NCBI GenBank assembly: GCA_944391485.1
Contig: CALXTQ010000006.1
Span: forward strand, 62,001 to 126,000
Source: an uncultured Alphaproteobacteria bacterium
GTDB lineage: Bacteria > Pseudomonadota > Alphaproteobacteria > RF32 > CAG-239
Length of the DNA: 64,000 nt
Direction: 5' to 3'
The position numbers were made by a program, and so were the translations under genes. The notes under the pieces are model-generated. The model was not told the DNA's origin. It did no database searches and worked only from the letters and a program-made list of their open reading frames with translations. This document shows positions 1 to 64,000 of the stretch, piece by piece. Each line of letters begins with the position of its first letter. Within the stretch, counting starts at the first letter, position 1.

Positions 1-1
1 G

Positions 2-673
2 TCGGTTGAGGCCTTTGAAAATTTTTATTTTGACGCCTGCCTGCTTGATTATGCAAAAATGGGACGGGCTATGGATGCTTTGCAGCATTTGATGGAGAAA
101 ACGGACAGAGTGAAAATCATCGCGCCGGAAACGCATCTGGAATTTTCCATCAAAGGTATTCCTGTACTGAAGAGCTTCGGTTCTCACAATATTCCGGACG
201 GCGAAGTCTTTACGGCTCCCGTCAGAAATTCAATCAACGGTTATGTTCGGTTTAATACTGAAACGACATATATGGGGACGGTATTTTCGAATATTTTTCT
301 GAAGTTTGAGAACGGGAAGATTGTTGAAGGCCGCTCGATGCTGAATGACGAAAAGTTTCAGAATATCCTGAATATTGACGATGGCTCCAGATATATCGGC
401 GAATTTGCTTTGGGGCTGAACCCTTATATTACGCAGCCGATTTTGGATATTTTATTTGACGAGAAAATCGGCGGTTCTTTTCATATGGCCATCGGTTATT
501 CGTATGATGACGCGTTTAATGGCAACAAATCGTCAATTCACTGGGATTTGGTACAGATGCAGGATGAAAAGCACGGCGGCGGGGAAATCTGGTTTGACGA
601 TGTTCTGATCCGTCGGAACGGAAGATTTGTTCTGCCGGAGCTGGAAGCGCTGAATTCGGAAAACCTGCGCTGA
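2..673 (+). CDS. Aminopeptidase, peptidase family M29 (C-terminal part, 5' end outside window)
   Basis: The frame is open from the left edge and ends at a TGA, giving the last 223 residues. M29 enzymes are two-metal aminopeptidases of the cytoplasm that release N-terminal residues from peptides. Recognisable C-terminal family blocks are NIPDGEVFTAPV, FENGKIVEG, YIGEFALGLNP, ILFDEKIGGSFHMAIG and the late IHWDLV and GGEIWFDD segments, which carry metal-binding His, Glu and Asp residues. The start and N-terminal domain are not in the window. A bidirectional hairpin follows about 60 bp after the stop. The family call is firm; substrate range cannot be read from the sequence. Confidence 0.9.
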   Translation, partial: SVEAFENFYFDACLLDYAKMGRAMDALQHLMEKTDRVKIIAPETHLEFSIKGIPVLKSFGSHNIPDGEVFTAPVRNSINGYVRFNTETTYMGTVFSNIFLKFENGKIVEGRSMLNDEKFQNILNIDDGSRYIGEFALGLNPYITQPILDILFDEKIGGSFHMAIGYSYDDAFNGNKSSIHWDLVQMQDEKHGGGEIWFDDVLIRRNGRFVLPELEALNSENLR

Positions 674-728
674 TGGTATGGGATGAAAGCAAGCGTTTTG
701 CATTGCCGTCCGTTGCCGGTTGAAAAAC

Positions 729-758
729 AAAAAGGACCGTTTAAAACGGTCCTTTTTC
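729..758. terminator. Bidirectional intrinsic terminator between convergent genes
   Basis: An AAAAAGGACCGT arm and its complement ACGGTCCTTTTT flank a short TTAAA loop, so the stem is bordered by A and T runs on both strands. It separates the M29 gene from the leftward unknown gene, and the TAA stop of that leftward gene lies in the hairpin loop. Confidence 0.85.
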
Positions 759-1541
759 GGCAAGATGAATAATTTTTCCTTTGCGGGGTTCCGGGCGGAG
801 AATTCCTTCCGTGAAAAAATACCCGTATTCGTCGCTGTAGCCGACCGAATAATAAATTTTGTCGCGGATAAAGCCTTTTCCTTCGCCGACAGCTGTCCAG
901 TTGATGGTATTAAACTCGTAGAGTTCAAACAGGATTTCATCTTCGGCAAAAGCGGCGTACCAGAAATTTTTCTGACCGCAGTAAACTTTCCAGGCAACTG
1001 AGATATAGTCTTCGCATTTTTTCTGGGCAAAGTTTATTTCGCCGTCCCGCAGGGAATTGAGCTTATGCAGCACGGCTCTTTCCGGCTTGAGGCCGAACAG
1101 TCCGGTCAGGCGCATGATGCTTCCTTCGTCGGGATAACAGAAAATTTGTCGGATGACCAGTTCGTTTTTGTGCTTTTTGTTTTCGGAAGACGGTTCCTGG
1201 CAGAGCATGTATCCCATTTTGTTAAAAACCATCAGGCCTCCCGGGAGAATGGTCATGGCCAGGTTTGCCTGCTCATAAGAAAGTAAATCCTCCTGATAAT
1301 CAAAAGCCGGCAGAATGACGTTTCCCATACGGCTGTCCGCGCAATTCCAGCAAACGACAATCATCTGTTCCGGCCAGGGCGGGCCGATATAATGCGGTGG
1401 TCGGGGCCTGGTTGTCCGCAGACGGGCAAAAATCAAAGAGACGTCTCCGAAGAAGCCCTGACGGGCAAAGGCATATTCAGCTTCAGACCTTGTCGCAAGA
1501 AGACATTCCTTGCCGACGGGAATTAAATACTTTTGTTTCAT
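741..1541 (-). CDS. Unknown protein, 266 aa
   Basis: I do not recognise a family. The product has no signal peptide or membrane segment and is rich in aromatic residues and cysteine, including a CWNCADS stretch near residue 70. The start is the first ATG after a good promoter, and the 5' untranslated region is only about 20 nt, AT-rich and without a clear Shine-Dalgarno sequence. The C-terminus reads into the terminator hairpin. It appears monocistronic, and neighbours give no functional clue. The frame is long and has clean promoter and terminator signals, so I treat it as a real gene of unknown role. Confidence 0.7.
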   Translation of the reverse strand: MKQKYLIPVGKECLLATRSEAEYAFARQGFFGDVSLIFARLRTTRPRPPHYIGPPWPEQMIVVCWNCADSRMGNVILPAFDYQEDLLSYEQANLAMTILPGGLMVFNKMGYMLCQEPSSENKKHKNELVIRQIFCYPDEGSIMRLTGLFGLKPERAVLHKLNSLRDGEINFAQKKCEDYISVAWKVYCGQKNFWYAAFAEDEILFELYEFNTINWTAVGEGKGFIRDKIYYSVGYSDEYGYFFTEGILRPEPRKGKIIHLAEKGPF

Positions 1542-1566
1542 ATGTTATTGTTTTTTAGTTAGGACA

Positions 1567-1595
1567 ATTATAGAAATAAATATATTTTTTGTCTA
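1567..1595 (-). promoter_or_regulatory. Sigma-70-type promoter for the leftward 266-aa gene
   Basis: Read on the minus strand: TAGACA, 17 bp, TATAAT. Transcription would begin about 20 nt before the start codon. Confidence 0.65.
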
Positions 1596-1631
1596 AAAAT
1601 GATATAACGGTGGAGGAAAATAATCAATAAA

Positions 1632-1659
1632 AAAAGGAAAATCATATGATTTTCCTTTT
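1632..1659 (-). terminator. Palindromic terminator, 28 bp
   Basis: A perfect palindrome of two 14-bp arms centred on ATCATATGAT and bordered by A and T runs. It lies about 60 bp beyond the stop of the leftward 94-aa gene, so it probably ends that transcript. It could also work in the other direction. Confidence 0.7.
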
Positions 1660-1720
1660 CAACTTTCCAAAATCGGAACTTTCAAATAAATTTTCCACCG
1701 CTTGAAAACGGGCAGTCTCA

Positions 1721-2005
1721 TTAACGGTAAGAGATCGGATTGTAATGTTTCATCTTCTCGCTGAAAATTTTGTTTTTTTCCTTAGTCGTAAAGTCTTTGC
1801 GATTTTTGTAAAGTTCCTGATACTTAGTATCCAGTTCCTCATCGGAATAGTAATTGGCCAGATGGTTATAAAGGTCGAATTTGTGATGATTTTCGACTTT
1901 TTTTCCGCGGGCTTCATCGCGCTGGATATAGAGTTTGGCAATAATGTCGACGACCTCTTTGTGGTGGTCGTTCAGCTGAAAATATAATCTTTTGGCTCTG
2001 GGCAT
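1721..2005 (-). CDS. Small charged unknown protein, 94 aa
   Basis: No family recognised. The product is hydrophilic, Lys-, Glu- and Tyr-rich and predicted mostly helical, with no signal peptide or membrane span. The start is supported by a GAGAAAGG Shine-Dalgarno sequence seven to eight bases upstream of the ATG. It stands alone between its own terminator and the nifJ terminator. Function cannot be inferred. Confidence 0.6.
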   Translation of the reverse strand: MPRAKRLYFQLNDHHKEVVDIIAKLYIQRDEARGKKVENHHKFDLYNHLANYYSDEELDTKYQELYKNRKDFTTKEKNKIFSEKMKHYNPISYR

Positions 2006-2217
2006 GACCTTTCTCCCGAATAGTCTTATTAGTGCATATGCTGTTTTGCTCTTTGTCTGTCAGATATTTGCACATTTTGATGTTGATGATATGATTTATT
2101 TTTAACACAAAAAATGTGTGGACACAATCCTGCCCGTGTTTATTCACAAGGCAACGGGATCCTGTCTTAGATATAATGCATTAATTTGTTTTTTCAGGAG
2201 AGAATGTTGCTGAAATG

Positions 2218-2246
2218 AAAAAGGGCGGAAAATTCCGCCCTTTTTG
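2218..2246 (-). terminator. Intrinsic terminator of nifJ
   Basis: A stem of AAAAAGGGCGGAA against TTCCGCCCTTTTT with a two-base loop sits directly after the nifJ stop. On the minus strand it ends in a T run. Confidence 0.85.
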
Positions 2247-2260
2247 TTTTCGGTTTCGGC

Positions 2261-5836
<3,576 letters not shown>

Positions 5837-5929
5837 AAGATAATTTCCTTTGTAGTTAAGTGTAAAAAACACAAAAAAAGCCTTCAGATTAGACTGTTTT
5901 AGGCCTGATCTTCCGGCTCGGTTCAGCTT

Positions 5930-6035
5930 GTCCTGATTTGATATTACGACTATCCGGAAGTTGTGTCGTCAGGTTCCGAGAAAAACCGTTTCTGGAACCG
6001 GTAGACGCCGGACGTTAATAATATCAAATCAGGAC
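5930..6035 (-). promoter_or_regulatory. Structured leader or inverted-repeat element upstream of nifJ
   Basis: A 17-bp perfect inverted repeat (GTCCTGATTTGATATTA and its complement) is separated by about 70 bp. The interior can pair further: TCCGG with CCGGA, CGTC with GACG, and GGTTCC with GGAACC. The whole 106 bp therefore folds into one long interrupted hairpin. It lies about 95 bp upstream of the nifJ start in the presumed untranslated leader. It could be a regulatory RNA, a stand-alone small RNA or a MITE-like repeat. I recognise no known riboswitch class. Confidence 0.6.
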
Positions 6036-6440
6036 GTAAAATCTTTCTGGCCGCTTTATAGCATGTTAAATCTCAAAAATCCATAAAAAAAGACAAGATT
6101 TGTTAATTAAAACGCAATTCCCGGGGAAATCGGCTTTTGTTCCGGCGGCAGGGGTGGAGCGGGATAAAGGGGCATGCGGGAGCGACGGCAAGGGCGAAAC
6201 GGGAAATGGCGGCTTACGGGAGCGACGGCGGCGTTTTGCCTTTTTAACCAGAACTGCGGTTAAAAATTTGCTGGGAGACAATTTTTTGTCTATACAGCGG
6301 CGTCGTTTTATGGTAAACCGACAATCGGTTATGAATAATTGTGTTGTTGATATTATTGGGGATTTCATAATCTTTTCATGAAAATTCGAGTTAAATAAAA
6401 TAATTAAAAACTAAAAAAAGTCCCGAGCAGGGCACAAAAC
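6036..6440. other. Intergenic stretch with no supported gene
   Basis: About 400 bp between the nifJ leader and the next rightward gene. It contains a short direct repeat (CGGGAGCGACGGC twice, 37 bp apart), small hairpins (AGACA/TGTCT and AACCGA/TCGGTT) and AT-rich tracts that could hold promoters in both directions. No single promoter is convincing. The open frames on either strand lack ribosome binding sites and family features. Confidence 0.5.
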
Positions 6441-7007
6441 ATGAGAAGAAAAAAGACAAAAACGGAAAGATTGTTTTTAGCGGCGGTATTTGTAATACTG
6501 GCGACGGCAGTGGCGGTGTTTATCATCTTTTTTGATGATGAAAAACGGCCGGAAGGGAAAAAAGTTGTCATAGACAAAGCGCATTTTGGTATTTATACCG
6601 ACAGCGGCACTCAGGAATCCAGAATCGTGGGAGAAGGAATTTACTATCCTCATTTTGAGGAGGAGTTTTCGCTGGCCGTGTTTCCGAAAGAAAAGCAGGT
6701 CGTGAAGCGGGAAATCCTTCTTGTAACGGAAGATATTGAAAAGGAATACGACATGCGTATTACCTATCGTATCGACTGGAGCGACCGGCAGGTGCTGCAT
6801 GAAATGATGCAAAGATATCATTTCCCCTGTATAGAAGATGTCAGCAAAATGGTGGCCAGAAATACATGGCTTGTTGCCGTAACCTATACTCATCCTCATT
6901 CATATGCGGAGTTGCTGCAGGGAGAGTGGAAGGAAAAAACCGCTAAAAAAATCAAAAAGAAATTTGCTAGGTACGGTGTCTATGTCGAAACGGTCAGTTT
7001 CGAATGA
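6441..7007 (+). CDS. Membrane-anchored protein, possibly divergent SPFH/band-7-like
   Basis: 188 aa. A basic N-terminus is followed by one transmembrane segment at about residues 10-31 (LFLAAVFVILATAVAVFIIF); the rest should lie in the periplasm or outside face. The soluble part has the rhythm of an SPFH (prohibitin-like) domain: a GEGIYYPHF entry, a beta segment around EILLVTED, YDMRITYRID, and a helical end closing in YGVYVETVSFE. This resemblance is from pattern only and should be read as tentative. The gene is monocistronic with a strong terminator. The ribosome binding site (AGGG, about ten bases upstream) is weak. Confidence 0.6.
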   Translation: MRRKKTKTERLFLAAVFVILATAVAVFIIFFDDEKRPEGKKVVIDKAHFGIYTDSGTQESRIVGEGIYYPHFEEEFSLAVFPKEKQVVKREILLVTEDIEKEYDMRITYRIDWSDRQVLHEMMQRYHFPCIEDVSKMVARNTWLVAVTYTHPHSYAELLQGEWKEKTAKKIKKKFARYGVYVETVSFE

Positions 7008-7023
7008 ACGGCCGGCGAATCGG

Positions 7024-7057
7024 AAAAGGTTCTGTCTTTGCAGGCAGAACCTTTTTT
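7024..7057 (+). terminator. Intrinsic terminator
   Basis: An 11-bp stem, AAAAGGTTCTG against CAGAACCTTTT, with a 10-base loop and a T run, lies 17 bp after the preceding stop. Confidence 0.85.
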
Positions 7058-7280
7058 ATTGATTTATTGAGAAATTTTGCGCTGATTTTTTCCGGGCGGA
7101 TATTTGCGCAGAACCGGAAAGTCAGGATATCCGGCGCGCGGGATTTTTACCGGCAAAACCGAAAAGGAAAAATTTCCGGTATGTGGCTTTTTGCGGCAGG
7201 GCATTTATTTGTTGCCGAAAGGCAAAATATATTATAAATTTCTAACATATACTTAAACTCTCAGCATAAAGGAGAATAAA

Positions 7281-7697
7281 ATGAAAAATTTGTTAGCCGC
7301 TTTTGCTTTGTCGGCAACGGCGTTGTTAGCCTGCAATACGGAGGCGAAGGATTTTAATCTTGTGGAACAGGCGCAGAAGATTCAGGACAAGCAAAACGCC
7401 CTGATGAAAAAAGTCGAGGACGCCAAGACGGAAGCGACCAAAAAATATGAGGCCAAAAAGGCAGAACAGGAAGCGAAAGACGCTGAGAAAAAAGCCAAGC
7501 TTGAAGCTAAAAAAGCCGAACGGCAGAAAAAATACGAAGCCAAGAAAGCCGAACTGGAGGCCAAAAAGGCAGAACTTGAGGCTAAAAAGGCAAAAAATGA
7601 CGCAAAATATGAGGCTAAAAAGAAAGCTTTGGAGGAGGCTTCCGCCAAAACAAAATCTGACTTGAAAAATCTTAAAAATGCATTAATGGGCGAATAA
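7281..7697 (+). CDS. Lys/Glu/Ala-rich helical lipoprotein, 138 aa
   Basis: The N-terminus is a lipoprotein-type signal (LLAC, Cys18), so the mature protein is probably lipid-anchored. The rest is almost wholly Ala, Lys and Glu, with repeats of the form EAKKAELEAKKAE, and is predicted to form one long charged helix or coiled coil. Murein-lipoprotein-like spacers and tethers share such composition, but no specific family is recognised. A GGAGAA site lies six bases before the ATG, and a possible promoter (TTGCCG, 15 bp, TATAAA) ends about 50 bp upstream. Its stop overlaps the next start as TAATG, so the two are translationally coupled. Confidence 0.7.
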   Translation: MKNLLAAFALSATALLACNTEAKDFNLVEQAQKIQDKQNALMKKVEDAKTEATKKYEAKKAEQEAKDAEKKAKLEAKKAERQKKYEAKKAELEAKKAELEAKKAKNDAKYEAKKKALEEASAKTKSDLKNLKNALMGE

Positions 7698-8005
7698 TGA
7701 TCAAAGGACTGTCTACGGCGGGAATGTGTTTGATGATTGTTTCCTGCACAACTTTGTCGACCTTGCTGCCTGAGCGAGACAAAACACCGCTGACACCGCA
7801 GGGGCAAATGAATGTCTGTCTGCTGCAGGAGAGTCAGCGGCGCGTTACCCGCGGAAATGCCGGCGATTTGAGTGTGGCCGCGGCGGAAGTTGCCAGATAC
7901 TGCGTCAGACAGCTCGATTTGGAAGATGAAGGATTGGATGAACAAGCGGCGTTAAACGCCAAGTATTTTCTGGAATCTTTTTCCGCAGAACCCGGCAGAA
8001 ATTAA
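7697..8005 (+). CDS. Small lipoprotein, 102 aa, coupled to the helical lipoprotein
   Basis: A signal peptide ends in IVSC (lipobox, Cys17), predicting an outer- or inner-membrane lipoprotein. The mature part is short, helical and acidic, with two further cysteines that could pair. The ATG shares a base with the stop of the upstream gene (TAATG), so expression is linked and the two may work together. No known family. A bidirectional terminator follows within a few bases. Confidence 0.7.
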   Translation: MIKGLSTAGMCLMIVSCTTLSTLLPERDKTPLTPQGQMNVCLLQESQRRVTRGNAGDLSVAAAEVARYCVRQLDLEDEGLDEQAALNAKYFLESFSAEPGRN

Positions 8006-8045
8006 AAAAATCCCCTGTATTGTTGAAATACAGGGGTGATTTTTA
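8004..8045. terminator. Bidirectional terminator between convergent genes
   Basis: CCCCTGTAT pairs with ATACAGGGG across a TGTTGAA loop, extended by A- and T-rich flanks. It serves the rightward lipoprotein pair and the leftward S66-like gene, whose TAA stop lies in the flank. Confidence 0.85.
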
Positions 8046-8915
8046 CGCTTCAATACAGCACCGCAGGTTTGCAGTGTAAAGCATGACGTTTTTTCCGATT
8101 GGGAGAGAATATCTTTCGGAAATCCTCCCGCAGGGGAAATCCTTGACAATCGGAATGCGATGGCGCCGCGCAAAGTTTCTGATGACGCTGTCCAGGGTCG
8201 TTTCGTCGTTTTCCGGGGACTGGCAATTTGCGAAAGTTCCGAAAATGACTCCTCGGACAGTGTCAAAACCGGGCAATCCTTCAAGTTTGTTCAGCATCCA
8301 TTCAATCTGCAGGGGGATTTTTCCGTTTTCCGTCAGAAAAATGATTTTGCCGTTGAGCGGCGGAAGGTTTCCGGTATCGGACAGAGAGCAGAGCGCTTCC
8401 AGGTTTCCGCCGATCAGTCGGCCATAAGTTGTGCCAGCGGAAACGACATTTCCTCCGAAATATTTGCAGAGGGTATTTCTTTCCTCAAAAAAGAAATTTC
8501 TGAAATGCTGGGCGCCTGTGCCGGAAGGCAGTTCACAGTTCGGCAGGTAAAATCCGCTGTATGTTACGATTCCGGTCTGTGCCGTGATGCCGTTCTGCAA
8601 AGCGGTTATTTCGTCGAGGCTGATGAACGGTTTGGGATTTGTTTTGATTATGTCAAAGTCAAGTTTATCCAAAACCTTCAGATCGCCGTATCCGCCGCTG
8701 ATGTCAAAAACAGCCTGTATCTGCCGGTTGCGGTAGAATGTCATCAGGCTTTCGGCGCGCGCGGCAGGGTCGGCGGCATGTTCGCTGATTATCAGATCCA
8801 GCCCAAGGCTGCGCAGGTAGTTTAACGCTTTTTCCTCTTGGTTATTGTCTGATAAAAAATCAGCGCAGGAAACGATTCCGACTCTTTCTCCAGATTTTAA
8901 AATTGCATTGTTCAT
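8043..8915 (-). CDS. S66-family (LD-carboxypeptidase / MccF-like) protein, probably catalytically dead
   Basis: 290 aa, near the usual length of S66 LD-carboxypeptidases, which trim murein tetrapeptides. Family scaffold is clear: ERVGIVSCA at the N-terminus, GGYGDLKVLDKLDFD near residue 74, GRLIGGNLEAL near 165 and IPLQIEWML near 200. The nucleophile motif, normally GYSD before ITAL, reads SLDE (residues 99-102), so the catalytic Ser is Asp. The GH of the histidine motif reads GR (263-264), and the acidic motif reads FLTE instead of FLE. A role other than hydrolysis, or loss of function, is likely. I chose the ATG giving MNNAIL; a longer frame runs antisense through a tRNA gene and is spurious. 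Confidence 0.75.
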   Translation of the reverse strand: MNNAILKSGERVGIVSCADFLSDNNQEEKALNYLRSLGLDLIISEHAADPAARAESLMTFYRNRQIQAVFDISGGYGDLKVLDKLDFDIIKTNPKPFISLDEITALQNGITAQTGIVTYSGFYLPNCELPSGTGAQHFRNFFFEERNTLCKYFGGNVVSAGTTYGRLIGGNLEALCSLSDTGNLPPLNGKIIFLTENGKIPLQIEWMLNKLEGLPGFDTVRGVIFGTFANCQSPENDETTLDSVIRNFARRHRIPIVKDFPCGRISERYSLPIGKNVMLYTANLRCCIEA

Positions 8916-9030
8916 AATGATGTTTTTAATTTTAAGACAAAATATTCCATAATAAATAAAATTTCGAAAAAAGACGTTATCACAGGGTAAAACGGAAATC
9001 AATATTTTTGTTGATTGCCGAAAATAGAGG

Positions 9031-9058
9031 TTGAATATTTTGTCGGGGCGGGTATAGT
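9031..9058 (+). promoter_or_regulatory. Promoter of tRNA-Gly
   Basis: TTGAAT, 16 bp, TATAGT, with the mature tRNA beginning 13 bp after the -10 box. The spacer is G-rich. Confidence 0.6.
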
Positions 9059-9071
9059 GTAGCTGATTTCT

Positions 9072-9145
9072 GCGGGTATAATTCAATGGTAGAATGAGAG
9101 CTTCCCAAGCTTTTAATGCGGGTTCGATTCCCGTTACCCGCTCCA
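9072..9145 (+). tRNA. tRNA-Gly, anticodon CCC
   Basis: A complete 74-nt cloverleaf: acceptor GCGGGTA pairs with TACCCGC, the D arm is ATTC/GAAT, and the anticodon stem AGAGC/GCTTT carries loop TTCCCAA. The T arm holds TTCGATT, the discriminator is T and CCA is encoded. The anticodon reads GGG glycine codons. It has its own promoter and terminator. Confidence 0.95.
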
Positions 9146-9146
9146 T

Positions 9147-9171
9147 AAAAACACCCCGCGGGGTGTTTTTT
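9147..9171 (+). terminator. Intrinsic terminator of tRNA-Gly
   Basis: A palindrome, ACACCCCGCGGGGTGT, bordered by an A run and a T run, starts two bases after the tRNA CCA end. Confidence 0.9.
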
Positions 9172-9403
9172 ATTATATTCTTTACAAAAAGCGCGTTTAT
9201 TCGGGGTGAATGACAAGGTAACAGCGCCGCCCTGCGCCAACGAGCGTAGTCAAACCATTAGGTTTGTCGCTTAGTCGGAATCTCCAGTTTATCAGGAGGA
9301 TCTATTAGAGAATACAGGGAAAGGCTATTTCGCTCGGAAGGGATTGCGGCGAATAAACTGTTTTTATCATAAATGTTAACATAACATACTGAATATTATA
9401 GAT
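9172..9403. other. Intergenic stretch, nothing recognised
   Basis: About 230 bp between the tRNA terminator and the next promoter. It contains a moderately GC-rich half followed by an AT-rich half. I see no supported gene or clear hairpin, and no obvious duplication of the tRNA 3' end that would mark an integrated element. Confidence 0.4.
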
Positions 9404-9432
9404 TTGACCATTCTTTAAAAATAGAATATACT
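9404..9432 (+). promoter_or_regulatory. Strong sigma-70-type promoter for the 74-aa membrane protein
   Basis: TTGACC, 17 bp, TATACT. The predicted transcript carries a leader of about 100 nt with a seven-codon frame (ATG at 9453) and a TAAGAG/CTCTTA hairpin overlapping it before the main start. Confidence 0.7.
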
Positions 9433-9537
9433 AAGGATATAAGAAAATTGTTATGTCAAATTATAAGAGAACCTAACAGGGGGCTCTTACGAAGGAATAG
9501 ATTAAGGGTCGAACCTCGTTAAAAAAAGAATATAATT

Positions 9538-9762
9538 ATGAAAAAATGTATGGAGATACTGCCTTTACTGATGATGTTGGTAATTGCTTTATGTGGAGTG
9601 GTATTTGCTTTTTGCACCGTATTCAATTTAGGATGGAGCGAAACTCCGCCCCTTTTTGTAAGAATAGTATTTGCTCTGGGAGGTGTTCTTCTGGGAATTC
9701 TGATTTTTAAGATAACAAAAGGGGTTATCAAGGAAATTCAAAGAAAGGTAGTCTCATGGTAA
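9538..9762 (+). CDS. Small two-span membrane protein, 74 aa
   Basis: Two hydrophobic segments (about residues 8-28 and 41-60) flank a short loop, and a basic tail (KGVIKEIQRK) should lie in the cytoplasm. It is monocistronic with a near-consensus promoter and an intrinsic terminator directly after the stop. There is no good Shine-Dalgarno sequence: the bases before the ATG are A-rich (AAAGAATATAATT). No family is recognised. The short transcript and hydrophobic product recall small membrane toxins and stress proteins, but nothing specific supports that. Confidence 0.6.
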   Translation: MKKCMEILPLLMMLVIALCGVVFAFCTVFNLGWSETPPLFVRIVFALGGVLLGILIFKITKGVIKEIQRKVVSW

Positions 9763-9767
9763 AGAAT

Positions 9768-9798
9768 AAAAAAAGCGTCTGTTTGGGCGCTTTTTTTT
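9768..9798 (+). terminator. Intrinsic terminator
   Basis: AAAAAAAGCG and CGCTTTTTTTT flank a ten-base loop just after the 74-aa gene. Confidence 0.75.
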
Positions 9799-9974
9799 TA
9801 TGTTCTTTTTCCTCTTTTCCGATAACAGATTTTGCGGTTTATAGATTTTTGAAATTTATCATGTTATGTAGATGCAACTGGAAGTTTTCTGAGATTTGAC
9901 AGCCGCTTTTTTTGCAAAACAACCGCTGACATCAAACTGTGGTAAATCGTGGTAAGCTGCGGGGATAAACTGCT

Positions 9975-10002
9975 TTGACATTTTTTTCTTTTATTTTACA
10001 AT
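9975..10002 (+). promoter_or_regulatory. Promoter of the histidine phosphatase gene
   Basis: TTGACA, 16 bp, TACAAT, about 40 bp before the start codon. Confidence 0.6.
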
Positions 10003-10039
10003 ATCCGAAATTTTTGTGTTTTAAGCGGGAAAGTCATAA

Positions 10040-10624
10040 ATGAGAAAAGATTTTTATATATTCAGACATGGCGAAACAGATTTGAACAGGCAGAAGCGCT
10101 GGCAGGGATCTGGAATGGATTATGATTTGAACGAGGCCGGCGTTCGTCAGGCGGAAGATCTTTGGGTAAAGCTCCAGGACAAAAAACTGGAAGCCGTTTT
10201 TTCCAGTCCTCTTGTCCGGGCAAAACATACGGCAGACGTTGTGGCCGGAAAACTCGAGATACCGGTGTTGGTCCGCAATAATCTTAAGGAGTGTTTTTAC
10301 GGAGACGCCGAAGGGGTTCCGGTCAGCGAACTGGCGGTTAAGTATCCGGAAATTCTGAACAACTGGTATCGGCCCGAGGAAAAATATCTGAATATCCGTT
10401 TTCCCGGAGGTGAGGGCAAACAAGAGGCTCGCGACCGGGTCCTTCGCGAAATAGAGAAACTGATGGCAGAACCGTATCGGGTTATGGGCGTGGCTATTCA
10501 TGGTGGCACAATGGGGCAGCTGCTGAATTATTTTAATGTTCCCTATGAGGCAATCCCCAATTGCGCCGCGTTTCATCTGGTTTTTGAAGACGGTGTTTTT
10601 TTCGCTGACGGCGGTTTGTTCTAA
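10040..10624 (+). CDS. Histidine phosphatase family protein (phosphoglycerate mutase-like)
   Basis: 194 aa, a typical length for the small branch-2 phosphatase fold. The RHGE signature sits at residues 9-12 (His10 is the phospho-acceptor). A second arginine lies in SSPLVRAKHTAD, an acidic residue in LKECFYGDAEG, and the second histidine in VAIHGGTMGQLL. Members of this family remove phosphate from sugars, nucleotides, cobalamin precursors or proteins. The substrate cannot be read from the motifs, and no cobalamin genes are nearby, so CobC is not favoured. It is monocistronic with its own promoter and a weak terminator. Confidence 0.85.
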   Translation: MRKDFYIFRHGETDLNRQKRWQGSGMDYDLNEAGVRQAEDLWVKLQDKKLEAVFSSPLVRAKHTADVVAGKLEIPVLVRNNLKECFYGDAEGVPVSELAVKYPEILNNWYRPEEKYLNIRFPGGEGKQEARDRVLREIEKLMAEPYRVMGVAIHGGTMGQLLNYFNVPYEAIPNCAAFHLVFEDGVFFADGGLF

Positions 10625-10652
10625 CGGCAGAACACAGAGAATGTTTGTTTGA

Positions 10653-10682
10653 ATACCGCCCCTGTTCTCTTCGGGCGGTTTA
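10653..10682 (+). terminator. Probable terminator after the phosphatase gene
   Basis: ACCGCCC and GGGCGGT form a stem around an 11-base loop, followed by only a short T run. Confidence 0.5.
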
Positions 10683-10830
10683 TCTGTAGCGGTGGAGATA
10701 AGGCTAAATCTTTTACTGTGTTTTGCGGAGTTTTTGTTCGGCATTTTGCTATTATTAAAAACGGTAAAGACCTGTCCGTTGTTTTGTTAAGAACCGTTTT
10801 ATGTTTTGGTCGGGAAAATAATGTCATGTT

Positions 10831-10857
10831 AAAAGAGCCTCTGACAGAGGCTCTTTT
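10831..10857 (-). terminator. Intrinsic terminator of motA-motB
   Basis: An 11-bp stem, AAAAGAGCCTC against GAGGCTCTTTT, with a five-base loop sits immediately after the motB stop. Confidence 0.85.
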
Positions 10858-10858
10858 A

Positions 10859-11515
10859 TTATTTAAATGACGGTTCAATGTGAATGACAACCCTGCGGTT
10901 CTTGATTCGGTTTTGCGGGATCGGTTCGCCGAACGCATCGCGATTGGGATATTTGGGGGATACGTCAAATAATCCTGTTGCGCGGAGGCGGACTCTTTCA
11001 ATGCCCCGTTCCTCCAGAAAACGGGTGACGGCAGAAGCGCGGGCGGATGAAAGCTCCCAGTTTGATGGATACTTTTCATTGCTGAATTTTTCGTCGCTGG
11101 TGTGCCCTTCAATACTGAAATTGAAGGCTTTGTAACGATCAGACATCAGAGTGGCTGCAATCCTTTTCAGGGCGGGCAGCGCTTCTTCCTTGATGTCGGC
11201 AGAACCGCGGTTGAAAATCATATCACCGCCAAATTCCAAAACAATACCCTGCGTATCACTGCCCAACGAAACTTTTTCTTCTATTTCCATGGACTGAATG
11301 TCATCGGTTAACTCGCTCATCATCATTTCTATCGGGCGCGGCGCGCTTCTTTTGCTGATGCCTTCGCTTAAGCCTGCGCTGATCTGTTCAAATTTGGCCA
11401 CATCCGGTTTTGAAACGGAAAGCATCATGACGAAAAAGCATAAAAGCAGGGTAACCATGTCGCCGTAAGTCGACATCCAATCTTCGTCAATTTTTTCTTC
11501 CGGTTTTTTCTGCAT
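10859..11515 (-). CDS. motB: Flagellar motor stator protein MotB
   Basis: 218 aa. A short cytoplasmic N-terminus leads into one transmembrane helix, WMSTYGDMVTLLLCFFVMML, whose Asp19 matches the ion-carrying aspartate of MotB. An OmpA-like peptidoglycan-binding domain follows from about residue 90 (FSIEGHTSD, SSARASAVTRFL, NRRVVIHIE). It anchors the stator to the wall and forms the ion channel with MotA. It starts three bases after the motA stop, so the two are one operon. It is shorter than many MotB proteins (about 300 aa) because the linker and tail are compact. Confidence 0.92.
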   Translation of the reverse strand: MQKKPEEKIDEDWMSTYGDMVTLLLCFFVMMLSVSKPDVAKFEQISAGLSEGISKRSAPRPIEMMMSELTDDIQSMEIEEKVSLGSDTQGIVLEFGGDMIFNRGSADIKEEALPALKRIAATLMSDRYKAFNFSIEGHTSDEKFSNEKYPSNWELSSARASAVTRFLEERGIERVRLRATGLFDVSPKYPNRDAFGEPIPQNRIKNRRVVIHIEPSFK

Positions 11516-11518
11516 TTT

Positions 11519-12343
11519 TTACCCCTGGTTGTCTGAAGAGGGAACGCTGTTCAAATCTCTGTCGATGGAGAACTGCTCGCTGACATCGACAAAGGAGTTG
11601 ATCTTGTCCTGAATATAGCGGGGACTCTTTCTTTCCGCCAGAAGGACCAGACCTTCGCTCTGAAGAAGATATTTGAAAATGCTGACGTCGTTGCGTACGG
11701 ACATTTTTGTTGCCAGCGGAATGAAGATGACGCGGGCAAGAATAATACCGTAAAATGTGGTTACGAGAGCAACGGCCATACTCGGGCCGATAGCCGACGG
11801 GTCGCCGCCCATGTTGCCCAGCATGATAATCAGGCCGATAAGCGTGCCGAGCATACCGAATGCCGGAGCGTCGCCGCCCATCTTTTTCAGGGCGTCAGTC
11901 TGACGCCGGTCTCTTTCAACCTGAGATTCAATCATATGGTCGAGAATCTGCTTAATTTCGGCTCCAGTGTATCCGGTTACGACCAGATCAGCGCCATAGG
12001 CCAGAAACGGATTATCCTCGCGCAGATTGTCGGTGATTTCGTTTTCGAGGCCCTGCAGACCATTTTTCTGAATAATGTAAGCCCAGCGGACAATACGGCC
12101 GATTTCGTCTTTTAGTGAGGCGTTGGAATCGCGGTGCTCCTTAAAGGCTTTTCCCATCAGGGCGATTGCCTGCAGAGCGTTTTTGGTCTCATAAGAAATA
12201 AACAAAGTAACGAAAGTACCGCCGACTACGATGATCAGGCTCGGCACGTCAATGAATGCCAGAGGACGGTCTGTCGCAGATACGATAGAGCCGATAACAA
12301 CGCAGATTCCGGCGATAAAAGCAAATAAAGTTCCTTTTGACAT
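11519..12343 (-). CDS. motA: Flagellar motor stator protein MotA (PomA-like subgroup)
   Basis: 274 aa with four hydrophobic segments, two near the N-terminus and two in the region AFGMLGTLIGLIIMLGNM and AVALVTTFYGIILARVIFIPLA. The large cytoplasmic loop between spans two and three carries the charged residues that contact FliG. The sequence of spans three and four resembles the PomA/MotP type. Whether the motor uses protons or sodium cannot be settled here. The start has AAGGA eleven bases upstream. It precedes motB and follows gcrA on the same strand with a 65-bp gap. Confidence 0.92.
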   Translation of the reverse strand: MSKGTLFAFIAGICVVIGSIVSATDRPLAFIDVPSLIIVVGGTFVTLFISYETKNALQAIALMGKAFKEHRDSNASLKDEIGRIVRWAYIIQKNGLQGLENEITDNLREDNPFLAYGADLVVTGYTGAEIKQILDHMIESQVERDRRQTDALKKMGGDAPAFGMLGTLIGLIIMLGNMGGDPSAIGPSMAVALVTTFYGIILARVIFIPLATKMSVRNDVSIFKYLLQSEGLVLLAERKSPRYIQDKINSFVDVSEQFSIDRDLNSVPSSDNQG

Positions 12344-12408
12344 CAGGTTTCAGTCCTTGTAATAATTTATGAGCAATTTAATAATAAGCCGTTATTTTTA
12401 ATAATCAG

Positions 12409-12900
12409 TTATTTTTTATTGGTTTTGACATATGCGATATTGGCGTGTTCCTCGCAGTATGTCTGTCCGATTTTAACTTTTTTGCCGCAGAAATGAAAAT
12501 TTTCGTCTTTGGGGTCGCCGAGCGGCCAGCGGCAGGTATGATTGTCCAAATCCGTCAACATGGTTTTGCCGCTTTTTCCGCGTTCTTCGGCGGTCGGGCA
12601 GAAGCTCCTGCTTTCCTGTTTGGCGGCGGTATTTTCCTTAACTGCCGTTTTTGCCTCCGGCTCGGGTGCGGGCGCGCTTTTTGCCGCTTTTTTTTCCTCT
12701 TTGGGTTTCTGAGGCTGGGCGGAAACGCCGTCTTCTTCTTTTTTCTTTATCGGGGAGGGGCGGCCCGACAGATTAAGACGATGCACCTTGCCGACGATGG
12801 AGTTTTTTGAGACTCCGAGGCGTTTGCCGATTTCGCCGGTTGTTAAGCCTTCATGCCACATTCTTTTCAGGTCTTCGACCATTTCGTCTGTCCATGCCAT
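12409..12900 (-). CDS. gcrA: Cell-cycle regulator GcrA
   Basis: 163 aa. The N-terminal helix-turn-helix begins MAWTDEMVEDLKRMW and continues through GEIGKRLGVSKNSIVGKVHRL, the family signature. A Lys-, Ala- and Glu-rich linker follows, and the C-terminus has TMLTDLDNHTCRWPLGDP, FHFCG and YCEEHANIAY. In Caulobacter, GcrA binds the housekeeping sigma factor and activates promoters whose GANTC sites are methylated by CcrM. The start chosen has AAGGGAG nine bases upstream; an earlier in-frame ATG does not. Its place next to motAB fits the link between cell cycle and motility in this class, though co-transcription is not proven. Confidence 0.93.
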   Translation of the reverse strand: MAWTDEMVEDLKRMWHEGLTTGEIGKRLGVSKNSIVGKVHRLNLSGRPSPIKKKEEDGVSAQPQKPKEEKKAAKSAPAPEPEAKTAVKENTAAKQESRSFCPTAEERGKSGKTMLTDLDNHTCRWPLGDPKDENFHFCGKKVKIGQTYCEEHANIAYVKTNKK

Positions 12901-13051
12901 GTTATGTCTCCCTTGTTGTCTAAATGTTTTCCTGCCTAGCAAGATATTATGGGAATATTTCTTCCGAGTCTAGTTTTATTAGCAAATTATTACTTTTTTT
13001 TTAAGATTTTACATATTATATTTGCCTTAACTTTAATTTAAGGGGGGTAGG

Positions 13052-14494
13052 ATGAACAGCAGATATTCAAAAATTTTATTAACGTTCGGGCTGCTTTTTC
13101 CTTTTTCGGCTTATTCCGCCGATAAGGAAATTGTATTGGATAACGCGGATTCTGTGGAGATGGAAATTAGTATCTACAACAATAGTTTAGGTTTTGTCCG
13201 CGATACGAGAGAGGCCGGCCTGGAGGCCGGATATAATTCGGTCGCTTTTGCCGGTGTGGCCAGCCAGATTAAGCCGGAAACGGTTATGGTCGAAACTCCG
13301 GGCGCGGAGATTGTCGAGCAGAATTACAACTACAATCTACTGACGCCTGTTAACATTGTCAACGAATCTGTCGGCCAGACCGTAAAAACCGCGGTCTATA
13401 ACGAAGCGACCGGCCAGACCGTTTTTGACAGCGCCAAAATAATCGACAGCAATTACGGCAATCCCGTTTTGCAGTTCAGTTACGGTATCGAAACGCATTT
13501 TCCGGGCCGGCTGATTTTTGACAAGCTTCCCGAAAATCTGGTTTCAAAACCGACTCTGGAGGTTCGTCTCAACAATAAAGATGCGGGCAGGAAAAAAATA
13601 GAGCTCGCTTATCTGACCAACGGCATCAGCTGGAAGGCCGATTATGTCGCGGAAATTAAGTCGGCGGGCGTGCTGGATCTGAACGGCTGGATTACGCTGA
13701 GTAATGATTCCGGTGCCGATTACAAAAATGCTTCCGTTCAGCTGATTGCGGGCAATGTCAATCAGGTCAGCGAAGCTGCTCCCGTCCGTCCGCTGATGCT
13801 TGCGCGGGCTATGAAGGCGAATGCGGAATCCGCTTCCATGGATGCTGCGGGAGGCGCTTATCCCGCCAACGAGGCGTTTGCCGACTATTATCTCTATACG
13901 CTGCCGGTAAAGACGACGATTAAAAACCAGCAGTCCAAACAGGTCAGCCTGTTTGTCAGAAACGGGGTTCGTTTTGAAAAAGAATACAGAATGATTTCGC
14001 CGCTGTATGTGGGCATCAATGTTAGCGAAAACGAGTTTCAGAAACAAAATCCGCAGGTTGTCTTCAAGCTGGACAATGCCGCGGCTTCCGGTCTGGGGCT
14101 GCCGATGCCGCAGGGGGTTATCCGCTTTTATGAAAAAGACAGCGGCAGCAATCTCCAGTTTATCGGGGAAAGCAACATTCCCCAGCTGGCGGACGGCGAA
14201 AAAGCTGATCTGATGTTGGGCAAGGCGTTTGATATCTTTGCCAAGGGACGGGTCCTGAATGTTAACAAGGTTTCCAAGGATATCTTCGAAGCGGATGTCG
14301 AAGTGGCGTTTAACAATGCGAAAACTGAAGAGGCCGTCGTTAATTTTGAACAGAACTTCAACAACAACTGGGAAATATTGTCTGAAAGCCAGAAAAGCGA
14401 AAGAAAAAACGCGAATACGGCAAAATGGCAGCTTAAACTGCCGGCGAAAGGCGCATTTTCCCTGACATATAAGGTCAGAATTACACGCAAATGA
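13052..14494 (+). CDS. Secreted DUF4139-type protein
   Basis: 480 aa with a cleavable signal peptide ending near AYS-AD (residue 22). The body matches the DUF4139 pattern: an N-terminal beta-rich part, then LAYLTNGISWKADYVAEI, LNGWITLSNDSGADYKNASVQLIAG and a late beta domain with VNKVSKDIFEADVEVAFNN. Proteins of this type are exported and of unknown biochemical role. A very strong ribosome site (AAGGGGGGTAGG) precedes the start. The stop overlaps the next gene by four bases (ATGA), so the two form an operon and may act together at the envelope. Confidence 0.75.
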   Translation: MNSRYSKILLTFGLLFPFSAYSADKEIVLDNADSVEMEISIYNNSLGFVRDTREAGLEAGYNSVAFAGVASQIKPETVMVETPGAEIVEQNYNYNLLTPVNIVNESVGQTVKTAVYNEATGQTVFDSAKIIDSNYGNPVLQFSYGIETHFPGRLIFDKLPENLVSKPTLEVRLNNKDAGRKKIELAYLTNGISWKADYVAEIKSAGVLDLNGWITLSNDSGADYKNASVQLIAGNVNQVSEAAPVRPLMLARAMKANAESASMDAAGGAYPANEAFADYYLYTLPVKTTIKNQQSKQVSLFVRNGVRFEKEYRMISPLYVGINVSENEFQKQNPQVVFKLDNAAASGLGLPMPQGVIRFYEKDSGSNLQFIGESNIPQLADGEKADLMLGKAFDIFAKGRVLNVNKVSKDIFEADVEVAFNNAKTEEAVVNFEQNFNNNWEILSESQKSERKNANTAKWQLKLPAKGAFSLTYKVRITRK

Positions 14495-15726
14495 GACTGC
14501 TTTTGCTCATAGCTTTTCTGTCGGGGCTGGCCGGAAACGTTCTGGCCGCCGCGCAGGATTACGCCAAATATTTTGAGGTCAATCTTGATGAGAAGTTTCC
14601 GAGTTATGAGGCTTTGAGCAAAAAGTATCTGGAAGGCCGGAAAATCGTTGACCGCGGATATGATTACCATTGGAAAATGGAAGACGCGTTCAACAGGGTT
14701 TTCCGGCTGACTATTTCGTCTTACGGCGGCACGGACAAGCGTCTGAAGGCAGAGAACGAGGAAGAACTCCTTCAGATGCTGCGGCTGATGCCTCCGGAGA
14801 CTTATCAGTATATTGGGCCGTATCTGCACACGGTTCCCAATATTTCGGAGAAAGTTCTGAATATGCCGGGAATCAGGGAAACAAAAAACAAGTTTCCGTC
14901 AAGAATCGCGCCGGAACTGGCCGATGTGGAGGATTTGGAATTTCTTTCTCCTTATTTGTATTATGTTTTGATGCCCGAGGCCTGGCCAAGCTACCGCCAG
15001 CGTCAGGAGAAACCAAGGAAACGTCCGGCAGCACCGGTAAAGGTAGTGCATGATCCGGCATTTTTTGCAAAGTTGAAAAAAATTGTGCCCGAAGAGGATT
15101 TTTATCCCGACGCCCCGAAAGAAACGAAACTCGGCATGAGCGATCTGCGGACCGTCGAGCCGGATAAGAACTCTTTGCTGACGTCGGCAGACGTCAAGGC
15201 CTTTATCAATACGCTCGACGGTGTGGAAGCTTTCGGCAAAGAACATCTTTATCAGATTTACAACGCGTCCTTTATTCTGGACGAATGGGAAAAAGAACGG
15301 GGAGAGGCTCTGCCGGTCAATGCCCTGAAAGACAGCGTCAATCCGTGTCAGCGTCTGGTTCAGAAAATTCGCGTGGCCGGTTTGGAGAGAGAATTTACGA
15401 AAACTGTCGTCGGAGAAGGGTTTGACGCCAAAGGCTGGGCTTATACCTGTGACAAGACCATAAAGGCTTACCGCATGTCGATGCTGACGAGAAGCGCAAT
15501 GGTCAGCATCATGCTGTATAAAAAAGGCATTTATGACAGTTATACGGATTCACTGGGGCCAAAAACTGCCGAGATGCAGTATTCCGCTATGCAGAGCGTG
15601 ATCGAAATGTATAAGGCTCCGCGTCGGGACGTTGAAGAGGTTCGCAAAAACCGCACCGCTCTCAGGAATAAATTAAACAGTATTAACAATTATTTAGTCG
15701 GATCTCCGATTGTCATTTTAAAATAA
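14491..15726 (+). CDS. Secreted unknown protein, 411 aa
   Basis: A signal peptide (MRLLLLIAFLSGLAGNVLA) predicts export. The mature part is helical and charged, with two cysteines (in NPCQRL and YTCDKT) that could form a disulphide. Its ATG overlaps the stop of the DUF4139-type gene, so it is translationally coupled to it. No family recognised. The coupling suggests a partner of the DUF4139-type protein in the periplasm, which is inference only. Confidence 0.7.
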   Translation: MRLLLLIAFLSGLAGNVLAAAQDYAKYFEVNLDEKFPSYEALSKKYLEGRKIVDRGYDYHWKMEDAFNRVFRLTISSYGGTDKRLKAENEEELLQMLRLMPPETYQYIGPYLHTVPNISEKVLNMPGIRETKNKFPSRIAPELADVEDLEFLSPYLYYVLMPEAWPSYRQRQEKPRKRPAAPVKVVHDPAFFAKLKKIVPEEDFYPDAPKETKLGMSDLRTVEPDKNSLLTSADVKAFINTLDGVEAFGKEHLYQIYNASFILDEWEKERGEALPVNALKDSVNPCQRLVQKIRVAGLEREFTKTVVGEGFDAKGWAYTCDKTIKAYRMSMLTRSAMVSIMLYKKGIYDSYTDSLGPKTAEMQYSAMQSVIEMYKAPRRDVEEVRKNRTALRNKLNSINNYLVGSPIVILK

Positions 15727-15793
15727 GCGGTTTTCATATTGTGAAAATTGGTTTATGCTGGAGCCGTTTTTTCAAAATTAAGGACTAAGGAAC

Positions 15794-17197
15794 ATGGACT
15801 GCAATATTTTGGATACGGCGTTCGGAAAAGGAAAAAAACTGGTTGTTCTGGGAGGCGGCGAAAGCGGCGCGGGAGCAGCTCTTCTCGGTAAAAAACTAGG
15901 ATACGAGGTTTTTCTTTCCGACCGCGGAATCCTGAATGACAAATACAAGCGGATTTTGATGGATGAAAAGATTGCCTTTGAGGAAGGCGGCCACAGTCCG
16001 GATAAGATTTATGCGGCTGATCTGGCGGTCAAAAGTCCGGGGATTCCCGAGGATGCCGAACCGGTTGTCAATCTCAGAAAAAAAGGAATTGAGGTTATTT
16101 CCGAAATTGAGTTTGCAGGGCGTCATTCGCGCGCGAAAATGTGCTGTATTACCGGCAGCAACGGCAAAACGACGACAACGCTGCTGACGCATTATATTCT
16201 GACCCGAGCCGGCGTAGATGCCGGTCTGGCGGGAAATGTCGGCAAATCGCTGGCCGCTCAGGTGGCGGAGAACGCTCATTCCGTTTATGTTGTCGAACTA
16301 TCCAGTTTTCAGCTGGACGATATGTTTGACTTTCGGGCGGATGTGGCCGTTCTGACCAATATTACACCGGATCATCTGGACCGTTATGAGCATAAGTATG
16401 AAAATTACATCAATGCCAAATTCCGCATTCTGCAGAATATGACCGCGGAAAATCTGTTTATTTACGGCTGGGACAGCCCCGATGTTACGGCGAAAATCAA
16501 AACGATCGATGTCGTTCCGGAAACCGCGCCGTTTACTTATTCTGCGGATGAAAGCTGCGCCGCGCGAATGGACGAAAATATGCTTGAAGTCCGGCTGGAC
16601 GGCCGTATTTTCCGGATTGATGCCGATGAAATCAGCATCAAGGGACGGCATAATGTCTATAATGCCATGTGCGCCGTTCTGATATGCCTGCGTCTGGGAC
16701 TGAGCAACGAGCAGATTGCCGATGGGCTGCGGACTTTCCCGCAGGTGGAACACCGTCTGGAAAAATTTTTGACCTGCGACGGAGTGTCATATATTAATGA
16801 CTCTAAAGCCACCAACGTTGATTCCGCCTGGTATGCTCTGGACAGCATGAAAACGCCGGTGGTCTGGATTGCGGGCGGAAAAGACAAAGGAAACGATTAC
16901 AGCGTTTTGTTCGATCTGGTCGGCAGAAAGGTTAAGGCTCTGGTCTGCATGGGCGTGGATAACCAAAAACTGATTGATAATTTCAAAAGTATGTGTAAAA
17001 TCGCCGACACTCATTCTCTGGAAGAGGCGGTCAGGGCCGCGAGGACTTTCGCCGAACCGGGGGATACAGTTCTGCTGTCTCCGTGCTGCGCCAGCTTTGA
17101 TTTGTTTAAGAGCTACGAGCATCGCGGCGAGATGTTTAAGCAGGAAGTGAGAAAACAGTGCCTGGGTAAAAATATGGAAAATCAGGCAGCTATTTAG
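15794..17197 (+). CDS. murD: UDP-N-acetylmuramoylalanine--D-glutamate ligase
   Basis: 467 aa, normal length. It adds D-glutamate to UDP-MurNAc-L-Ala in the cytoplasm during peptidoglycan synthesis. The N-terminal Rossmann-like UDP-binding domain begins VVLGGGESGAG; the central ATP-binding domain has GSNGKTTTT (residues 121-129) and NITPDHLDRY; the C-terminal domain has HRLEKF, YINDSKATN and AGGKDKG. AAGGAAC lies close to the ATG. murC follows after 15 bp. The usual neighbours mraY, ftsW and murG are absent. Confidence 0.95.
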   Translation: MDCNILDTAFGKGKKLVVLGGGESGAGAALLGKKLGYEVFLSDRGILNDKYKRILMDEKIAFEEGGHSPDKIYAADLAVKSPGIPEDAEPVVNLRKKGIEVISEIEFAGRHSRAKMCCITGSNGKTTTTLLTHYILTRAGVDAGLAGNVGKSLAAQVAENAHSVYVVELSSFQLDDMFDFRADVAVLTNITPDHLDRYEHKYENYINAKFRILQNMTAENLFIYGWDSPDVTAKIKTIDVVPETAPFTYSADESCAARMDENMLEVRLDGRIFRIDADEISIKGRHNVYNAMCAVLICLRLGLSNEQIADGLRTFPQVEHRLEKFLTCDGVSYINDSKATNVDSAWYALDSMKTPVVWIAGGKDKGNDYSVLFDLVGRKVKALVCMGVDNQKLIDNFKSMCKIADTHSLEEAVRAARTFAEPGDTVLLSPCCASFDLFKSYEHRGEMFKQEVRKQCLGKNMENQAAI

Positions 17198-17212
17198 GAA
17201 CGTGAAAAGACT

Positions 17213-18580
17213 ATGGACTTGAATAATATTAAAAACGTATATTTTGTCGGTATCGGCGGCATAGGCATGAGCGCTCTGGCTCGCTATTTTAAAGCCAACG
17301 GCTGTCTGGTTGCCGGATATGACCGCACGCCGAGCCCCCTGACCGAAAAAATGGCCAAGGAAGAAGGGATTGACATCAACTATTCTGATGAGGCATCCGT
17401 CATTCCCGAGGCTTTTCGCCGGCCGGAAGACACGCTGGCCATCTATACGCCCGCTGTGCCGCAAGATCATCCTCAGCTGGAGTTTTTGCGACGCGCCGGA
17501 TTTGTTCTTCATAAAAGGGCGGAGGTTCTCGGCCTTCTGTCCCGCGCCGGCAAAGCGCTGTGTATTGCCGGGACGCACGGCAAAACGACCTGCACCACGA
17601 TGCTCGCCTATCTTCTCAGAAATTCTTCCGTGGGCTGCAATGCTTTTCTGGGCGGAATTTCGGCCAATTTCGGAACGAATCTTCTGATAGACAGAAACTC
17701 GCCGTATATTGTGATTGAAGCGGATGAATTTGACCGGTCTTTTCTGCACCTCAATCCCGAAATGGCGGTTATTACGGCAATGGATAACGACCATATGGAT
17801 ATTTACAAGAACCGCGGCAATCTGTTGGAAGCCTTTGAAAAATTTGCCGCCAATGTCAATAAAGGCGGCCTGTTGGTTCTCAAGGATGGTCTGCGCCTTG
17901 AAAATCGCACCGTTTCCGGGTATTACGCCGTCGGGAAGAAGACGGATTATTATGTCGATAACCTGCGTCCGGACAACGGCTGCTATATTTTCGACTATCA
18001 CGGTAAAAAAGGCGACATAAGGGATATTAAGCTCGGCATTCCCGGCCGGCTGAACGTCGAAAACGCCACGGCGGCGATTACGCTGGCTCTTGAGGCGGGC
18101 GCCACGGCGGATGAAATCAGAAAATCGCTTCCCGGCTTCAGGGGTGTGGCGCGGCGCTTCAACATTCATGTCAATAACGGAAAGGTTATGTATATTGACG
18201 ATTACGCGCATCATCCGCGCGAGATTGAAGCGACCTTGAAATCGGTTCGGGAAATCTGGCCTGATAAGAAACTGAAGGTTATTTTTCAGCCGCATCTGTA
18301 TTCGCGGACAAATGACTTTTACAAAGAGTTCGGAAAAAGTCTGAGTCTGGCGGACGAAGTGGAGCTTCTGGATATTTATCCGGCGCGTGAAAAGCCTATT
18401 CCGGGCGTAACGTCGCAGCTGGTTCTGGACAATATTTCCGTTAAGTCGCGTCTTGTGTCAAAAGAGAAGGTTTTGGACGAGATGAGCGAACCGCAGGAGG
18501 GAATTATCATGACCGTGGGAGCCGGAGATATAGACCGTTTGATTCCCGAAATCAAAACCCGCCTGTTAAAAGCAGGATAA
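17213..18580 (+). CDS. murC: UDP-N-acetylmuramate--L-alanine ligase
   Basis: 455 aa, normal length. It attaches L-alanine to UDP-MurNAc, the first step of the stem peptide. Motifs are FVGIGGIGMSALA at the N-terminus, AGTHGKTTCTT (residues 119-129) for ATP, EADEFDRSF and the AMDNDHMD loop, then FRGVARRFN and YIDDYAHHP in the central and C-terminal part. It is co-transcribed with murD. The pair lies outside a full dcw cluster, so the other wall genes must be elsewhere. Confidence 0.95.
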   Translation: MDLNNIKNVYFVGIGGIGMSALARYFKANGCLVAGYDRTPSPLTEKMAKEEGIDINYSDEASVIPEAFRRPEDTLAIYTPAVPQDHPQLEFLRRAGFVLHKRAEVLGLLSRAGKALCIAGTHGKTTCTTMLAYLLRNSSVGCNAFLGGISANFGTNLLIDRNSPYIVIEADEFDRSFLHLNPEMAVITAMDNDHMDIYKNRGNLLEAFEKFAANVNKGGLLVLKDGLRLENRTVSGYYAVGKKTDYYVDNLRPDNGCYIFDYHGKKGDIRDIKLGIPGRLNVENATAAITLALEAGATADEIRKSLPGFRGVARRFNIHVNNGKVMYIDDYAHHPREIEATLKSVREIWPDKKLKVIFQPHLYSRTNDFYKEFGKSLSLADEVELLDIYPAREKPIPGVTSQLVLDNISVKSRLVSKEKVLDEMSEPQEGIIMTVGAGDIDRLIPEIKTRLLKAG

Positions 18581-18640
18581 CCAAAGGATTTCCGGGCGCG
18601 CGCGGCGGTTTCTGTCGGGTATAAAGATTCTGAAAAAATT

Positions 18641-18669
18641 CCGGCAGACGTTTTTCCTGCGTCTGCCGG
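18641..18669. other. Strong GC-rich hairpin without T tract
   Basis: A perfect ten-bp stem, CCGGCAGACG against CGTCTGCCGG, with a nine-base loop, 60 bp after murC. Without a T run it is not a classical terminator. It may protect the murC 3' end or mark a repeated palindrome. Confidence 0.6.
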
Positions 18670-18754
18670 CGGAGGCTTCGTCTTCAGAGAGCCGCGCGAA
18701 TGCCGTTCGGGGCCGTGGTTTGTATTGTTTGTCGTCGTTTTTGCAATTTTGCTA

Positions 18755-18783
18755 TTGCATTTCGCGAAGAGAATCTGTATAAA
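18755..18783 (+). promoter_or_regulatory. Promoter of rpoZ
   Basis: TTGCAT, 17 bp, TATAAA, followed by GCATGT. The arrangement closely resembles the rpmI promoter in this window (TTGCAA, 17 bp, TATAAA, GCATTT). Confidence 0.65.
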
Positions 18784-18835
18784 GCATGTAATTGATCTGA
18801 AAACCAGTTTTTAATTTTATAAGGTATAAACAAAA

Positions 18836-19321
18836 ATGGCACGTGTTACAGTTGAAGATTGCGTCGATAAAATTCCGAACCGTTATGAGCTTCTGATGGT
18901 TGCGGCTCAGAGGGCGAAAGACATCAGCAGCGGCGCTCCGATTACCGTTGCCAGGGATAATGACAAAAATCCGGTTATTGCCCTGCGTGAAATTGCCGAT
19001 GAAACGGTCAGCATTGAGGAACTGCAGAAATCTCTGGTAATGGGGCTGCAGAAATATGTCGAAGTCGAGGAACCCGAAGAGGAAGAGCTTGAAATTCTGG
19101 CCGCTGAAAAAGAGCTTGCCGATCTGGACGACCAGTTTTCCGGTCTGCTGCTTGACAATGAAATGGGCGACGGCATGCAGATTCGTGATGATGACGATGC
19201 TCTGGATCTGGATGCGGCCGACGCCGATTCCGATGTTTCTCTGGATGATGATGCCGCTTTGGACGACGCGCTGGATCTCGGCGACGATCTGGGCGATGAT
19301 TTTGACGACGTCGAAGAATAA
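18836..19321 (+). CDS. rpoZ: RNA polymerase omega subunit with long acidic tail
   Basis: 161 aa. The first 70 residues are classical omega: [44 protein letters not shown]. Omega binds the beta' subunit and helps assemble RNA polymerase. After residue 75 comes an extension made mostly of Glu, Asp, Ala and Leu, ending in repeated [13 protein letters not shown]-like stretches. Omega is usually about 70-130 aa, so the tail is unusually long and acidic. It has its own promoter and a long terminator hairpin, then rsh, an arrangement common in proteobacteria. Confidence 0.92.
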
Positions 19322-19350
19322 GACATCCGCGGGATAAAAATATCTGCCAT

Positions 19351-19430
19351 AAGGCGCGTTTCCGCTCTTGTAATTTTTGTATGCTTAAATATACTAAAAA
19401 TTCGGAGCCCGGAAAGCGCCTTATTTTTTG
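19351..19430 (+). terminator. Very long hairpin terminator after rpoZ
   Basis: The outer stem AAGGCGC pairs with GCGCCTT, continues through TTTCCG/CGGAAA and CTC/GAG, and an inner stem AATTTTTGTAT pairs with ATACTAAAAATT. The whole folds into an interrupted hairpin of about 72 nt followed by ATTTTTT. It is longer than a normal terminator, so it could also be a processed small RNA. Confidence 0.65.
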
Positions 19431-19513
19431 TTGAGGTTAATTTTTAACTATTTATTCAACACCGGGCCGGTATACTGTAAAAAATTTAACTTTGTATTAT
19501 AACCGGAAGCCTG

Positions 19514-21664
19514 ATGTTAAGACAGTATGAATTAGTTGATTTAGTTAAATCGTATGACCCCGACGCCGATGAAGACGCTCTGAACCGGGCGTATGTCTTT
19601 GCTATGAAAAAGCACGGGGCGCAGCTGCGCACGTCCGGCGACCCTTATTACTCGCATCCGGTGGAAGTGGCGGGTATTCTGACCAAATTCAAACTTGATT
19701 CCGTGTCTATCATTGCCGGTCTGCTGCATGATACGGTGGAAGATACCGATACGACGGTCGAAGAAATCCGCGATCTGTTCGGAGACCAGGTGGCCCAGAT
19801 TGTGGATGGTCTGACCAAACTGGCCAAAATCGAGCAGAAATCCGCAAATAACAAGCAGGCCGAGAATTTCCGCAAGTTGCTGCTGGCAATGTCGGAAGAT
19901 ATCCGCGTGCTGCTCATCAAGCTGGCGGACAGACTGCACAACATGCGCACGCTGCATTTCTGCGCGCCGGAAAAACGGGCGCGAATCGCTAAGGAAACAT
20001 TGGATATATACGCGCCGCTGGCCGAACGCATCGGTATGCAGGAAGTAAAGAGCGAACTGGAAGAAATCGCGTTTGCAGAGCTGCATAAGGAAGCGCATGA
20101 TTCGATTGTGGCGCGTTTGAACTTTTTGCGCGAACAGGGCAGTAATCTGGTTCCGAAAATTATTGAGCAGCTGCAAAAGGACATGGAAGACAATGACATT
20201 AAGGCCGTGGTGTCAGGACGCGAAAAAACGCCTTATTCCATCTGGCGCAAAATGCAGCAGAAAAACGCTTCTTTTGAGCAGTTGTCTGATATCATGGCCT
20301 TTCGTATTATCGTTGACGACGTGGCGACCTGCTATCAGGCGCTGGGCGTGGTTCACAGCAAATATCACATGGTGCCGAGGCGTTTTAAAGACTATATTTC
20401 GACGCCGAAACCGAATGGTTATCAGTCTATCCATACCGGCGTCATCGGCCCGGAAAATACGAGAATCGAAATTCAGATCCGCACGCATGAAATGCACGAA
20501 ATCGGTGAGAAAGGCGTTGCCGCCCACTGGGCCTATAAACAGGGGCAGAAAGCCGAAGGCAAGAATTTCCGCTGGATACGCGAGCTGCTGGAGATTTTAG
20601 AGCAGGCTTCCAATCCGGAAGAATTTTTGGAAAATACCAAGCTGGAAATGTACAATGATCAGGTGTTCTGTTTTACACCCAAAGGCGATCTGATCGGTTT
20701 GCCGGTAAATTCAACGCCGGTTGACTTTGCCTATGCCGTGCATTCATCTGTCGGGGATTCCTGCGTCGGCGCCAAGATTAACGGTGAGATCCGGCCGCTG
20801 CGGACTGTTTTGCAGAACGGCGATCAGGTCGAAATTCTGACATCCAAGGCGCAGCATCCGTCCACGGAATGGGAGCGCTTTGTGGTTACCGGAAAGGCGA
20901 AGGCTGCTATCCGCCGCTATGTTCGCGCCTATAAGCGCGAGCAGTTTATTACGCTCGGCCAGGAGATTTTGGAACGTTTGTTCAAAGGCGAAAGTCTGGA
21001 ATTTTCGGAAAAAGGACTGGTCAGCGTTTTGCAGAATTTTGAGGCGGAATCGATTGACGATATTTATGCCAAGGTGGGCGAAGGGCTGGTTACCGGCTGG
21101 GACGTATTGAAAGCCGTCTATCCGGGATATAAGCAGTCCAAGCTCGAAAAGGTCGTAAAATCAATTAAAGTGCCGAGTTTCAAACGGACGATCAAAACCG
21201 GAAAGAGCAAAGGCGAACCGCTGAAGATCAAGGGGCTTATTCCGGGCATGGCGGTTCATTTTGCCGGCTGCTGTCATCCGCTGCCGGGTGACAGAATCGT
21301 CGGCATTGTAACGACGGGAAAGGGCGTGGCCGTTCATACCATAGACTGCAAACTGCTGGAAAAATTTGCCGACGAACCTGAGCGCTGGCTGGATATCGCC
21401 TGGGGCGAAGAGGCCGAAAACGAGCTGCATACCGGACGCCTGAAAGTTATGCTCAGCAATGAACCGGGATCTTTGGGAGAACTGTCGAATCTGGTGGCGC
21501 GGCATAACGGCAACATTTCCAATCTGAATATTGTTTACCGTACGGTCAGTTATTTTGAGATTTTGGTTGATATTGAGGTTAAGGATCTGAAACACCTGAC
21601 GGATATTATTGCGGCGCTGAAAGCTTCAAAAGTTGTTTCCTATGTGGCGCGGGCCAACCAGTAA
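19514..21664 (+). CDS. rsh: Bifunctional (p)ppGpp synthetase/hydrolase, RelA/SpoT (Rsh) family
   Basis: 716 aa, usual for long RSH enzymes. The N-terminal HD hydrolase domain has YYSHPVEVAG and the intact HDTVED motif (residues 72-77), so hydrolysis should be active. The synthetase domain holds FKDYISTPKPNGYQSIHT and HEIGEKGVAAHWAYK; a TGS domain begins near residue 385 (VFCFTPKGDLIGLP) and a C-terminal ACT domain near 640. It makes and degrades the alarmone (p)ppGpp in response to starvation. A GGAAG site precedes the ATG. Alphaproteobacteria usually have one such enzyme, and its place after rpoZ is typical. Confidence 0.95.
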   Translation: MLRQYELVDLVKSYDPDADEDALNRAYVFAMKKHGAQLRTSGDPYYSHPVEVAGILTKFKLDSVSIIAGLLHDTVEDTDTTVEEIRDLFGDQVAQIVDGLTKLAKIEQKSANNKQAENFRKLLLAMSEDIRVLLIKLADRLHNMRTLHFCAPEKRARIAKETLDIYAPLAERIGMQEVKSELEEIAFAELHKEAHDSIVARLNFLREQGSNLVPKIIEQLQKDMEDNDIKAVVSGREKTPYSIWRKMQQKNASFEQLSDIMAFRIIVDDVATCYQALGVVHSKYHMVPRRFKDYISTPKPNGYQSIHTGVIGPENTRIEIQIRTHEMHEIGEKGVAAHWAYKQGQKAEGKNFRWIRELLEILEQASNPEEFLENTKLEMYNDQVFCFTPKGDLIGLPVNSTPVDFAYAVHSSVGDSCVGAKINGEIRPLRTVLQNGDQVEILTSKAQHPSTEWERFVVTGKAKAAIRRYVRAYKREQFITLGQEILERLFKGESLEFSEKGLVSVLQNFEAESIDDIYAKVGEGLVTGWDVLKAVYPGYKQSKLEKVVKSIKVPSFKRTIKTGKSKGEPLKIKGLIPGMAVHFAGCCHPLPGDRIVGIVTTGKGVAVHTIDCKLLEKFADEPERWLDIAWGEEAENELHTGRLKVMLSNEPGSLGELSNLVARHNGNISNLNIVYRTVSYFEILVDIEVKDLKHLTDIIAALKASKVVSYVARANQ

Positions 21665-21851
21665 TAAGGCGGAGCCGGTTGTTTTCGGCAAAAAGATACG
21701 CGGGCTTTTTCATCCGGACGGAGAAGAATGTCCGGAAAAGACGGAGAGCTTCGTCTCTGCCGGCAGAAGAAGACTATCGGAATTTTAAATGGTTGATGTT
21801 ATGGCTTATTATGCATATATATGGCAGCAGGAAAACAGACAGGAGCTTTGA

Positions 21852-22412
21852 GTGTTCAGACGCAGGAAAAATCCCGGGTTCTTTAGAAATATAAAGCGCG
21901 CCGTCTGGCCGGAGGGTGGCTGGAAGCGTTACGGCCGGTATCTGCTGTTGCGCCTTAACCGTCTGAACGGTTCGCCGCACAGCATTGCCGCCGGCGTTGC
22001 CTGCGGCGTGGCGATCTCCTTTACGCCTTTTGTCGGATTTCATTTTGTTCTAGCGGCTCTGACGGCGCTGCTTATCCGCGGAAACGTGCTGGCCAGCGCC
22101 ATCGGCACGGCGGCCGGCAATCCGTGGACATTTCCCTTTATCTGGGTGTCCGTTTTGTATACGGGGCGTTTTATGCTCGGGGAGACGGCAGGTGGCCGCG
22201 TCGAGTTTGTCCGGGTTTTTGAGAAATCTTTTCACGCGCTGATGACTTTTGATTTCAGCCTGTTTTTTTCAGATGTCTGGCCTATTGTCTGGCCGATGAT
22301 GGTCGGAAGCATTCCGTATTATTTTTTATCCTGGACTGTCAGTTATTATCTGGTTAAAAAGGCTTTGGAAAAAATCGAGCAGTCGCGCCGGAACAAGAGG
22401 CCCAGACTGTAA
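21852..22412 (+). CDS. DUF2062 membrane protein
   Basis: 186 aa, GTG start with AGGAG eight bases upstream. The product matches the DUF2062 pattern: SPHSIAAGVACGVAISFTPFVGFH, then ALTALLIRGNVLASAIGTAAGNPWTFPFIW, and a C-terminal hydrophobic segment followed by a basic tail. Three or so membrane spans are likely. The biochemical role of this family is not established. It sits between rsh and acpS, the usual place in many alphaproteobacteria. Confidence 0.85.
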   Translation: MFRRRKNPGFFRNIKRAVWPEGGWKRYGRYLLLRLNRLNGSPHSIAAGVACGVAISFTPFVGFHFVLAALTALLIRGNVLASAIGTAAGNPWTFPFIWVSVLYTGRFMLGETAGGRVEFVRVFEKSFHALMTFDFSLFFSDVWPIVWPMMVGSIPYYFLSWTVSYYLVKKALEKIEQSRRNKRPRL

Positions 22413-22443
22413 AAATAATGATTGCAAAAAGGAGCGGAAAATT

Positions 22444-22848
22444 ATGATTGCGGGTATCGGAAGCGATTTGGCAAATATTGAACGGATCGGACGGGCGCTG
22501 GAAAAGTTCGGCGACCGTTTTGTCGGCAAGACGTTTTCTGTCGCCGAACAGGCTGAAATCAACCGCCGCAAAAAACTTTCGGAGCGGGAATACGCCTGCG
22601 CCGCGGCAAAGCGCTTTGCCGCCAAGGAAGCCTGTTCCAAAGCTTTGGGAACAGGATTTCGCGAAGGGATTTTTCTGAAAAATATTGAGGTTACTCATCT
22701 GCCGAGCGGAAAGCCGGAACTCCGTCTGACCGGCGGCGCCAAAAAACAGCTGGAAAAACTTTCCGGCGGCCGGAACGCGCGCGTGCTGGTTACCATGACC
22801 GATGATTATCCCTGGGCGCAGGCTTTTGTTATTATTGAGATAATTTGA
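22444..22848 (+). CDS. acpS: Holo-[acyl-carrier-protein] synthase
   Basis: 134 aa, normal length. It transfers the 4'-phosphopantetheine arm of CoA to apo-ACP for fatty acid synthesis. The start IAGIGSDLANIERI contains the metal-binding Asp8, and AAKRFAAKEACSKALGTG holds the catalytic Glu and Lys region. An AGGAG site lies upstream. It follows the DUF2062 gene by 31 bp and precedes lepB, as in related genomes. Confidence 0.93.
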   Translation: MIAGIGSDLANIERIGRALEKFGDRFVGKTFSVAEQAEINRRKKLSEREYACAAAKRFAAKEACSKALGTGFREGIFLKNIEVTHLPSGKPELRLTGGAKKQLEKLSGGRNARVLVTMTDDYPWAQAFVIIEII

Positions 22849-22897
22849 TTTTTATGTTGCCATAAAAAAAATATTGTTTAGTATGTGGAGAAAATTG

Positions 22898-22957
22898 TTT
22901 TAGAAAAATGCATTTTGAAATGCCTTTCTCTAAAATAATCTTAATTTTTTTAAGATT
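22898..22957 (+). promoter_or_regulatory. Two hairpins in the lepB leader
   Basis: TTTTAGA pairs with TCTAAAA around an inner GCATTT/AAATGC stem; a second stem, AATCTTAA/TTAAGATT, ends 15 bases before the lepB start. Both are AT-rich. They could regulate translation or act as a weak terminator after acpS. Confidence 0.45.
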
Positions 22958-22971
22958 GAAAAGGATTTACG

Positions 22972-23700
22972 ATGGAAAAAGACGAGAGTTTTATGGATAC
23001 CGTTAAGACGGTGATTTATGCGGTGGTTATTGCGATTTTAATCCGCACGTTTCTGTTTGAGCCGTTTAAGATCCCCTCGGGATCCATGTATCCGACTTTG
23101 TATGTGGGGGATTATCTGTTTGTTTCCAAATATACGTACGGTTACTCCAAGCACTCGATGCCTTTTTCTCTGCCGCTGTTTGAGGGCCGCATCTGGGAAG
23201 ATATGCCGCAGCGCGGAGATGTTGTCGTGTTTAAGTTTCCGCAGGACAACAAAACCGATTTTATTAAGAGAATTATCGGTCTGCCCGGCGATAAGGTTAA
23301 AATGTCCAAGGGTCGGCTGTATATAAACGGCAAACCGGTGGAGCGCGAAGAAACGGAGGATTTTGTCATCCGCGACGCGCAGGGCAATGCCGAACGTTAC
23401 CGCCAGTATACGGAAATTCTGCCGGAAGGTTTTGAACATAAAATTATTGAGGTTTCCGATTTTGAAAATGTTGATGATACGCCCGAGATTACCGTGCCGC
23501 AGGGCAGTTTCTTCGTTATGGGAGACAACCGCGACCGCTCGGACGACAGCCGCGTCAACGTAGGTTTTGTGCCGTTTGAAAATCTGGTCGGCAAGGCGCG
23601 TTTCCTGTTTTTCTCCCATAATGACGAGGGAGCCTGGTACAAACCCTGGAGCTGGCCGAAAAAAATCCGTTGGGAACGGCTGTTCAACAAAATAAATTAG
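22972..23700 (+). CDS. lepB: Signal peptidase I
   Basis: 242 aa. It cleaves signal peptides on the outer face of the inner membrane. One N-terminal span (about residues 10-27) leads to FKIPSGSMYPTL with nucleophile Ser38. The general-base lysine is in FIKRIIGLPGDKV, and the late box GDNRDRSDDSR is intact. The length fits the short alphaproteobacterial form with a single N-terminal anchor. It precedes rnc and era, the conserved order. Confidence 0.95.
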   Translation: MEKDESFMDTVKTVIYAVVIAILIRTFLFEPFKIPSGSMYPTLYVGDYLFVSKYTYGYSKHSMPFSLPLFEGRIWEDMPQRGDVVVFKFPQDNKTDFIKRIIGLPGDKVKMSKGRLYINGKPVEREETEDFVIRDAQGNAERYRQYTEILPEGFEHKIIEVSDFENVDDTPEITVPQGSFFVMGDNRDRSDDSRVNVGFVPFENLVGKARFLFFSHNDEGAWYKPWSWPKKIRWERLFNKIN

Positions 23701-23712
23701 TTTACGGGCATC

Positions 23713-23782
23713 CAGAGCAAAAATACGCCGCGAAGTCCGGTGTTGTCGTGCATTTGGTCCCTGGCTTCGTGTTTTTACTCTG
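23713..23782 (+). promoter_or_regulatory. Irregular hairpin in the rnc leader, candidate RNase III site
   Basis: CAGAG pairs with CTCTG, AAAAA with TTTTT, CGAAG with CTTCG and CC with GG, with small bulges, giving a roughly 70-nt interrupted stem between lepB and rnc. In E. coli, RNase III cleaves a hairpin in its own leader to limit its expression. This element could play the same part. Confidence 0.5.
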
Positions 23783-23837
23783 TTTGCTTTCCGATAACCG
23801 AACGGGCGTTATGCCCTCAGGAAGGGGAGTAATGTTT

Positions 23838-24506
23838 ATGAATAATATTTCTGAACTTGAAGAAATTCTCGGATACAGTTTCCGTAACAGGAATCTGCTC
23901 AGGCAGGCTCTGACTCACAGCAGTTACAGTTCTCGTCTGGCGGAAAACTACGAGCGTCTGGAGTTTTTGGGCGACAGGGTGCTGGGACTGGCCATAGCCA
24001 GCCTGCTGTACCAGATGTTTCCGTGCGAACCGGAAGGAAACCTGTCGCAGCGGCATACCGGTCTGGTGAATAAGGATTGCGTTTCCGAAGTGGCAAAGAC
24101 CCTCAAGCTTGATAAATTTGTCGTGGTGGCCAATGAAGAAATCAGAGAAAACGAAAATGTTCTCTGCGATGTCTGCGAGGCGGTTATCGGCGCGATTTTT
24201 GAGGATGCCGGCTGCGAAACGGCGGTCGAGTTTGTCGACAGGCACTGGAAAGAACTGATTGATAAAAATATGGCGCCGCCCAAAGATGCCAAAACCCAGC
24301 TGCAGGAAGTCGCCCATAATCTGAACAGGGGCGTGCCCCAGTATCGTCTTGTCAGCCGCGAAGGCAGTGAGCATGAACCGATTTTTCATATTGAGGTATT
24401 GTTAAAAGATATGGAACCCGAAATGGGCAGCGGCCGCAATAAGAAACTCGCCGAACAGGAGGCGGCGGCAAAAATGCTTGGAAAACTGGGAGTTTGCAAT
24501 GTCTAA
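23838..24506 (+). CDS. rnc: Ribonuclease III
   Basis: 222 aa, normal length. It cuts double-stranded RNA in rRNA maturation and mRNA decay. The catalytic domain has the signature ERLEFLGDRVLGL and the second acidic cluster CDVCEAVIGAIFEDAG. The C-terminal dsRNA-binding domain ends LAEQEAAAKMLGKLG. I chose the ATG giving MNNISELEE because GGGGAG is eight bases away; an ATG two codons upstream is too close to that site. It overlaps era by eight bases. Confidence 0.94.
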   Translation: MNNISELEEILGYSFRNRNLLRQALTHSSYSSRLAENYERLEFLGDRVLGLAIASLLYQMFPCEPEGNLSQRHTGLVNKDCVSEVAKTLKLDKFVVVANEEIRENENVLCDVCEAVIGAIFEDAGCETAVEFVDRHWKELIDKNMAPPKDAKTQLQEVAHNLNRGVPQYRLVSREGSEHEPIFHIEVLLKDMEPEMGSGRNKKLAEQEAAAKMLGKLGVCNV

Positions 24507-25413
24507 GCCCGAAGATGCCCAGCCGTCGCGCTGCGGTTTTGTGGCGCTCATCGGCGCGCCGAATGCCGGAAAATCGACCATAACCAACAATTTTGTGGGG
24601 TCGAAAGTTTCGATTGTTTCGCCGAAGGTGCAGACAACGCGTACTCTGGTCAAGGGCATCGGCATTTATGGCAATACGCAGATTATTTTCATTGATACGC
24701 CCGGCATTTTCAAGCCCAAGCGGCGTCTGGACCGCGCGATGGTCGCTTCCGCCTGGAACGGTGTAGGCGATGCCGATATTACGGTGCTGGTCGTGGATGC
24801 CAGACGGGGGTATGACGAGGAAACAAAGGCTATTGTGGCCAGACTTGCCAAGAACAAAAAGAAGGCGGTGCTGGTTCTTAATAAAGTTGATCTGGTGCAA
24901 AAGGAAAGACTGCTGGTTTTGAGCGCCGAACTTAACCGGGATTTTGCGTTTGAGCAGACTTTTATGATTTCGGCGGCAACCGGACAGAATACCGAAGAAT
25001 TTTACCGTTATCTGGCGGAAAATTTGCCGGAAAGTCCGTGGTACTATCCCGAAGACCAGATTTCTGACATGCCGCTTAAGCTGCTGGCGGCAGAGATCGT
25101 GCGCGAAAAGCTTTTTTTGTATCTGCGCCAGGAGCTGCCGTATTCCCTGACGGTTGAACCGGAACTTTGGGAACGCCGCGAAGATGGATCTGTCAGGGCG
25201 GAAATTACCATATATGTTGAAAGAGACAGCCAGAAAATTATTGTCTTAGGCAAAGGTGGCGCCATGATTAAAAAAATCGGCCAGGCTGCCCGCCGTGAAA
25301 TCGAAGAGCTTCTGGAAGACCGCGTTCATCTGTTTTTGTTTGTCAAAGTCCGCGAGAACTGGGGAGACGATCCCGCCAGATATGCGGAATGGGGGCTGAA
25401 TTTCAACGCCTAG
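24499..25413 (+). CDS. era: GTPase Era
   Basis: 304 aa, normal length. Era binds the 3' end of 16S rRNA and helps 30S maturation. GTP-binding motifs are GAPNAGKST, DTPG, NKVD and SAATGQ; the C-terminal KH domain contains KIIVLGKGGAMIKKIGQAAR. The ATG giving MSKPED lies inside the rnc 3' end with GGGAG eight bases upstream, so translation is coupled to rnc. recO, often next, is absent. Confidence 0.95.
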   Translation: MSKPEDAQPSRCGFVALIGAPNAGKSTITNNFVGSKVSIVSPKVQTTRTLVKGIGIYGNTQIIFIDTPGIFKPKRRLDRAMVASAWNGVGDADITVLVVDARRGYDEETKAIVARLAKNKKKAVLVLNKVDLVQKERLLVLSAELNRDFAFEQTFMISAATGQNTEEFYRYLAENLPESPWYYPEDQISDMPLKLLAAEIVREKLFLYLRQELPYSLTVEPELWERREDGSVRAEITIYVERDSQKIIVLGKGGAMIKKIGQAARREIEELLEDRVHLFLFVKVRENWGDDPARYAEWGLNFNA

Positions 25414-25641
25414 TTTCCAAAAAAACAGTTGGCGCAATTGCGTGGAACAGGAACGGTTAGCGTCCGGAAGCGCTGTGTTTTCCGATAAGAACGGGGTTAC
25501 AGGAAAGCATGTCCGGGCAAGGGAGCGCGCGTTTTGGCGAAAAATGTTTGTGCCGCGCGCAAAGACGTTGCTTTCCGCGGAGGTCGTCCGGGGTTTTATT
25601 TTGCGGAAAATAGCTTATATATGCTGCGGAGGAGAAAAAGC

Positions 25642-26022
25642 ATGAAAAAATTTTTATTTATTTTGGGAGCTACGTTGCTTCTGGCTGGCTGCAGCATGGG
25701 CGAGCAGACGCTTTGCGGCACATATCACGGTGTGCTGCCGGCGGCCAGCGGTCCGGGAATTGAAACCGACATTACCTTTAACAAAAACGGCACTTTCAGC
25801 CGCCATCAGGTTTATCTTGACGAGAAAGACGGCGTGTTTGACGAAAGCGGCACCTATAAAATCCGGAATAATATTATAACACTGTCTTCGGGCAACGGCG
25901 AAAGCAGTTATTATCAGATTGAAGATCGTCAGATCCGTCAGCTTGATATGGAGAAAAAGCCGGTTACCGGCGATCTGGCGCAATATTATGTTCTGAAACA
26001 GTCGCAAAGCTGCGCAAATTGA
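25642..26022 (+). CDS. NlpE N-terminal-like lipoprotein without the CXXC motif
   Basis: 126 aa. A lipobox LAGC (Cys17) predicts lipid anchoring. The mature domain follows the NlpE N-terminal pattern: CGTYHGVLPAASGPGIETDI, then NGTFSRHQVYL, then ESGTYKI and IITLSSG. In E. coli NlpE this domain carries a CXXC pair in the loop before GIE and signals envelope stress. Here that loop reads AASGPG, so the redox pair is missing. The start has GGAGGAG a few bases upstream. It is monocistronic with two terminators behind it. Confidence 0.75.
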   Translation: MKKFLFILGATLLLAGCSMGEQTLCGTYHGVLPAASGPGIETDITFNKNGTFSRHQVYLDEKDGVFDESGTYKIRNNIITLSSGNGESSYYQIEDRQIRQLDMEKKPVTGDLAQYYVLKQSQSCAN

Positions 26023-26030
26023 TTTTTCGG

Positions 26031-26107
26031 CCCGGGTTTCCCGGGTCTTTTTTTGATCGGACGGGTTTTTCCGCCTGAAATCTGTTTTTAGGCGGAAAAG
26101 TTTTTTT
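26031..26107 (+). terminator. Two tandem intrinsic terminators
   Basis: CCCGGG-TTT-CCCGGG followed by a T run, then TTTTCCGCCT against AGGCGGAAAA followed by TTTTTTT. They insulate the flagellar promoter downstream. Confidence 0.85.
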
Positions 26108-26185
26108 GTATGCAAAAGTCAATTTGCTGAAAATACGTTGTTTTTTTTATGCTCATTTATAATCTTTTTATCATATTTTAAAAAA

Positions 26186-26201
26186 TGGCACGATGTTTGC
26201 A
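26186..26201 (+). promoter_or_regulatory. Sigma-54 (RpoN) promoter of the flgF operon
   Basis: TGGCACGATGTTTGCA matches the -24/-12 consensus at every fixed position (GG and GC eleven bases apart). Transcription would start about 38 bp before flgF. Sigma-54 promoters need an enhancer-binding activator; in Caulobacter the flgF operon uses FlbD. No activator gene lies in this window. Confidence 0.85.
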
Positions 26202-26248
26202 TATATTTTGGCAAAGGGAACATTATCCAAAAGATTGGGGAGAATATT

Positions 26249-26992
26249 ATGGATAATACGAAATATATCGCTTTGTCGCGCCAGATGGCTTTATGGAAAC
26301 AAATGGACATCGTTTCCAACAATATGGCCAATATGAATACGTCGGGCTATAAACAGGACGAAGCCGTTTTTTCTTCTTTCGTTACCCGGACAAAAAATGC
26401 CGAGGGGTTTGGCAGAATTCCGGTCTATTTTACGCAGGATTACGGCATTTTCAAAGATTTTCGCGAAGGCGCGATTGTTCAGACCGGCAATACCTTTGAC
26501 CTGGCTTTGCAGGGAGACGCTTTCTTTGCGGTGGAGACGGCAGGAGGCGAACGCTATACCCGCAAAGGCCAGTTTACTCTTGACGGAAACGGACAACTGG
26601 TTACTTCCGAAGGCAATGCCGTTATGTCCGAGAACAACGAGCCGTTTTTCTTTGCTCCGGGCGAAACGGAAATCTCGATTGCCGAAAACGGCGAAGTTTC
26701 CACCGAAAACGGCGTTATCGGCCGTCTGAAACTTGTTTCTTTTGCCGATAATCAGAAATTGCTGAAAGTTGCCGATACCATGTTTGAAAACACGCAAGGC
26801 AACGGAATGGTCATCAATCCGCAGGAGGTTCGGGTTGTTCAGGGGGCCGTCGAGAAGTCGAACGTCGACCCGATTTCGGAAATGACCAGACTGATTAAAC
26901 TGCAGCGCTCTTACGAGATGGTTCAGTCGATGATTGACGAAGAGCACGAGCGCTTGTCCAACACTATTACAGCTTACTCGCAGCTGGCTTAA
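26249..26992 (+). CDS. flgF: Flagellar basal-body rod protein FlgF
   Basis: 247 aa. A proximal rod component exported by the flagellar type III system, so there is no signal peptide. The N-terminal rod signature is QMALWKQMDIVSNNMANMNTSGYKQ and the C-terminal helix reads LIKLQRSYEMVQSMIDEEHERLSNTI. The ATG giving MDNTKY has GGGGAG upstream; a longer frame starts within the promoter. It is first gene of the sigma-54 operon and flgG follows after 19 bp. Confidence 0.94.
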   Translation: MDNTKYIALSRQMALWKQMDIVSNNMANMNTSGYKQDEAVFSSFVTRTKNAEGFGRIPVYFTQDYGIFKDFREGAIVQTGNTFDLALQGDAFFAVETAGGERYTRKGQFTLDGNGQLVTSEGNAVMSENNEPFFFAPGETEISIAENGEVSTENGVIGRLKLVSFADNQKLLKVADTMFENTQGNGMVINPQEVRVVQGAVEKSNVDPISEMTRLIKLQRSYEMVQSMIDEEHERLSNTITAYSQLA

Positions 26993-27011
26993 TTAAAAAG
27001 GGGAAAATAAT

Positions 27012-27800
27012 ATGAGATCTTTAGCTATCGGCGCCACGGGAATGCTTGCACAGCAGACGAATGTCGACGTTATTTCCAACAATATCGCCAATATGAACAC
27101 CACGGCTTTTACCAAAAGAAGAGCTGAATTCAATGATTTGCTTTATCAGAACATTATTCGTCCGGGCTCGGCGTCCACGTCGTCTGACACGGTTGTGCCT
27201 TCAGGCATCCAGCTTGGTCTTGGTGTCCGGACGGCAGCCGTTTACCGCATTACGGACGGCAGCGGCCTGACAAATACCAATAATACGCTTGACCTGGCCA
27301 TCAGGGGGCGCGGTTATTTTCAGATTGAGCTGCCCGAAGGAAAGGGTATTGCCTATACGCGCGACGGCGCTTTCCAGAGAAACGGCGACGGCGTGATCGT
27401 AACGCATGACGGTTATGTGGTTCAGCCGGAAATAACCATTCCGGACGATGCCGTCGAAATCTATGTCAACAATTCCGGCGAAGTCTGGATTAAACAGGAC
27501 GGCGAGACGGATGAGGTGAACGTCGGCCAGCTGGAACTGGCTACGTTTCCGAACGAAGCCGGTCTGGAAGCTATGGGACAGAATATGTTTCTTGAAACGC
27601 AGGCTTCCGGCGCGCCGATTATCGACAATCCGGATACGGAAGCTTTCGGCTCTATCCTGCAGGGATATCTGGAAACGTCTAATGTCAATCCGGTGGCGGA
27701 AATTACGGAACTGGTTTCCGCGCAGAGAGCTTATGAAATGAACTCGAAAATTATCCAGACATCGGATCAGATGCTGAGCACGATTACACAGCTGAGATAG
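27012..27800 (+). CDS. flgG: Flagellar distal rod protein FlgG
   Basis: 262 aa, the usual length. It forms the distal rod that passes through the P and L rings. The N-terminus has MLAQQTNVDVISNNIANMNT and the middle LDLAIRGRGYFQIELP. The C-terminus has LETSNVNPVAEITELVSAQ and then AYEMNSKIIQTSDQM. A ribosome site, AAAGGGG, precedes the ATG. It is second gene of the flgF-flgG-flgA-flgH operon. Confidence 0.96.
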   Translation: MRSLAIGATGMLAQQTNVDVISNNIANMNTTAFTKRRAEFNDLLYQNIIRPGSASTSSDTVVPSGIQLGLGVRTAAVYRITDGSGLTNTNNTLDLAIRGRGYFQIELPEGKGIAYTRDGAFQRNGDGVIVTHDGYVVQPEITIPDDAVEIYVNNSGEVWIKQDGETDEVNVGQLELATFPNEAGLEAMGQNMFLETQASGAPIIDNPDTEAFGSILQGYLETSNVNPVAEITELVSAQRAYEMNSKIIQTSDQMLSTITQLR

Positions 27801-27823
27801 CCGGAGCTGGTTCAGGGGGAGAA

Positions 27824-28534
27824 ATGTTGAAAGTTTTTTGCATAACAGTTTTAGTGTCGCTGGCATTAGTTTTTAACGCATTTGCAGAGAAGCTGCTGAT
27901 TGTGGGGGAAAATGAGATTACAGACGCAATTAAAACCGAGTTTGCGGAGCAGGGGCTGGATGAGAAACTTGATTTGGAATTTTTTGGTGGGCAAACCTCT
28001 TTCCATATCGAAGGTGCTGACAGCTATAAAATTATGGTTACGGCGCTGAAGTTTGACGAGCTGCAGAATAAGTTCGGCTGCGCCCTCGAAATTTTTGCTG
28101 ACGGCAAATCTTATGCAAAAACGGGAATACAGGGAAAATACTATGTGATTGCCGATGTTTATGTTCCGGCGGAGATTATCCGAAAGGGCGACATAATTAC
28201 CCGCGACAAGCTGAAGCAGATTTCGGTTCGCAGCAGCCGCGTGAAGCCGGTTTTTGTAACGGATGCGGAAAAGCTTGTCGGCAAAGAGGCCAAAAAAACG
28301 CTGAAAGAGGGGAAACTTGTTTCGGCTAAGGATATCGGAGCCAAAGTTCTGATTAAAAAGGGCGATGTGGTTACCGTTATTTATAAAACCGACAGAATGC
28401 AGATTACGGCCAAGGCGGAAGCTTTGGAAGACGGCGCCGAAGGCGACAAAATCGAGCTGCTGAATACAAAAAGCCAAAAAGCCTTGTACGGCGAGGTTCT
28501 GAACGCCGATACGGTTGAAGTTGAACAGCAATAG
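27824..28534 (+). CDS. flgA: Flagellar P-ring assembly chaperone FlgA
   Basis: 236 aa. A signal peptide (ending NAFA-EK) sends it to the periplasm, where FlgA helps FlgI form the P ring. The C-terminal SAF-like region has VPAEIIRKGDIITRDKL, then LVGKEAKKTLKEGKLV and VLIKKGDVVTVIYKT. The N-terminal half is poorly conserved, as is usual. It lies between flgG and flgH; flgI is not in the window. Confidence 0.9.
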   Translation: MLKVFCITVLVSLALVFNAFAEKLLIVGENEITDAIKTEFAEQGLDEKLDLEFFGGQTSFHIEGADSYKIMVTALKFDELQNKFGCALEIFADGKSYAKTGIQGKYYVIADVYVPAEIIRKGDIITRDKLKQISVRSSRVKPVFVTDAEKLVGKEAKKTLKEGKLVSAKDIGAKVLIKKGDVVTVIYKTDRMQITAKAEALEDGAEGDKIELLNTKSQKALYGEVLNADTVEVEQQ

Positions 28535-28549
28535 AAGGGGACTATTGAT

Positions 28550-29311
28550 ATGATGAACCAAAATAAACATATCCGCAGACTGGCGATCGCGCTACTGGTC
28601 GCAACGTCGCTCAGCGGGTGCAATGCCTGGACCAGGATCAGAAACATTGGCCGCGAACCGCCGCTGACACCTATTGAAAACCCGGTTGACGCGCCGAATT
28701 ATCAGCCGGTATCGATGCCGATGCCGCAGCAGTCGGAGCAGTATGCCGGCGCGAATTCTCTGTGGAGAACAGGATCTTCCGGTTTTTTCAAAGATCAGAG
28801 AGCGTCAAAGGTCGGCGATATTATTACTGTCAAAATTCTGGCGCAGGATAATGCCAAAATGGAAAACAAAACAGAGCAGTATCGGGATAATAATACGGAT
28901 ACCGTCGGTATCAACCGCCTGTTCGGTTATGAAGAATATGCCAAAGATTATCTGCCGGATTCCGTTATTCCCGCCAACCTGGTCGATGTGCAGTCGGATC
29001 ATGACGTAACGGGCGAAGGAAAAATCGACAGGGAAGAAAAAATCGAAATGACAATGGCGGCCGTCGTTACTCAGGTTTTGCCAAACGGCAATCTTGTGGT
29101 TGAAGGAACGCAGGAAATCCGGGTTAACTATGAGCTGCGTCAGCTGACCGTGCGCGGCATTATCCGCCGGGCTGACATCAGTTCCGACAATTCCATCGAA
29201 TCCAGCAAGATTGCGGAGCTACGCGTTTCCTACGGCGGACAGGGCACGATTTCCGATATGCAGGAACCGAGATACGGACGCCAGCTGCTCGATATTATTT
29301 CCCCGTTCTAG
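28550..29311 (+). CDS. flgH: Flagellar L-ring lipoprotein FlgH
   Basis: 253 aa. A lipoprotein signal ends LSGC (Cys24), followed by the FlgH body with SLWRTGSSGFFKDQRASKVGDIITV, then NLVVEGTQEIRVNYELRQLTVRGIIR and the C-terminal YGGQGTISDMQEPRYGRQLLD. It forms the outer-membrane L ring around the rod. It is the last recognised gene of the operon; three hairpins follow the stop. Confidence 0.95.
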   Translation: MMNQNKHIRRLAIALLVATSLSGCNAWTRIRNIGREPPLTPIENPVDAPNYQPVSMPMPQQSEQYAGANSLWRTGSSGFFKDQRASKVGDIITVKILAQDNAKMENKTEQYRDNNTDTVGINRLFGYEEYAKDYLPDSVIPANLVDVQSDHDVTGEGKIDREEKIEMTMAAVVTQVLPNGNLVVEGTQEIRVNYELRQLTVRGIIRRADISSDNSIESSKIAELRVSYGGQGTISDMQEPRYGRQLLDIISPF

Positions 29312-29407
29312 CTGGCGAACAAGAGGAAAGGCTGCAAGCGCGGCAGATTCCTTTGTTTCCGGATAGGAGTTATGTAAGTTCCCTTATTATTATGTCGTTA
29401 AAAGTAC

Positions 29408-29511
29408 TTAAAGAAAAAATCTCCCCATTTTTTCTTTAAACAGCAGAGTTTCCCCAACTCTGCATCTCCCTAGAAGCCTGCCTTTTTTCCCCTTTAACAG
29501 AAGGCAGGCTT
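29408..29511. other. Three adjacent hairpins with C-rich loops
   Basis: First stem: TTAAAGAAAAAAT against its complement, 13 bp, loop CTCCCC. Second: GCAGAGTT against AACTCTGC, loop TCCCC. Third: AAGCCTGCCTT against AAGGCAGGCTT, 11 bp, with TTCCCC in the loop; CTCCC also lies between the second and third. The third may end the flgH transcript. The set resembles small RNAs whose loops carry anti-Shine-Dalgarno sequences. On the minus strand the loops would show GGGGA. The rest of the 300-bp gap shows no gene. Confidence 0.55.
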
Positions 29512-29613
29512 TCCAGAGGGAAAAATTTTAAATAAATATTTAAAAAGTTTGTTTATTAGATTATATGTTCTATGAGGAATAGGATTTATTTTAATTAAAT
29601 TAAGGAAGCTGAA

Positions 29614-30282
29614 ATGAATGGAAAAATAGACCAGGTTAAAAATGCTGAAAATGAGGCGATTATTCTTTTGAATCATGCCATGGAGCTTTCGCGCGCGGCG
29701 GTCAGCAACGATGATTTGGAGAAAGTGTCGGCTCTGGACAGCAATTTGAAACTTTGGGTGGAAATAGAAACCTCGCTGAAAAGTGCAAAGAATTTGCTTC
29801 CCGAAGATATTAAAAACAACATTATCAAACTTTCGAAATTTGTGGAAAGGCTGACTTTATCCAAAGGCGCCAAAATGACAAAGTCGGATTTTGACTGTCT
29901 GATCAACATCAATATGCAGATATCGGAAGGTCTGCTTGAGGCCGTCAAAAACAATCTGGCGACGGAAGAGGCTTTCTCTTTGCTTAAGTGCGCCATTGAC
30001 CTGTCGATGGCCAGAGAAAACGGAGACGCCAAGGAGCTGGTCAGTGCTTTGGATAATAATCTGAAGCTGTGGGTTTATATTAAGACTCTGGCTTCCAAGG
30101 AGGAGAATCCCCTACCGAAAGATACCAAGAGCAATCTGATAAAGTTGGCGGACTATGTCTCATCCAAGACGCTTGAACTCGGCAAAAACGTCGAAGATAT
30201 TAATAACAAAGCTCTGGATACGATGATCATGACCAATCTGCAGATATCGGAAGGCCTGATGACCAAGAGAATCGCCTGCTGA
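29614..30282 (+). CDS. Tandem FlaF-like protein, two repeats
   Basis: 222 aa, no signal peptide. The protein is two similar helical halves, about residues 10-108 and 117-217. Each has an Ala-rich first helix, a ALD(S/N)NLKLWV segment, LP(E/K)D followed by an (I/L)IKL helix, and a closing NxQISEGL segment. This is the layout of FlaF, normally a single unit of about 110-130 aa that with FlbT controls flagellin synthesis and secretion in alphaproteobacteria. Position after flgH fits a flagellar role. The AAGGAAG ribosome site is good, and a strong terminator follows. FlaF assignment is from motif pattern; which half is active cannot be seen. Confidence 0.7.
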   Translation: MNGKIDQVKNAENEAIILLNHAMELSRAAVSNDDLEKVSALDSNLKLWVEIETSLKSAKNLLPEDIKNNIIKLSKFVERLTLSKGAKMTKSDFDCLININMQISEGLLEAVKNNLATEEAFSLLKCAIDLSMARENGDAKELVSALDNNLKLWVYIKTLASKEENPLPKDTKSNLIKLADYVSSKTLELGKNVEDINNKALDTMIMTNLQISEGLMTKRIAC

Positions 30283-30296
30283 TATTTCTTAAGCTG

Positions 30297-30327
30297 AAAA
30301 AACTCCGGTTTGGCCGGAGTTTTTTTA
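30297..30327 (+). terminator. Intrinsic terminator of the FlaF-like gene
   Basis: AACTCCGG pairs with CCGGAGTT, bordered by an A run and a T run. Confidence 0.9.
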
Positions 30328-30662
30328 TACACATAAAAGTTTGAACGGTTGCAAATTTGCCGGTTAATCCGTATAAACAAAAAAGATGGTCGGATTTCCG
30401 TCCGGAAAAGACCGGCTTTCGACTGTAACGGAAATAATTTCCGACCGGAGGCCGTGAATTTCCGGACGGAAGGACGGGGTGACCGGTCGAGTTTTTTCCG
30501 TGGAAAGAGAAAAAGGCAGCTTTTTCGAAAAAAACGGTTGCCGGCGAAAGAAGAGGCCGAAAACGGCTTTTCCGGAATTGGCCGAAGACGGAGAAAATCT
30601 TGCCGCAGTGAAGAGAAAACGGCGGTCGGGCAGAAAGTTTTCGTCGATGAGCAGGAGGATGA
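30328..30662 (+). promoter_or_regulatory. Structured leader region upstream of lolC/E
   Basis: No gene is supported in these 335 bp. TTCCGTCCGG (30396) pairs with CCGGACGGAA (30462), enclosing a CGGAAAT/ATTTCCG hairpin. More CCGG- and AAACGG-rich short repeats follow. The stretch probably contains the lolC/E promoter and a folded 5' leader, but no promoter boxes are clear. Confidence 0.4.
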
Positions 30663-31910
30663 ATGTTGTTTTCTAAGTTTGAACGGATGGTGGCGCGGCG
30701 CTACCTGAAGGCCAAGAGGCGAGAGGGGTTTATTTCGGTTATTACCGGCTTTGCCTTTACCGGAATTGCTCTCGGTGTGGCGACGCTGATTATTGTCATG
30801 TCCGTCATGAACGGTTTTCGTCAGGAACTGCTGTCGCGTATTCTGGGAATTAACGGGCATATCGGCATTATGTCGACGGTCGGTTACCCTTTCAATAACT
30901 ATAAGGAGGCGGTGGGCGACATTTCGCAGTTTCCGAATGTCAGTATGGTTATTCCGATGATTGAAAACCAACTTCTGGTTTCTTCCGGAGCTGCCGCGGA
31001 GGGAGCGATGGTTCGCGGTATCGCAAAAGACGATTTGCTGAAAAAAGAGATTTTGCGCAACAGCGTTGTTAAAATTGATATGGAAAAGTTTGCGGGCAAT
31101 AATGTTATTCTGGGATCGCGCCTGGCGCAAAAAATGGGCATTATTCCTGGCGACGAGATTACGCTGATTTCGCCGAACGGAAAAGTTACGGCTTTTGGAA
31201 CCGTGCCGCGGATGAAATCTTATAAGGTGATCGGCACGTTTGAGGTCGGTATGTACGAATATGACGCAAACTTTATTTTTATGCCGCTTGAGGCCGCGCA
31301 GAAATATTTTGGCATTCCGGGTGCCGTTACGAATATTGACGTTACTCTCGACGACGACCGCCATCTGCCGCAGGTCCGGCGGGCAATCGAGGAAAGTGTC
31401 GGCGCCGGAGCCTATGTCTATGACTGGAAACAGACAAACTCGGCTTTTTTTAACGCCATTGCCGTTGAGCGTAACGTGATGTTTATTATCCTGACGCTGA
31501 TTATTCTGGTGGCGGCGTTTAATATTATTACCGGTCTGATTATGCTGGTTAAGGACAAAGGACGTGATATTGCGGTTTTGCGGACGATGGGGGCAACCAG
31601 GGGAATGATTATGCGAATCTTCTTTATGGACGGTGCCTTTATCGGCGTGGTCGGAACGACGCTTGGACTGGTGCTGGGCTTGCTGTTTTGTTACAATATT
31701 GAAGCTATCCGCCAGTTTTTGCAGGATATTTCTGGACGCGAGCTGTTTTCGGCAGAAATTTATTTTCTGTCGCAGCTGCCGGCTCAGGTGGATGCGGCGG
31801 AAGTCTCCGTTGTGGTAATAATTTCTTTGTTGTTGTCTTTCCTGGCGACGATTTACCCGGCGTACCGGGCGGCCAGGTTTGACCCGGTGGAGGCGCTGCG
31901 CTATGAATAA
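30663..31910 (+). CDS. Lipoprotein-releasing ABC transporter permease, LolC/LolE family
   Basis: 415 aa, typical length. N-terminal MLFSKFERMVARRYLKAKRREGF precedes span one; a large periplasmic domain follows, then three C-terminal spans beginning VMFIILTLIILVAAFNI and ending at LSFLATIYPAYRAARFDPVEALRYE. It extracts outer-membrane lipoproteins from the inner membrane and hands them to LolA. A single LolC/E-type permease next to lolD is usual in this class, so it may work as a homodimer. AGGAGG lies just upstream. Its stop overlaps lolD. Confidence 0.93.
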   Translation: MLFSKFERMVARRYLKAKRREGFISVITGFAFTGIALGVATLIIVMSVMNGFRQELLSRILGINGHIGIMSTVGYPFNNYKEAVGDISQFPNVSMVIPMIENQLLVSSGAAAEGAMVRGIAKDDLLKKEILRNSVVKIDMEKFAGNNVILGSRLAQKMGIIPGDEITLISPNGKVTAFGTVPRMKSYKVIGTFEVGMYEYDANFIFMPLEAAQKYFGIPGAVTNIDVTLDDDRHLPQVRRAIEESVGAGAYVYDWKQTNSAFFNAIAVERNVMFIILTLIILVAAFNIITGLIMLVKDKGRDIAVLRTMGATRGMIMRIFFMDGAFIGVVGTTLGLVLGLLFCYNIEAIRQFLQDISGRELFSAEIYFLSQLPAQVDAAEVSVVVIISLLLSFLATIYPAYRAARFDPVEALRYE

Positions 31911-32628
31911 CAGTCAACCGACATTGTCGCTTAAAAAAGTTGTCAAGAATTTTAAGCAGGGTTCGCAGACGCTTGAGGTTCTGAAAGGGATAGAACTGGA
32001 TATTCTGCCGGGAGAGGTTGTGGCGCTGGTTGGTCCTTCGGGAGCCGGCAAGTCGACAATGCTGCAGATTGCCGGTCTGCTCGAAAAGCCGACAAAAGGC
32101 GAGATTATGCTGGACGGCATGAAATGCAGCAAGCTCGGCGACGGTATGAGAACGGCGCTGCGGCGCGATTATCTGGGGTTTGTTTATCAGTACCATAATC
32201 TGCTGGCCGATTTTGACGCAACGGAAAACGTTATGCTGCCGCAGCTGATTGCCGGCGTGAAGTTTCGCGATGCCAGAGAAAAAGCGCAGTGGCTGCTGGA
32301 GCGTCTGGGACTTGGCAAACGCCTGAAACACCGGCCGAGCGAGCTTTCGGGCGGAGAACAGCAGCGCGTGGCGATTGCCCGGGCGTTGGCCAATACGCCC
32401 AAACTTCTGCTGGCTGACGAGCCGACGGGAAATCTTGATCCTAAAACCTCGGAAAGCGTGTTCCGCGAGCTTCTGTCCATTGTCAAGGAAACCGGGCTGT
32501 CGGCGCTCATTGCCACGCATAACTTTGAGCTGGCGGATAAAATGGACCGTAAAGTCAGCCTGAAAGACGGAAAACTTTTGGATCTGCGCGCGACGAATTT
32601 TGTGGCCAGAGGAGAGAATTTTTATTGA
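31903..32628 (+). CDS. lolD: Lipoprotein-releasing ABC transporter ATP-binding protein LolD
   Basis: 241 aa. All ABC motifs are present: Walker A GPSGAGKST, Q loop in FVYQYHNLLADF, signature LSGGEQQR, Walker B LLLADEPTGNLD and the H-loop ATHN. It powers lipoprotein release with the upstream permease. The ATG giving MNNSQPTL overlaps the permease stop by eight bases, with GGAGG upstream. Several lipoproteins in this window would be its clients. Confidence 0.94.
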   Translation: MNNSQPTLSLKKVVKNFKQGSQTLEVLKGIELDILPGEVVALVGPSGAGKSTMLQIAGLLEKPTKGEIMLDGMKCSKLGDGMRTALRRDYLGFVYQYHNLLADFDATENVMLPQLIAGVKFRDAREKAQWLLERLGLGKRLKHRPSELSGGEQQRVAIARALANTPKLLLADEPTGNLDPKTSESVFRELLSIVKETGLSALIATHNFELADKMDRKVSLKDGKLLDLRATNFVARGENFY

Positions 32629-32700
32629 TGCCGAAGCTGCCGGAAACCGCGGCCGGCAGAACGGAATCGTTGTCAACAGGTTAATAACGGGAGACTGAAT

Positions 32701-33054
32701 ATGAAGAAAATGTTTTGGGCGCTTTTGCTTATGGCTTTTTCCGGAAATGTCCAGGCCAAATACAATGCGCCGGAAGGCGTCATTACCCGTTCCATGTACA
32801 TTGCCGACTGGCAGGTGCGGGAACTGGATACGGACGGCGACGGCAAGCTGTCTCTGGAAGAATTTAAGCGCAAGGTGGAAAATTACAGCCGCGATGACCG
32901 TCGCAACGTCCGCCAGGCTAAAAAAGAGGGCCGCTATATGACGCCGGAAGAACAGTTTACGGCCATGGACAAGGATAAAGACGGTCTGGTTACCGAGGAT
33001 GAAATGGCCGATTTTGTCCGCGCCCAGCGGGACGAATACGGCGTTTACTATTAA
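32701..33054 (+). CDS. Secreted EF-hand protein, 117 aa
   Basis: A signal peptide ends VQA-KY (residue 19). Two canonical EF-hand loops follow: DTDGDGKLSLEE (residues 43-54) and DKDKDGLVTEDE (90-101), both with intact calcium ligands. It should bind calcium in the periplasm. GGGAG precedes the ATG. The downstream partner is unknown. It lies 72 bp after lolD and may be a separate unit. Confidence 0.85.
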   Translation: MKKMFWALLLMAFSGNVQAKYNAPEGVITRSMYIADWQVRELDTDGDGKLSLEEFKRKVENYSRDDRRNVRQAKKEGRYMTPEEQFTAMDKDKDGLVTEDEMADFVRAQRDEYGVYY

Positions 33055-33107
33055 AAACCCCTGTTTTTCCCGGAAAACCTGCCGGTTTGTTTTTTTGCAA
33101 AAAGATC

Positions 33108-33136
33108 TTGCAAAATAAGATGCAAGAGTGTATAAA
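33108..33136 (+). promoter_or_regulatory. Promoter of rpmI-rplT-pheST
   Basis: TTGCAA, 17 bp, TATAAA, then GCATTT. It lies about 90 bp before rpmI. Confidence 0.7.
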
Positions 33137-33147
33137 GCATTTGTTTT

Positions 33148-33184
33148 GAGCAAGTCAGAGCTGATATGGCATGCCTGACTGCTC
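33148..33184 (+). promoter_or_regulatory. Leader hairpin of rpmI-rplT, candidate L20 binding site
   Basis: GAGCAAGTCAG pairs with CTGACTGCTC with one bulge around a 16-base loop, in the 5' leader. L20 represses this operon in other bacteria by binding a leader RNA that mimics 23S rRNA. The match here is structural only. Confidence 0.45.
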
Positions 33185-33225
33185 GTAAAGCATCCGTAAT
33201 GATAACTTTATAGAAAGGAAGCAAA

Positions 33226-33423
33226 ATGCCTAAATTGAAAACCAAGAGTTCCGTCAAAAAACGCATCAGCGCTACCGGAACAGGCAAGTTGAAAAGAAAC
33301 TTTGCAAAAAAGAGACACTGCCTCTTCTGCAAAACTCAGAAAATGAAAAGACAAGCTCGTGGTACGACTTTGCTGTCAGAAGCCGATGCCAAGATTGTTA
33401 AACAGTTTTTACCATATTTGTAG
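33226..33423 (+). CDS. rpmI: 50S ribosomal protein L35
   Basis: 65 aa, normal. MPKLKTKSSVKKRI, GTGKLKRNFAKKRH and the basic rest match L35 throughout. AAAGGAAGC lies before the ATG. infC, its usual upstream neighbour, is absent. rplT follows after 12 bp. Confidence 0.96.
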   Translation: MPKLKTKSSVKKRISATGTGKLKRNFAKKRHCLFCKTQKMKRQARGTTLLSEADAKIVKQFLPYL

Positions 33424-33435
33424 GAGGATATTTAG

Positions 33436-33795
33436 ATGTCTCGCGTTAAAAGAGGTGTAACGGCTCATGCTCGCCATAAAAAGATTTTAGATATGGCCAA
33501 AGGTTACAGAGGCCGTAATAAAAACGTATTCAGAGTTGCCGTAGAAAAAGTTGAAAAAGCGCTGCAGTATGCTTACCGCGACAGAAGAGCGAAGAAAAGA
33601 AACTTCCGCTCGCTGTGGATCCAGCGTATCAATGCGGCTACGCGTTTGCATGACATGACTTATTCTCGATTTATCAGCGGGCTTAACAGAGCCGGCATTG
33701 AACTCGACCGAAAAGTCCTTGCTGATATCGCTTTGAAAGAGCCTGCAAACTTTGCCAAGCTTGTTGAACAGGCAAAGTCCGCTTTAAGCAAGTAA
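33436..33795 (+). CDS. rplT: 50S ribosomal protein L20
   Basis: 119 aa, normal. It begins [17 protein letters not shown], followed by [15 protein letters not shown], and has [21 protein letters not shown] near the end. L20 is needed for early 50S assembly and often represses its own operon. GGAGG lies close to the ATG. Confidence 0.97.
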
Positions 33796-33819
33796 ATAAC
33801 TTCAATAAAGCAAAATCAT

Positions 33820-33855
33820 AAAAGAGTTGACCTCGTTTTTCGGGTTGACTCTTTT
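33820..33855 (+). terminator. Terminator or attenuator between rplT and pheS
   Basis: AAAAGAGTTGACC faces GGTTGACTCTTTT; in RNA the inner part pairs through G-U wobbles. The T tail is short, so some read-through into pheST is likely. Confidence 0.65.
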
Positions 33856-33919
33856 GCATTTTAAAATCAAATCTCCAGCCGGAGAAGTTAAGGTTTAAGA
33901 TTAACATTTAGGTGGAAAA

Positions 33920-35023
33920 ATGGAAAATATAGAAGAGTTGAAAAAGGAACTGACCGGCAGTATTGAAAGTGCCTCCGACCTCAAATCGCTGGAAGAAGTC
34001 CGGGTTGCCCTTCTGGGCAAAAAAGGACGGATTACCGAGATGATGAAGAATCTGGCTTCCCTTTCGCCCGAGGAAAAAAAGGAAATGGGCCGGGGACTGA
34101 ATATTCTTAAATCGGAAGCGGAGGCGGCTCTGGAAAGCCGGAAGGAAAAGCTGGCCGCCGCGGAGCTGAACGCAAAGCTTGAAAAAGAAAAGGTAGATGT
34201 TACGCTGCCGGTTCGCCCGGAATGTCAGGGCCGGATTCATCCCGTATCTAAAATTTATGAAGAAGTCGTGGCAATTTTCGGCGAAATGGGATTTGAGGTT
34301 GCCGAAGGACCTGACATTGAGGACCAGTTTCATAATTTCAACGCGCTGAACATGCCGGCCAATCATCCGGCGCGGCAGATGCAGGATACCTTTTATATTC
34401 CGAATCTGGAAAGCGATAATTTTGATGACAGCTATGTGGTCAGAACCCATACTTCTCCGGTGCAAATCAGAACCATGGAAAATAAACGGCCGCCGATCCG
34501 CGTTGTGGCTCCCGGCCGCACATACCGTTCCGATTATGACGCTACCCATACCCCGATGTTCCACCAGATTGAGGGTTTGGTCATAGACAAGACGACGACC
34601 ATGGCGCATTTGAAAGGGTGTCTGTATGACTTTGTGAAGGCCTTTTTTGAGCTGGATGATATTCCGGTACGTTACCGTCCCTCTTATTTTCCGTTTACGG
34701 AACCTTCGGCAGAAATGGATATCGGTTGCCTGAAAACGAAAACCGAGCTTAAAATCGGCGCCGGTACCGACTGGCTGGAGATCTTGGGCTGCGGCATGGT
34801 GCATCCGAATGTTTTGCGTGCCGGGGGCATTGATCCGGATGAATATCAGGGGTTTGCTTTTGGTCTGGGGTTGGACCGTCTGGCGATGCTGAAATACGGT
34901 ATTCCTGATTTGCGGACATTTTTTGAATCGGATGTGCGCTGGCTGAAACATTACGGTTTTGTGCCGCTGGATGAATCTTCGATGACCGGCGGTCTGAGCA
35001 ATAACGGCGGATTGGCAAGATAG
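33920..35023 (+). CDS. pheS: Phenylalanine--tRNA ligase alpha subunit
   Basis: 367 aa. An N-terminal coiled coil (residues 1-90) binds tRNA. The class II core has HNFNALNMPANHPARQMQDTF, then VRTHTSPVQIR, FHQIEGLVID, and motif 3 GFAFGLGLDRLAMLKYGI. Together with PheT it forms the alpha2-beta2 enzyme that charges tRNA-Phe. The start follows AGGTGGA. pheT begins 12 bp after the stop. Confidence 0.97.
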   Translation: MENIEELKKELTGSIESASDLKSLEEVRVALLGKKGRITEMMKNLASLSPEEKKEMGRGLNILKSEAEAALESRKEKLAAAELNAKLEKEKVDVTLPVRPECQGRIHPVSKIYEEVVAIFGEMGFEVAEGPDIEDQFHNFNALNMPANHPARQMQDTFYIPNLESDNFDDSYVVRTHTSPVQIRTMENKRPPIRVVAPGRTYRSDYDATHTPMFHQIEGLVIDKTTTMAHLKGCLYDFVKAFFELDDIPVRYRPSYFPFTEPSAEMDIGCLKTKTELKIGAGTDWLEILGCGMVHPNVLRAGGIDPDEYQGFAFGLGLDRLAMLKYGIPDLRTFFESDVRWLKHYGFVPLDESSMTGGLSNNGGLAR

Positions 35024-35035
35024 GAAGGTGCGGAA

Positions 35036-37420
35036 ATGAAATTCAGTTTATCATGGTTAAAAGAACATTTGGATACCAATGCCTCGGTTGAGGAAATTGC
35101 CGAGACGCTGACTAAAATCGGTCTGGAGGTTGAGGAAATTTTCAATCCGGCCGGGAGGTTAAACGGTTTTGTCGCAGCAGAAGTTGAAACTTATGAACGG
35201 CATCCGGATTCAGACCATCTGGGATTGTTGACGGTTAATACCGGCAAGGAGAAACTGCAGGTTGTCTGCGGCGCGCCGAACTGCAGACAGGGGCTGAAAG
35301 GCATTTTTGCTCCGGTCGGCGTGATAATTCCGTGCTATAACGAGGAGCTGAAGGTCGGAAAGATCCGCGGCGTCGAAAGTTTCGGCATGATGTGTTCGGA
35401 AAAAGAACTCTGCATCGGCGAAGACCATAACGGCATTATCGAATTGCCGGCAGATACAAAAATCGGGCTTCCGGCGGCCGATGTGCTGAATATTGATCCG
35501 GTTATCGAAATCAATATTACGCCGAACCGCGCCGAATGTCTGGGAGTCAGAGGGGTGGCGCGCGATTTGGCGGCAGCCGGCCTGGGAACGCTGAAGCCTT
35601 TGAAAATTTCCAGAACAGAAGGAAAGTTCAAGAGCCCGGTTGATGTAAAAGTTGAAGATTTTGACGCCTGTCCGGTTTATGTCGGGCGCTATATCCGCAA
35701 TGTCAATAATCAGGCAGAAACGCCGAAGTGGATGAAAGACCGGTTATGCGCCATCGGACTGCGGTCGATATCGCCGCTGGTCGACATTACCAATTATATT
35801 AACTATGATCTGGCGCGGCCGCTGCATGTTTTTGACGCGGATAAGCTTAAGGGAAATATTACGGTTCGTATGGCAGAAAACGGCGAGAAGTTTGTCTCGC
35901 TTGAAGAAAAGGAATATGCCTTGGATGATAAGTCTCTCGGAATTTGCGACGATGAAGGCGTGCAGTGCCTGGGCGGCATTATGGGCGGCGCGGCAAAAGG
36001 CTGCCGCGGCGAAACCAAGAATGTTTTTCTTGAATGCGCCCTGTTTCGTCCGGAATGTATTGCCCGCACCGGCCGCAAGTTTGCCATTGATTCGGATTCC
36101 CGCTACCGCTATGAGCGCTGGGTTGATCCCAAATCGAATATTCTCGGTTCTGACTATGCGACGCAGATGATTCTGGATATCTGCGGCGGCGAAGCGTCTG
36201 AGGTTATTGTTGCCGGCCGGGAACCGGATGAAGAACGGGTTGCTTATATTCGGCCGGAGTGCCTCAAGAATTTTATCGGGCTTGAGGTAAGCGAAGAGAA
36301 AATTGTGGAAATTCTGAATAATCTCGGTTTCAAAACCAGTGAAGAAGACGGCAAAATCAAGGCGGTTTCGCCGACGTGGCGCGGCGATATCGAAGGGGAA
36401 CATGATCTTGTCGAAGAGGTGGTGCGGATGATCGGGCTGGATAATATTCCGGCAGAATCGCTGCCGCACAGCAAGTTCCCGAAACAGACGCTGAATCCGT
36501 CGCAGCGCCGCGCGGTAACCGTTAAGCATGAGCTGGCCTCGCGCGGTATGTATGAGACGGTAACATGGAGTTTTACGGATTCTGCCGCGGCAAAAGATTT
36601 TCGCAAAGGCCGGGAGGCGGTTCTGCTGCATAATCCGATTGCCGCCGATTTGGACGAGATGCGGCCGTCGGTGCTGCCCAATCTGCTGCTGGCCGTTAAA
36701 AATAACATTGCCCGCGGTTATGCCAATGTTTCTTTGTTTGAAGTCGGACCTGAATTTTACGGTCGTAAGCCCGGAGAGCAGAATTTGGTTGCAGCCGGTG
36801 TCCGCAGCGGCATGACGTCTAAAAAAGACTGGATGTCTGCGGCGCGCGCTTACGATGTTTTTGATGTAAAAGCTGATGCTCTGGCAGCCATTGCCGCGGC
36901 AAACGGACCGTTTGAAAGCGCGCAGGTTACGACGGATGCTCCGGAATATTATCATCCCGGTCGCTCGGGGGTATTGCGCCTGGGTAAAAACGTGCTGGCT
37001 TATTTTGGCGAAATCCATCCCGGTATTTTGAAAAAAATGGGAATTAAGCAGCGCGTTATGGCTTTTGAGGTTGTGCTTAGCAATATTCCCCTGCCGCGGA
37101 TTTCCGGCGATAAGGCAAAGAAAAAGCTGGCATTGTCCGCATTTCAGCCTGTTGATAAGGATCTGGCTTTTGTTCTGGATAAAACGGTTCCGGCGGTAAA
37201 TGTTATCAGTGCGGCTAAAACGGCAGATAGGGAACATATTACCGATGTTCGTATTTTTGATGTCTATGAAGGCGAAAATCTGCCTGAAAATAAAAAGTCG
37301 ATTGCCATCGGCCTGACATTTCAGCCGACTGACAAAACCTTTACCGATCAGGATATTGAGGTTCTGATGAATAAGGTTATTCAGGAGGTTCGGAAAAAGA
37401 CCGGCGGCGAGCTGCGCTGA
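35036..37420 (+). CDS. pheT: Phenylalanine--tRNA ligase beta subunit
   Basis: 794 aa, normal length. Domains in order: an N-terminal KFSLSWLKEHLDTN, the tRNA-binding (EMAP-like) domain at about 40-150 with HPDSDHLGLLTVNTG, B3/B4 editing domain at about 210-380 and a B5 domain near 400-480. The catalytic-like core follows, and a C-terminal ferredoxin-fold anticodon-binding domain covers about the last 95 residues (FQPVDKDLAFVLDKTVP). A strong terminator follows. Confidence 0.97.
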   Translation: MKFSLSWLKEHLDTNASVEEIAETLTKIGLEVEEIFNPAGRLNGFVAAEVETYERHPDSDHLGLLTVNTGKEKLQVVCGAPNCRQGLKGIFAPVGVIIPCYNEELKVGKIRGVESFGMMCSEKELCIGEDHNGIIELPADTKIGLPAADVLNIDPVIEINITPNRAECLGVRGVARDLAAAGLGTLKPLKISRTEGKFKSPVDVKVEDFDACPVYVGRYIRNVNNQAETPKWMKDRLCAIGLRSISPLVDITNYINYDLARPLHVFDADKLKGNITVRMAENGEKFVSLEEKEYALDDKSLGICDDEGVQCLGGIMGGAAKGCRGETKNVFLECALFRPECIARTGRKFAIDSDSRYRYERWVDPKSNILGSDYATQMILDICGGEASEVIVAGREPDEERVAYIRPECLKNFIGLEVSEEKIVEILNNLGFKTSEEDGKIKAVSPTWRGDIEGEHDLVEEVVRMIGLDNIPAESLPHSKFPKQTLNPSQRRAVTVKHELASRGMYETVTWSFTDSAAAKDFRKGREAVLLHNPIAADLDEMRPSVLPNLLLAVKNNIARGYANVSLFEVGPEFYGRKPGEQNLVAAGVRSGMTSKKDWMSAARAYDVFDVKADALAAIAAANGPFESAQVTTDAPEYYHPGRSGVLRLGKNVLAYFGEIHPGILKKMGIKQRVMAFEVVLSNIPLPRISGDKAKKKLALSAFQPVDKDLAFVLDKTVPAVNVISAAKTADREHITDVRIFDVYEGENLPENKKSIAIGLTFQPTDKTFTDQDIEVLMNKVIQEVRKKTGGELR

Positions 37421-37427
37421 CGAAATT

Positions 37428-37459
37428 AAAAAACCCCGGTTTAAAACCGGGGTTTTTTT
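37428..37459 (+). terminator. Intrinsic terminator of pheT
   Basis: AAAACCCCGGTTT pairs with AAACCGGGGTTTT around a near-zero loop and ends in a T run. Confidence 0.92.
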
Positions 37460-37802
37460 GTATGCCTTACGGAAAATACTGCGTTTACCCGGGACTGAAT
37501 ACCGGAGGGAGTAATCTCAAAGTGCAGATTTGATTGTTGTTTTGTAATCAGTCGCGGGCTGGAAAAATATGCTTTGAATGAGAAACGTTTGGCAGCCGTA
37601 ACGTGTCGGAGAGAGTGCATGAGGACAATGTAAACGGGCAGGAGCTTTGCTGCAGAGATTTTTTAAGGGAAGTGAAGCTGTGTGAATGACAGAGATTTTT
37701 CGTGGAGAGATGAGTAGGGAAAATACTCGAAGATTTACATAAACAGGCTTTAGGGCTGCTGCGAGATACGAATGTGTGCGGGAGGAAACTTTTGTCCGCA
37801 GG
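37460..37802. other. Intergenic stretch, no supported gene
   Basis: About 340 bp between convergent pheT and the TPR lipoprotein gene, purine-rich on the plus strand. Open frames here have no ribosome site or family features. A TGCGG/CCGCA stem near 37777-37800, just beyond the TPR gene stop, could help end that transcript but lacks a T run. Confidence 0.4.
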
Positions 37803-39590
37803 TTATTCCTGCACGATGAACATTGCTTTTTCTTCAACGAGCTTGGGATCGTATTTCAGAGGCAGAGGAGCCTCAAGGCCGTATTTTATTTTTTTGCGGA
37901 CAGTTTTTTTGTTCAGTTCGCCGGAATCATCTTCCATTATCAGGGCATGCTTCCACTGAAATTCCGCTTCGTTTTTTCTGCCGCCGAACCAGTAAGCGTC
38001 TCCCAGATGGTCGCTGATCAGGGCATTGGCCGGTTCCAGTTCGGAAGCTTTTTCCAGATATTCGATCGCCTGATCATATTTGCCAAGTTTGAAAAAAGCC
38101 CAGCCGAGGCTGTCCGTTATATGGCCGTCATTGGGCGCCTGATTGTAAGCGTCTACGATCAGATTAAAAGCCTCATTGACATGCAGGTTGCGTTTTAGCC
38201 AGCTGTATCCCAGATAGTTTTGAACCAGATAATGATTCTGACTCAGGGACAGTGCCTTTTTGAAAGCCGGCTCCGCTTTTTTCCAATCATCAAGGCTTTC
38301 GTAAGAAATACCGAGAGCGTAATATAGAACCCAATGCTGATTTTCTATTTTGGGAAGTTTTTTGATAGCGTCTTCATAATATGTGATGGCTTCATCCTGT
38401 TTATTGCGGATGCGCAAAACGTCTCCGAGATCAAGCATGAGCTGGTAATTGTCCGGGTTTTCAAGCGCCAGAGATTTGAGCAAAAGTTCGGCGGAAGCGT
38501 AATCCTGCATCATGACCAGATTGCCGGCTTTTTTGACTTGTGCTGAATAATAGGCCTCTGATTCTTCGTCAATTTCATCATAAACGTCATTTGCTTCGCC
38601 GTACATTTCGCGGCTTTCCAGAATATCGGCAAGCAACAGTTTTGCCAGATCATACCGCGGATTGGAATAGATGGACAGGCAGATGAAAATATGTGCCAGA
38701 TCGACGCCGGCACTGCCCTGACGCAGGGTAGCCGCAATACTGAACAGGGCTTCGGACATGCCCACATTGGGGTTATCCACGATTTTAGCGGTTTTGGCCG
38801 GATCAGCCTTTTTGACATTTTGCGCCAGTTTTTTCAACATATCTGCCAGAAGTTTTTCGTCGTTGTATTTCTGAGACAGAGCAATGGCTTTGTCTTTTTC
38901 GCCGTTGCGGATGTAAAAATTGGTAATGACCTGAAGAGCGCGGAAAGACATTTCCATGCTTTCTTCATTGACGATGATTTCATAGTGGCGTCTGGCTTCG
39001 TCCGGGCGGTCGAAATAATCATTGATCATACCAGCGTGAAAGTGGTACAAGGCCCGGAAACTCGGTTCCTTCTCTATAATTTTGAGGGTTTTGAGGGCCT
39101 GGTCGGGCTTGTTTTGTCCGGCATAGCCCCAGGCGGACATAAGCGGAATGATGAATTCTTTGTATACAACTCCGTTCAGCTGGCTGATGGTTTCGTTTGC
39201 TTCCGCAAAACGGCCGTTTTTCATTTTGTCGACGCCCATTATAATATAAGTGAAGTTGTTTTTGTCGCCTTTTTTCAGGGAAATTTCGGCATATTTGGCG
39301 GCTTCGGAAATACGCCCCTTGGACGCAAGAATGACATATACTCGGCCGAGAAGCTCGCGGTTTTCGGGATCTTCTTTCAGCGCCTCAATATAATAGTCGG
39401 CGGCTGCGTTGAAATTTTTGCGCAAATGCGCCACTCTGCCGGCCAGATAAGCGCCATATGACTTTTTAAGCTTCGGGCCGTTGTATTCCGACTGTTTTAT
39501 TTCCGCCGGCTGTCCGGTCCAGTGGTTGGAACAGGAATTAAACAGCGAAATACTGAAAACGATTATTAATATGTAGCTTATTTTGGCCAT
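37803..39590 (-). CDS. TPR-repeat lipoprotein, 595 aa
   Basis: A signal peptide ends in a lipobox-like LFNSC (Cys20), predicting a lipid anchor. Almost the whole mature protein is made of tetratricopeptide helices: examples are NFNAAADYYIEALKEDPEN, DEAITYYEDAIKKLP and YDQAIEYLEKASELEPAN. About twelve repeats are likely. Such proteins act as scaffolds; conserved alphaproteobacterial TPR lipoproteins of this size occur widely without an assigned job. It stands alone on its strand, divergent from the UDG-like gene. Confidence 0.8.
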   Translation of the reverse strand: MAKISYILIIVFSISLFNSCSNHWTGQPAEIKQSEYNGPKLKKSYGAYLAGRVAHLRKNFNAAADYYIEALKEDPENRELLGRVYVILASKGRISEAAKYAEISLKKGDKNNFTYIIMGVDKMKNGRFAEANETISQLNGVVYKEFIIPLMSAWGYAGQNKPDQALKTLKIIEKEPSFRALYHFHAGMINDYFDRPDEARRHYEIIVNEESMEMSFRALQVITNFYIRNGEKDKAIALSQKYNDEKLLADMLKKLAQNVKKADPAKTAKIVDNPNVGMSEALFSIAATLRQGSAGVDLAHIFICLSIYSNPRYDLAKLLLADILESREMYGEANDVYDEIDEESEAYYSAQVKKAGNLVMMQDYASAELLLKSLALENPDNYQLMLDLGDVLRIRNKQDEAITYYEDAIKKLPKIENQHWVLYYALGISYESLDDWKKAEPAFKKALSLSQNHYLVQNYLGYSWLKRNLHVNEAFNLIVDAYNQAPNDGHITDSLGWAFFKLGKYDQAIEYLEKASELEPANALISDHLGDAYWFGGRKNEAEFQWKHALIMEDDSGELNKKTVRKKIKYGLEAPLPLKYDPKLVEEKAMFIVQE

Positions 39591-39763
39591 GTCTATCCAT
39601 CTTCCCGAATCTATATGCGGAATCCGTTATATTCTATTCATAGATTTAAAATCATACAATAACATTTTGAATATTTTATAATATAGTGTGTAAATAAATA
39701 ATTTATACCACAAGTCAATGATTGAACTTGAAAAATATTTGATTTGCTTTAACCTGTATTACC

Positions 39764-40552
39764 ATGAATGAAGATCTGAATATCAGGGATATATTGGAAT
39801 GGTATCTGACAGCCGGCGTGGATGAGACGTTTGGCGAGGTTCCGTTCGGGCTTGATACTGGCACAAAGACTGAGACGACGCCTGTAAAAGCGCCTGCTGC
39901 AGCTGCAGCGGCCGTGCGCCCGGCGACGACCGAGCTGGCGCAGGCGACAGTCAATGCCTGTAAAAGCGCCCGCGATTTGTGTGCGGAGGTCACGTCGCTG
40001 GACGAGCTTCGGAAAATGGTCGAAAATTTTGACGGTTGCGCTTTGAAAATGACGGCAAACAAAACGGTTTTCGGCGGAGGAAATCCGGAAGCAAAAATTA
40101 TGTTTGTGGGCGAGGCACCGGGAGCGGATGAGGATCGCATCGGTCAGCCTTTTGTAGGGCGCAGCGGGCATCTGCTTGATAAAATGCTGCAGGCGGTCGG
40201 TCTTGATAGAACAAAAGTATATATTACCAATGTGCTGCCCTGGCGTCCTCCTGGGAACCGCACGCCGACAGACGGCGAAATAGCCGTCTGTCTGCCGTTT
40301 CTGAAGAGACAGATAGATTTGATAAATCCCGAAGTGATCATAGTTTTGGGCGGCAGCGCCGCCAATGCGTTGCTGGAAAATATGGAGCCGATTTCGAGGC
40401 TGAGGGGCAAGTGGCTGGAATATAAAAAGTCGGACGGCGGCATTGTGAACGTGCTAGCAAGTTTTCATCCCGCGTATCTTTTGCGAAATTCGGCCCAGAA
40501 AGCAAAAGCATGGTCCGATTTTATGCGGCTCTGCCAGAAAATTATGCAATGA
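39764..40552 (+). CDS. Uracil-DNA glycosylase, family 4-like, lacking two Fe-S cysteines
   Basis: 262 aa with an Ala-rich, probably disordered region around residues 40-60. The core has motif A GEAPGADEDRIGQPFVG (116-132), ITNVLPWRPPGNR, and VLASFHPAYLLRN near the end. Family 4 enzymes remove uracil from DNA and hold a 4Fe-4S cluster with four Cys. Here the first CXXC is FDGC and the RPP motif has Trp instead of Cys, so two ligands are lost while Cys92 and the Cys of AVCLPF remain. Alphaproteobacterial relatives share this look in my memory. No Shine-Dalgarno sequence is visible. Confidence 0.82.
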   Translation: MNEDLNIRDILEWYLTAGVDETFGEVPFGLDTGTKTETTPVKAPAAAAAAVRPATTELAQATVNACKSARDLCAEVTSLDELRKMVENFDGCALKMTANKTVFGGGNPEAKIMFVGEAPGADEDRIGQPFVGRSGHLLDKMLQAVGLDRTKVYITNVLPWRPPGNRTPTDGEIAVCLPFLKRQIDLINPEVIIVLGGSAANALLENMEPISRLRGKWLEYKKSDGGIVNVLASFHPAYLLRNSAQKAKAWSDFMRLCQKIMQ

Positions 40553-40641
40553 TTATTCTTTTATTCATAATTTGTTGGTAAAATAAAACAAACTGGATTA
40601 TTATTTTTTAACTGAGGTCTGTAACATTATAGGAAATGAAG

Positions 40642-41436
40642 ATGAACAATAAGAAAGTTTTTCTTGGAATTATGGGGCTTTTGGCTATGTACGGCGCCGG
40701 AGAAGCGCAGGCTCAGACAGGAACTCCCGTTACTCCGGCTGAAACGGCCGTGTCTGAAGCTAAACCCAGAAAAAGCAAGGCGGATGCCGTATTATTTAAA
40801 ATTCATGACATTGTTTCCATCAGTCAAAATGACGGTATGTATCAGGCCTGTGATTTCTTTGTTACTTTCTATAATCGGTCCGATAAGGACATTAATGGTG
40901 CAACATTGAATCTGACTTGGAAGGATGATGCACTGGAAGAGATTATTCAGAACGAAATGAAGGCCAGTAATGAACGGTCTGCCGCTCAGGCGGAAGGACT
41001 GCAGGGAGATTATGTTCAGTCCGAAGATGAAAATGTTCCTTCTTATACCGAAAAAGTTTCGCCGCAGGAAATTTCAACCACTATTGAGATGCCTGCTGTT
41101 AAGGCGTATGAGCAGGTTTCTGTCCGTTCACGACTTCAGACGGACAGATGCTTTATGCTGATGAATGATGTTAAGACGAATGTTACTTCCTGCCTCTCGG
41201 AAAATAATAATGCGGTTGTAGCTGTTGGTCAGGATAGGGGCTGCGCTGGACTGTTCCATTTTGTTTCGGCGAAAAATCCGGAATATTATGTTGAGTTTAA
41301 GCCGGTTTCTTATAATGATCAGCAGACGCAGATTAAACAGAAAAAGGCTGACGAAGCCAAGGAAATTGAGGCCGATTATCACAGGAGCGTGGAGCAGCTG
41401 GAAAAAGCTTCAAGAACTTTAGCCGAAATCAAATAA
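40642..41436 (+). CDS. Secreted unknown protein, first of a related pair
   Basis: 264 aa with a signal peptide ending QAQA-QT. I prefer the second ATG because AGGAA lies six bases before it. The central domain has the pattern CDFFVTFYNRSDKDINGATL, an LTWKDD strand, and later TDRCFMLMNDVKTNVTSC; the C-terminus is a charged helix. The same layout recurs in the next gene, so the two are probably paralogues. No known family. An operon with the next two genes is likely from spacing. Confidence 0.7.
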   Translation: MNNKKVFLGIMGLLAMYGAGEAQAQTGTPVTPAETAVSEAKPRKSKADAVLFKIHDIVSISQNDGMYQACDFFVTFYNRSDKDINGATLNLTWKDDALEEIIQNEMKASNERSAAQAEGLQGDYVQSEDENVPSYTEKVSPQEISTTIEMPAVKAYEQVSVRSRLQTDRCFMLMNDVKTNVTSCLSENNNAVVAVGQDRGCAGLFHFVSAKNPEYYVEFKPVSYNDQQTQIKQKKADEAKEIEADYHRSVEQLEKASRTLAEIK

Positions 41437-41446
41437 GGGGAAGGTT

Positions 41447-42124
41447 ATGGCAAAAAGCGGAAGCAGATATGTCTCGGGGGCAGCGGTTTTGCTGCTGACG
41501 GCGGCTCTTTGCGCAAAACCTGTCTCCGCTCAGATGTTTGCCGATGAACAGCCCAAACCGGCTGCAGTCAGGGAGAATAATGCGCGGAAGCCGACTTTTA
41601 ACAACAGCTGGTTTACCAATCCGCGCAGCCGTCCCGCCGCCTCAAAAGCCGATGAAAAGTCTTTGCCGAAAGCAGACGTCCAATCTTCGAAAGAAAATGC
41701 TCAAACGGCTCCTACCTTGCAAAAAGAGCCCAAACTCAAACGCGGTTATTCGGCTATTCGCAGGCTTAGCACCGGCAATGATGACGAGGCTGAGGATGAG
41801 CAGCTGATTTTTCTGTATTACAAAGACTTCAACGTTACCAGAACCATGAGCGGGATGGTTATGTGCGATGTCAAGTTTATTGTTCTGACGACGCTTGACC
41901 AGAAAATTAATAATCTCAGTTTCAGACTGAAATGGCCGGGAATGGAAACTTCTCTCAGCTATAATGACGTTAATCCGAATGAAGAAACCTATTTTCCGTA
42001 TACACTGGTCGGAGACGGGTGCTATACCATGGACAAGATCCCGAACGTAATTGTCAACCGGTGCCGCGTTAAGGGGTTGTCCCAGCAGCAATGCGCCAAT
42101 AAAATCCGCTGGCTGAAAAGATAG
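41447..42124 (+). CDS. Secreted unknown protein, second of a related pair
   Basis: 225 aa with a signal peptide ending VSA-QM. After a Pro-, Ala- and Lys-rich linker comes a domain with MCDVKFIVLTTLDQKINNLSF, an LKWPG strand and GDGCYTMDKIPNVIVNRC, parallel to the upstream protein. Paired cysteines occupy the same places. AAGGGGAAGG precedes the ATG, ten bases after the upstream stop. Both may be periplasmic partners of the transglycosylase that follows. Confidence 0.7.
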   Translation: MAKSGSRYVSGAAVLLLTAALCAKPVSAQMFADEQPKPAAVRENNARKPTFNNSWFTNPRSRPAASKADEKSLPKADVQSSKENAQTAPTLQKEPKLKRGYSAIRRLSTGNDDEAEDEQLIFLYYKDFNVTRTMSGMVMCDVKFIVLTTLDQKINNLSFRLKWPGMETSLSYNDVNPNEETYFPYTLVGDGCYTMDKIPNVIVNRCRVKGLSQQQCANKIRWLKR

Positions 42125-42127
42125 AAA

Positions 42128-43879
42128 ATGATTAGGGCGGTAAGGGGCATACAGTGTCTGCTGCTTGTAACGATACTGCCGTTTTTTTTCTTAAAAAGTC
42201 CGGCGGCGCAACCGTCGGCCGTGATTGACGCTACCTGTTATAAGCTGATTTTGGATAAGCTTTATATCAGTAGGGACGATGTTACGACTTATAAGAAAAT
42301 ATTCCGGGCGATTAAGGATGAAGACTGGGAAGAGGTCGAGGATCTGAGCGAGGATCTGGACAGCGACCTGCTGATGGGGCATGTTCTGGCCGAGACTTAT
42401 TTGTCAAAAACATATGTTTCCACATTTGCGGAACTGAAGGACTGGCTGGAAAAATACGGAGATTATCCGCAGGCGCCGCGAATTTACAGACTGGCGCGAA
42501 GGAAAGGGGACAAGGCTGAACTTCCGTCGGCGTATGATGCCTGGAACGCCCGCAGGGTCTCTCCTTATGACTGGTATGATGACGCGTATGAAGCTGTGCG
42601 TCCGAAGGATAAAGAATTTGTGCGTCGGCAGATGGATCTGTTTGTCCGGGCTTTGAATCAGGGAAAAACCCTGCGAGCTAAAAGGATTCTAGAAAACCGC
42701 CGCATGCGGATGGTTGTGCCGGACAGGTACTGGGATGCTATGAGCGCAACGCTGGCAACGGAATATTTTTTGGATAACAGGGATAAGCTGGCGATTGAGT
42801 GGACGACAAAACCAACGCGGCGCAGCCGCAATGCAACCGCTTTATGGATCCGTGGTCTGGCTTTCTGGCGCCAGGGAAAATATGCAGAGGCAGGAATTAA
42901 CTTCAGGCGACTCGGCGGGCTGAAAGATAATGACGAGTGGCTGATTTCGGCGGGGGCCTATTGGGCGTATCGCTCTTATGAAAAAGCCGGGCAGAAAACC
43001 GAAGCGAAAAAGCAGCTGCATATCTCCGCAAAATACCGCCGGACATTTTACGGTATTCTGGCTAATTTTAGGCTGGGAAATTCTTTGAAATACAATTGGG
43101 ATAGTCTGGCTTATCTGAACGATTTCAGCAATTACGACTATGTGAATGATCTGCTGTCTTCCGCCGCGATCCGCCGGGCGATTATTCTGCTTCATGCAAA
43201 AAATCCGGATTTGGCGGAGCAGGAACTGCGGGCGGATTTTTACAATATGAATGAAAAGCAGAAAGAAGCCGCCCTGTATATGGCGCAACAGTATAAAATG
43301 CATGCACTGGGAATTATGATTTCAAACCAGATAAAGAATAACGAACGCGAAATTTATTATGACTGCGTTGCTTATCCGGTGCCGTCCTGGAAGCCGAAAT
43401 CTGGCTGGAAAGTGGACAAGGCTCTGGTTTGGGCGCTGGTCAGGCAGGAATCGGCCTTTAAGCCGACGGCACAAAGCGGCGCCGGCGCCAAAGGACTGAT
43501 GCAGCTGCTGTCCAGCACGGCTTTTTATGTAACCAAGGACCGGCGGCTGAAGGAAAATCAGGCTTCTCTGTTTGATGCGGAACTTAATCTGGATGCCGGG
43601 CAGCGGTATGTTTCGTATCTTTTGGAAAAACCTTATATTGACGGAAATCTGTTTTATCTGGCGGCAGCCTATAATGCGGGACCGGGCAATCTGCAAAAAT
43701 GGAAAAAATTCATGCGTTATCAGGATGATCCGCTAATGTTTATTGAGACAATTCCCGCGCGGCAGACCCGGATTTATATTGAACGGGTGCTGGCCAATTA
43801 CTGGATTTATAACGAACGGTTCGGCCAGCAGAGCAAAAGTCTGGAACAGCTGGCTCACGATCAGTGGCCGACACTGTAA
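42128..43879 (+). CDS. Soluble lytic murein transglycosylase (SLT domain)
   Basis: 583 aa. A signal peptide or N-terminal anchor is followed by a long alpha-helical superhelix region (to about residue 420), then the lysozyme-like SLT domain. The catalytic Glu is in ALVRQESAFKPTAQS, followed by GAGAKGLMQLL and AAAYNAGPGNLQKW. It cleaves glycan strands with formation of 1,6-anhydro-MurNAc in the periplasm. The architecture is that of Slt70. It starts three bases after the stop of the paired secreted gene. Confidence 0.9.
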   Translation: MIRAVRGIQCLLLVTILPFFFLKSPAAQPSAVIDATCYKLILDKLYISRDDVTTYKKIFRAIKDEDWEEVEDLSEDLDSDLLMGHVLAETYLSKTYVSTFAELKDWLEKYGDYPQAPRIYRLARRKGDKAELPSAYDAWNARRVSPYDWYDDAYEAVRPKDKEFVRRQMDLFVRALNQGKTLRAKRILENRRMRMVVPDRYWDAMSATLATEYFLDNRDKLAIEWTTKPTRRSRNATALWIRGLAFWRQGKYAEAGINFRRLGGLKDNDEWLISAGAYWAYRSYEKAGQKTEAKKQLHISAKYRRTFYGILANFRLGNSLKYNWDSLAYLNDFSNYDYVNDLLSSAAIRRAIILLHAKNPDLAEQELRADFYNMNEKQKEAALYMAQQYKMHALGIMISNQIKNNEREIYYDCVAYPVPSWKPKSGWKVDKALVWALVRQESAFKPTAQSGAGAKGLMQLLSSTAFYVTKDRRLKENQASLFDAELNLDAGQRYVSYLLEKPYIDGNLFYLAAAYNAGPGNLQKWKKFMRYQDDPLMFIETIPARQTRIYIERVLANYWIYNERFGQQSKSLEQLAHDQWPTL

Positions 43880-43973
43880 ACCGGGAAATGAGGCTGGTTT
43901 CGGCGGCAGATGTCGTTGGGAAGCCAGTTGTCTTTGCAACAGAAAATTCAAAAAAAATCCGGGGCAATAAGAA

Positions 43974-44002
43974 TTGTATTTGCCTGAAAATTGTGCTATA
44001 CT
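43974..44002 (+). promoter_or_regulatory. Promoter of the 80-aa membrane protein
   Basis: TTGTAT, 17 bp, TATACT, about 65 bp before the start codon. Confidence 0.6.
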
Positions 44003-44067
44003 GAAAGCGTGATGGTAAGGATTATGTGGCGTATTTTTATGAATATTAACCAAAAAAACAATATATT

Positions 44068-44310
44068 ATGGCAACAGTTATCGCCGTTGTATCCGTGTTG
44101 GTATTAATTCGCGCTTTCGGCGTTGAATTATTAACGTGGATCTTAAGAGGTTTAATGTTAATCATTGTTCCCTGTGTAAAATCTATTTTGCCGGGAGCAA
44201 TCGGGTGGGGAATTTTATATCTGGTAACAGGCTCTTTGAGCATTGCCGTTATCGGCTTTGTTATCGGGTTTGTAATCGGATTAATTTTTATAATTCGAAG
44301 CCTGATTTGA
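44068..44310 (+). CDS. Small hydrophobic membrane protein, 80 aa
   Basis: Nearly the whole product is hydrophobic, with two or three spans and a Gly-rich final span (GFVIGFVIGLIFII). The promoter is good and a perfect terminator hairpin follows, so it is a short monocistronic unit. The start codon lacks a Shine-Dalgarno sequence (ACAATATATT before ATG). A 31-codon upstream frame overlaps the start in another frame. No family recognised. Confidence 0.55.
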   Translation: MATVIAVVSVLVLIRAFGVELLTWILRGLMLIIVPCVKSILPGAIGWGILYLVTGSLSIAVIGFVIGFVIGLIFIIRSLI

Positions 44311-44325
44311 TTAACAGAAACTCGG

Positions 44326-44362
44326 AAAGGATTTTTGCTTCAAAAGCAAAAATCCTTTTTTT
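44326..44362 (+). terminator. Intrinsic terminator
   Basis: AAAGGATTTTTGCTT pairs with AAGCAAAAATCCTTT around a two-base loop and ends in a T run. Confidence 0.9.
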
Positions 44363-44596
44363 GTTAGGGAGAAAGGAGCGAAATTTTAGGAAAGGGAGAT
44401 CGGAGTTAAGAAGCAGAGACCGGGAAAAAGCCAAGACCGGAATTTTATACCGGCAGCAGCACGATCAAAATGGTACGGAAATTTGCATCTCTGATGAGAG
44501 AGGCGGGCGGTCGCGCGGAGCATTGTGGCGAATTGAAATTCGGCGGCGGAGGATTATATAGACTTCGGGTTTAATTTTCAGGGGAAGGGAAGCGTT

Positions 44597-44908
44597 ATGG
44601 AACTGTATTTGTTTTTGGCTTTGTTTTTGGTCTATGTACTGACGGCGTTTATGGTCAAAACGCGCGTGCTGAACCGCGTCTGGACGCTGGCTTTTATAGT
44701 CTGCTTTGTTATTACGGCGGTTTCGATCGCTTTTATCAGAGTTTCCAGTCAGGATGTGATGATGAGCGCCAATGAGCTTAACTGGTATTATCTGCTGTAT
44801 TTGTTCGGGTCGATGTCCGTAGTTTTGGGCGTTATTAACCTGTGGATGTACCGCAAGGCCGTTTTCCGCGTCTTTTTTTCCAATGATCCCGATGATGACA
44901 AATCCTGA
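44597..44908 (+). CDS. Small three-span membrane protein, 103 aa
   Basis: Three hydrophobic segments (about residues 2-19, 29-47 and 65-85) with a charged C-terminal tail (NDPDDDKS). GGGAAGGGAAG precedes the ATG. No family recognised and no functional clue from neighbours. The 286 bp upstream hold only the preceding terminator and AG-rich sequence. Confidence 0.6.
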   Translation: MELYLFLALFLVYVLTAFMVKTRVLNRVWTLAFIVCFVITAVSIAFIRVSSQDVMMSANELNWYYLLYLFGSMSVVLGVINLWMYRKAVFRVFFSNDPDDDKS

Positions 44909-45037
44909 GGCCGACTTACGCCGTTGTTTTTTCGGGAGTTTTCCGGCTTTCTCCGTTGCGGTTTCGGGAGTGATTGCCGGCATATTTCCGGCAGTTTGGC
45001 AAAAACGGCGGCGTCATATCCATTTTTTCTGTCTGTG

Positions 45038-45065
45038 AGCCCGAAAAGAGAAAACTCTCCGGGCT
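45038..45065 (-). terminator. Hairpin after the 227-aa gene
   Basis: AGCCCG pairs with CGGGCT around an inner AGAG/CTCT stem, directly beyond the stop of the leftward gene. The T run on the minus strand is poor. Confidence 0.5.
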
Positions 45066-45066
45066 A

Positions 45067-45750
45067 TTATCTGAGCGCCTGAATTTCCAAAGGAAATTTT
45101 TGTCCGTTGATTTTAATGTTGTAAAGATTACGTCTCAACCCCCAGCAGGCTTTTTGAGCATTCAGAAGACGGCGCATCAGGTCCGGAGCGGGCGTGCGGA
45201 TGACTGGACGGTTGCCCTTTTGCTCCGTTGTCGTTTCAGGAACTTTCCGCGCAATGGCCAGCACTTCGTCCAACGAGTTCCAGCCGGTAGCGCCGACAAG
45301 ATCCCGTTTATAGCCGGTATGACTTTTGTTCCATGGTTCCGTTATTTCGCTTGCGAGTTCCCGTACAGTTTTGCCAAGCAGAAATAGCAGGTTTTCGTTT
45401 GCTTCGCGCAGACTGTCGCTGGCATGAACCAGATAGCCGCCGCCAAACCACTGGCGGTAGGTATATTTCAGGCTGGTCAGATTGGTGTTGACGCCCTGAT
45501 AGTAACAGGGATTGTGATCATAAACAAGAATCAGCAGGAAATCTCCCGTTCCGCATTCTTTGATTTTTTTGCAGCCGCGCGGCAGTTTTTTGCCATAAAA
45601 CCGGGTCAGGTTGTCGGCGAAATTTGCTTCGCTCCAGCTGATGTTGTATGTTTTGACGATTTCAAGCTTTCCGGCAATGTCCGTGAGGATTTTTTCTTCC
45701 AGCCGTCGGCCGTTCTGCCAGATTAAAAACAGGTGTAGTTCTTTGTCCAT
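45067..45750 (-). CDS. Unknown protein, 227 aa
   Basis: No signal peptide or membrane span. Notable segments are ISWSEANFADNLTRFYGKKLP, GTGDFLLILVYDHNPCY, and WFGGGYLVHASDSLREANENLLFLLG, which read like a conserved globular enzyme-type domain. I cannot place the family. It is transcribed away from the flavoprotein gene and appears monocistronic. Confidence 0.6.
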   Translation of the reverse strand: MDKELHLFLIWQNGRRLEEKILTDIAGKLEIVKTYNISWSEANFADNLTRFYGKKLPRGCKKIKECGTGDFLLILVYDHNPCYYQGVNTNLTSLKYTYRQWFGGGYLVHASDSLREANENLLFLLGKTVRELASEITEPWNKSHTGYKRDLVGATGWNSLDEVLAIARKVPETTTEQKGNRPVIRTPAPDLMRRLLNAQKACWGLRRNLYNIKINGQKFPLEIQALR

Positions 45751-45852
45751 AGTCCGTATCCGTAGATTGCGCTGTATAATTTTTATACATTTTTCTGTAT
45801 TTTTGCAAGTTTAATGTTATAAAAGTATCTGTTGTCAGACAGGGGATGCCAA

Positions 45853-47454
45853 ATGATCAGAATCAACAATATAAAAGCCGATCTTGATATCGGGCTCGAC
45901 GGGCTCCGGGAGATCGTGTCGATGAAAACCGGACTGGCGCCGGAAAATATCAAAAGCCTGAAAGTTGCCAAACGTTCGGTGGATGCGCGCAATAAGACAA
46001 ACGTGCATTTTGTATATGCGCTGGATATGGAGGTATTCGGCGATGAAGACTATATTGCCGGAATTTTAGCTTGGAAAGACGCGGAACAAATAAAAAATCA
46101 GGAAGTCTTTTTTCTGAAACCCGGGCAGATGCAGGGGGCGTTGCGCCCGGTCATTGCCGGAACCGGCCCGGCCGGCATGTTTGCCGGACTGGCGCTGGCC
46201 GAAGCAGGGTTGAAGCCGATTTTGCTGGAACGGGGAAAAGAAGTCGCCGAGCGCCAAAAGGACGTCGATCTGTTTTGGAAAACGGGAGCACTGAAGCCTG
46301 ATTCTAATGTTCAGTTCGGCGAGGGCGGAGCCGGAACTTTTTCGGACGGCAAGCTGATGACCGGCATAAAAAAAGACAAATATACAGCCCGCGTGCTGGA
46401 AGAAATGGTTGCGGCCGGCGCGCCGGATGAGATTTTGTTTCTGGCAAAGCCGCATATCGGCACGGATAATCTGGCGGTTGTCGTGCGCAGAATACGGGAA
46501 AAGATTATTTCTCTGGGCGGCGAATATCGTTTTGAAAACCGCTTGGAAGATCTGATTGTGAAAGGCGGAAAACTGACGGGGCTTAAGGTCCGCGACGCCG
46601 GCGGGCGTTTGTACGAGCTGGCTGCCGACAGGCTGATTCTGGCTGTCGGGCACAGCGCGCGGGATACGTTTGAAATGCTTTATAAGCAAGGGGCTGCCGT
46701 TGAGCAGAAGCCTTTTTCCGTGGGAGCGCGCATTGAGCACCGGCAAAGCCTGATTGACAAGGCGCAATACGGCAGTTTTGCCGGAAATCCGGCTTTGGGC
46801 GCGGCCGATTACAAGCTGGCCGTTCATCTCAAAAACGGCAGGTCCGCCTATACGTTTTGCATGTGCCCGGGAGGGCAGGTGGTGGCGGCGGCTTCCGAGG
46901 AAGGTCGGGTTGCCACAAACGGCATGAGCAGATTTGCCCGCAATATGACAAATGCCAATGCCGCGCTGCTGGTGGGCGTCATGCCGGAAGACTTTGGCGG
47001 GCGGCATCCGCTGCAGGGAATGTATTTTCAACGCAGGCTGGAGGAGGCGGCTTTTCGCCTGGGCGGCGGCGGATATAAGGCTCCGGCGCAGCTGGTCGGC
47101 GATTTTCTCAACAACAGGGAGTCGAAAGGACCGGGAGAAGTTGAGCCATCCTATGCGCCGGGCGTAACCTTTACGAATCTGGCCCGCGTCCTGCCGGATT
47201 TTGTCGTTGAGACAATGCGCGTGGCGCTTGTCGATATGGATCGCAAACTGAAAGGCTTTGCCTGCGCAGATGCGGTTCTGACCGGAGTGGAAACAAGAAG
47301 CTCTTCGCCGGTGCGGATCGTTCGCGACGAGAAGTTTGAAAGCACTATCGGGGGGCTGTATCCCTGCGGGGAAGGAGCCGGGTATGCCGGCGGAATAATG
47401 TCTGCCGCCGTTGACGGACTTAAGGTGGCCGAGGCTGTCTGCGGGGAGAGCTGA
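45853..47454 (+). CDS. FAD-dependent oxidoreductase (COG2509-type)
   Basis: 533 aa. The dinucleotide-binding motif is VIAGTGPAGMFAGLALAEAG, followed by ILLERG and the FAD-contact stretch VQFGEGGAGTFSDGKL; GHSARDTFEML and the late YPCGEGAGYAGGIMSAA box complete the flavoprotein fold. Proteins of this group are annotated as NAD(FAD)-using dehydrogenases of unknown substrate. The start giving MIRINN has AGGGGA seven bases upstream. It is monocistronic. Confidence 0.85.
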   Translation: MIRINNIKADLDIGLDGLREIVSMKTGLAPENIKSLKVAKRSVDARNKTNVHFVYALDMEVFGDEDYIAGILAWKDAEQIKNQEVFFLKPGQMQGALRPVIAGTGPAGMFAGLALAEAGLKPILLERGKEVAERQKDVDLFWKTGALKPDSNVQFGEGGAGTFSDGKLMTGIKKDKYTARVLEEMVAAGAPDEILFLAKPHIGTDNLAVVVRRIREKIISLGGEYRFENRLEDLIVKGGKLTGLKVRDAGGRLYELAADRLILAVGHSARDTFEMLYKQGAAVEQKPFSVGARIEHRQSLIDKAQYGSFAGNPALGAADYKLAVHLKNGRSAYTFCMCPGGQVVAAASEEGRVATNGMSRFARNMTNANAALLVGVMPEDFGGRHPLQGMYFQRRLEEAAFRLGGGGYKAPAQLVGDFLNNRESKGPGEVEPSYAPGVTFTNLARVLPDFVVETMRVALVDMDRKLKGFACADAVLTGVETRSSSPVRIVRDEKFESTIGGLYPCGEGAGYAGGIMSAAVDGLKVAEAVCGES

Positions 47455-47641
47455 TACAGCCGGCGGACTGTTTTAAGACTGTCTGTGGCCGGAGTGTTTG
47501 TGGAGATGACCGACGCGGCTGAAACTGTCCGGTGGCCGGTCCCTGGTGGACGGTGGAAAGCTTGGATTAAAGGTTTGCTTTTGCCGTCAGGCTTGTTTAA
47601 GATGCGGATATTGACATCGTATGAACTAAAAAGGACTGAGA

Positions 47642-48943
47642 ATGAAAATTGCGATTATTGGCACCGGATATGTCGGTCTTCCCACGGGAATCGGCCTGGC
47701 CGAACTGGGCAACGAGGTTGTCTGCGTTGATAAGATAGAAGAGAAAATCAATGCCTTGAACAGCGGCAAAGCCACGATTTATGAAGACGGTATGGAAGAG
47801 CTGTTTCAGAAGCATCTGGCAAAAAAATCCCTTCGGTTTACGCTGGATATGAAAAATGCGGTCAGCGGCGCCGATGTCGTTATGCTGGCGGTGGGGACGC
47901 CGCCGCATCCCGTTACCAAAGAGGCGGATCTCCGGTATATTTATGCCGCGGCCGAAGAGTTGGCTCCGTATCTGGACGGCTATACGGTGGTGGCGACAAA
48001 ATCGACGGTGCCGGTCGGAACGGGAGACGAGGTTGAGGCCATTATCAGAAAAGTTAATCCGGCGGCCGATTATGATGTGGTGTCTCTGCCGGAGTTTCTG
48101 CGCGAAGGCTTTGCCATTCATGACTTTTTTCATCCTGACCGTATTGTCATCGGCGCCAACGTCAAAAAAGCCCGCGATGTTTTACTGAAGCTTTATGAGC
48201 CTTTTCAGGGCAAAACGGAGTTTTTGCTGGTAAACCGCAAATCTTCCGAAACCATTAAATATGCGTCCAACGCTTTTCTGGCCATGAAAATCCATTATAT
48301 CAACGAAATGGCGGATTTTTGCGAAAAAGCGGGCGCTGATATCCGCGAGGTGGCTCGGGGCATGGGGCTGGATTCACGTATCGGCGGGAAGTTTTTGAAC
48401 CCGGGGCCGGGGTACGGCGGGTCGTGTTTTCCGAAAGATACCAACGCGATGGCGCAGATGGGGCGTAAATACGGCGCCGAGTTGAATCTGATTGAAACGA
48501 CCATTGCCAAAAACGACGAGCGGAAAGCCCGGATGGGACAAAGGGTTCTTGACATGCTGCGCGATCATCCGGACGGCCGTATCGCCGTTCTGGGGCTGGC
48601 TTTCAAGGGCGGAACCGATGACTGCCGGGATTCTCCGGCGATGGAGATTTTGAACGAGATCTTAAAGACATCGCGCAATGTCTGCGTTTATGACCCGAAA
48701 GCCGCGGACAATGCCCGCAAGATGCTCGGCAGCCGGGTCAGTTATGCCGAAACCGCTTATGCGGCTGCGGAGGGAGCGGAAGTCGTAGTTATTCTGACGG
48801 AGTGGGAGGAGTTCCGGCATCTGGATCTGGACAGGCTGAAAAGCGCCATGTCCCGCGCGGCAATTGTCGATCTGCGCAATATGCTGGATGCGGAAGAGGT
48901 CAGGTCCCGCGGATTTGAGTATTCTTGTATCGGAATGAGGTAA
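47642..48943 (+). CDS. UDP-glucose 6-dehydrogenase (UDP-sugar dehydrogenase)
   Basis: 433 aa. N-terminal Rossmann motif IAIIGTGYVGLPTGIGLAE, then STVPVGTGD, PEFLREGFAIHDFFHPDRIVIG, the helix KYASNAFLAMKIHYINEMADF, and catalytic Cys in GYGGSCFPKDTNA. It oxidises UDP-glucose to UDP-glucuronate for capsule, lipopolysaccharide or exopolysaccharide. The motifs favour UDP-glucose, though other UDP- or GDP-sugars cannot be excluded. galE follows after seven bases, so both feed a sugar-nucleotide pathway. Confidence 0.9.
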   Translation: MKIAIIGTGYVGLPTGIGLAELGNEVVCVDKIEEKINALNSGKATIYEDGMEELFQKHLAKKSLRFTLDMKNAVSGADVVMLAVGTPPHPVTKEADLRYIYAAAEELAPYLDGYTVVATKSTVPVGTGDEVEAIIRKVNPAADYDVVSLPEFLREGFAIHDFFHPDRIVIGANVKKARDVLLKLYEPFQGKTEFLLVNRKSSETIKYASNAFLAMKIHYINEMADFCEKAGADIREVARGMGLDSRIGGKFLNPGPGYGGSCFPKDTNAMAQMGRKYGAELNLIETTIAKNDERKARMGQRVLDMLRDHPDGRIAVLGLAFKGGTDDCRDSPAMEILNEILKTSRNVCVYDPKAADNARKMLGSRVSYAETAYAAAEGAEVVVILTEWEEFRHLDLDRLKSAMSRAAIVDLRNMLDAEEVRSRGFEYSCIGMR

Positions 48944-48950
48944 AATAAAA

Positions 48951-49913
48951 ATGGCAAAAGTTCTGGTTATCGGCGGCGCCGGCTATATCGGCAGCCATGT
49001 GGTCAAAGCCCTTTTGAAAAGCGGGCACGGCGTCGCGGTTTATGACAATCTGTCCACGGGGCAGAAAATAAACCTGTTTAAGGAAGCCGAGTTTATCGAA
49101 GGAGATATTCTGGATACTGCGGCTTTGCAAAAAGCCATGTCCGGCGGGTTTGACGCGGTTGTGCATCTGGCGGCCAAAAAGGCTGTCGGCGAATCGATGG
49201 AAAAGCCCGAAATTTATTCGACCAACAATATCTGCGGCTCGCTGAATATCCTGAACGCGATGGTCGGCTGCGGCGTCAGAAATCTGGTTTTTTCTTCGTC
49301 GGCGGCCGTTTACGGTATGCCGGAATATCTGCCGATTGACGAGAAACATCCATTTCATCCGCTGAATTATTACGGTTTTACCAAGCTGGAAATCGAAAAA
49401 TACATGGAGTGGTACAGCCGGCTGAAAGATTTCCGTTATATGGCGCTGAGATATTTTAACGCCATCGGATATGATGCGGAGGGGGATATCCGCGGCCGGG
49501 AGATCGGTTCGCAGAATCTGCTGCCGATTGTTATGGATGTTGCGGCCGGCCGGCGGGAAAAACTGTCGGTCTTCGGCAGAGATTATGAGACGCGCGACGG
49601 AACCTGCATCCGCGACTATGTGCATGTGTCGGATTTGGCCAGAGCCCATGTGCTGGCGATAGAAAAGCTTATGGCCGGAGCGGAATCGGACAGCCTGAAT
49701 CTGGGAACCGGCAAAGGGACGTCCGTAGACGAGATGATACAGGCGGCGGAAAAAGTCGTGGGAAGAAAGCTGAATGTTGAATATGCCGGCCGGCGGGCGG
49801 GAGATCCGGCGGTTTTGGTGGCGTCGTACGACAAAGCGAAAAAAGTTTTGGGCTGGGAACCCGCTTATACCGATGTTGAGGAAATCATCAGAACAACCTG
49901 GAATATAGAATAA
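48951..49913 (+). CDS. galE: UDP-glucose 4-epimerase
   Basis: 320 aa. NAD-binding GGAGYIGSHVVKALL at the N-terminus, VHLAAKKAVGESMEKPEIY, SSAAVYG and the catalytic Tyr-Lys in YGFTKLEIEK mark an extended short-chain dehydrogenase of the GalE group. It interconverts UDP-glucose and UDP-galactose. The start lies in the same operon as the dehydrogenase. A strong terminator follows. Confidence 0.9.
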   Translation: MAKVLVIGGAGYIGSHVVKALLKSGHGVAVYDNLSTGQKINLFKEAEFIEGDILDTAALQKAMSGGFDAVVHLAAKKAVGESMEKPEIYSTNNICGSLNILNAMVGCGVRNLVFSSSAAVYGMPEYLPIDEKHPFHPLNYYGFTKLEIEKYMEWYSRLKDFRYMALRYFNAIGYDAEGDIRGREIGSQNLLPIVMDVAAGRREKLSVFGRDYETRDGTCIRDYVHVSDLARAHVLAIEKLMAGAESDSLNLGTGKGTSVDEMIQAAEKVVGRKLNVEYAGRRAGDPAVLVASYDKAKKVLGWEPAYTDVEEIIRTTWNIE

Positions 49914-49916
49914 AGC

Positions 49917-49944
49917 GACGCCGGCGGAAAGCCGGCGTCTTTTT
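49917..49944 (+). terminator. Intrinsic terminator of galE
   Basis: GACGCCGGC and GCCGGCGTC flank a GGAAA loop and a T run. Confidence 0.93.
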
Positions 49945-50040
49945 GAGCTGCGGAAATAGGTCCGGCGGAATTTCCGCCGGTTTGCCCGAACTTTTTCCGC
50001 ATTTTTTCTGCCCTGAAAGAGATTGTCCGCTGACGTGATT

Positions 50041-50388
50041 TTATTCCGCAGATTCCTTTTCTGCCGGAGGTTCTTCCGCCGCGGATTCCGCCGGTTTGGG
50101 ATATTGCTGTTTGACAAGCAGACAGTCCTGATAATATTTGTCCAGCTGCTGTTGTCCGGCGGCGATCAGTTCCGGGGTTTCCGAGTTCAGCTTGACCTGC
50201 GCGTCCAGATATTCGCGGAAGTCGGGATAATGTTCCCGCCGCAGTTCCTGATAAGACGGAACGTAAGGTTCCGGCTCTTCCAGAACCAGTTGGCCGTTGC
50301 GGGCGACGATTGTTTTGCCCTGCGCCTGTCCGCAAAAGAGTTCGTCAAAATAGTCGTCGCTGACTTCTATTCCTAACAATGTTTTCAT
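50041..50388 (-). CDS. Probable tail-fibre assembly/chaperone-like protein, 115 aa
   Basis: Hydrophilic, with EPYVPSYQELRREHYPDFREYLDAQVKL in the middle, an organisation common in small proteins that sit after phage tail-fibre genes. The C-terminus is Glu-, Ala- and Pro-rich. It starts 15 bases beyond the tail-fibre stop with AAAGGA seven bases upstream, so both are one operon. The role is inferred from place and composition; no firm family match. Confidence 0.5.
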   Translation of the reverse strand: MKTLLGIEVSDDYFDELFCGQAQGKTIVARNGQLVLEEPEPYVPSYQELRREHYPDFREYLDAQVKLNSETPELIAAGQQQLDKYYQDCLLVKQQYPKPAESAAEEPPAEKESAE

Positions 50389-50403
50389 GCTTTGTCCTTT
50401 CTT

Positions 50404-51987
50404 TTAGATTTTGCCGATGGCCAGCCAGTCGTGGGCCGGAATGGCGCTGTGGCAGGTGGTGAAGCCGTAGGTGTATTTTTTTTCGTTATTGACCGAAAAA
50501 TATCCGTAGTTGGAGCTTTTCCATTCCGTAACGCCGGCAACGATATAGGTCGTGTTGGCAAAGGCCTTGGGAAAAGTGATGGTCTGGTAGGTTCCGCTGG
50601 AAGGGGGAATGTAGCCTCCCTGCACGAGCTTGCCGCTGTTGTAGAGCTGGTACCAGGTGTTGCCGTCGGAGGCCTCCCAGTTTTCGACAATATAATCCGC
50701 CATATTTGACAGCGGCGTATTGCCGAGATTTGCGTCCGCCTTGCCGTTCAGTCCGTTGACAAATTCTGCCGCCTGAGCGGTGCTTGCCGGGACGGCTGCC
50801 GAATAAACCTGAATATACAGCGCCGTCTTGACGTGTCTGGGCTGGACTTCGCTGCCGGTTTGCACGCTGCGCGACGCGTCAAAGCCGAGAATATAGTTGG
50901 CGTAGTTTCCGCCGCCGCCGTCCCCGCCGTTGATCAGCGTATGCTGGTAGAAAGCGCCTTCCGTCGTCAGGTTGTTGCCGTTAGTGAAAGGCGAAGACAG
51001 AGCGTTGACGGTTCCCGTTATGTTGACAATCTGGTCTTTTGCCGCGGTGCCGATTTCGCTTAGCTCGGAGAGCGAGGATACAAAGCGGGTTATTTTCGGC
51101 AGGCGCAGACTGCCGGATTGTTCGTCAATGACAAAAGCGCCGGTTTCGCCGTAAGACGAGATTTCCGCTTCGTACGCTTCGGCGGACAGGGCGCGGAGTT
51201 TGCCGGCGGTTTTCAGCGCAACGGCTTTGTTCCAGAAATCGGGAAAGATTGTTCGGCAGCCGGTTATGTTTTCTCCCGTCCACAGGGGATAAGCGCCGGG
51301 AGGCGTTTCACCGCTGAAGCTCTGAAAAATCGTAAACAGCGGAATTGCCGTTTTGCCCATGGCCAGTTCGGCGCGGGCGGCGTATTGTCCGGCGGTTTCG
51401 GCAGAGGCGGCGGCCTCTTCGGCCGAGCTTCCCGCTTCTTCGGCTTTTTGCGCGGCTTCCAGTTTTAAATCAACGCAGTCTTCATAGACATGCGCCAGTT
51501 TTTCTATTTCCGCGCTGGAATTGACAAGGCTGTTGCCCTCCTGATTCCAGATGATGGATTTTCCGGCTTCCGGCGTCGGCAGACTGACGTTCAGATTGGT
51601 GGAAGAATAGGGCGGAAAGGTTATGGTTCTGCTGATCGCCTCCTCAAGCTGCTTCATGCAGGCCAGCTGATAGTCAAACTCCAGATTGACCTTGCTGGAG
51701 CGGAACGGACCGGCTTCCTGAAAGTCGGTGGTTCTTTTCAGCTCAAGATTGCGAAACAGAGTGATGATGACGCCGGATGCCGGCGCGGCGTCAAAGGCAA
51801 CGCAGCCGCCGTTGTCTTCCTCGTTCCGGCTGACCGTGTAGCCGGATGTTTGCAGCTGGTCGTCAAAATATACTTCAATATCATCCGGGCTGAAGATCGG
51901 AAACGAGAAGTAAAACTGCGTGGTTTCCCCGTCGCCGGCAAAACGGATGCGCGGCTTTGTATTGCCTATTTCAATTGAATCAGACAT
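50404..51987 (-). CDS. Phage-type tail-fibre (receptor-binding) protein
   Basis: 527 aa. The N-terminal part (RIRFAGDGETTQFYFSFPIFSP, IEVYFDDQLQTSGYTV, then RTTDF) matches the attachment domain found in many podovirus-type and prophage tail fibres. An Ala-rich coiled coil (EEAGSSAEEAAASAETAGQY) follows, then a collar-like FPDFW to RLPKI stretch. The C-terminal TITFPKAFANTTYIVAGVT to HDWLAIGK region resembles gp53-like receptor-binding tips. The ATG giving MSDSIEIG has GGAG in reach; a second ATG four codons earlier forms part of that site. No other phage genes are near. Confidence 0.8.
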   Translation of the reverse strand: MSDSIEIGNTKPRIRFAGDGETTQFYFSFPIFSPDDIEVYFDDQLQTSGYTVSRNEEDNGGCVAFDAAPASGVIITLFRNLELKRTTDFQEAGPFRSSKVNLEFDYQLACMKQLEEAISRTITFPPYSSTNLNVSLPTPEAGKSIIWNQEGNSLVNSSAEIEKLAHVYEDCVDLKLEAAQKAEEAGSSAEEAAASAETAGQYAARAELAMGKTAIPLFTIFQSFSGETPPGAYPLWTGENITGCRTIFPDFWNKAVALKTAGKLRALSAEAYEAEISSYGETGAFVIDEQSGSLRLPKITRFVSSLSELSEIGTAAKDQIVNITGTVNALSSPFTNGNNLTTEGAFYQHTLINGGDGGGGNYANYILGFDASRSVQTGSEVQPRHVKTALYIQVYSAAVPASTAQAAEFVNGLNGKADANLGNTPLSNMADYIVENWEASDGNTWYQLYNSGKLVQGGYIPPSSGTYQTITFPKAFANTTYIVAGVTEWKSSNYGYFSVNNEKKYTYGFTTCHSAIPAHDWLAIGKI

Positions 51988-52020
51988 TGTTTTCTCCATA
52001 TGGTGATTGTATTTAAAATA

Positions 52021-52048
52021 AAAAAATCCGCCCGGACGGCGGATTTCG
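52021..52048 (-). terminator. Intrinsic terminator in the tail-fibre leader (attenuator)
   Basis: Read leftward: AAATCCGCC and GGCGGATTT flank a short loop and end in a T run, 35-60 bp before the tail-fibre start and after its promoter. An additional small CACTTG/CAAGTG hairpin precedes it. Default transcription would stop here, giving an RNA of about 55-60 nt. Confidence 0.75.
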
Positions 52049-52076
52049 GATACACTTGTGGCAAGTGATACTCTGT

Positions 52077-52105
52077 TGTATAACAAAAAAATTTACAAAA
52101 GTCAA
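52077..52105 (-). promoter_or_regulatory. Promoter upstream of the tail-fibre attenuator
   Basis: On the minus strand: TTGACT, 17 bp, TATACA. Predicted start near 52070, before the attenuator hairpin. Confidence 0.7.
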
Positions 52106-52120
52106 GGAATTTATTCCTAT

Positions 52121-52275
52121 GTCGGACGCCGGAGAGATAAGGCGGCGGAAAATAATTGGCTTCGGCAGCCGGCGCCTCGGACAGATGAGGAGGCAGAAAA
52201 TAATTGCTTTCGGACGTTGTCGTCGGACGGCTTTGGTTGACAAGAGCGCGGAAAGTGATTACTTTCAAAGGCAGT
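52121..52275. repeat. Three degenerate tandem repeats, period 48-55 bp
   Basis: Copies begin near 52136 (GATAAGGCGGCGGAAAATAA), 52184 (GATGAGGAGGCAGAAAATAA) and 52239 (GACAAGAGCGCGGAAAGTGA); each is preceded by a CGGAC-type motif and followed by a variant of TTGGCTTCGG. The third copy strongly resembles the first codons of the adjacent SIMPL gene (GACAAAAGCGCTGAAAA at 52306), so the array may be eroded duplications of that 5' end. Confidence 0.6.
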
Positions 52276-52299
52276 TGTAATTTTTTTAGGAGAAGAGCG

Positions 52300-53058
52300 A
52301 TGAGCGACAAAAGCGCTGAAAACGCATGCGAAACAAAAAAATGCTGCGGCAAATTCTGGGCAGCGGGTATTTTGGCCGTCGGTCTGGCGCTGGGCGGATT
52401 TTTCCCGGGCTATTACTATTATCAGGCCAGACTGAGAGATAATTTTGTTACGGTTAAGGGTCTGGCGGAAATGGATGTCAAGGCGGATCTCGGCGTCTGG
52501 AACATCAAATTTGTGGTAACCGGCGATGAGCTGCTTGGCGTGCAGCGCGAAATGGCTTCCAAACTGCAGGTTATTTTTTCGTTTTTGCAGGAAAAAGGTT
52601 TCACGCCCGATGAAATCAGCGAGGGGCGTTTGGAAACCAACGACCTGATGACCAATCCGTACCGGGACAAAAATTTTGCGTCGCGTTATATTCTCAGCCA
52701 GAAAGTAACGGTTCGCAGCTCTAAGGTGGATATGATTGAGCAGGCGCTGCGCAATTCGGGAGAACTGGTTGCCCGCGGCGTGGTTTTTGACAGCCAGAGT
52801 TACGGGTCGCCGGTTTCGTATATTTTTACCAAATTGAACGAGATCAAGCCGCAGATGCTGGAGGAGGCGACCAAGAACGCGCGTCAGGCGGCGTTGGAAT
52901 TTGCCAAAGCTTCCGGCAGCGAAGTCGGCAAAATCCGCCGCGCCTCTCAGGGCGTTTTCTCCATTCAGCCCCAGCTGGCCACGCCCGATGCCGTAGAAAG
53001 TTATCAAATAAATAAGAGGGTGAGGGTTGTGTCGACGATTGAGTTTTGGCTGGAGTGA
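52300..53058 (+). CDS. SIMPL-domain (DUF541) membrane-anchored protein
   Basis: 252 aa. A Cys-containing cytoplasmic N-terminus and one span (about residues 19-41) anchor a periplasmic SIMPL domain: NFVTVKGLAEMDVKADLGVW, then ASKLQVIFSFLQEKGF, EISEGRLETNDL and the C-terminal VRVVSTIEFWLE. SIMPL proteins are exported, form oligomers and have no settled enzyme activity. I chose the ATG with AGGAG seven bases upstream; a longer frame reads into degenerate repeats. A hairpin terminator lies 255 bp downstream. Confidence 0.85.
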   Translation: MSDKSAENACETKKCCGKFWAAGILAVGLALGGFFPGYYYYQARLRDNFVTVKGLAEMDVKADLGVWNIKFVVTGDELLGVQREMASKLQVIFSFLQEKGFTPDEISEGRLETNDLMTNPYRDKNFASRYILSQKVTVRSSKVDMIEQALRNSGELVARGVVFDSQSYGSPVSYIFTKLNEIKPQMLEEATKNARQAALEFAKASGSEVGKIRRASQGVFSIQPQLATPDAVESYQINKRVRVVSTIEFWLE

Positions 53059-53312
53059 AAGTTTGTATAACGGCCAGCTAGTACAGAAATTGCAGGTCGA
53101 AAGTGTCCTCATGTACTTCTATGTACACTGCGGTACTTTCGCCTTTATTTCTTACTATCTGTCTCGTTCTCCAAACTTTTTGAAAACAACTGCTCTGCGG
53201 CTGGCTGGTACAGGATTAGCGGGCGAAATGAATGAAGGTGTATATTAAAATTTTTTTCGCCTTTGAAATAAAGTCCATTATCCAAACTTTTGCAGGCCGC
53301 GCCATTCAATTC
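53059..53312. other. Intergenic stretch with inverted-repeat element
   Basis: Between the SIMPL gene and its terminator. At 53098-53141, CGAAAGT and ACTTTCG enclose an inner GTAC...GTAC pair and the motif CCTCATGTACTTCTATGTAC. A 73-codon frame covers it but has no ribosome site and overlaps the SIMPL 3' end. The palindromic element may be one of a dispersed family, which the window alone cannot show. Confidence 0.45.
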
Positions 53313-53354
53313 AAAAAAGCCTTTCGCCCGCCAAGAGTCGAAAAGGCTTTTTTT
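53313..53354 (+). terminator. Intrinsic terminator
   Basis: AAAAAAGCCTTTCG and CGAAAAGGCTTTTTTT form a long stem with a 12-base loop and a T run, 20 bp before the -35 box of the structured-RNA promoter. Confidence 0.85.
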
Positions 53355-53373
53355 CGTCGTTAAAATTTCTTAA

Positions 53374-53401
53374 TTGAAAATTAGCAAAATGCTGTTATAC
53401 T
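53374..53401 (+). promoter_or_regulatory. Promoter of the structured RNA
   Basis: TTGAAA, 16 bp, TATACT. The predicted start is near 53408, at the first base pairs of the RNA fold. Confidence 0.75.
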
Positions 53402-53406
53402 AAGCT

Positions 53407-53590
53407 CGCCAGGGGAAATGGTTAGCCCGTGGCGGAGTATGCAAGCTCCTTAAGTAGAACCTAATAACCTCCAATTTCTAATTTTTGGAGGATGACGCGA
53501 TATAAGCCGCTCTGCGGACGAATAAGCGTGCTGTCTACTTACAGCTTGCAACTCCTCCACCTTACCCTAAAAGTAAGGTGGTTTTGTTTT
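53407..53590 (+). ncRNA. Unrecognised structured RNA of about 180 nt
   Basis: A free-standing unit from promoter to terminator without a credible coding frame. Helices, from the 5' end: CGCCA (53407)/TGGCG (53430); a long closing helix GGAGTATGCAAGCT (53434) with AGCTTGCAACTCC (53543), continued by AAGTAGA (53452)/TCTACTT (53534). Inside it are hairpins CCTCCAA/TTGGAGG (53468-53491), ACGC/GCGT (53495-53529) and CCGC/GCGG (53507-53517). A terminator CCACCTTAC/GTAAGGTGG (53557-53581) with a T-rich tail closes it. The multi-branched fold does not match 6S RNA, tmRNA, SRP RNA, RNase P or a riboswitch I know. It could act alone or as an attenuated leader of the regulator 28 nt downstream. Confidence 0.75.
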
Positions 53591-53617
53591 TAACAAAATC
53601 AAAAGGAGTTGAAGAAA

Positions 53618-54097
53618 ATGACAAGAGCATATCAGGATTACATGAAATTTCAGCTGGAATTGGGCAAGGAGCTCAAGCTGGCGCGCCTTGAAAAAGGCCT
53701 CCAATGCTCGGAGGTGGCGCGTCTGGCCGGCGGCATGAGCACGACGTTTATCAAAAAAGCGGAAAGAGGCTCAATCAGGATGTTTTTTACGGTTATCCGC
53801 CTTATTGTTTTTTACAACAAAAGAGCTGTTATTTACCTGAGGGACAGACGGCCCGGGGACGATGTGCCGCTGATAGTTAAGGGCAAGCCGGGGAGCGCCG
53901 CGTCGGAACCGGTCGGGGAATCGGCGTGTTATGATTTTGAGGAAGCGGACCGCGAGGAGGAAAGTTATGAACTTGCGGAGGAGGAACGCAAGGCGACAGC
54001 CTGCGATCCGGCCGTCAGCGGGCAAAAAAGTTCTGCCTCTGCGGCGACAGCCTGCGCCCCGGCCGTCAGCGGGCAAAAGGGACAACCCTCCGCCTGA
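53618..54097 (+). CDS. XRE-like helix-turn-helix protein with repeat tail
   Basis: 159 aa. Residues 10-75 follow the XRE/Cro pattern (LGKELKLARLEKGLQCSEVA, then FIKKAERG and an Ile/Leu/Phe-rich third part), so it probably binds DNA. The tail is acidic and ends in two 17-residue repeats (ATACDPAVSGQKSSASA and its variant). AAAGGAG lies ten bases before the ATG; a TTG three codons upstream is too close. It follows the structured RNA and its terminator directly. The 3' end runs into a tandem array of about 85-bp units, so the tail may vary in length. Confidence 0.7.
   Translation: MTRAYQDYMKFQLELGKELKLARLEKGLQCSEVARLAGGMSTTFIKKAERGSIRMFFTVIRLIVFYNKRAVIYLRDRRPGDDVPLIVKGKPGSAASEPVGESACYDFEEADREEESYELAEEERKATACDPAVSGQKSSASAATACAPAVSGQKGQPSA
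53993..54094 (+). repeat. Two 51-bp repeats within the regulator 3' end
   Basis: Copies at 53993 and 54044 begin GCGACAGCCTGCG and contain CCGGCCGTCAGCGGGCAAAA; the period is a multiple of three, so it encodes a 17-residue repeat. Confidence 0.85.
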
Positions 54098-54340
54098 AAA
54101 AATAAGCCCCCGAAAATCGGGAGCTTTGCCCCGAATAAAGTTCGGAGTTCTGTCGTGGGCAAAAGGGACAACCTGCCGCCTGAGAAACAAGCCCCGAAAA
54201 ACTGGGGGCCGCTCCCCGAATAAAGTTCGGAGTTCTGTCGTGGCAAAAGGGACGAACCTCCGCCCGAAAAAACAAGCCCCGAAAACCGGGGGCTTTGCGC
54301 TGAATAAATCCCGGGGTTCTGCTGCTGGCGAACCTCCTCT
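54071..54340 (+). repeat. Tandem repeat array, about 85 bp, three copies and a partial fourth
   Basis: Copies begin near 54071, 54157 and 54241 (GGCAAAAGGGAC or a close variant). Each copy holds two hairpins, a GCCCC(C)GA/TCGGGG(C) stem and, in the first two, CCGAA/TTCGG, plus a GTTCGGAGTTCTGTCGTGG segment. The stop codon of the regulator lies in the first copy. Copies differ by scattered changes. The array resembles repeated terminator-like elements rather than a gene, and nothing resembles CRISPR spacing. Confidence 0.85.
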
Positions 54341-54462
54341 CCGTTTGTTTTTGGAAGGGGGAAAAGCCGTGGTTTTGTAATTCTTTGTTGTTTTATTTTA
54401 CTGGCATTTTTGAATTATTGATTCTAATATCATTTCAGTTTCACTTTAAGGAGAATGAGTTA

Positions 54463-55821
54463 ATGCATTTGAAATTTCCAGAAAAGGTTGAAAACGGATT
54501 GCGTTATCTTAAATTAAAGATGCTTCCGAAAACCTTGTTTTTCAGAACGATGCTGCTGATATTTATTCCGTTGATCGTCGTGCAGGTGGTGTCGATAGTC
54601 GCCTTTTTTGACGGCAGCTGGGGACGGGTGGGAAAACGCCTGTCGTCAAACCTGACGTCGGATATGGCCTTTGTGATGCAGCTGGTGGAAAAATCGCCGG
54701 ATAAACTTCCGGAAATTCAGGAGCTTACCCGCTCTATTTTTGATATTCAGCTGAAATATTACGACAATGACGAAAAGCATAACGTGCTGAACAAAACCAG
54801 CCGTAACAGCAAACTGGTTACGGGTTTTCTGGAAGATTCGCTGCGCCGCGAGTTTCCCGATGCGATCAGCAGCATTTATATGGGAAAAGGCGATTATGAT
54901 CTGGTTGTCTTTGTCGATACGGCAAAGGGGCTGTTTGAGTTTTCGACGTCGGCCAAAAATATTTTCAGCACGTCCATTTTCGGGTTTGTCGCGTGGATGA
55001 TCGGCACGTCTCTGCTGCTGTTTGTGGTCGCGGCCCTGTTTCTGCGGATACAGGTGCGTTCTATCGCCCAGCTGGCGCAGGTGGCGGAAGATTTCGGCAA
55101 GGGCATCGACAACAAGGATTTCAAGCCCTACGGTTCTGTGGAAGTCCGCCGCGCCGGTTTTGCCTTTATGAAAATGAAGGAGCGCATCCAGAGGCAGATC
55201 AGCGAAAGAACGCAAATGCTGGCCGGCGTTTCGCATGACCTGCGCACACCGCTGACCCGTATGAAACTGCAGACGTCCATGCTGAAAGACAGTCAGGATA
55301 AACAGGATTTTCTGCAGGATATTGACGAGATGGAAAAAATGCTCGACGGGTATTTGTCGTTTGTCAGCGGCGAGGGCGGCGAAAAGTCGACTTTCGTCGA
55401 TATGAACGAGCTGATTTTGAGCATTATTAACAAGTTTCGCAATACCAAGGCGCTTATCCGTTATTCTACCAATGATCAGGTAAGCGCAATTCAGGGACGC
55501 GAACAGGCTTTGAAACGCGCTCTGACAAATATCATTTCCAACGCTTTTGACTATGGCAAAACAGTCAGTGTCAGCCTTGAAAGCAACAACCGGAAGCTGG
55601 AAGTGGTCGTCGATGATGACGGGCCGGGTATTCCGGAAGACAAGCGGGAAGAGGTCTTTAAAGCCTTTTACCGTCTTGAGGGATCGCGCAATAAGGAAAC
55701 GGGCGGGGTCGGGCTCGGACTCTCTATTGCCAAAGATATTATAACTTCCCACGGAGGCACGATCGAACTCCTGGACAGTCCGTTAGGAGGCTTGAGGGTA
55801 CTCATTTCTATTCCCTTATAA
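54463..55821 (+). CDS. Sensor histidine kinase, EnvZ-like
   Basis: 452 aa. Two spans (about residues 22-42 and 170-193) frame a periplasmic sensor part of about 125 residues; a HAMP-type linker follows. The HisKA domain has GVSHDLRTPLTRMKLQ with His258, and the ATPase has NIISNAFDYG, VDDDGPGIPEDKREEVFKAFYR and GGVGLGLSIAKDII. It should phosphorylate an OmpR-type regulator, but none lies next to it here, so the partner is elsewhere. The ATG giving MHLKFPEK has AAGGAG upstream. A strong terminator follows. Confidence 0.92.
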   Translation: MHLKFPEKVENGLRYLKLKMLPKTLFFRTMLLIFIPLIVVQVVSIVAFFDGSWGRVGKRLSSNLTSDMAFVMQLVEKSPDKLPEIQELTRSIFDIQLKYYDNDEKHNVLNKTSRNSKLVTGFLEDSLRREFPDAISSIYMGKGDYDLVVFVDTAKGLFEFSTSAKNIFSTSIFGFVAWMIGTSLLLFVVAALFLRIQVRSIAQLAQVAEDFGKGIDNKDFKPYGSVEVRRAGFAFMKMKERIQRQISERTQMLAGVSHDLRTPLTRMKLQTSMLKDSQDKQDFLQDIDEMEKMLDGYLSFVSGEGGEKSTFVDMNELILSIINKFRNTKALIRYSTNDQVSAIQGREQALKRALTNIISNAFDYGKTVSVSLESNNRKLEVVVDDDGPGIPEDKREEVFKAFYRLEGSRNKETGGVGLGLSIAKDIITSHGGTIELLDSPLGGLRVLISIPL

Positions 55822-55930
55822 CAGCCACATCAGGCGTTATACTTTCAACAAAGTTTATATCAGCCCCAGCAGCCTGCCGGCAAACGACTGATTAAACGAA
55901 AGGCCTGAACGGTGATAAGTATTATGTCGT

Positions 55931-55966
55931 AAGCCCCGGTTAAAATAAGACCGGGGCTTTTTTTGT
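55931..55966 (+). terminator. Intrinsic terminator
   Basis: AAGCCCCGGT and ACCGGGGCTT flank a nine-base loop and a T run, 110 bp after the kinase stop. Confidence 0.9.
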
Positions 55967-56030
55967 TAAAAGCATTTTAATATATATTATGTTAAAGTTG
56001 CGGCAATACTAATCTATCAGGTGAGGAAAA

Positions 56031-58913
56031 ATGGCTGAAAATATCGTTAATCCGCAGGAAAACGCTAATCCTGAAAATGCTGTTACGGAAGAAGACGTTG
56101 TTGCCGGGGCGGAAGAGTACGAATACGAGTATATTGAAATCCCCGAGGGCGAGGAACTTCCCGAAGACGCGGAATATGAGTATATTGAAGTTCCGGCCGA
56201 TGAGCCGCTGCCGGATTTTTCCGCGGCGGAAAAAGTCTCCGAACCTGTTGTGGTAGAAGAAAAAACGGCGGAGAGTGCTGCCGTGGAACCTGCCGCGGCT
56301 GTTTCTGAACCTGTTGCAGCAGAAGAAAAGCCTGCGGAAAACGTTGCCGCGGAACCTGTTGCGGCGGTTTCCTTTTCTGTAGAACCGGAAGAAGTCCCTG
56401 TAACTCCGGCAGCTCCGTCTGCGGAGCCGGAGAGCCCGACAATATCAGCCGTTCCGCCGGAAGAACCGGTAAATCCGGCCGCGTCAGTTATGTCGGCAGC
56501 AGAACCGGAAAGTCCGGTCGCGGCTATTTCCGAACCTGTTGTGGCAGAAGAAAAGCCTGCGGAAAGCGCTGCCGCGTCAGACATACCTGTTTTGTCGGAA
56601 GAGAATACGGTCTTGGAATCGGAAAAAACAGAGCCTCTTTCGCCCGCGGAAGCAATGACAGAACCGGAAAAACAGCCAGCAGAAGAATATCTTGCCCGGT
56701 CGGCGGTATCCGAACCGGAAAGAGCGGTGTCGGCAGCATTTGTTCCGGCAGCGGAAACTTTGTCGGAAGCCAAAAATCCTTTTCCTGAATCGGAACCGGC
56801 GCCAGAAGAGATTAAAAAAGAGGAAACCGCGGCGGATATTGCTTATGATGCCGGTGCGGAAGTTCCAAATCCGGACGATATTCTTGATAATATTGAAGAA
56901 ATTGATCCGGCCAGAATACTAAATGATGAAGGGGTTGAGGAAATCAATCCGGATGAGATATTAAAAGAAGAAAGCGTCGCGGAAATAAAACCGGACGAAA
57001 TCCTGAAAAACGAAGGTATTGAGGAAATCAATTCGGCGGAGCTGCTTGGCGATATTCCGTCAGAATCTGACGCCTCTGTTCCGCCGTCTGGCGCCGGAGA
57101 AATTGAGGAGGTTTCTCTGGAAGATATTCTGCAGGACGACGCAAAAATCGAGACTGTTGAAGAAATATCTCTGGATGATTTGATTGGTACGCCGCAGAAA
57201 CCGGATCTCGGCGAGGTTGTCGCGGAGGTTGCAGAGGAAGTACCTGCTGAAGCTGCTACAGAGATTGTAGAAGAGGCGCCGGCTGAGGCTGTATCAGAAG
57301 TTGTCGAAGAAGTAACAGCAATGGAAATCAGCGAACCGGAAGCGGCCGCAGAAACAGTGCCGCAAGCCGAAGCGCCGGTTGAAACGGCTGCAGAGGTTGT
57401 TGAAGAAGAACCGGTTGAAACCGTTGCGGAGACTGTCGAAGAAGTACCTGCCGGAGCCGCTACGGAGATTGTAGAAGAGGCGCCGGCTGAGGCCATGTCA
57501 GAAGTTGTCGAAGAAGTAACAGCAATGGAAATCAGCGAGCCGGAAGCAACCGAAGAAACAGTGCCGCAAGCCGCCGCGCCGGTTGAGACAGCTGTAGAGG
57601 TTGTTGAAGAAGAACCGGTTAAAGCTGTTGCGGAGGTTGTCGAGGAGGCGCCGGCAGCGGAAATCAGCGAACCGGAAGCAGCCGCAGAAACAGTGCCGCA
57701 AATCGAAACGCTGGTTGAAACAGCCGCAGAGGTTGTTGAAGAAAAACCGGTTGAAGCTGCTACGGAGATTGTTGAAGAGGCGTCGGCTGAGGCCGTATCA
57801 GAAGTTGTCGAAGAAGTAACAGCAGTGGAAATCAGTGAGCCTGAAACGGTCGAGGAAGCGGTGTCGCAAGCCGAAGCGCCGGTTGAAACGGCCGCAGAGG
57901 TTGTTGAAGAAGAACCGGTTAAAGCTGTTGCGGAGGTTGTCGAGGAGGCGTCGGTTGAAGCCGCTGCGGAGATTGTTGAAGAAGAAGCTGTGGTTAGCGA
58001 AAAAGATTATGCCGAACCCGAACTCCCCGCATTGTCTTATTATGAGCTGCATGACGGCGAGTTGGAGGCTTTGTCTGCGGAGGCTTTCCATTTTTCCCGG
58101 AAGTCCGGCGTTGCGTTTTATCGTTCCGAGGATAATAACGGCATTGTGCTGCTGGATGATATTCCGGCAGTTTCTGACGGCTGGCGTTTGGTCCTGATCC
58201 GGCAGTCGGTTATTCCGGTTCCTGCCGGCGAGGAACGCGTATCATATCCTCTGCCAAAAAATACTTACCGTGTTTCCAAGGTTGTCAAAGACGGAGTTGT
58301 CCGGCTGGACACTTATAATCAGGAGGATTTTGTCTTTGTTCATCCGCAGGAGTTCAGCGAAATCAAAGGACATTTTATATACGGAGAGGCCGGAAAGGAT
58401 ACGGGACTCGTTATAACCGATTTTACGAATATTGATTTATCGGGACGGCAGGGAACAATTGCCGAATTTGATACGCCGGCTTCGGGAATGTTGATCGGCG
58501 GGAATGCGATGCTTTATTTTGCCGGAATTCAGAAAATTGTTCTGCCGGTGTCCGGGCAGTCCGCAGAGAGTTCCGAAAAAGCCGGCATGAGAGCGATTAA
58601 ATGGTTCAGCGGCAGCAGCGGCGATCAGTTTTTTGAGGTTACTGCTTCCACATCGTCAGGCGAGATTGTCGGAACCGAGGAAAAAAAGGCTATTCATGTG
58701 GCTACCGGAATATCGTCATACGGCTGGAACGTAACTTTTAACAATGGAATTAATATGAGTCTGAAAGATCTGCAGGAGTATCAGGGAAAACACGGGAGTA
58801 TGCCGGACAGCTCCGGAACCCTGCGGCACGGGGAAACGGTTCTGACTTTTGGCAATATTGAGCGGATTGTGGCTTATCAGGCGCCGCAGTATTTTGCCTA
58901 CGGCCGTCCCTGA
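56031..58913 (+). CDS. Giant acidic repeat protein, 960 aa
   Basis: No signal peptide, so probably cytoplasmic. Residues 1-60 carry the paired EYEYIE(I/V)P segments. About 60-290 is Ala/Glu/Pro/Val-rich. At about 290-345 four 14-residue repeats occur, of the type EEINPDEILKEESV. About 395-665 has roughly four copies of a 65-70-residue unit built from EIVEEAPAEA, SEVVEEVTAMEISEPE and AEVVEEEPV. The last 290 residues form an ordinary globular region (for example GWRLVLIRQSVIPVPAGEE and FVHPQEFSEIKGHFIYG). I recognise no family for that part. The repeated DNA is a likely site of copy-number change. A start ribosome site AGGTGAGG is present. Confidence 0.75.
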   Translation: MAENIVNPQENANPENAVTEEDVVAGAEEYEYEYIEIPEGEELPEDAEYEYIEVPADEPLPDFSAAEKVSEPVVVEEKTAESAAVEPAAAVSEPVAAEEKPAENVAAEPVAAVSFSVEPEEVPVTPAAPSAEPESPTISAVPPEEPVNPAASVMSAAEPESPVAAISEPVVAEEKPAESAAASDIPVLSEENTVLESEKTEPLSPAEAMTEPEKQPAEEYLARSAVSEPERAVSAAFVPAAETLSEAKNPFPESEPAPEEIKKEETAADIAYDAGAEVPNPDDILDNIEEIDPARILNDEGVEEINPDEILKEESVAEIKPDEILKNEGIEEINSAELLGDIPSESDASVPPSGAGEIEEVSLEDILQDDAKIETVEEISLDDLIGTPQKPDLGEVVAEVAEEVPAEAATEIVEEAPAEAVSEVVEEVTAMEISEPEAAAETVPQAEAPVETAAEVVEEEPVETVAETVEEVPAGAATEIVEEAPAEAMSEVVEEVTAMEISEPEATEETVPQAAAPVETAVEVVEEEPVKAVAEVVEEAPAAEISEPEAAAETVPQIETLVETAAEVVEEKPVEAATEIVEEASAEAVSEVVEEVTAVEISEPETVEEAVSQAEAPVETAAEVVEEEPVKAVAEVVEEASVEAAAEIVEEEAVVSEKDYAEPELPALSYYELHDGELEALSAEAFHFSRKSGVAFYRSEDNNGIVLLDDIPAVSDGWRLVLIRQSVIPVPAGEERVSYPLPKNTYRVSKVVKDGVVRLDTYNQEDFVFVHPQEFSEIKGHFIYGEAGKDTGLVITDFTNIDLSGRQGTIAEFDTPASGMLIGGNAMLYFAGIQKIVLPVSGQSAESSEKAGMRAIKWFSGSSGDQFFEVTASTSSGEIVGTEEKKAIHVATGISSYGWNVTFNNGINMSLKDLQEYQGKHGSMPDSSGTLRHGETVLTFGNIERIVAYQAPQYFAYGRP
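57235..58000 (+). repeat. In-frame tandem repeats within the acidic protein gene
   Basis: The unit is about 200 bp, each beginning near GCTACAGAGATTGTAGAAG or a variant and containing GTTGTCGAAGAAGTAACAGC and GAAATCAGCGA. Four full or partial copies differ by substitutions and one shortened copy, consistent with unequal exchange in frame. Confidence 0.8.
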
Positions 58914-58921
58914 TTTATTAT

Positions 58922-59068
58922 GGTCTCCTTATCCGGGAGACCTCATTTGGACAGCGTAAAAACGGTTTTTCAGGAACAGAAAAACGGCTGTTTCTTTTGA
59001 GAGAAGAACTGTTTTTCCGGATGAATTCGTTTTTTTAGGGCCTCTGTCAATGACAAAGGCCCTTTTTT
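58922..59068 (+). terminator. Hairpin and intrinsic terminator after the acidic protein gene
   Basis: GGTCTCC/GGGAGACC around TTATCC at 58922-58942, then AGGGCCT/AGGCCCT (59037-59063) around an inner TGTCA/TGACA stem and a T run. The second is a classical rightward terminator. Confidence 0.8.
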
Positions 59069-59081
59069 AGAAAAATGAAGT

Positions 59082-59933
59082 TTATTTGTTGATCGGGAAA
59101 ACCTGCACGCCACCGCTGTTGACCGGTTCGGACGGCGCTACCGGAGCATTTTCGTACAAAATCTGCCGGCCGTCGTTGATGGCCTGCGTGTTGCGCGGAT
59201 TGGTCAGTTCAGGGCTGAGCGGGTAGGCGTCTTTGGGCAGGCGAATCAGCATATATCCCGTGCCGCCGCCGAAAGCAGGTCCTGACAAACCGACGGAATA
59301 AAAGCCGCCGATATAACCATAATCGAGGTCGATATAATCAATAACAAACAGGGTTTTTATCATTGTCTGACCGATGGAGGTCATCCGGCACATATAACCG
59401 CCGTCCTCCATGACAATGTTGCTGGTGTCTTTTACATATAACAGCGTTTTGGCCGGCTTGCAGTCCGGAGACTGGCCGTTGTAAGTAACGTTGTAATTCA
59501 GAACCAGATTGAGAGAGGTGTTGCCTTTGGCGACCGAAACATTGGTAATTTTAACAGAATCGACGTACATGTAAGCGGGCGTGATGCCAACGCGTATCGG
59601 CAGAGATATGTAGTTTTCGATGCAGGCGTGCGTTCCCGCGTCCGCCGCGCAGATAAGGGCATTTTGCCGGTTGTTGTTGTCCAGCAGGTGCAGAAGGCTG
59701 TTGTAAATATATTCCCGCGACATGGAAAGCTTGGCGGGAGCGCATTGTTTGGTCCGGCAGACAACAACGGAATTGGGCATCCGCAGAGGCGCGGGTTCCT
59801 GTATTTCCGCTTTCTGAAAAGGATGATTCAGAACATCCTGAAGGCTGCGGTTCCAGATGTCGCAGCTGCTTGCGCCCGTTACGGCCAGGCCCAAAAACAA
59901 TATTTTCCCGATAAGTTTTCGCACGGTTTCCAA
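59082..59933 (-). CDS. Unknown exported protein, probable lipoprotein, 283 aa
   Basis: A hydrophobic signal ends GASSC, a weak lipobox (Cys24). The mature part has six further cysteines that could form disulphides (VCRTKQCAP, ICAADAGTHACIE and others), a beta-rich centre with Asn/Thr/Val strands, and GGFYSVGLSGPAFGGGTGYMLIRLP. It is probably periplasmic or outer-membrane attached. No family known to me. Monocistronic, upstream of the carbonic anhydrase on the same strand with a 102-bp gap. Confidence 0.7.
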   Translation of the reverse strand: METVRKLIGKILFLGLAVTGASSCDIWNRSLQDVLNHPFQKAEIQEPAPLRMPNSVVVCRTKQCAPAKLSMSREYIYNSLLHLLDNNNRQNALICAADAGTHACIENYISLPIRVGITPAYMYVDSVKITNVSVAKGNTSLNLVLNYNVTYNGQSPDCKPAKTLLYVKDTSNIVMEDGGYMCRMTSIGQTMIKTLFVIDYIDLDYGYIGGFYSVGLSGPAFGGGTGYMLIRLPKDAYPLSPELTNPRNTQAINDGRQILYENAPVAPSEPVNSGGVQVFPINK

Positions 59934-60035
59934 ATCCTTATGACTGCTAGTAATTTGACATATTCAGCTTATCATAAGACAAAGATTATAAAACAACAAA
60001 GATTTCTTGTTACTAATCCACAGCGCCGAAGGGCT

Positions 60036-60662
60036 TTAAGCGGATTTTTCCGCCGGAACGGGAATCGTGCCGATGGTTTCTATTCTGCCGCTTTCCAGAC
60101 AAAAATGCCAGCCGTGCAGCCGCAGTCTGCCGGCATTGACGCGTTCTCGGACAAAAGGGAATTTTTCCAGATTACGGAGAGAGGCCAGAATTGCTTCTTT
60201 TTCGCAGTAATCGCAGCATTCGCGAAAACCCAGCCCGGCGCTGACGGCTTTTTCTTTGACTTCCTGCAGCGTATAGAGCCAGTTGTCAATGAAAGTATGG
60301 TTATTTTCCCTGTCTTCAACCAGAGTTTTGATACCGCCGCAATGGCTGTGGCCGATGATGATGATATCTTCTACCTCAAGCCCTTTTACCGCGTATTCTA
60401 TGGCGGCGGTGGTGCCGTGGCAGTTGATTTTGTCTTCTTCAAAACGGGGAACAATGTTGGCGACGTTGCGGATGACAAAAAGCTCGCCGGGCTCAGCGTT
60501 GAGGATGATGGACGGGTCGACGCGGGAATCGCTGCAGCAGATTACCAGAACCTTGGGCGACTGCCCTTCGGCAACCAGTTTCCGGTATAGTTCCGGCCGG
60601 GATACAAAGTATTCTTCGTAAAAGGCGCTGTGTCCCCGGAGAAGTTTTTTTATTTCGGTCAT
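60036..60662 (-). CDS. Carbonic anhydrase, beta class
   Basis: 208 aa, normal length. Zinc ligands are Cys43 and Asp45 in CSDSR and His105 and Cys108 in GHSHCGG; the Asp-Arg dyad of CSDSRVDP is intact. It interconverts CO2 and bicarbonate in the cytoplasm, supplying bicarbonate for carboxylases. It is divergent from the nuclease gene. Gene name can or cynT depends on usage, so I give none. Confidence 0.95.
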   Translation of the reverse strand: MTEIKKLLRGHSAFYEEYFVSRPELYRKLVAEGQSPKVLVICCSDSRVDPSIILNAEPGELFVIRNVANIVPRFEEDKINCHGTTAAIEYAVKGLEVEDIIIIGHSHCGGIKTLVEDRENNHTFIDNWLYTLQEVKEKAVSAGLGFRECCDYCEKEAILASLRNLEKFPFVRERVNAGRLRLHGWHFCLESGRIETIGTIPVPAEKSA

Positions 60663-60739
60663 CGCGTATTCTCCTGTTGAATTAAGTTTCGGAAAATTAT
60701 ATAGTCGAATCCGGGATTGTAAAGAATGCAGGAAAAATT

Positions 60740-61195
60740 ATGAAAAAGTTTCTGTGGACGGTTGTTTTCGCATTATGGGCGTTTCCCCTGCGCGCCGAGG
60801 TTTATGTGATCGACGGCGACAGCCTTAAAATCGATGAGGCAAGCATCCGGCTTGCGGGGATTGACGCGCCGGAATATTACCAGACCTGCAAGGACAAAAA
60901 CAATAAGCCTTACGATTGCGGCATTTCCGCCAAAAACGCTCTGGCGGAAATGGTCGGCGGCAGGCTTGTCCGCTGCGTGAAAATCAGCAAGGATATCTAC
61001 AACAGGGAACTGTGCGAATGTTTTGCGGACGGCGTCAGCCTGAATCTTAAAATGATCGAGACAGGATGGGCCGTGGCTTACCGAAGCGACAACAAGGCTT
61101 ATGCGGCGGCGGAGAAAGAAGCCAAAAAGAAAAAACTGGGCATCTGGCAGGGAAAATTCATGCGGCCGGAATTATACCGGATTTTGAATAAATGA
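60740..61195 (+). CDS. Secreted thermonuclease-like (SNase) protein
   Basis: 151 aa with a signal peptide ending LRA-EV. The SNase fold shows VYVIDGDSLKI, IRLAGIDAPE with catalytic-type Arg37, Asp42 and Glu45, then KDIYNRELCECFADGVSLN and AYAAAEKEAKKKKLGIWQG. These enzymes cut DNA and RNA in a calcium-dependent way. Four cysteines suggest disulphides in the periplasm. AGGA lies before the ATG. Confidence 0.85.
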   Translation: MKKFLWTVVFALWAFPLRAEVYVIDGDSLKIDEASIRLAGIDAPEYYQTCKDKNNKPYDCGISAKNALAEMVGGRLVRCVKISKDIYNRELCECFADGVSLNLKMIETGWAVAYRSDNKAYAAAEKEAKKKKLGIWQGKFMRPELYRILNK

Positions 61196-61236
61196 GGAAA
61201 AGTAGGGAAGAGGATAACTTTTTGCAGAGATTCTTA

Positions 61237-61264
61237 TTGACAGCTTAAAAAACTTATGTATATT
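61237..61264 (+). promoter_or_regulatory. Promoter of rplU-rpmA
   Basis: TTGACA, 16 bp, TATATT, about 48 bp before rplU. Confidence 0.7.
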
Positions 61265-61312
61265 GCAAACAACGATTTATGTATAAAATAATCAAAAATT
61301 AGGTGAATTGAA

Positions 61313-61615
61313 ATGTACGCAGTAATTAAAACAGGCGGAAAACAATACAAGGTTGCCTCTGGCGATGTTGTAAAATTGGAAAAAATCGCCGGTGAAGAAG
61401 GTAAGGAAGTAATTTTCAACGAAGTTCTGGCTTTGGACGAGACCATCGGGACTCCCCTGGTAAACGGCGCTTCTGTCAAAGCTACCGTTTTGAAGCAGGC
61501 TAAAGATGACAAGATCATTGTCTTCAAAAAGAAGAGAAGACAGAATTATCGCCGCAAAAACGGACACAGACAGAATATCACAATCGTTAAGATTACTGAT
61601 ATTATCGGTAAATAG
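61313..61615 (+). CDS. rplU: 50S ribosomal protein L21
   Basis: 100 aa, normal. [20 protein letters not shown] at the start and [16 protein letters not shown] near the end match L21. The 5' leader is AT-rich. rpmA follows after 21 bp. Confidence 0.96.
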
Positions 61616-61636
61616 TAAGTTTAGGAGAGAATAGTC

Positions 61637-61891
61637 ATGGCACATAAGAAGTCAGGTGGTAGTTCCAATAACGGACGTGATTCGGAAGGTCGTCGTTTAG
61701 GCGTTAAGAAATTCGGCGGCGAAGCCGTTATTCCCGGAAATATCATTATCCGTCAGCGCGGAACCAAGTACCATCCGGGCGAAAATGTCGGAATGGGCAG
61801 AGACCATACCATTTTCGCGCTTGTCGAAGGTAAAGTCGCTTTTGTTAAAAAAGCTAATGACAAAACTTTTGTTTCGGTTGTTACCGAGTAG
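61637..61891 (+). CDS. rpmA: 50S ribosomal protein L27
   Basis: 84 aa. [20 protein letters not shown], then [19 protein letters not shown] is characteristic; no N-terminal leader peptide of the firmicute type is present. AGGAGAG precedes the ATG. A terminator follows, with obg a separate unit behind it. Confidence 0.97.
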
Positions 61892-61912
61892 GTTTTGACA
61901 AAGACAAATCGG

Positions 61913-61945
61913 CGGAGGGGGTGTTTGCGCATCCCCTCCGTTTTT
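61913..61945 (+). terminator. Intrinsic terminator of rplU-rpmA
   Basis: CGGAGGGG pairs with CCCCTCCG around a 12-base loop and ends in TTTTT. Confidence 0.9.
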
Positions 61946-61979
61946 ATCTCTGCTTATCTGGAAAGACGTTGAAAAATGA

Positions 61980-63113
<1,134 letters not shown>

Positions 63114-63133
63114 TTTGAATAGGAGTTTGAGAA

Positions 63134-63499
63134 TTGGCAAAAGCTGCGGCAAAAAAAATTAATAATGAAGACAAAGTTCTGGAGATTATTACCAAAACGC
63201 TGGACGAGGGAAAGGCGGAGGATGTCGTCGTCATTGACTTGAAAGGGAAAACCTCCATAGCCAATCAGATGGTGGTTGCCAGCGGAACGTCCCAGCGGCA
63301 TGTCGCGTCTCTGGCGCAGAAAGTTCAGGAGAATTTGAAGGCGGAAGGATTTAAGTCCGTTGCGGAAGGAGAAGAAAAGGCTGACTGGGTTTTGATTGAC
63401 GCGTATGACGTCATTGTTCATATTTTTAAGCCTGAAGTGCGGGAATTTTACAATCTGGAAAAAATGTGGCAGTCTGTGGCCAATATTCGGGATAAATAA
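63134..63499 (+). CDS. rsfS: Ribosomal silencing factor RsfS
   Basis: 121 aa, TTG start with AGGAG eight bases upstream. DVVVIDLKGKTSIANQMVVASGTSQRH, ADWVLIDAYDVIVHIFKPEVREFYNLEKMW is the family core. RsfS binds L14 and blocks subunit joining when nutrients are low. It follows obgE by 20 bp. A palindromic terminator follows the stop. Confidence 0.95.
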   Translation: MAKAAAKKINNEDKVLEIITKTLDEGKAEDVVVIDLKGKTSIANQMVVASGTSQRHVASLAQKVQENLKAEGFKSVAEGEEKADWVLIDAYDVIVHIFKPEVREFYNLEKMWQSVANIRDK

Positions 63500-63505
63500 G
63501 ACGAG

Positions 63506-63528
63506 GGCAGCCTGCAGGCTGCCTTTTG
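63506..63528 (+). terminator. Terminator of rsfS
   Basis: GGCAGCCTGCAGGCTGCC, an 18-bp palindrome, followed by TTTTG. Confidence 0.75.
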
Positions 63529-63613
63529 TCTGGGTAAGAAAGCTTTGCTTTCCATATGAGTAATGTATTGCCTTTTGTCTGAACGGGCGGTTGTGAATTT
63601 CATTTGATCAAAG

Positions 63614-63641
63614 ATAAAAAAACCCCGGAATTCCGGGGTTA
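63614..63641 (-). terminator. Terminator of the right-edge gene
   Basis: AACCCCGGAATTCCGGGGTT, a 20-bp palindrome, ends in an A run on the plus strand (a T run leftward). The TAA stop of the leftward gene overlaps its edge. Confidence 0.85.
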
Positions 63642-64000
63642 ATTTAATTTTTTCCATTCGGCAATGATTTCCCTGACATAATTTATATACAGGGGAGAGT
63701 TGAATGTTTTCAACGTCCGACGATCCCCGTTTTGGGTATTTTCGATCAAAATCGCATTTATCAGCGGTTCCGAAGCGCTGTCCAACTCGTAGGCCACAAT
63801 AAAACGGCGGTCGAGTATTCTGTCGCTATCATCTTCCATGATAACGGTTTCGCCTTTTTTCTTTTTTGTCAGCTTAACCAGATTGTCAGTTGTCAGGAAG
63901 ATCTTTTTGGAACCTACCGGCGTGAAATATACCCAACGCTTGTCGACATACCCCCAAACAGATGTATATTTTTTTCTTCCCAGCCGGTTTTCCAGAATGT
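63639..64000 (-). CDS. Unknown protein, C-terminal part (5' end outside window)
   Basis: The frame is open to the right edge, giving about 120 residues: YTSVWGYVDKRWVYFTP, a Lys-rich middle (KLTKKKKGETV), then RRFIVAYELDSASEPLINAILIEN and a C-terminal helix YINYVREIIAEW. An internal ATG at 63839 would give a 66-aa product, but the longer frame reads as protein throughout. Family and start are not visible. Confidence 0.6.
   Translation of the reverse strand, partial: ILENRLGRKKYTSVWGYVDKRWVYFTPVGSKKIFLTTDNLVKLTKKKKGETVIMEDDSDRILDRRFIVAYELDSASEPLINAILIENTQNGDRRTLKTFNSPLYINYVREIIAEWKKLN

Follow-up and report, generated by a model that had tools for sequence, protein, structure and literature searches.

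A C4-like structured RNA, a candidate distant relative of sRNA-Xcc1, ahead of XRE-type genes in uncultured gut Alphaproteobacteria

The c4 and the c4-a1b1 motif have both been listed (PMC2864571). C4 RNA carries the antisense regions a' and b' and is processed by RNase P (PMC5320573); in phages P1 and P7 (RF01695) this bipartite antisense is accompanied by a1/b1 sequences upstream and by a target at the downstream RBS. C4-like sRNAs are present in multiple copies in Acinetobacter baumannii, where they have been proposed to act in trans (PMC5320573). A further RNA, sRNA-Xcc1 (RF02221), is filed in Rfam as an sRNA gene. It has been noted ahead of symE in integron cassettes of Xanthomonas, where no more than a divergent mechanism of regulation was suggested (PMC12444791). 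We describe here an RNA that shares features with both.

A terminated, multi-hairpin RNA ahead of an XRE gene

The window, that is, the whole stretch of DNA analysed, comprises 64,000 nt. An earlier note, made from its letters alone, had described a TTGAAA/TATACT promoter, a multi-hairpin fold and an intrinsic terminator, and all of them were found where it had placed them (Table 1). The predicted folding energy of nucleotides 53374-53590 is -79.6 kcal/mol, compared to -53.3 ± 4.4 kcal/mol for shuffled sequences (z -6.03, 0/200 shuffles). The promoter and its AT-rich spacer are kept in the other copies of the RNA that are described below. Judging from the spacing to the -10 box, the transcript probably starts at hairpin H1, near nucleotide 53408. 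On these sequence features, the window RNA (53408-53581) is genuine, structured and cleanly bounded.

Table 1. Positions of the RNA elements and of the following gene in the window
Feature	Position	Strand	Remarks
Promoter	53374..53401	+	-35 TTGAAA, N16, -10 TATACT; 10/12 consensus positions
5' hairpin H1	53408..53433	+	loop GAAAUGGUUAG conserved
Hairpin H2, GGAG[..]CUCC	53434..53449	+	a1 in loop
a1 (UGCAAGCU)	53440-53447	+	within H2 loop
b1 (UUAAGUAGA)	53450..53458	+	complement of b'
Hairpin P3, CCUCC with GGAGG	53468..53493	+	3' arm doubles as T5'
T5' (GGAGGAU)	53487..53493	+	5' arm of the predicted helix closing the C4-like core
P4/P5 hairpin	53495..53530	+	conserved internal loop GAUAUAAG / ACGAAUAAG
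Hairpin H3, CUGU[..]ACAG	53531..53544	+	b' in loop
b' (UCUACUUA)	53534-53541	+	H3 loop
a' (AGCUUGCA)	53543..53550	+	antisense arm, complement of a1
3' tail CAACUCCUCC	53549..53558	+	pairs with T5'; its CAACUCC complements the SD at 53605 exactly
Intrinsic terminator, tail TTTTGTTTTT	53557..53591	+	2-nt overlap with the 3' tail; also delimited as 53557-53581
Shine-Dalgarno (SD) GGAGUUG of the XRE gene	53605..53611	+	complementary to the 3' tail of the RNA
XRE/Cro-type HTH protein	53618..54097	+	159 aa here, ~77 aa in most copies; ATG start

The start of the XRE gene was read as the ATG at 53618, the mechanical ORF list giving a TTG at 53609. The proteins encoded behind the copies are of the XRE HTH type, with matches to C.BclI and HipB that hold at the fold level only (E about 0.005). 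A type VI retron was considered, as these proteins resemble PADLOC HTH_VI, and was rejected: the only RVT_1 match of the genome lies on another contig.

Copies, covariation and alternative pairings

The earlier note had treated the RNA as a single one. A DNA search detected six copies in its own genome and as many as 14 in genomes of the same genus, and a covariance model built on 43 copies (R1) matched 116 of the 152 genomes and 14 of the 16 genera of the bacterial family, which comprises uncultured gut Alphaproteobacteria of the Azospirillum sp. CAG:239 type; the named records with the core are likewise uncultured Alphaproteobacteria and Azospirillum sp. CAG:239. Seven R1 matches, together with one incomplete copy at the end of contig C12, bring the own genome to about eight copies. 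As three contigs of this assembly break at these repeats (C1, C5 and C12 each stop within a copy of the element or shortly after one), copy numbers, which range from 1 to at least 23 R1 copies per genome, are lower bounds. Outside the family, strong R1 matches were obtained in only one genus of another family among 385 sampled genomes of the class. Weak R1 matches in genomes of genus g4 (E about 1e-4) were left out of the argument. R1 did not bear out the pattern matches in one Lachnospiraceae, one Clostridia and one Lysobacterales record. In a 4.5-Mb alphaproteobacterium (L187, G320:C12), a divergent relative lies directly before a gene that, by eye, resembles a phage regulator.

Most copies directly precede an ORF with a strong SD, and 67 distinct short ORFs were found directly behind 85 distinct RNAs. 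The RNAs lacking such an ORF are mostly located at contig ends, inside tandem arrays or in gene-less copies, two of which, both divergent, are present in the own genome (L178 on G000:C18 and L179 on G000:C9). Tandem arrays consist of two to three RNAs about 250 bp apart (L197 1778-2388, L189, L194, L180), most of them with an HTH gene behind the last RNA only; within arrays, a'/b' vary together with a1/b1.

The search of relatives with a covariance model, as proposed in the earlier note, brought out abundant compensatory change: among the 43 aligned copies, 219 double-changed cells were observed vs 58.6 in shuffles which, like all the shuffle tests given here, ignore kinship among copies. In the same alignment 97.1% of the cells are paired (37-45% in slid controls), both sides change somewhere in 20 of 33 pairs, and every slid or shuffled control falls far below the real alignment of the helices. 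With respect to the long closing helix drawn in the note, its 13-bp part and its 7-bp continuation are present in the window and conserved with compensation; the outer pairs GGAGU/ACUCC are not conserved in divergent relatives. In GGTG-type copies GGAGU does not pair with the 3' ACUCC, so that this outer closing helix was kept as a local option only. The H2 stem GGAG/CTCC is swapped in relatives for GGTG/CACC, GATG/CATC, AGGG/CCCT and others, as read from the alignment listing with no statistic.

The long closing helix corresponds to a1:a' and its continuation to b1:b', and these pairs vary from copy to copy. Among 85 copies, the longest perfect complement of a' is 7.0 nt in its own a1 and 4.5 nt in those of other copies, the values for b' and b1 being 6.9 and 4.0 nt (0/2000 shuffles in both cases). 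The copies ahead of XRE genes (XRE branch) hence show the C4-type complementarity of a'/b' to upstream a1/b1, and the alignments show both arms as predicted partners of a1/b1 within the same RNA.

The drawn fold was incomplete, as it missed a conserved helix between GGAGGA at 53487 and CUCCUCC at 53552 that crosses it. This T helix (T5':T3') is 92.6% paired vs 80.4% in shuffles (0/1000), with at least five matched arm types (GGAGGA:CTCCTCC, GGTGGAG:CTCCACC, GAGGGAG:CTCCCTC, GGGGAG:CTCCCC and CTGGGAG:CTCCCAG). Covariation thus shows T5':T3' as the predicted closing helix of a C4-like core. Since T crosses a1:a' and b1:b', the RNA would be either a pseudoknot or a switching RNA. For the window leader, predicted energies are -78.9 kcal/mol unconstrained, -77.5 kcal/mol with tail:SD pairing forced and -68.9 kcal/mol in the C4 fold. 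The MFE, which leaves tail:SD unpaired (predicted pairing probability ~0.14), is 1.4 kcal/mol lower than the tail:SD fold, and the C4 fold is 10 kcal/mol costlier than the locked fold. Among 75 XRE-branch leaders the SD is predicted to be paired in 72, its partner being the tail in 38.

Relationship to sRNA-Xcc1 and C4

The Rfam scan suggested in the earlier note returned no family at threshold on the window RNA, and only a tRNA elsewhere in the window. Among the sub-threshold matches, sRNA-Xcc1 (18.6 bits, gathering threshold 53 bits) ranked low and was the exception to an otherwise chance-level list. With relaxed thresholds it falls on the motif in divergent loci (37.8, 30.5, 30.3 and 29.5 bits), and in the family-wide search it coincides with at least 10 R1 matches; a match above the cut-off was obtained in one of 49 genomes of the family (G151).

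The relaxed sRNA-Xcc1 search also revealed a second branch in the same bacteria. Its leaders (L234-L288), with T3' AACATCCGCCC and the SD GGATGTT, precede genes for lipoproteins, pilin-like and other surface or exported-looking proteins, as judged from their N-termini. A model built from this branch alone, with the C4-like fold (R2), recovers canonical sRNA-Xcc1 loci as well as XRE-branch copies; of its 30 matches in 137 kb, 29 are copies of the motif. R2 matches 129 of the 152 genomes of the family (highest count, at least 31 copies per genome). Its best match in the window, 53486-53559 (E 0.0027), falls exactly on the window RNA.

As R2 finds both kinds and the T helix covaries, the window RNA and sRNA-Xcc1 have a common predicted core fold, made up of T, P4/P5 with the AAUA..GAAUA internal loop, and H3. 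In both, an a1/b1 hairpin lies upstream, and each model finds the other's members below threshold. By these comparisons, the 3' half of the window RNA is a distant relative of sRNA-Xcc1; the class, which the earlier note could not name, stands outside every Rfam family at threshold, but its superfamily is recognisable. The two RNAs differ in that a1/b1 of the window RNA adjoin the core and are predicted to pair with it in cis, a terminator lies behind the core, and a tail:SD match takes the place of a2/b2.

Canonical sRNA-Xcc1 loci of other Proteobacteria (L203-L232) contain a hairpin whose loop carries a1, followed in the 3' direction by b1, in many cases by a hairpin resembling a terminator, then by the RNA itself and, at the RBS of the gene behind, by a2 and b2. 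Their antisense matches its own upstream sequence over 8.7 nt (6.0 nt for other loci) and its own downstream sequence over 6.8 nt (5.2 nt for other loci), both with 0/2000 shuffles; by sequence, the layout is the one reported for the C4 RNA of phages. Ten proteins encoded behind these loci were checked: four are Bro-N, two Rha, and one each KilA-N, P22_AR_N and SymE, the remaining one having no match. Just upstream of one such locus (L217) there is a CRISPR array (CRISPR-DR4).

C4 proper (RF01695) differs from the window RNA in its core sequence. Its model had no match in the own genome (G000) or in G002 and G003, and one second-branch copy reached 24 bits. C4 is processed by RNase P (PMC5320573), to ~77 nt, whereas the window RNA seems to keep its 5' part, and the genes behind encode XRE or surface proteins here and antirepressors in C4.

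Separate a2/b2 targets, present at canonical sRNA-Xcc1 loci, were not found behind XRE genes, where a'/b' complementarity shows no excess; they are apparently replaced by the tail:SD match. In the XRE branch the pair CAACTCC/GGAGTTG predominates and GGAGC occurs only with GCTCC tails; within this branch the link is weaker (25/2000 shuffles reach the observed value), because CUCC/GGAG fits almost any SD. Second-branch pairs include AACATCC/GGATGTT, AACTTCC/GGAAGTT, GAGCTCC/GGAGCTG and AACTCCC/GGGAG, and the tail matches its own SD over 6.8 nt and those of others over 5.8 nt (50 loci, 0/5000 shuffles). These comparisons show that the tail adjoining a' complements the SD of the following gene and that the predicted match shifts in step between branches, which supports tail:SD pairing as the putative output of the leader. 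The strongest argument is how many arm types and SD types are matched independently in different genera. The link that the earlier note had offered, to the XRE-like gene directly behind, gains from both the complementary tail and the ORF behind most copies, and the window RNA is very probably tied to that gene.

A putative leader and alternative explanations

We consider it probable that the element is an antisense RNA of the C4 type with distant homology to sRNA-Xcc1, joined in cis to decoy targets of its own, and that it serves as a leader. Most transcripts would end at the terminator, giving a stable sRNA of ~175 nt. Whether in trans or within a read-through transcript, the tail would pair with the SD and lower translation of the XRE regulator. 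Capture of the tail by T5' in the C4 fold would free the SD and weaken the terminator, which overlaps the tail, and a1/b1 would act as a locus-specific lock choosing between these states. More speculatively, the XRE protein may close the loop by repressing the promoter. Such alternation of one strand among aptamer, terminator region and SD recalls riboswitch or attenuator leaders, from which the element differs in its antisense-like, hypervariable recognition arms and in showing no sign of a ligand.

Several points argue against this reading: the weaker tail:SD link within the XRE branch, the MFE of the window leader with tail and SD unpaired, the energy cost of its C4 fold, the lack of a2/b2 targets behind the XRE genes, and the copies that are free-standing or lie in arrays without a gene. 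Such gene-less copies, the arrays with a gene behind the last RNA only, the clean promoter and terminator, the a'/b' pairs that vary among copies and the proposal made for the Acinetobacter RNAs (PMC5320573) would all suit a free-standing sRNA acting in trans, either on further mRNAs or, like C4 in superinfection immunity, on the RNAs of incoming phages, with the XRE gene as merely its regulator. We regard this as unlikely, given that most copies adjoin an ORF with a strong SD, that the tail tracks the SD of its own neighbour and that a scan of viral contigs with the core pattern detected no copy.

A metabolite riboswitch, in which the P4/P5 internal loop would bind a small ligand and the variable arms would be ordinary stems, is very improbable: invariant loops among variable stems, and a terminator and anti-SD resembling an expression platform, would be expected of it, but sRNA-Xcc1 has the same loop and fold at loci that follow antisense logic, and genes as unrelated as those for XRE proteins, lipoproteins and pilins suggest no common metabolite. 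XRE/HipB proteins are normally repressors or antitoxins, which counts against a type I toxin-antitoxin-like module. Such a module, with the RNA silencing an XRE protein harmful in excess, as sRNA-Xcc1 apparently does SymE, is likewise very improbable; it would accord with the canonical locus preceding the SymE toxin (also PMC12444791), the HipB-like fold and the multi-copy, mobile-looking nature of the element, but the second branch precedes ordinary surface-protein genes.

Returning to the leader reading, the bacterial family appears to have multiplied phage-type antisense RNAs (sRNA-Xcc1/C4) into putative gene-control leaders, and dozens of loci offer natural compensatory mutants; this would be an example of a phage-type immunity RNA become a gene-control leader. 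In the literature searched, sRNA-Xcc1, the antisense logic of phage C4 and a large unannotated leader set of an uncultured gut lineage were not found joined. A testable function is also offered for sRNA-Xcc1, which would repress the gene that follows it, be it one for SymE or for a phage antirepressor, by means of a bipartite antisense. More tentatively, and in our view rather improbably, dozens of C4-like leaders per genome could form a genome-wide antisense network, releasing sRNAs whose shared tails (AACATCC/AACTCC) reach every matching SD while hypervariable a1/b1:a'/b' locks determine the set of active copies. Were this so, a phage immunity RNA would have become one of the main regulators of XRE and surface-protein genes in a single family of gut bacteria.

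Two further features lie near the element in the window. Right behind the XRE gene, nucleotides 54060-54330 contain about three degenerate hairpin repeats of ~100 bp (CCCCGAAAA..GGGG). A long ORF on the minus strand (50404-52086) is, by eye, of the phage tail-fibre type and may be part of a prophage remnant.
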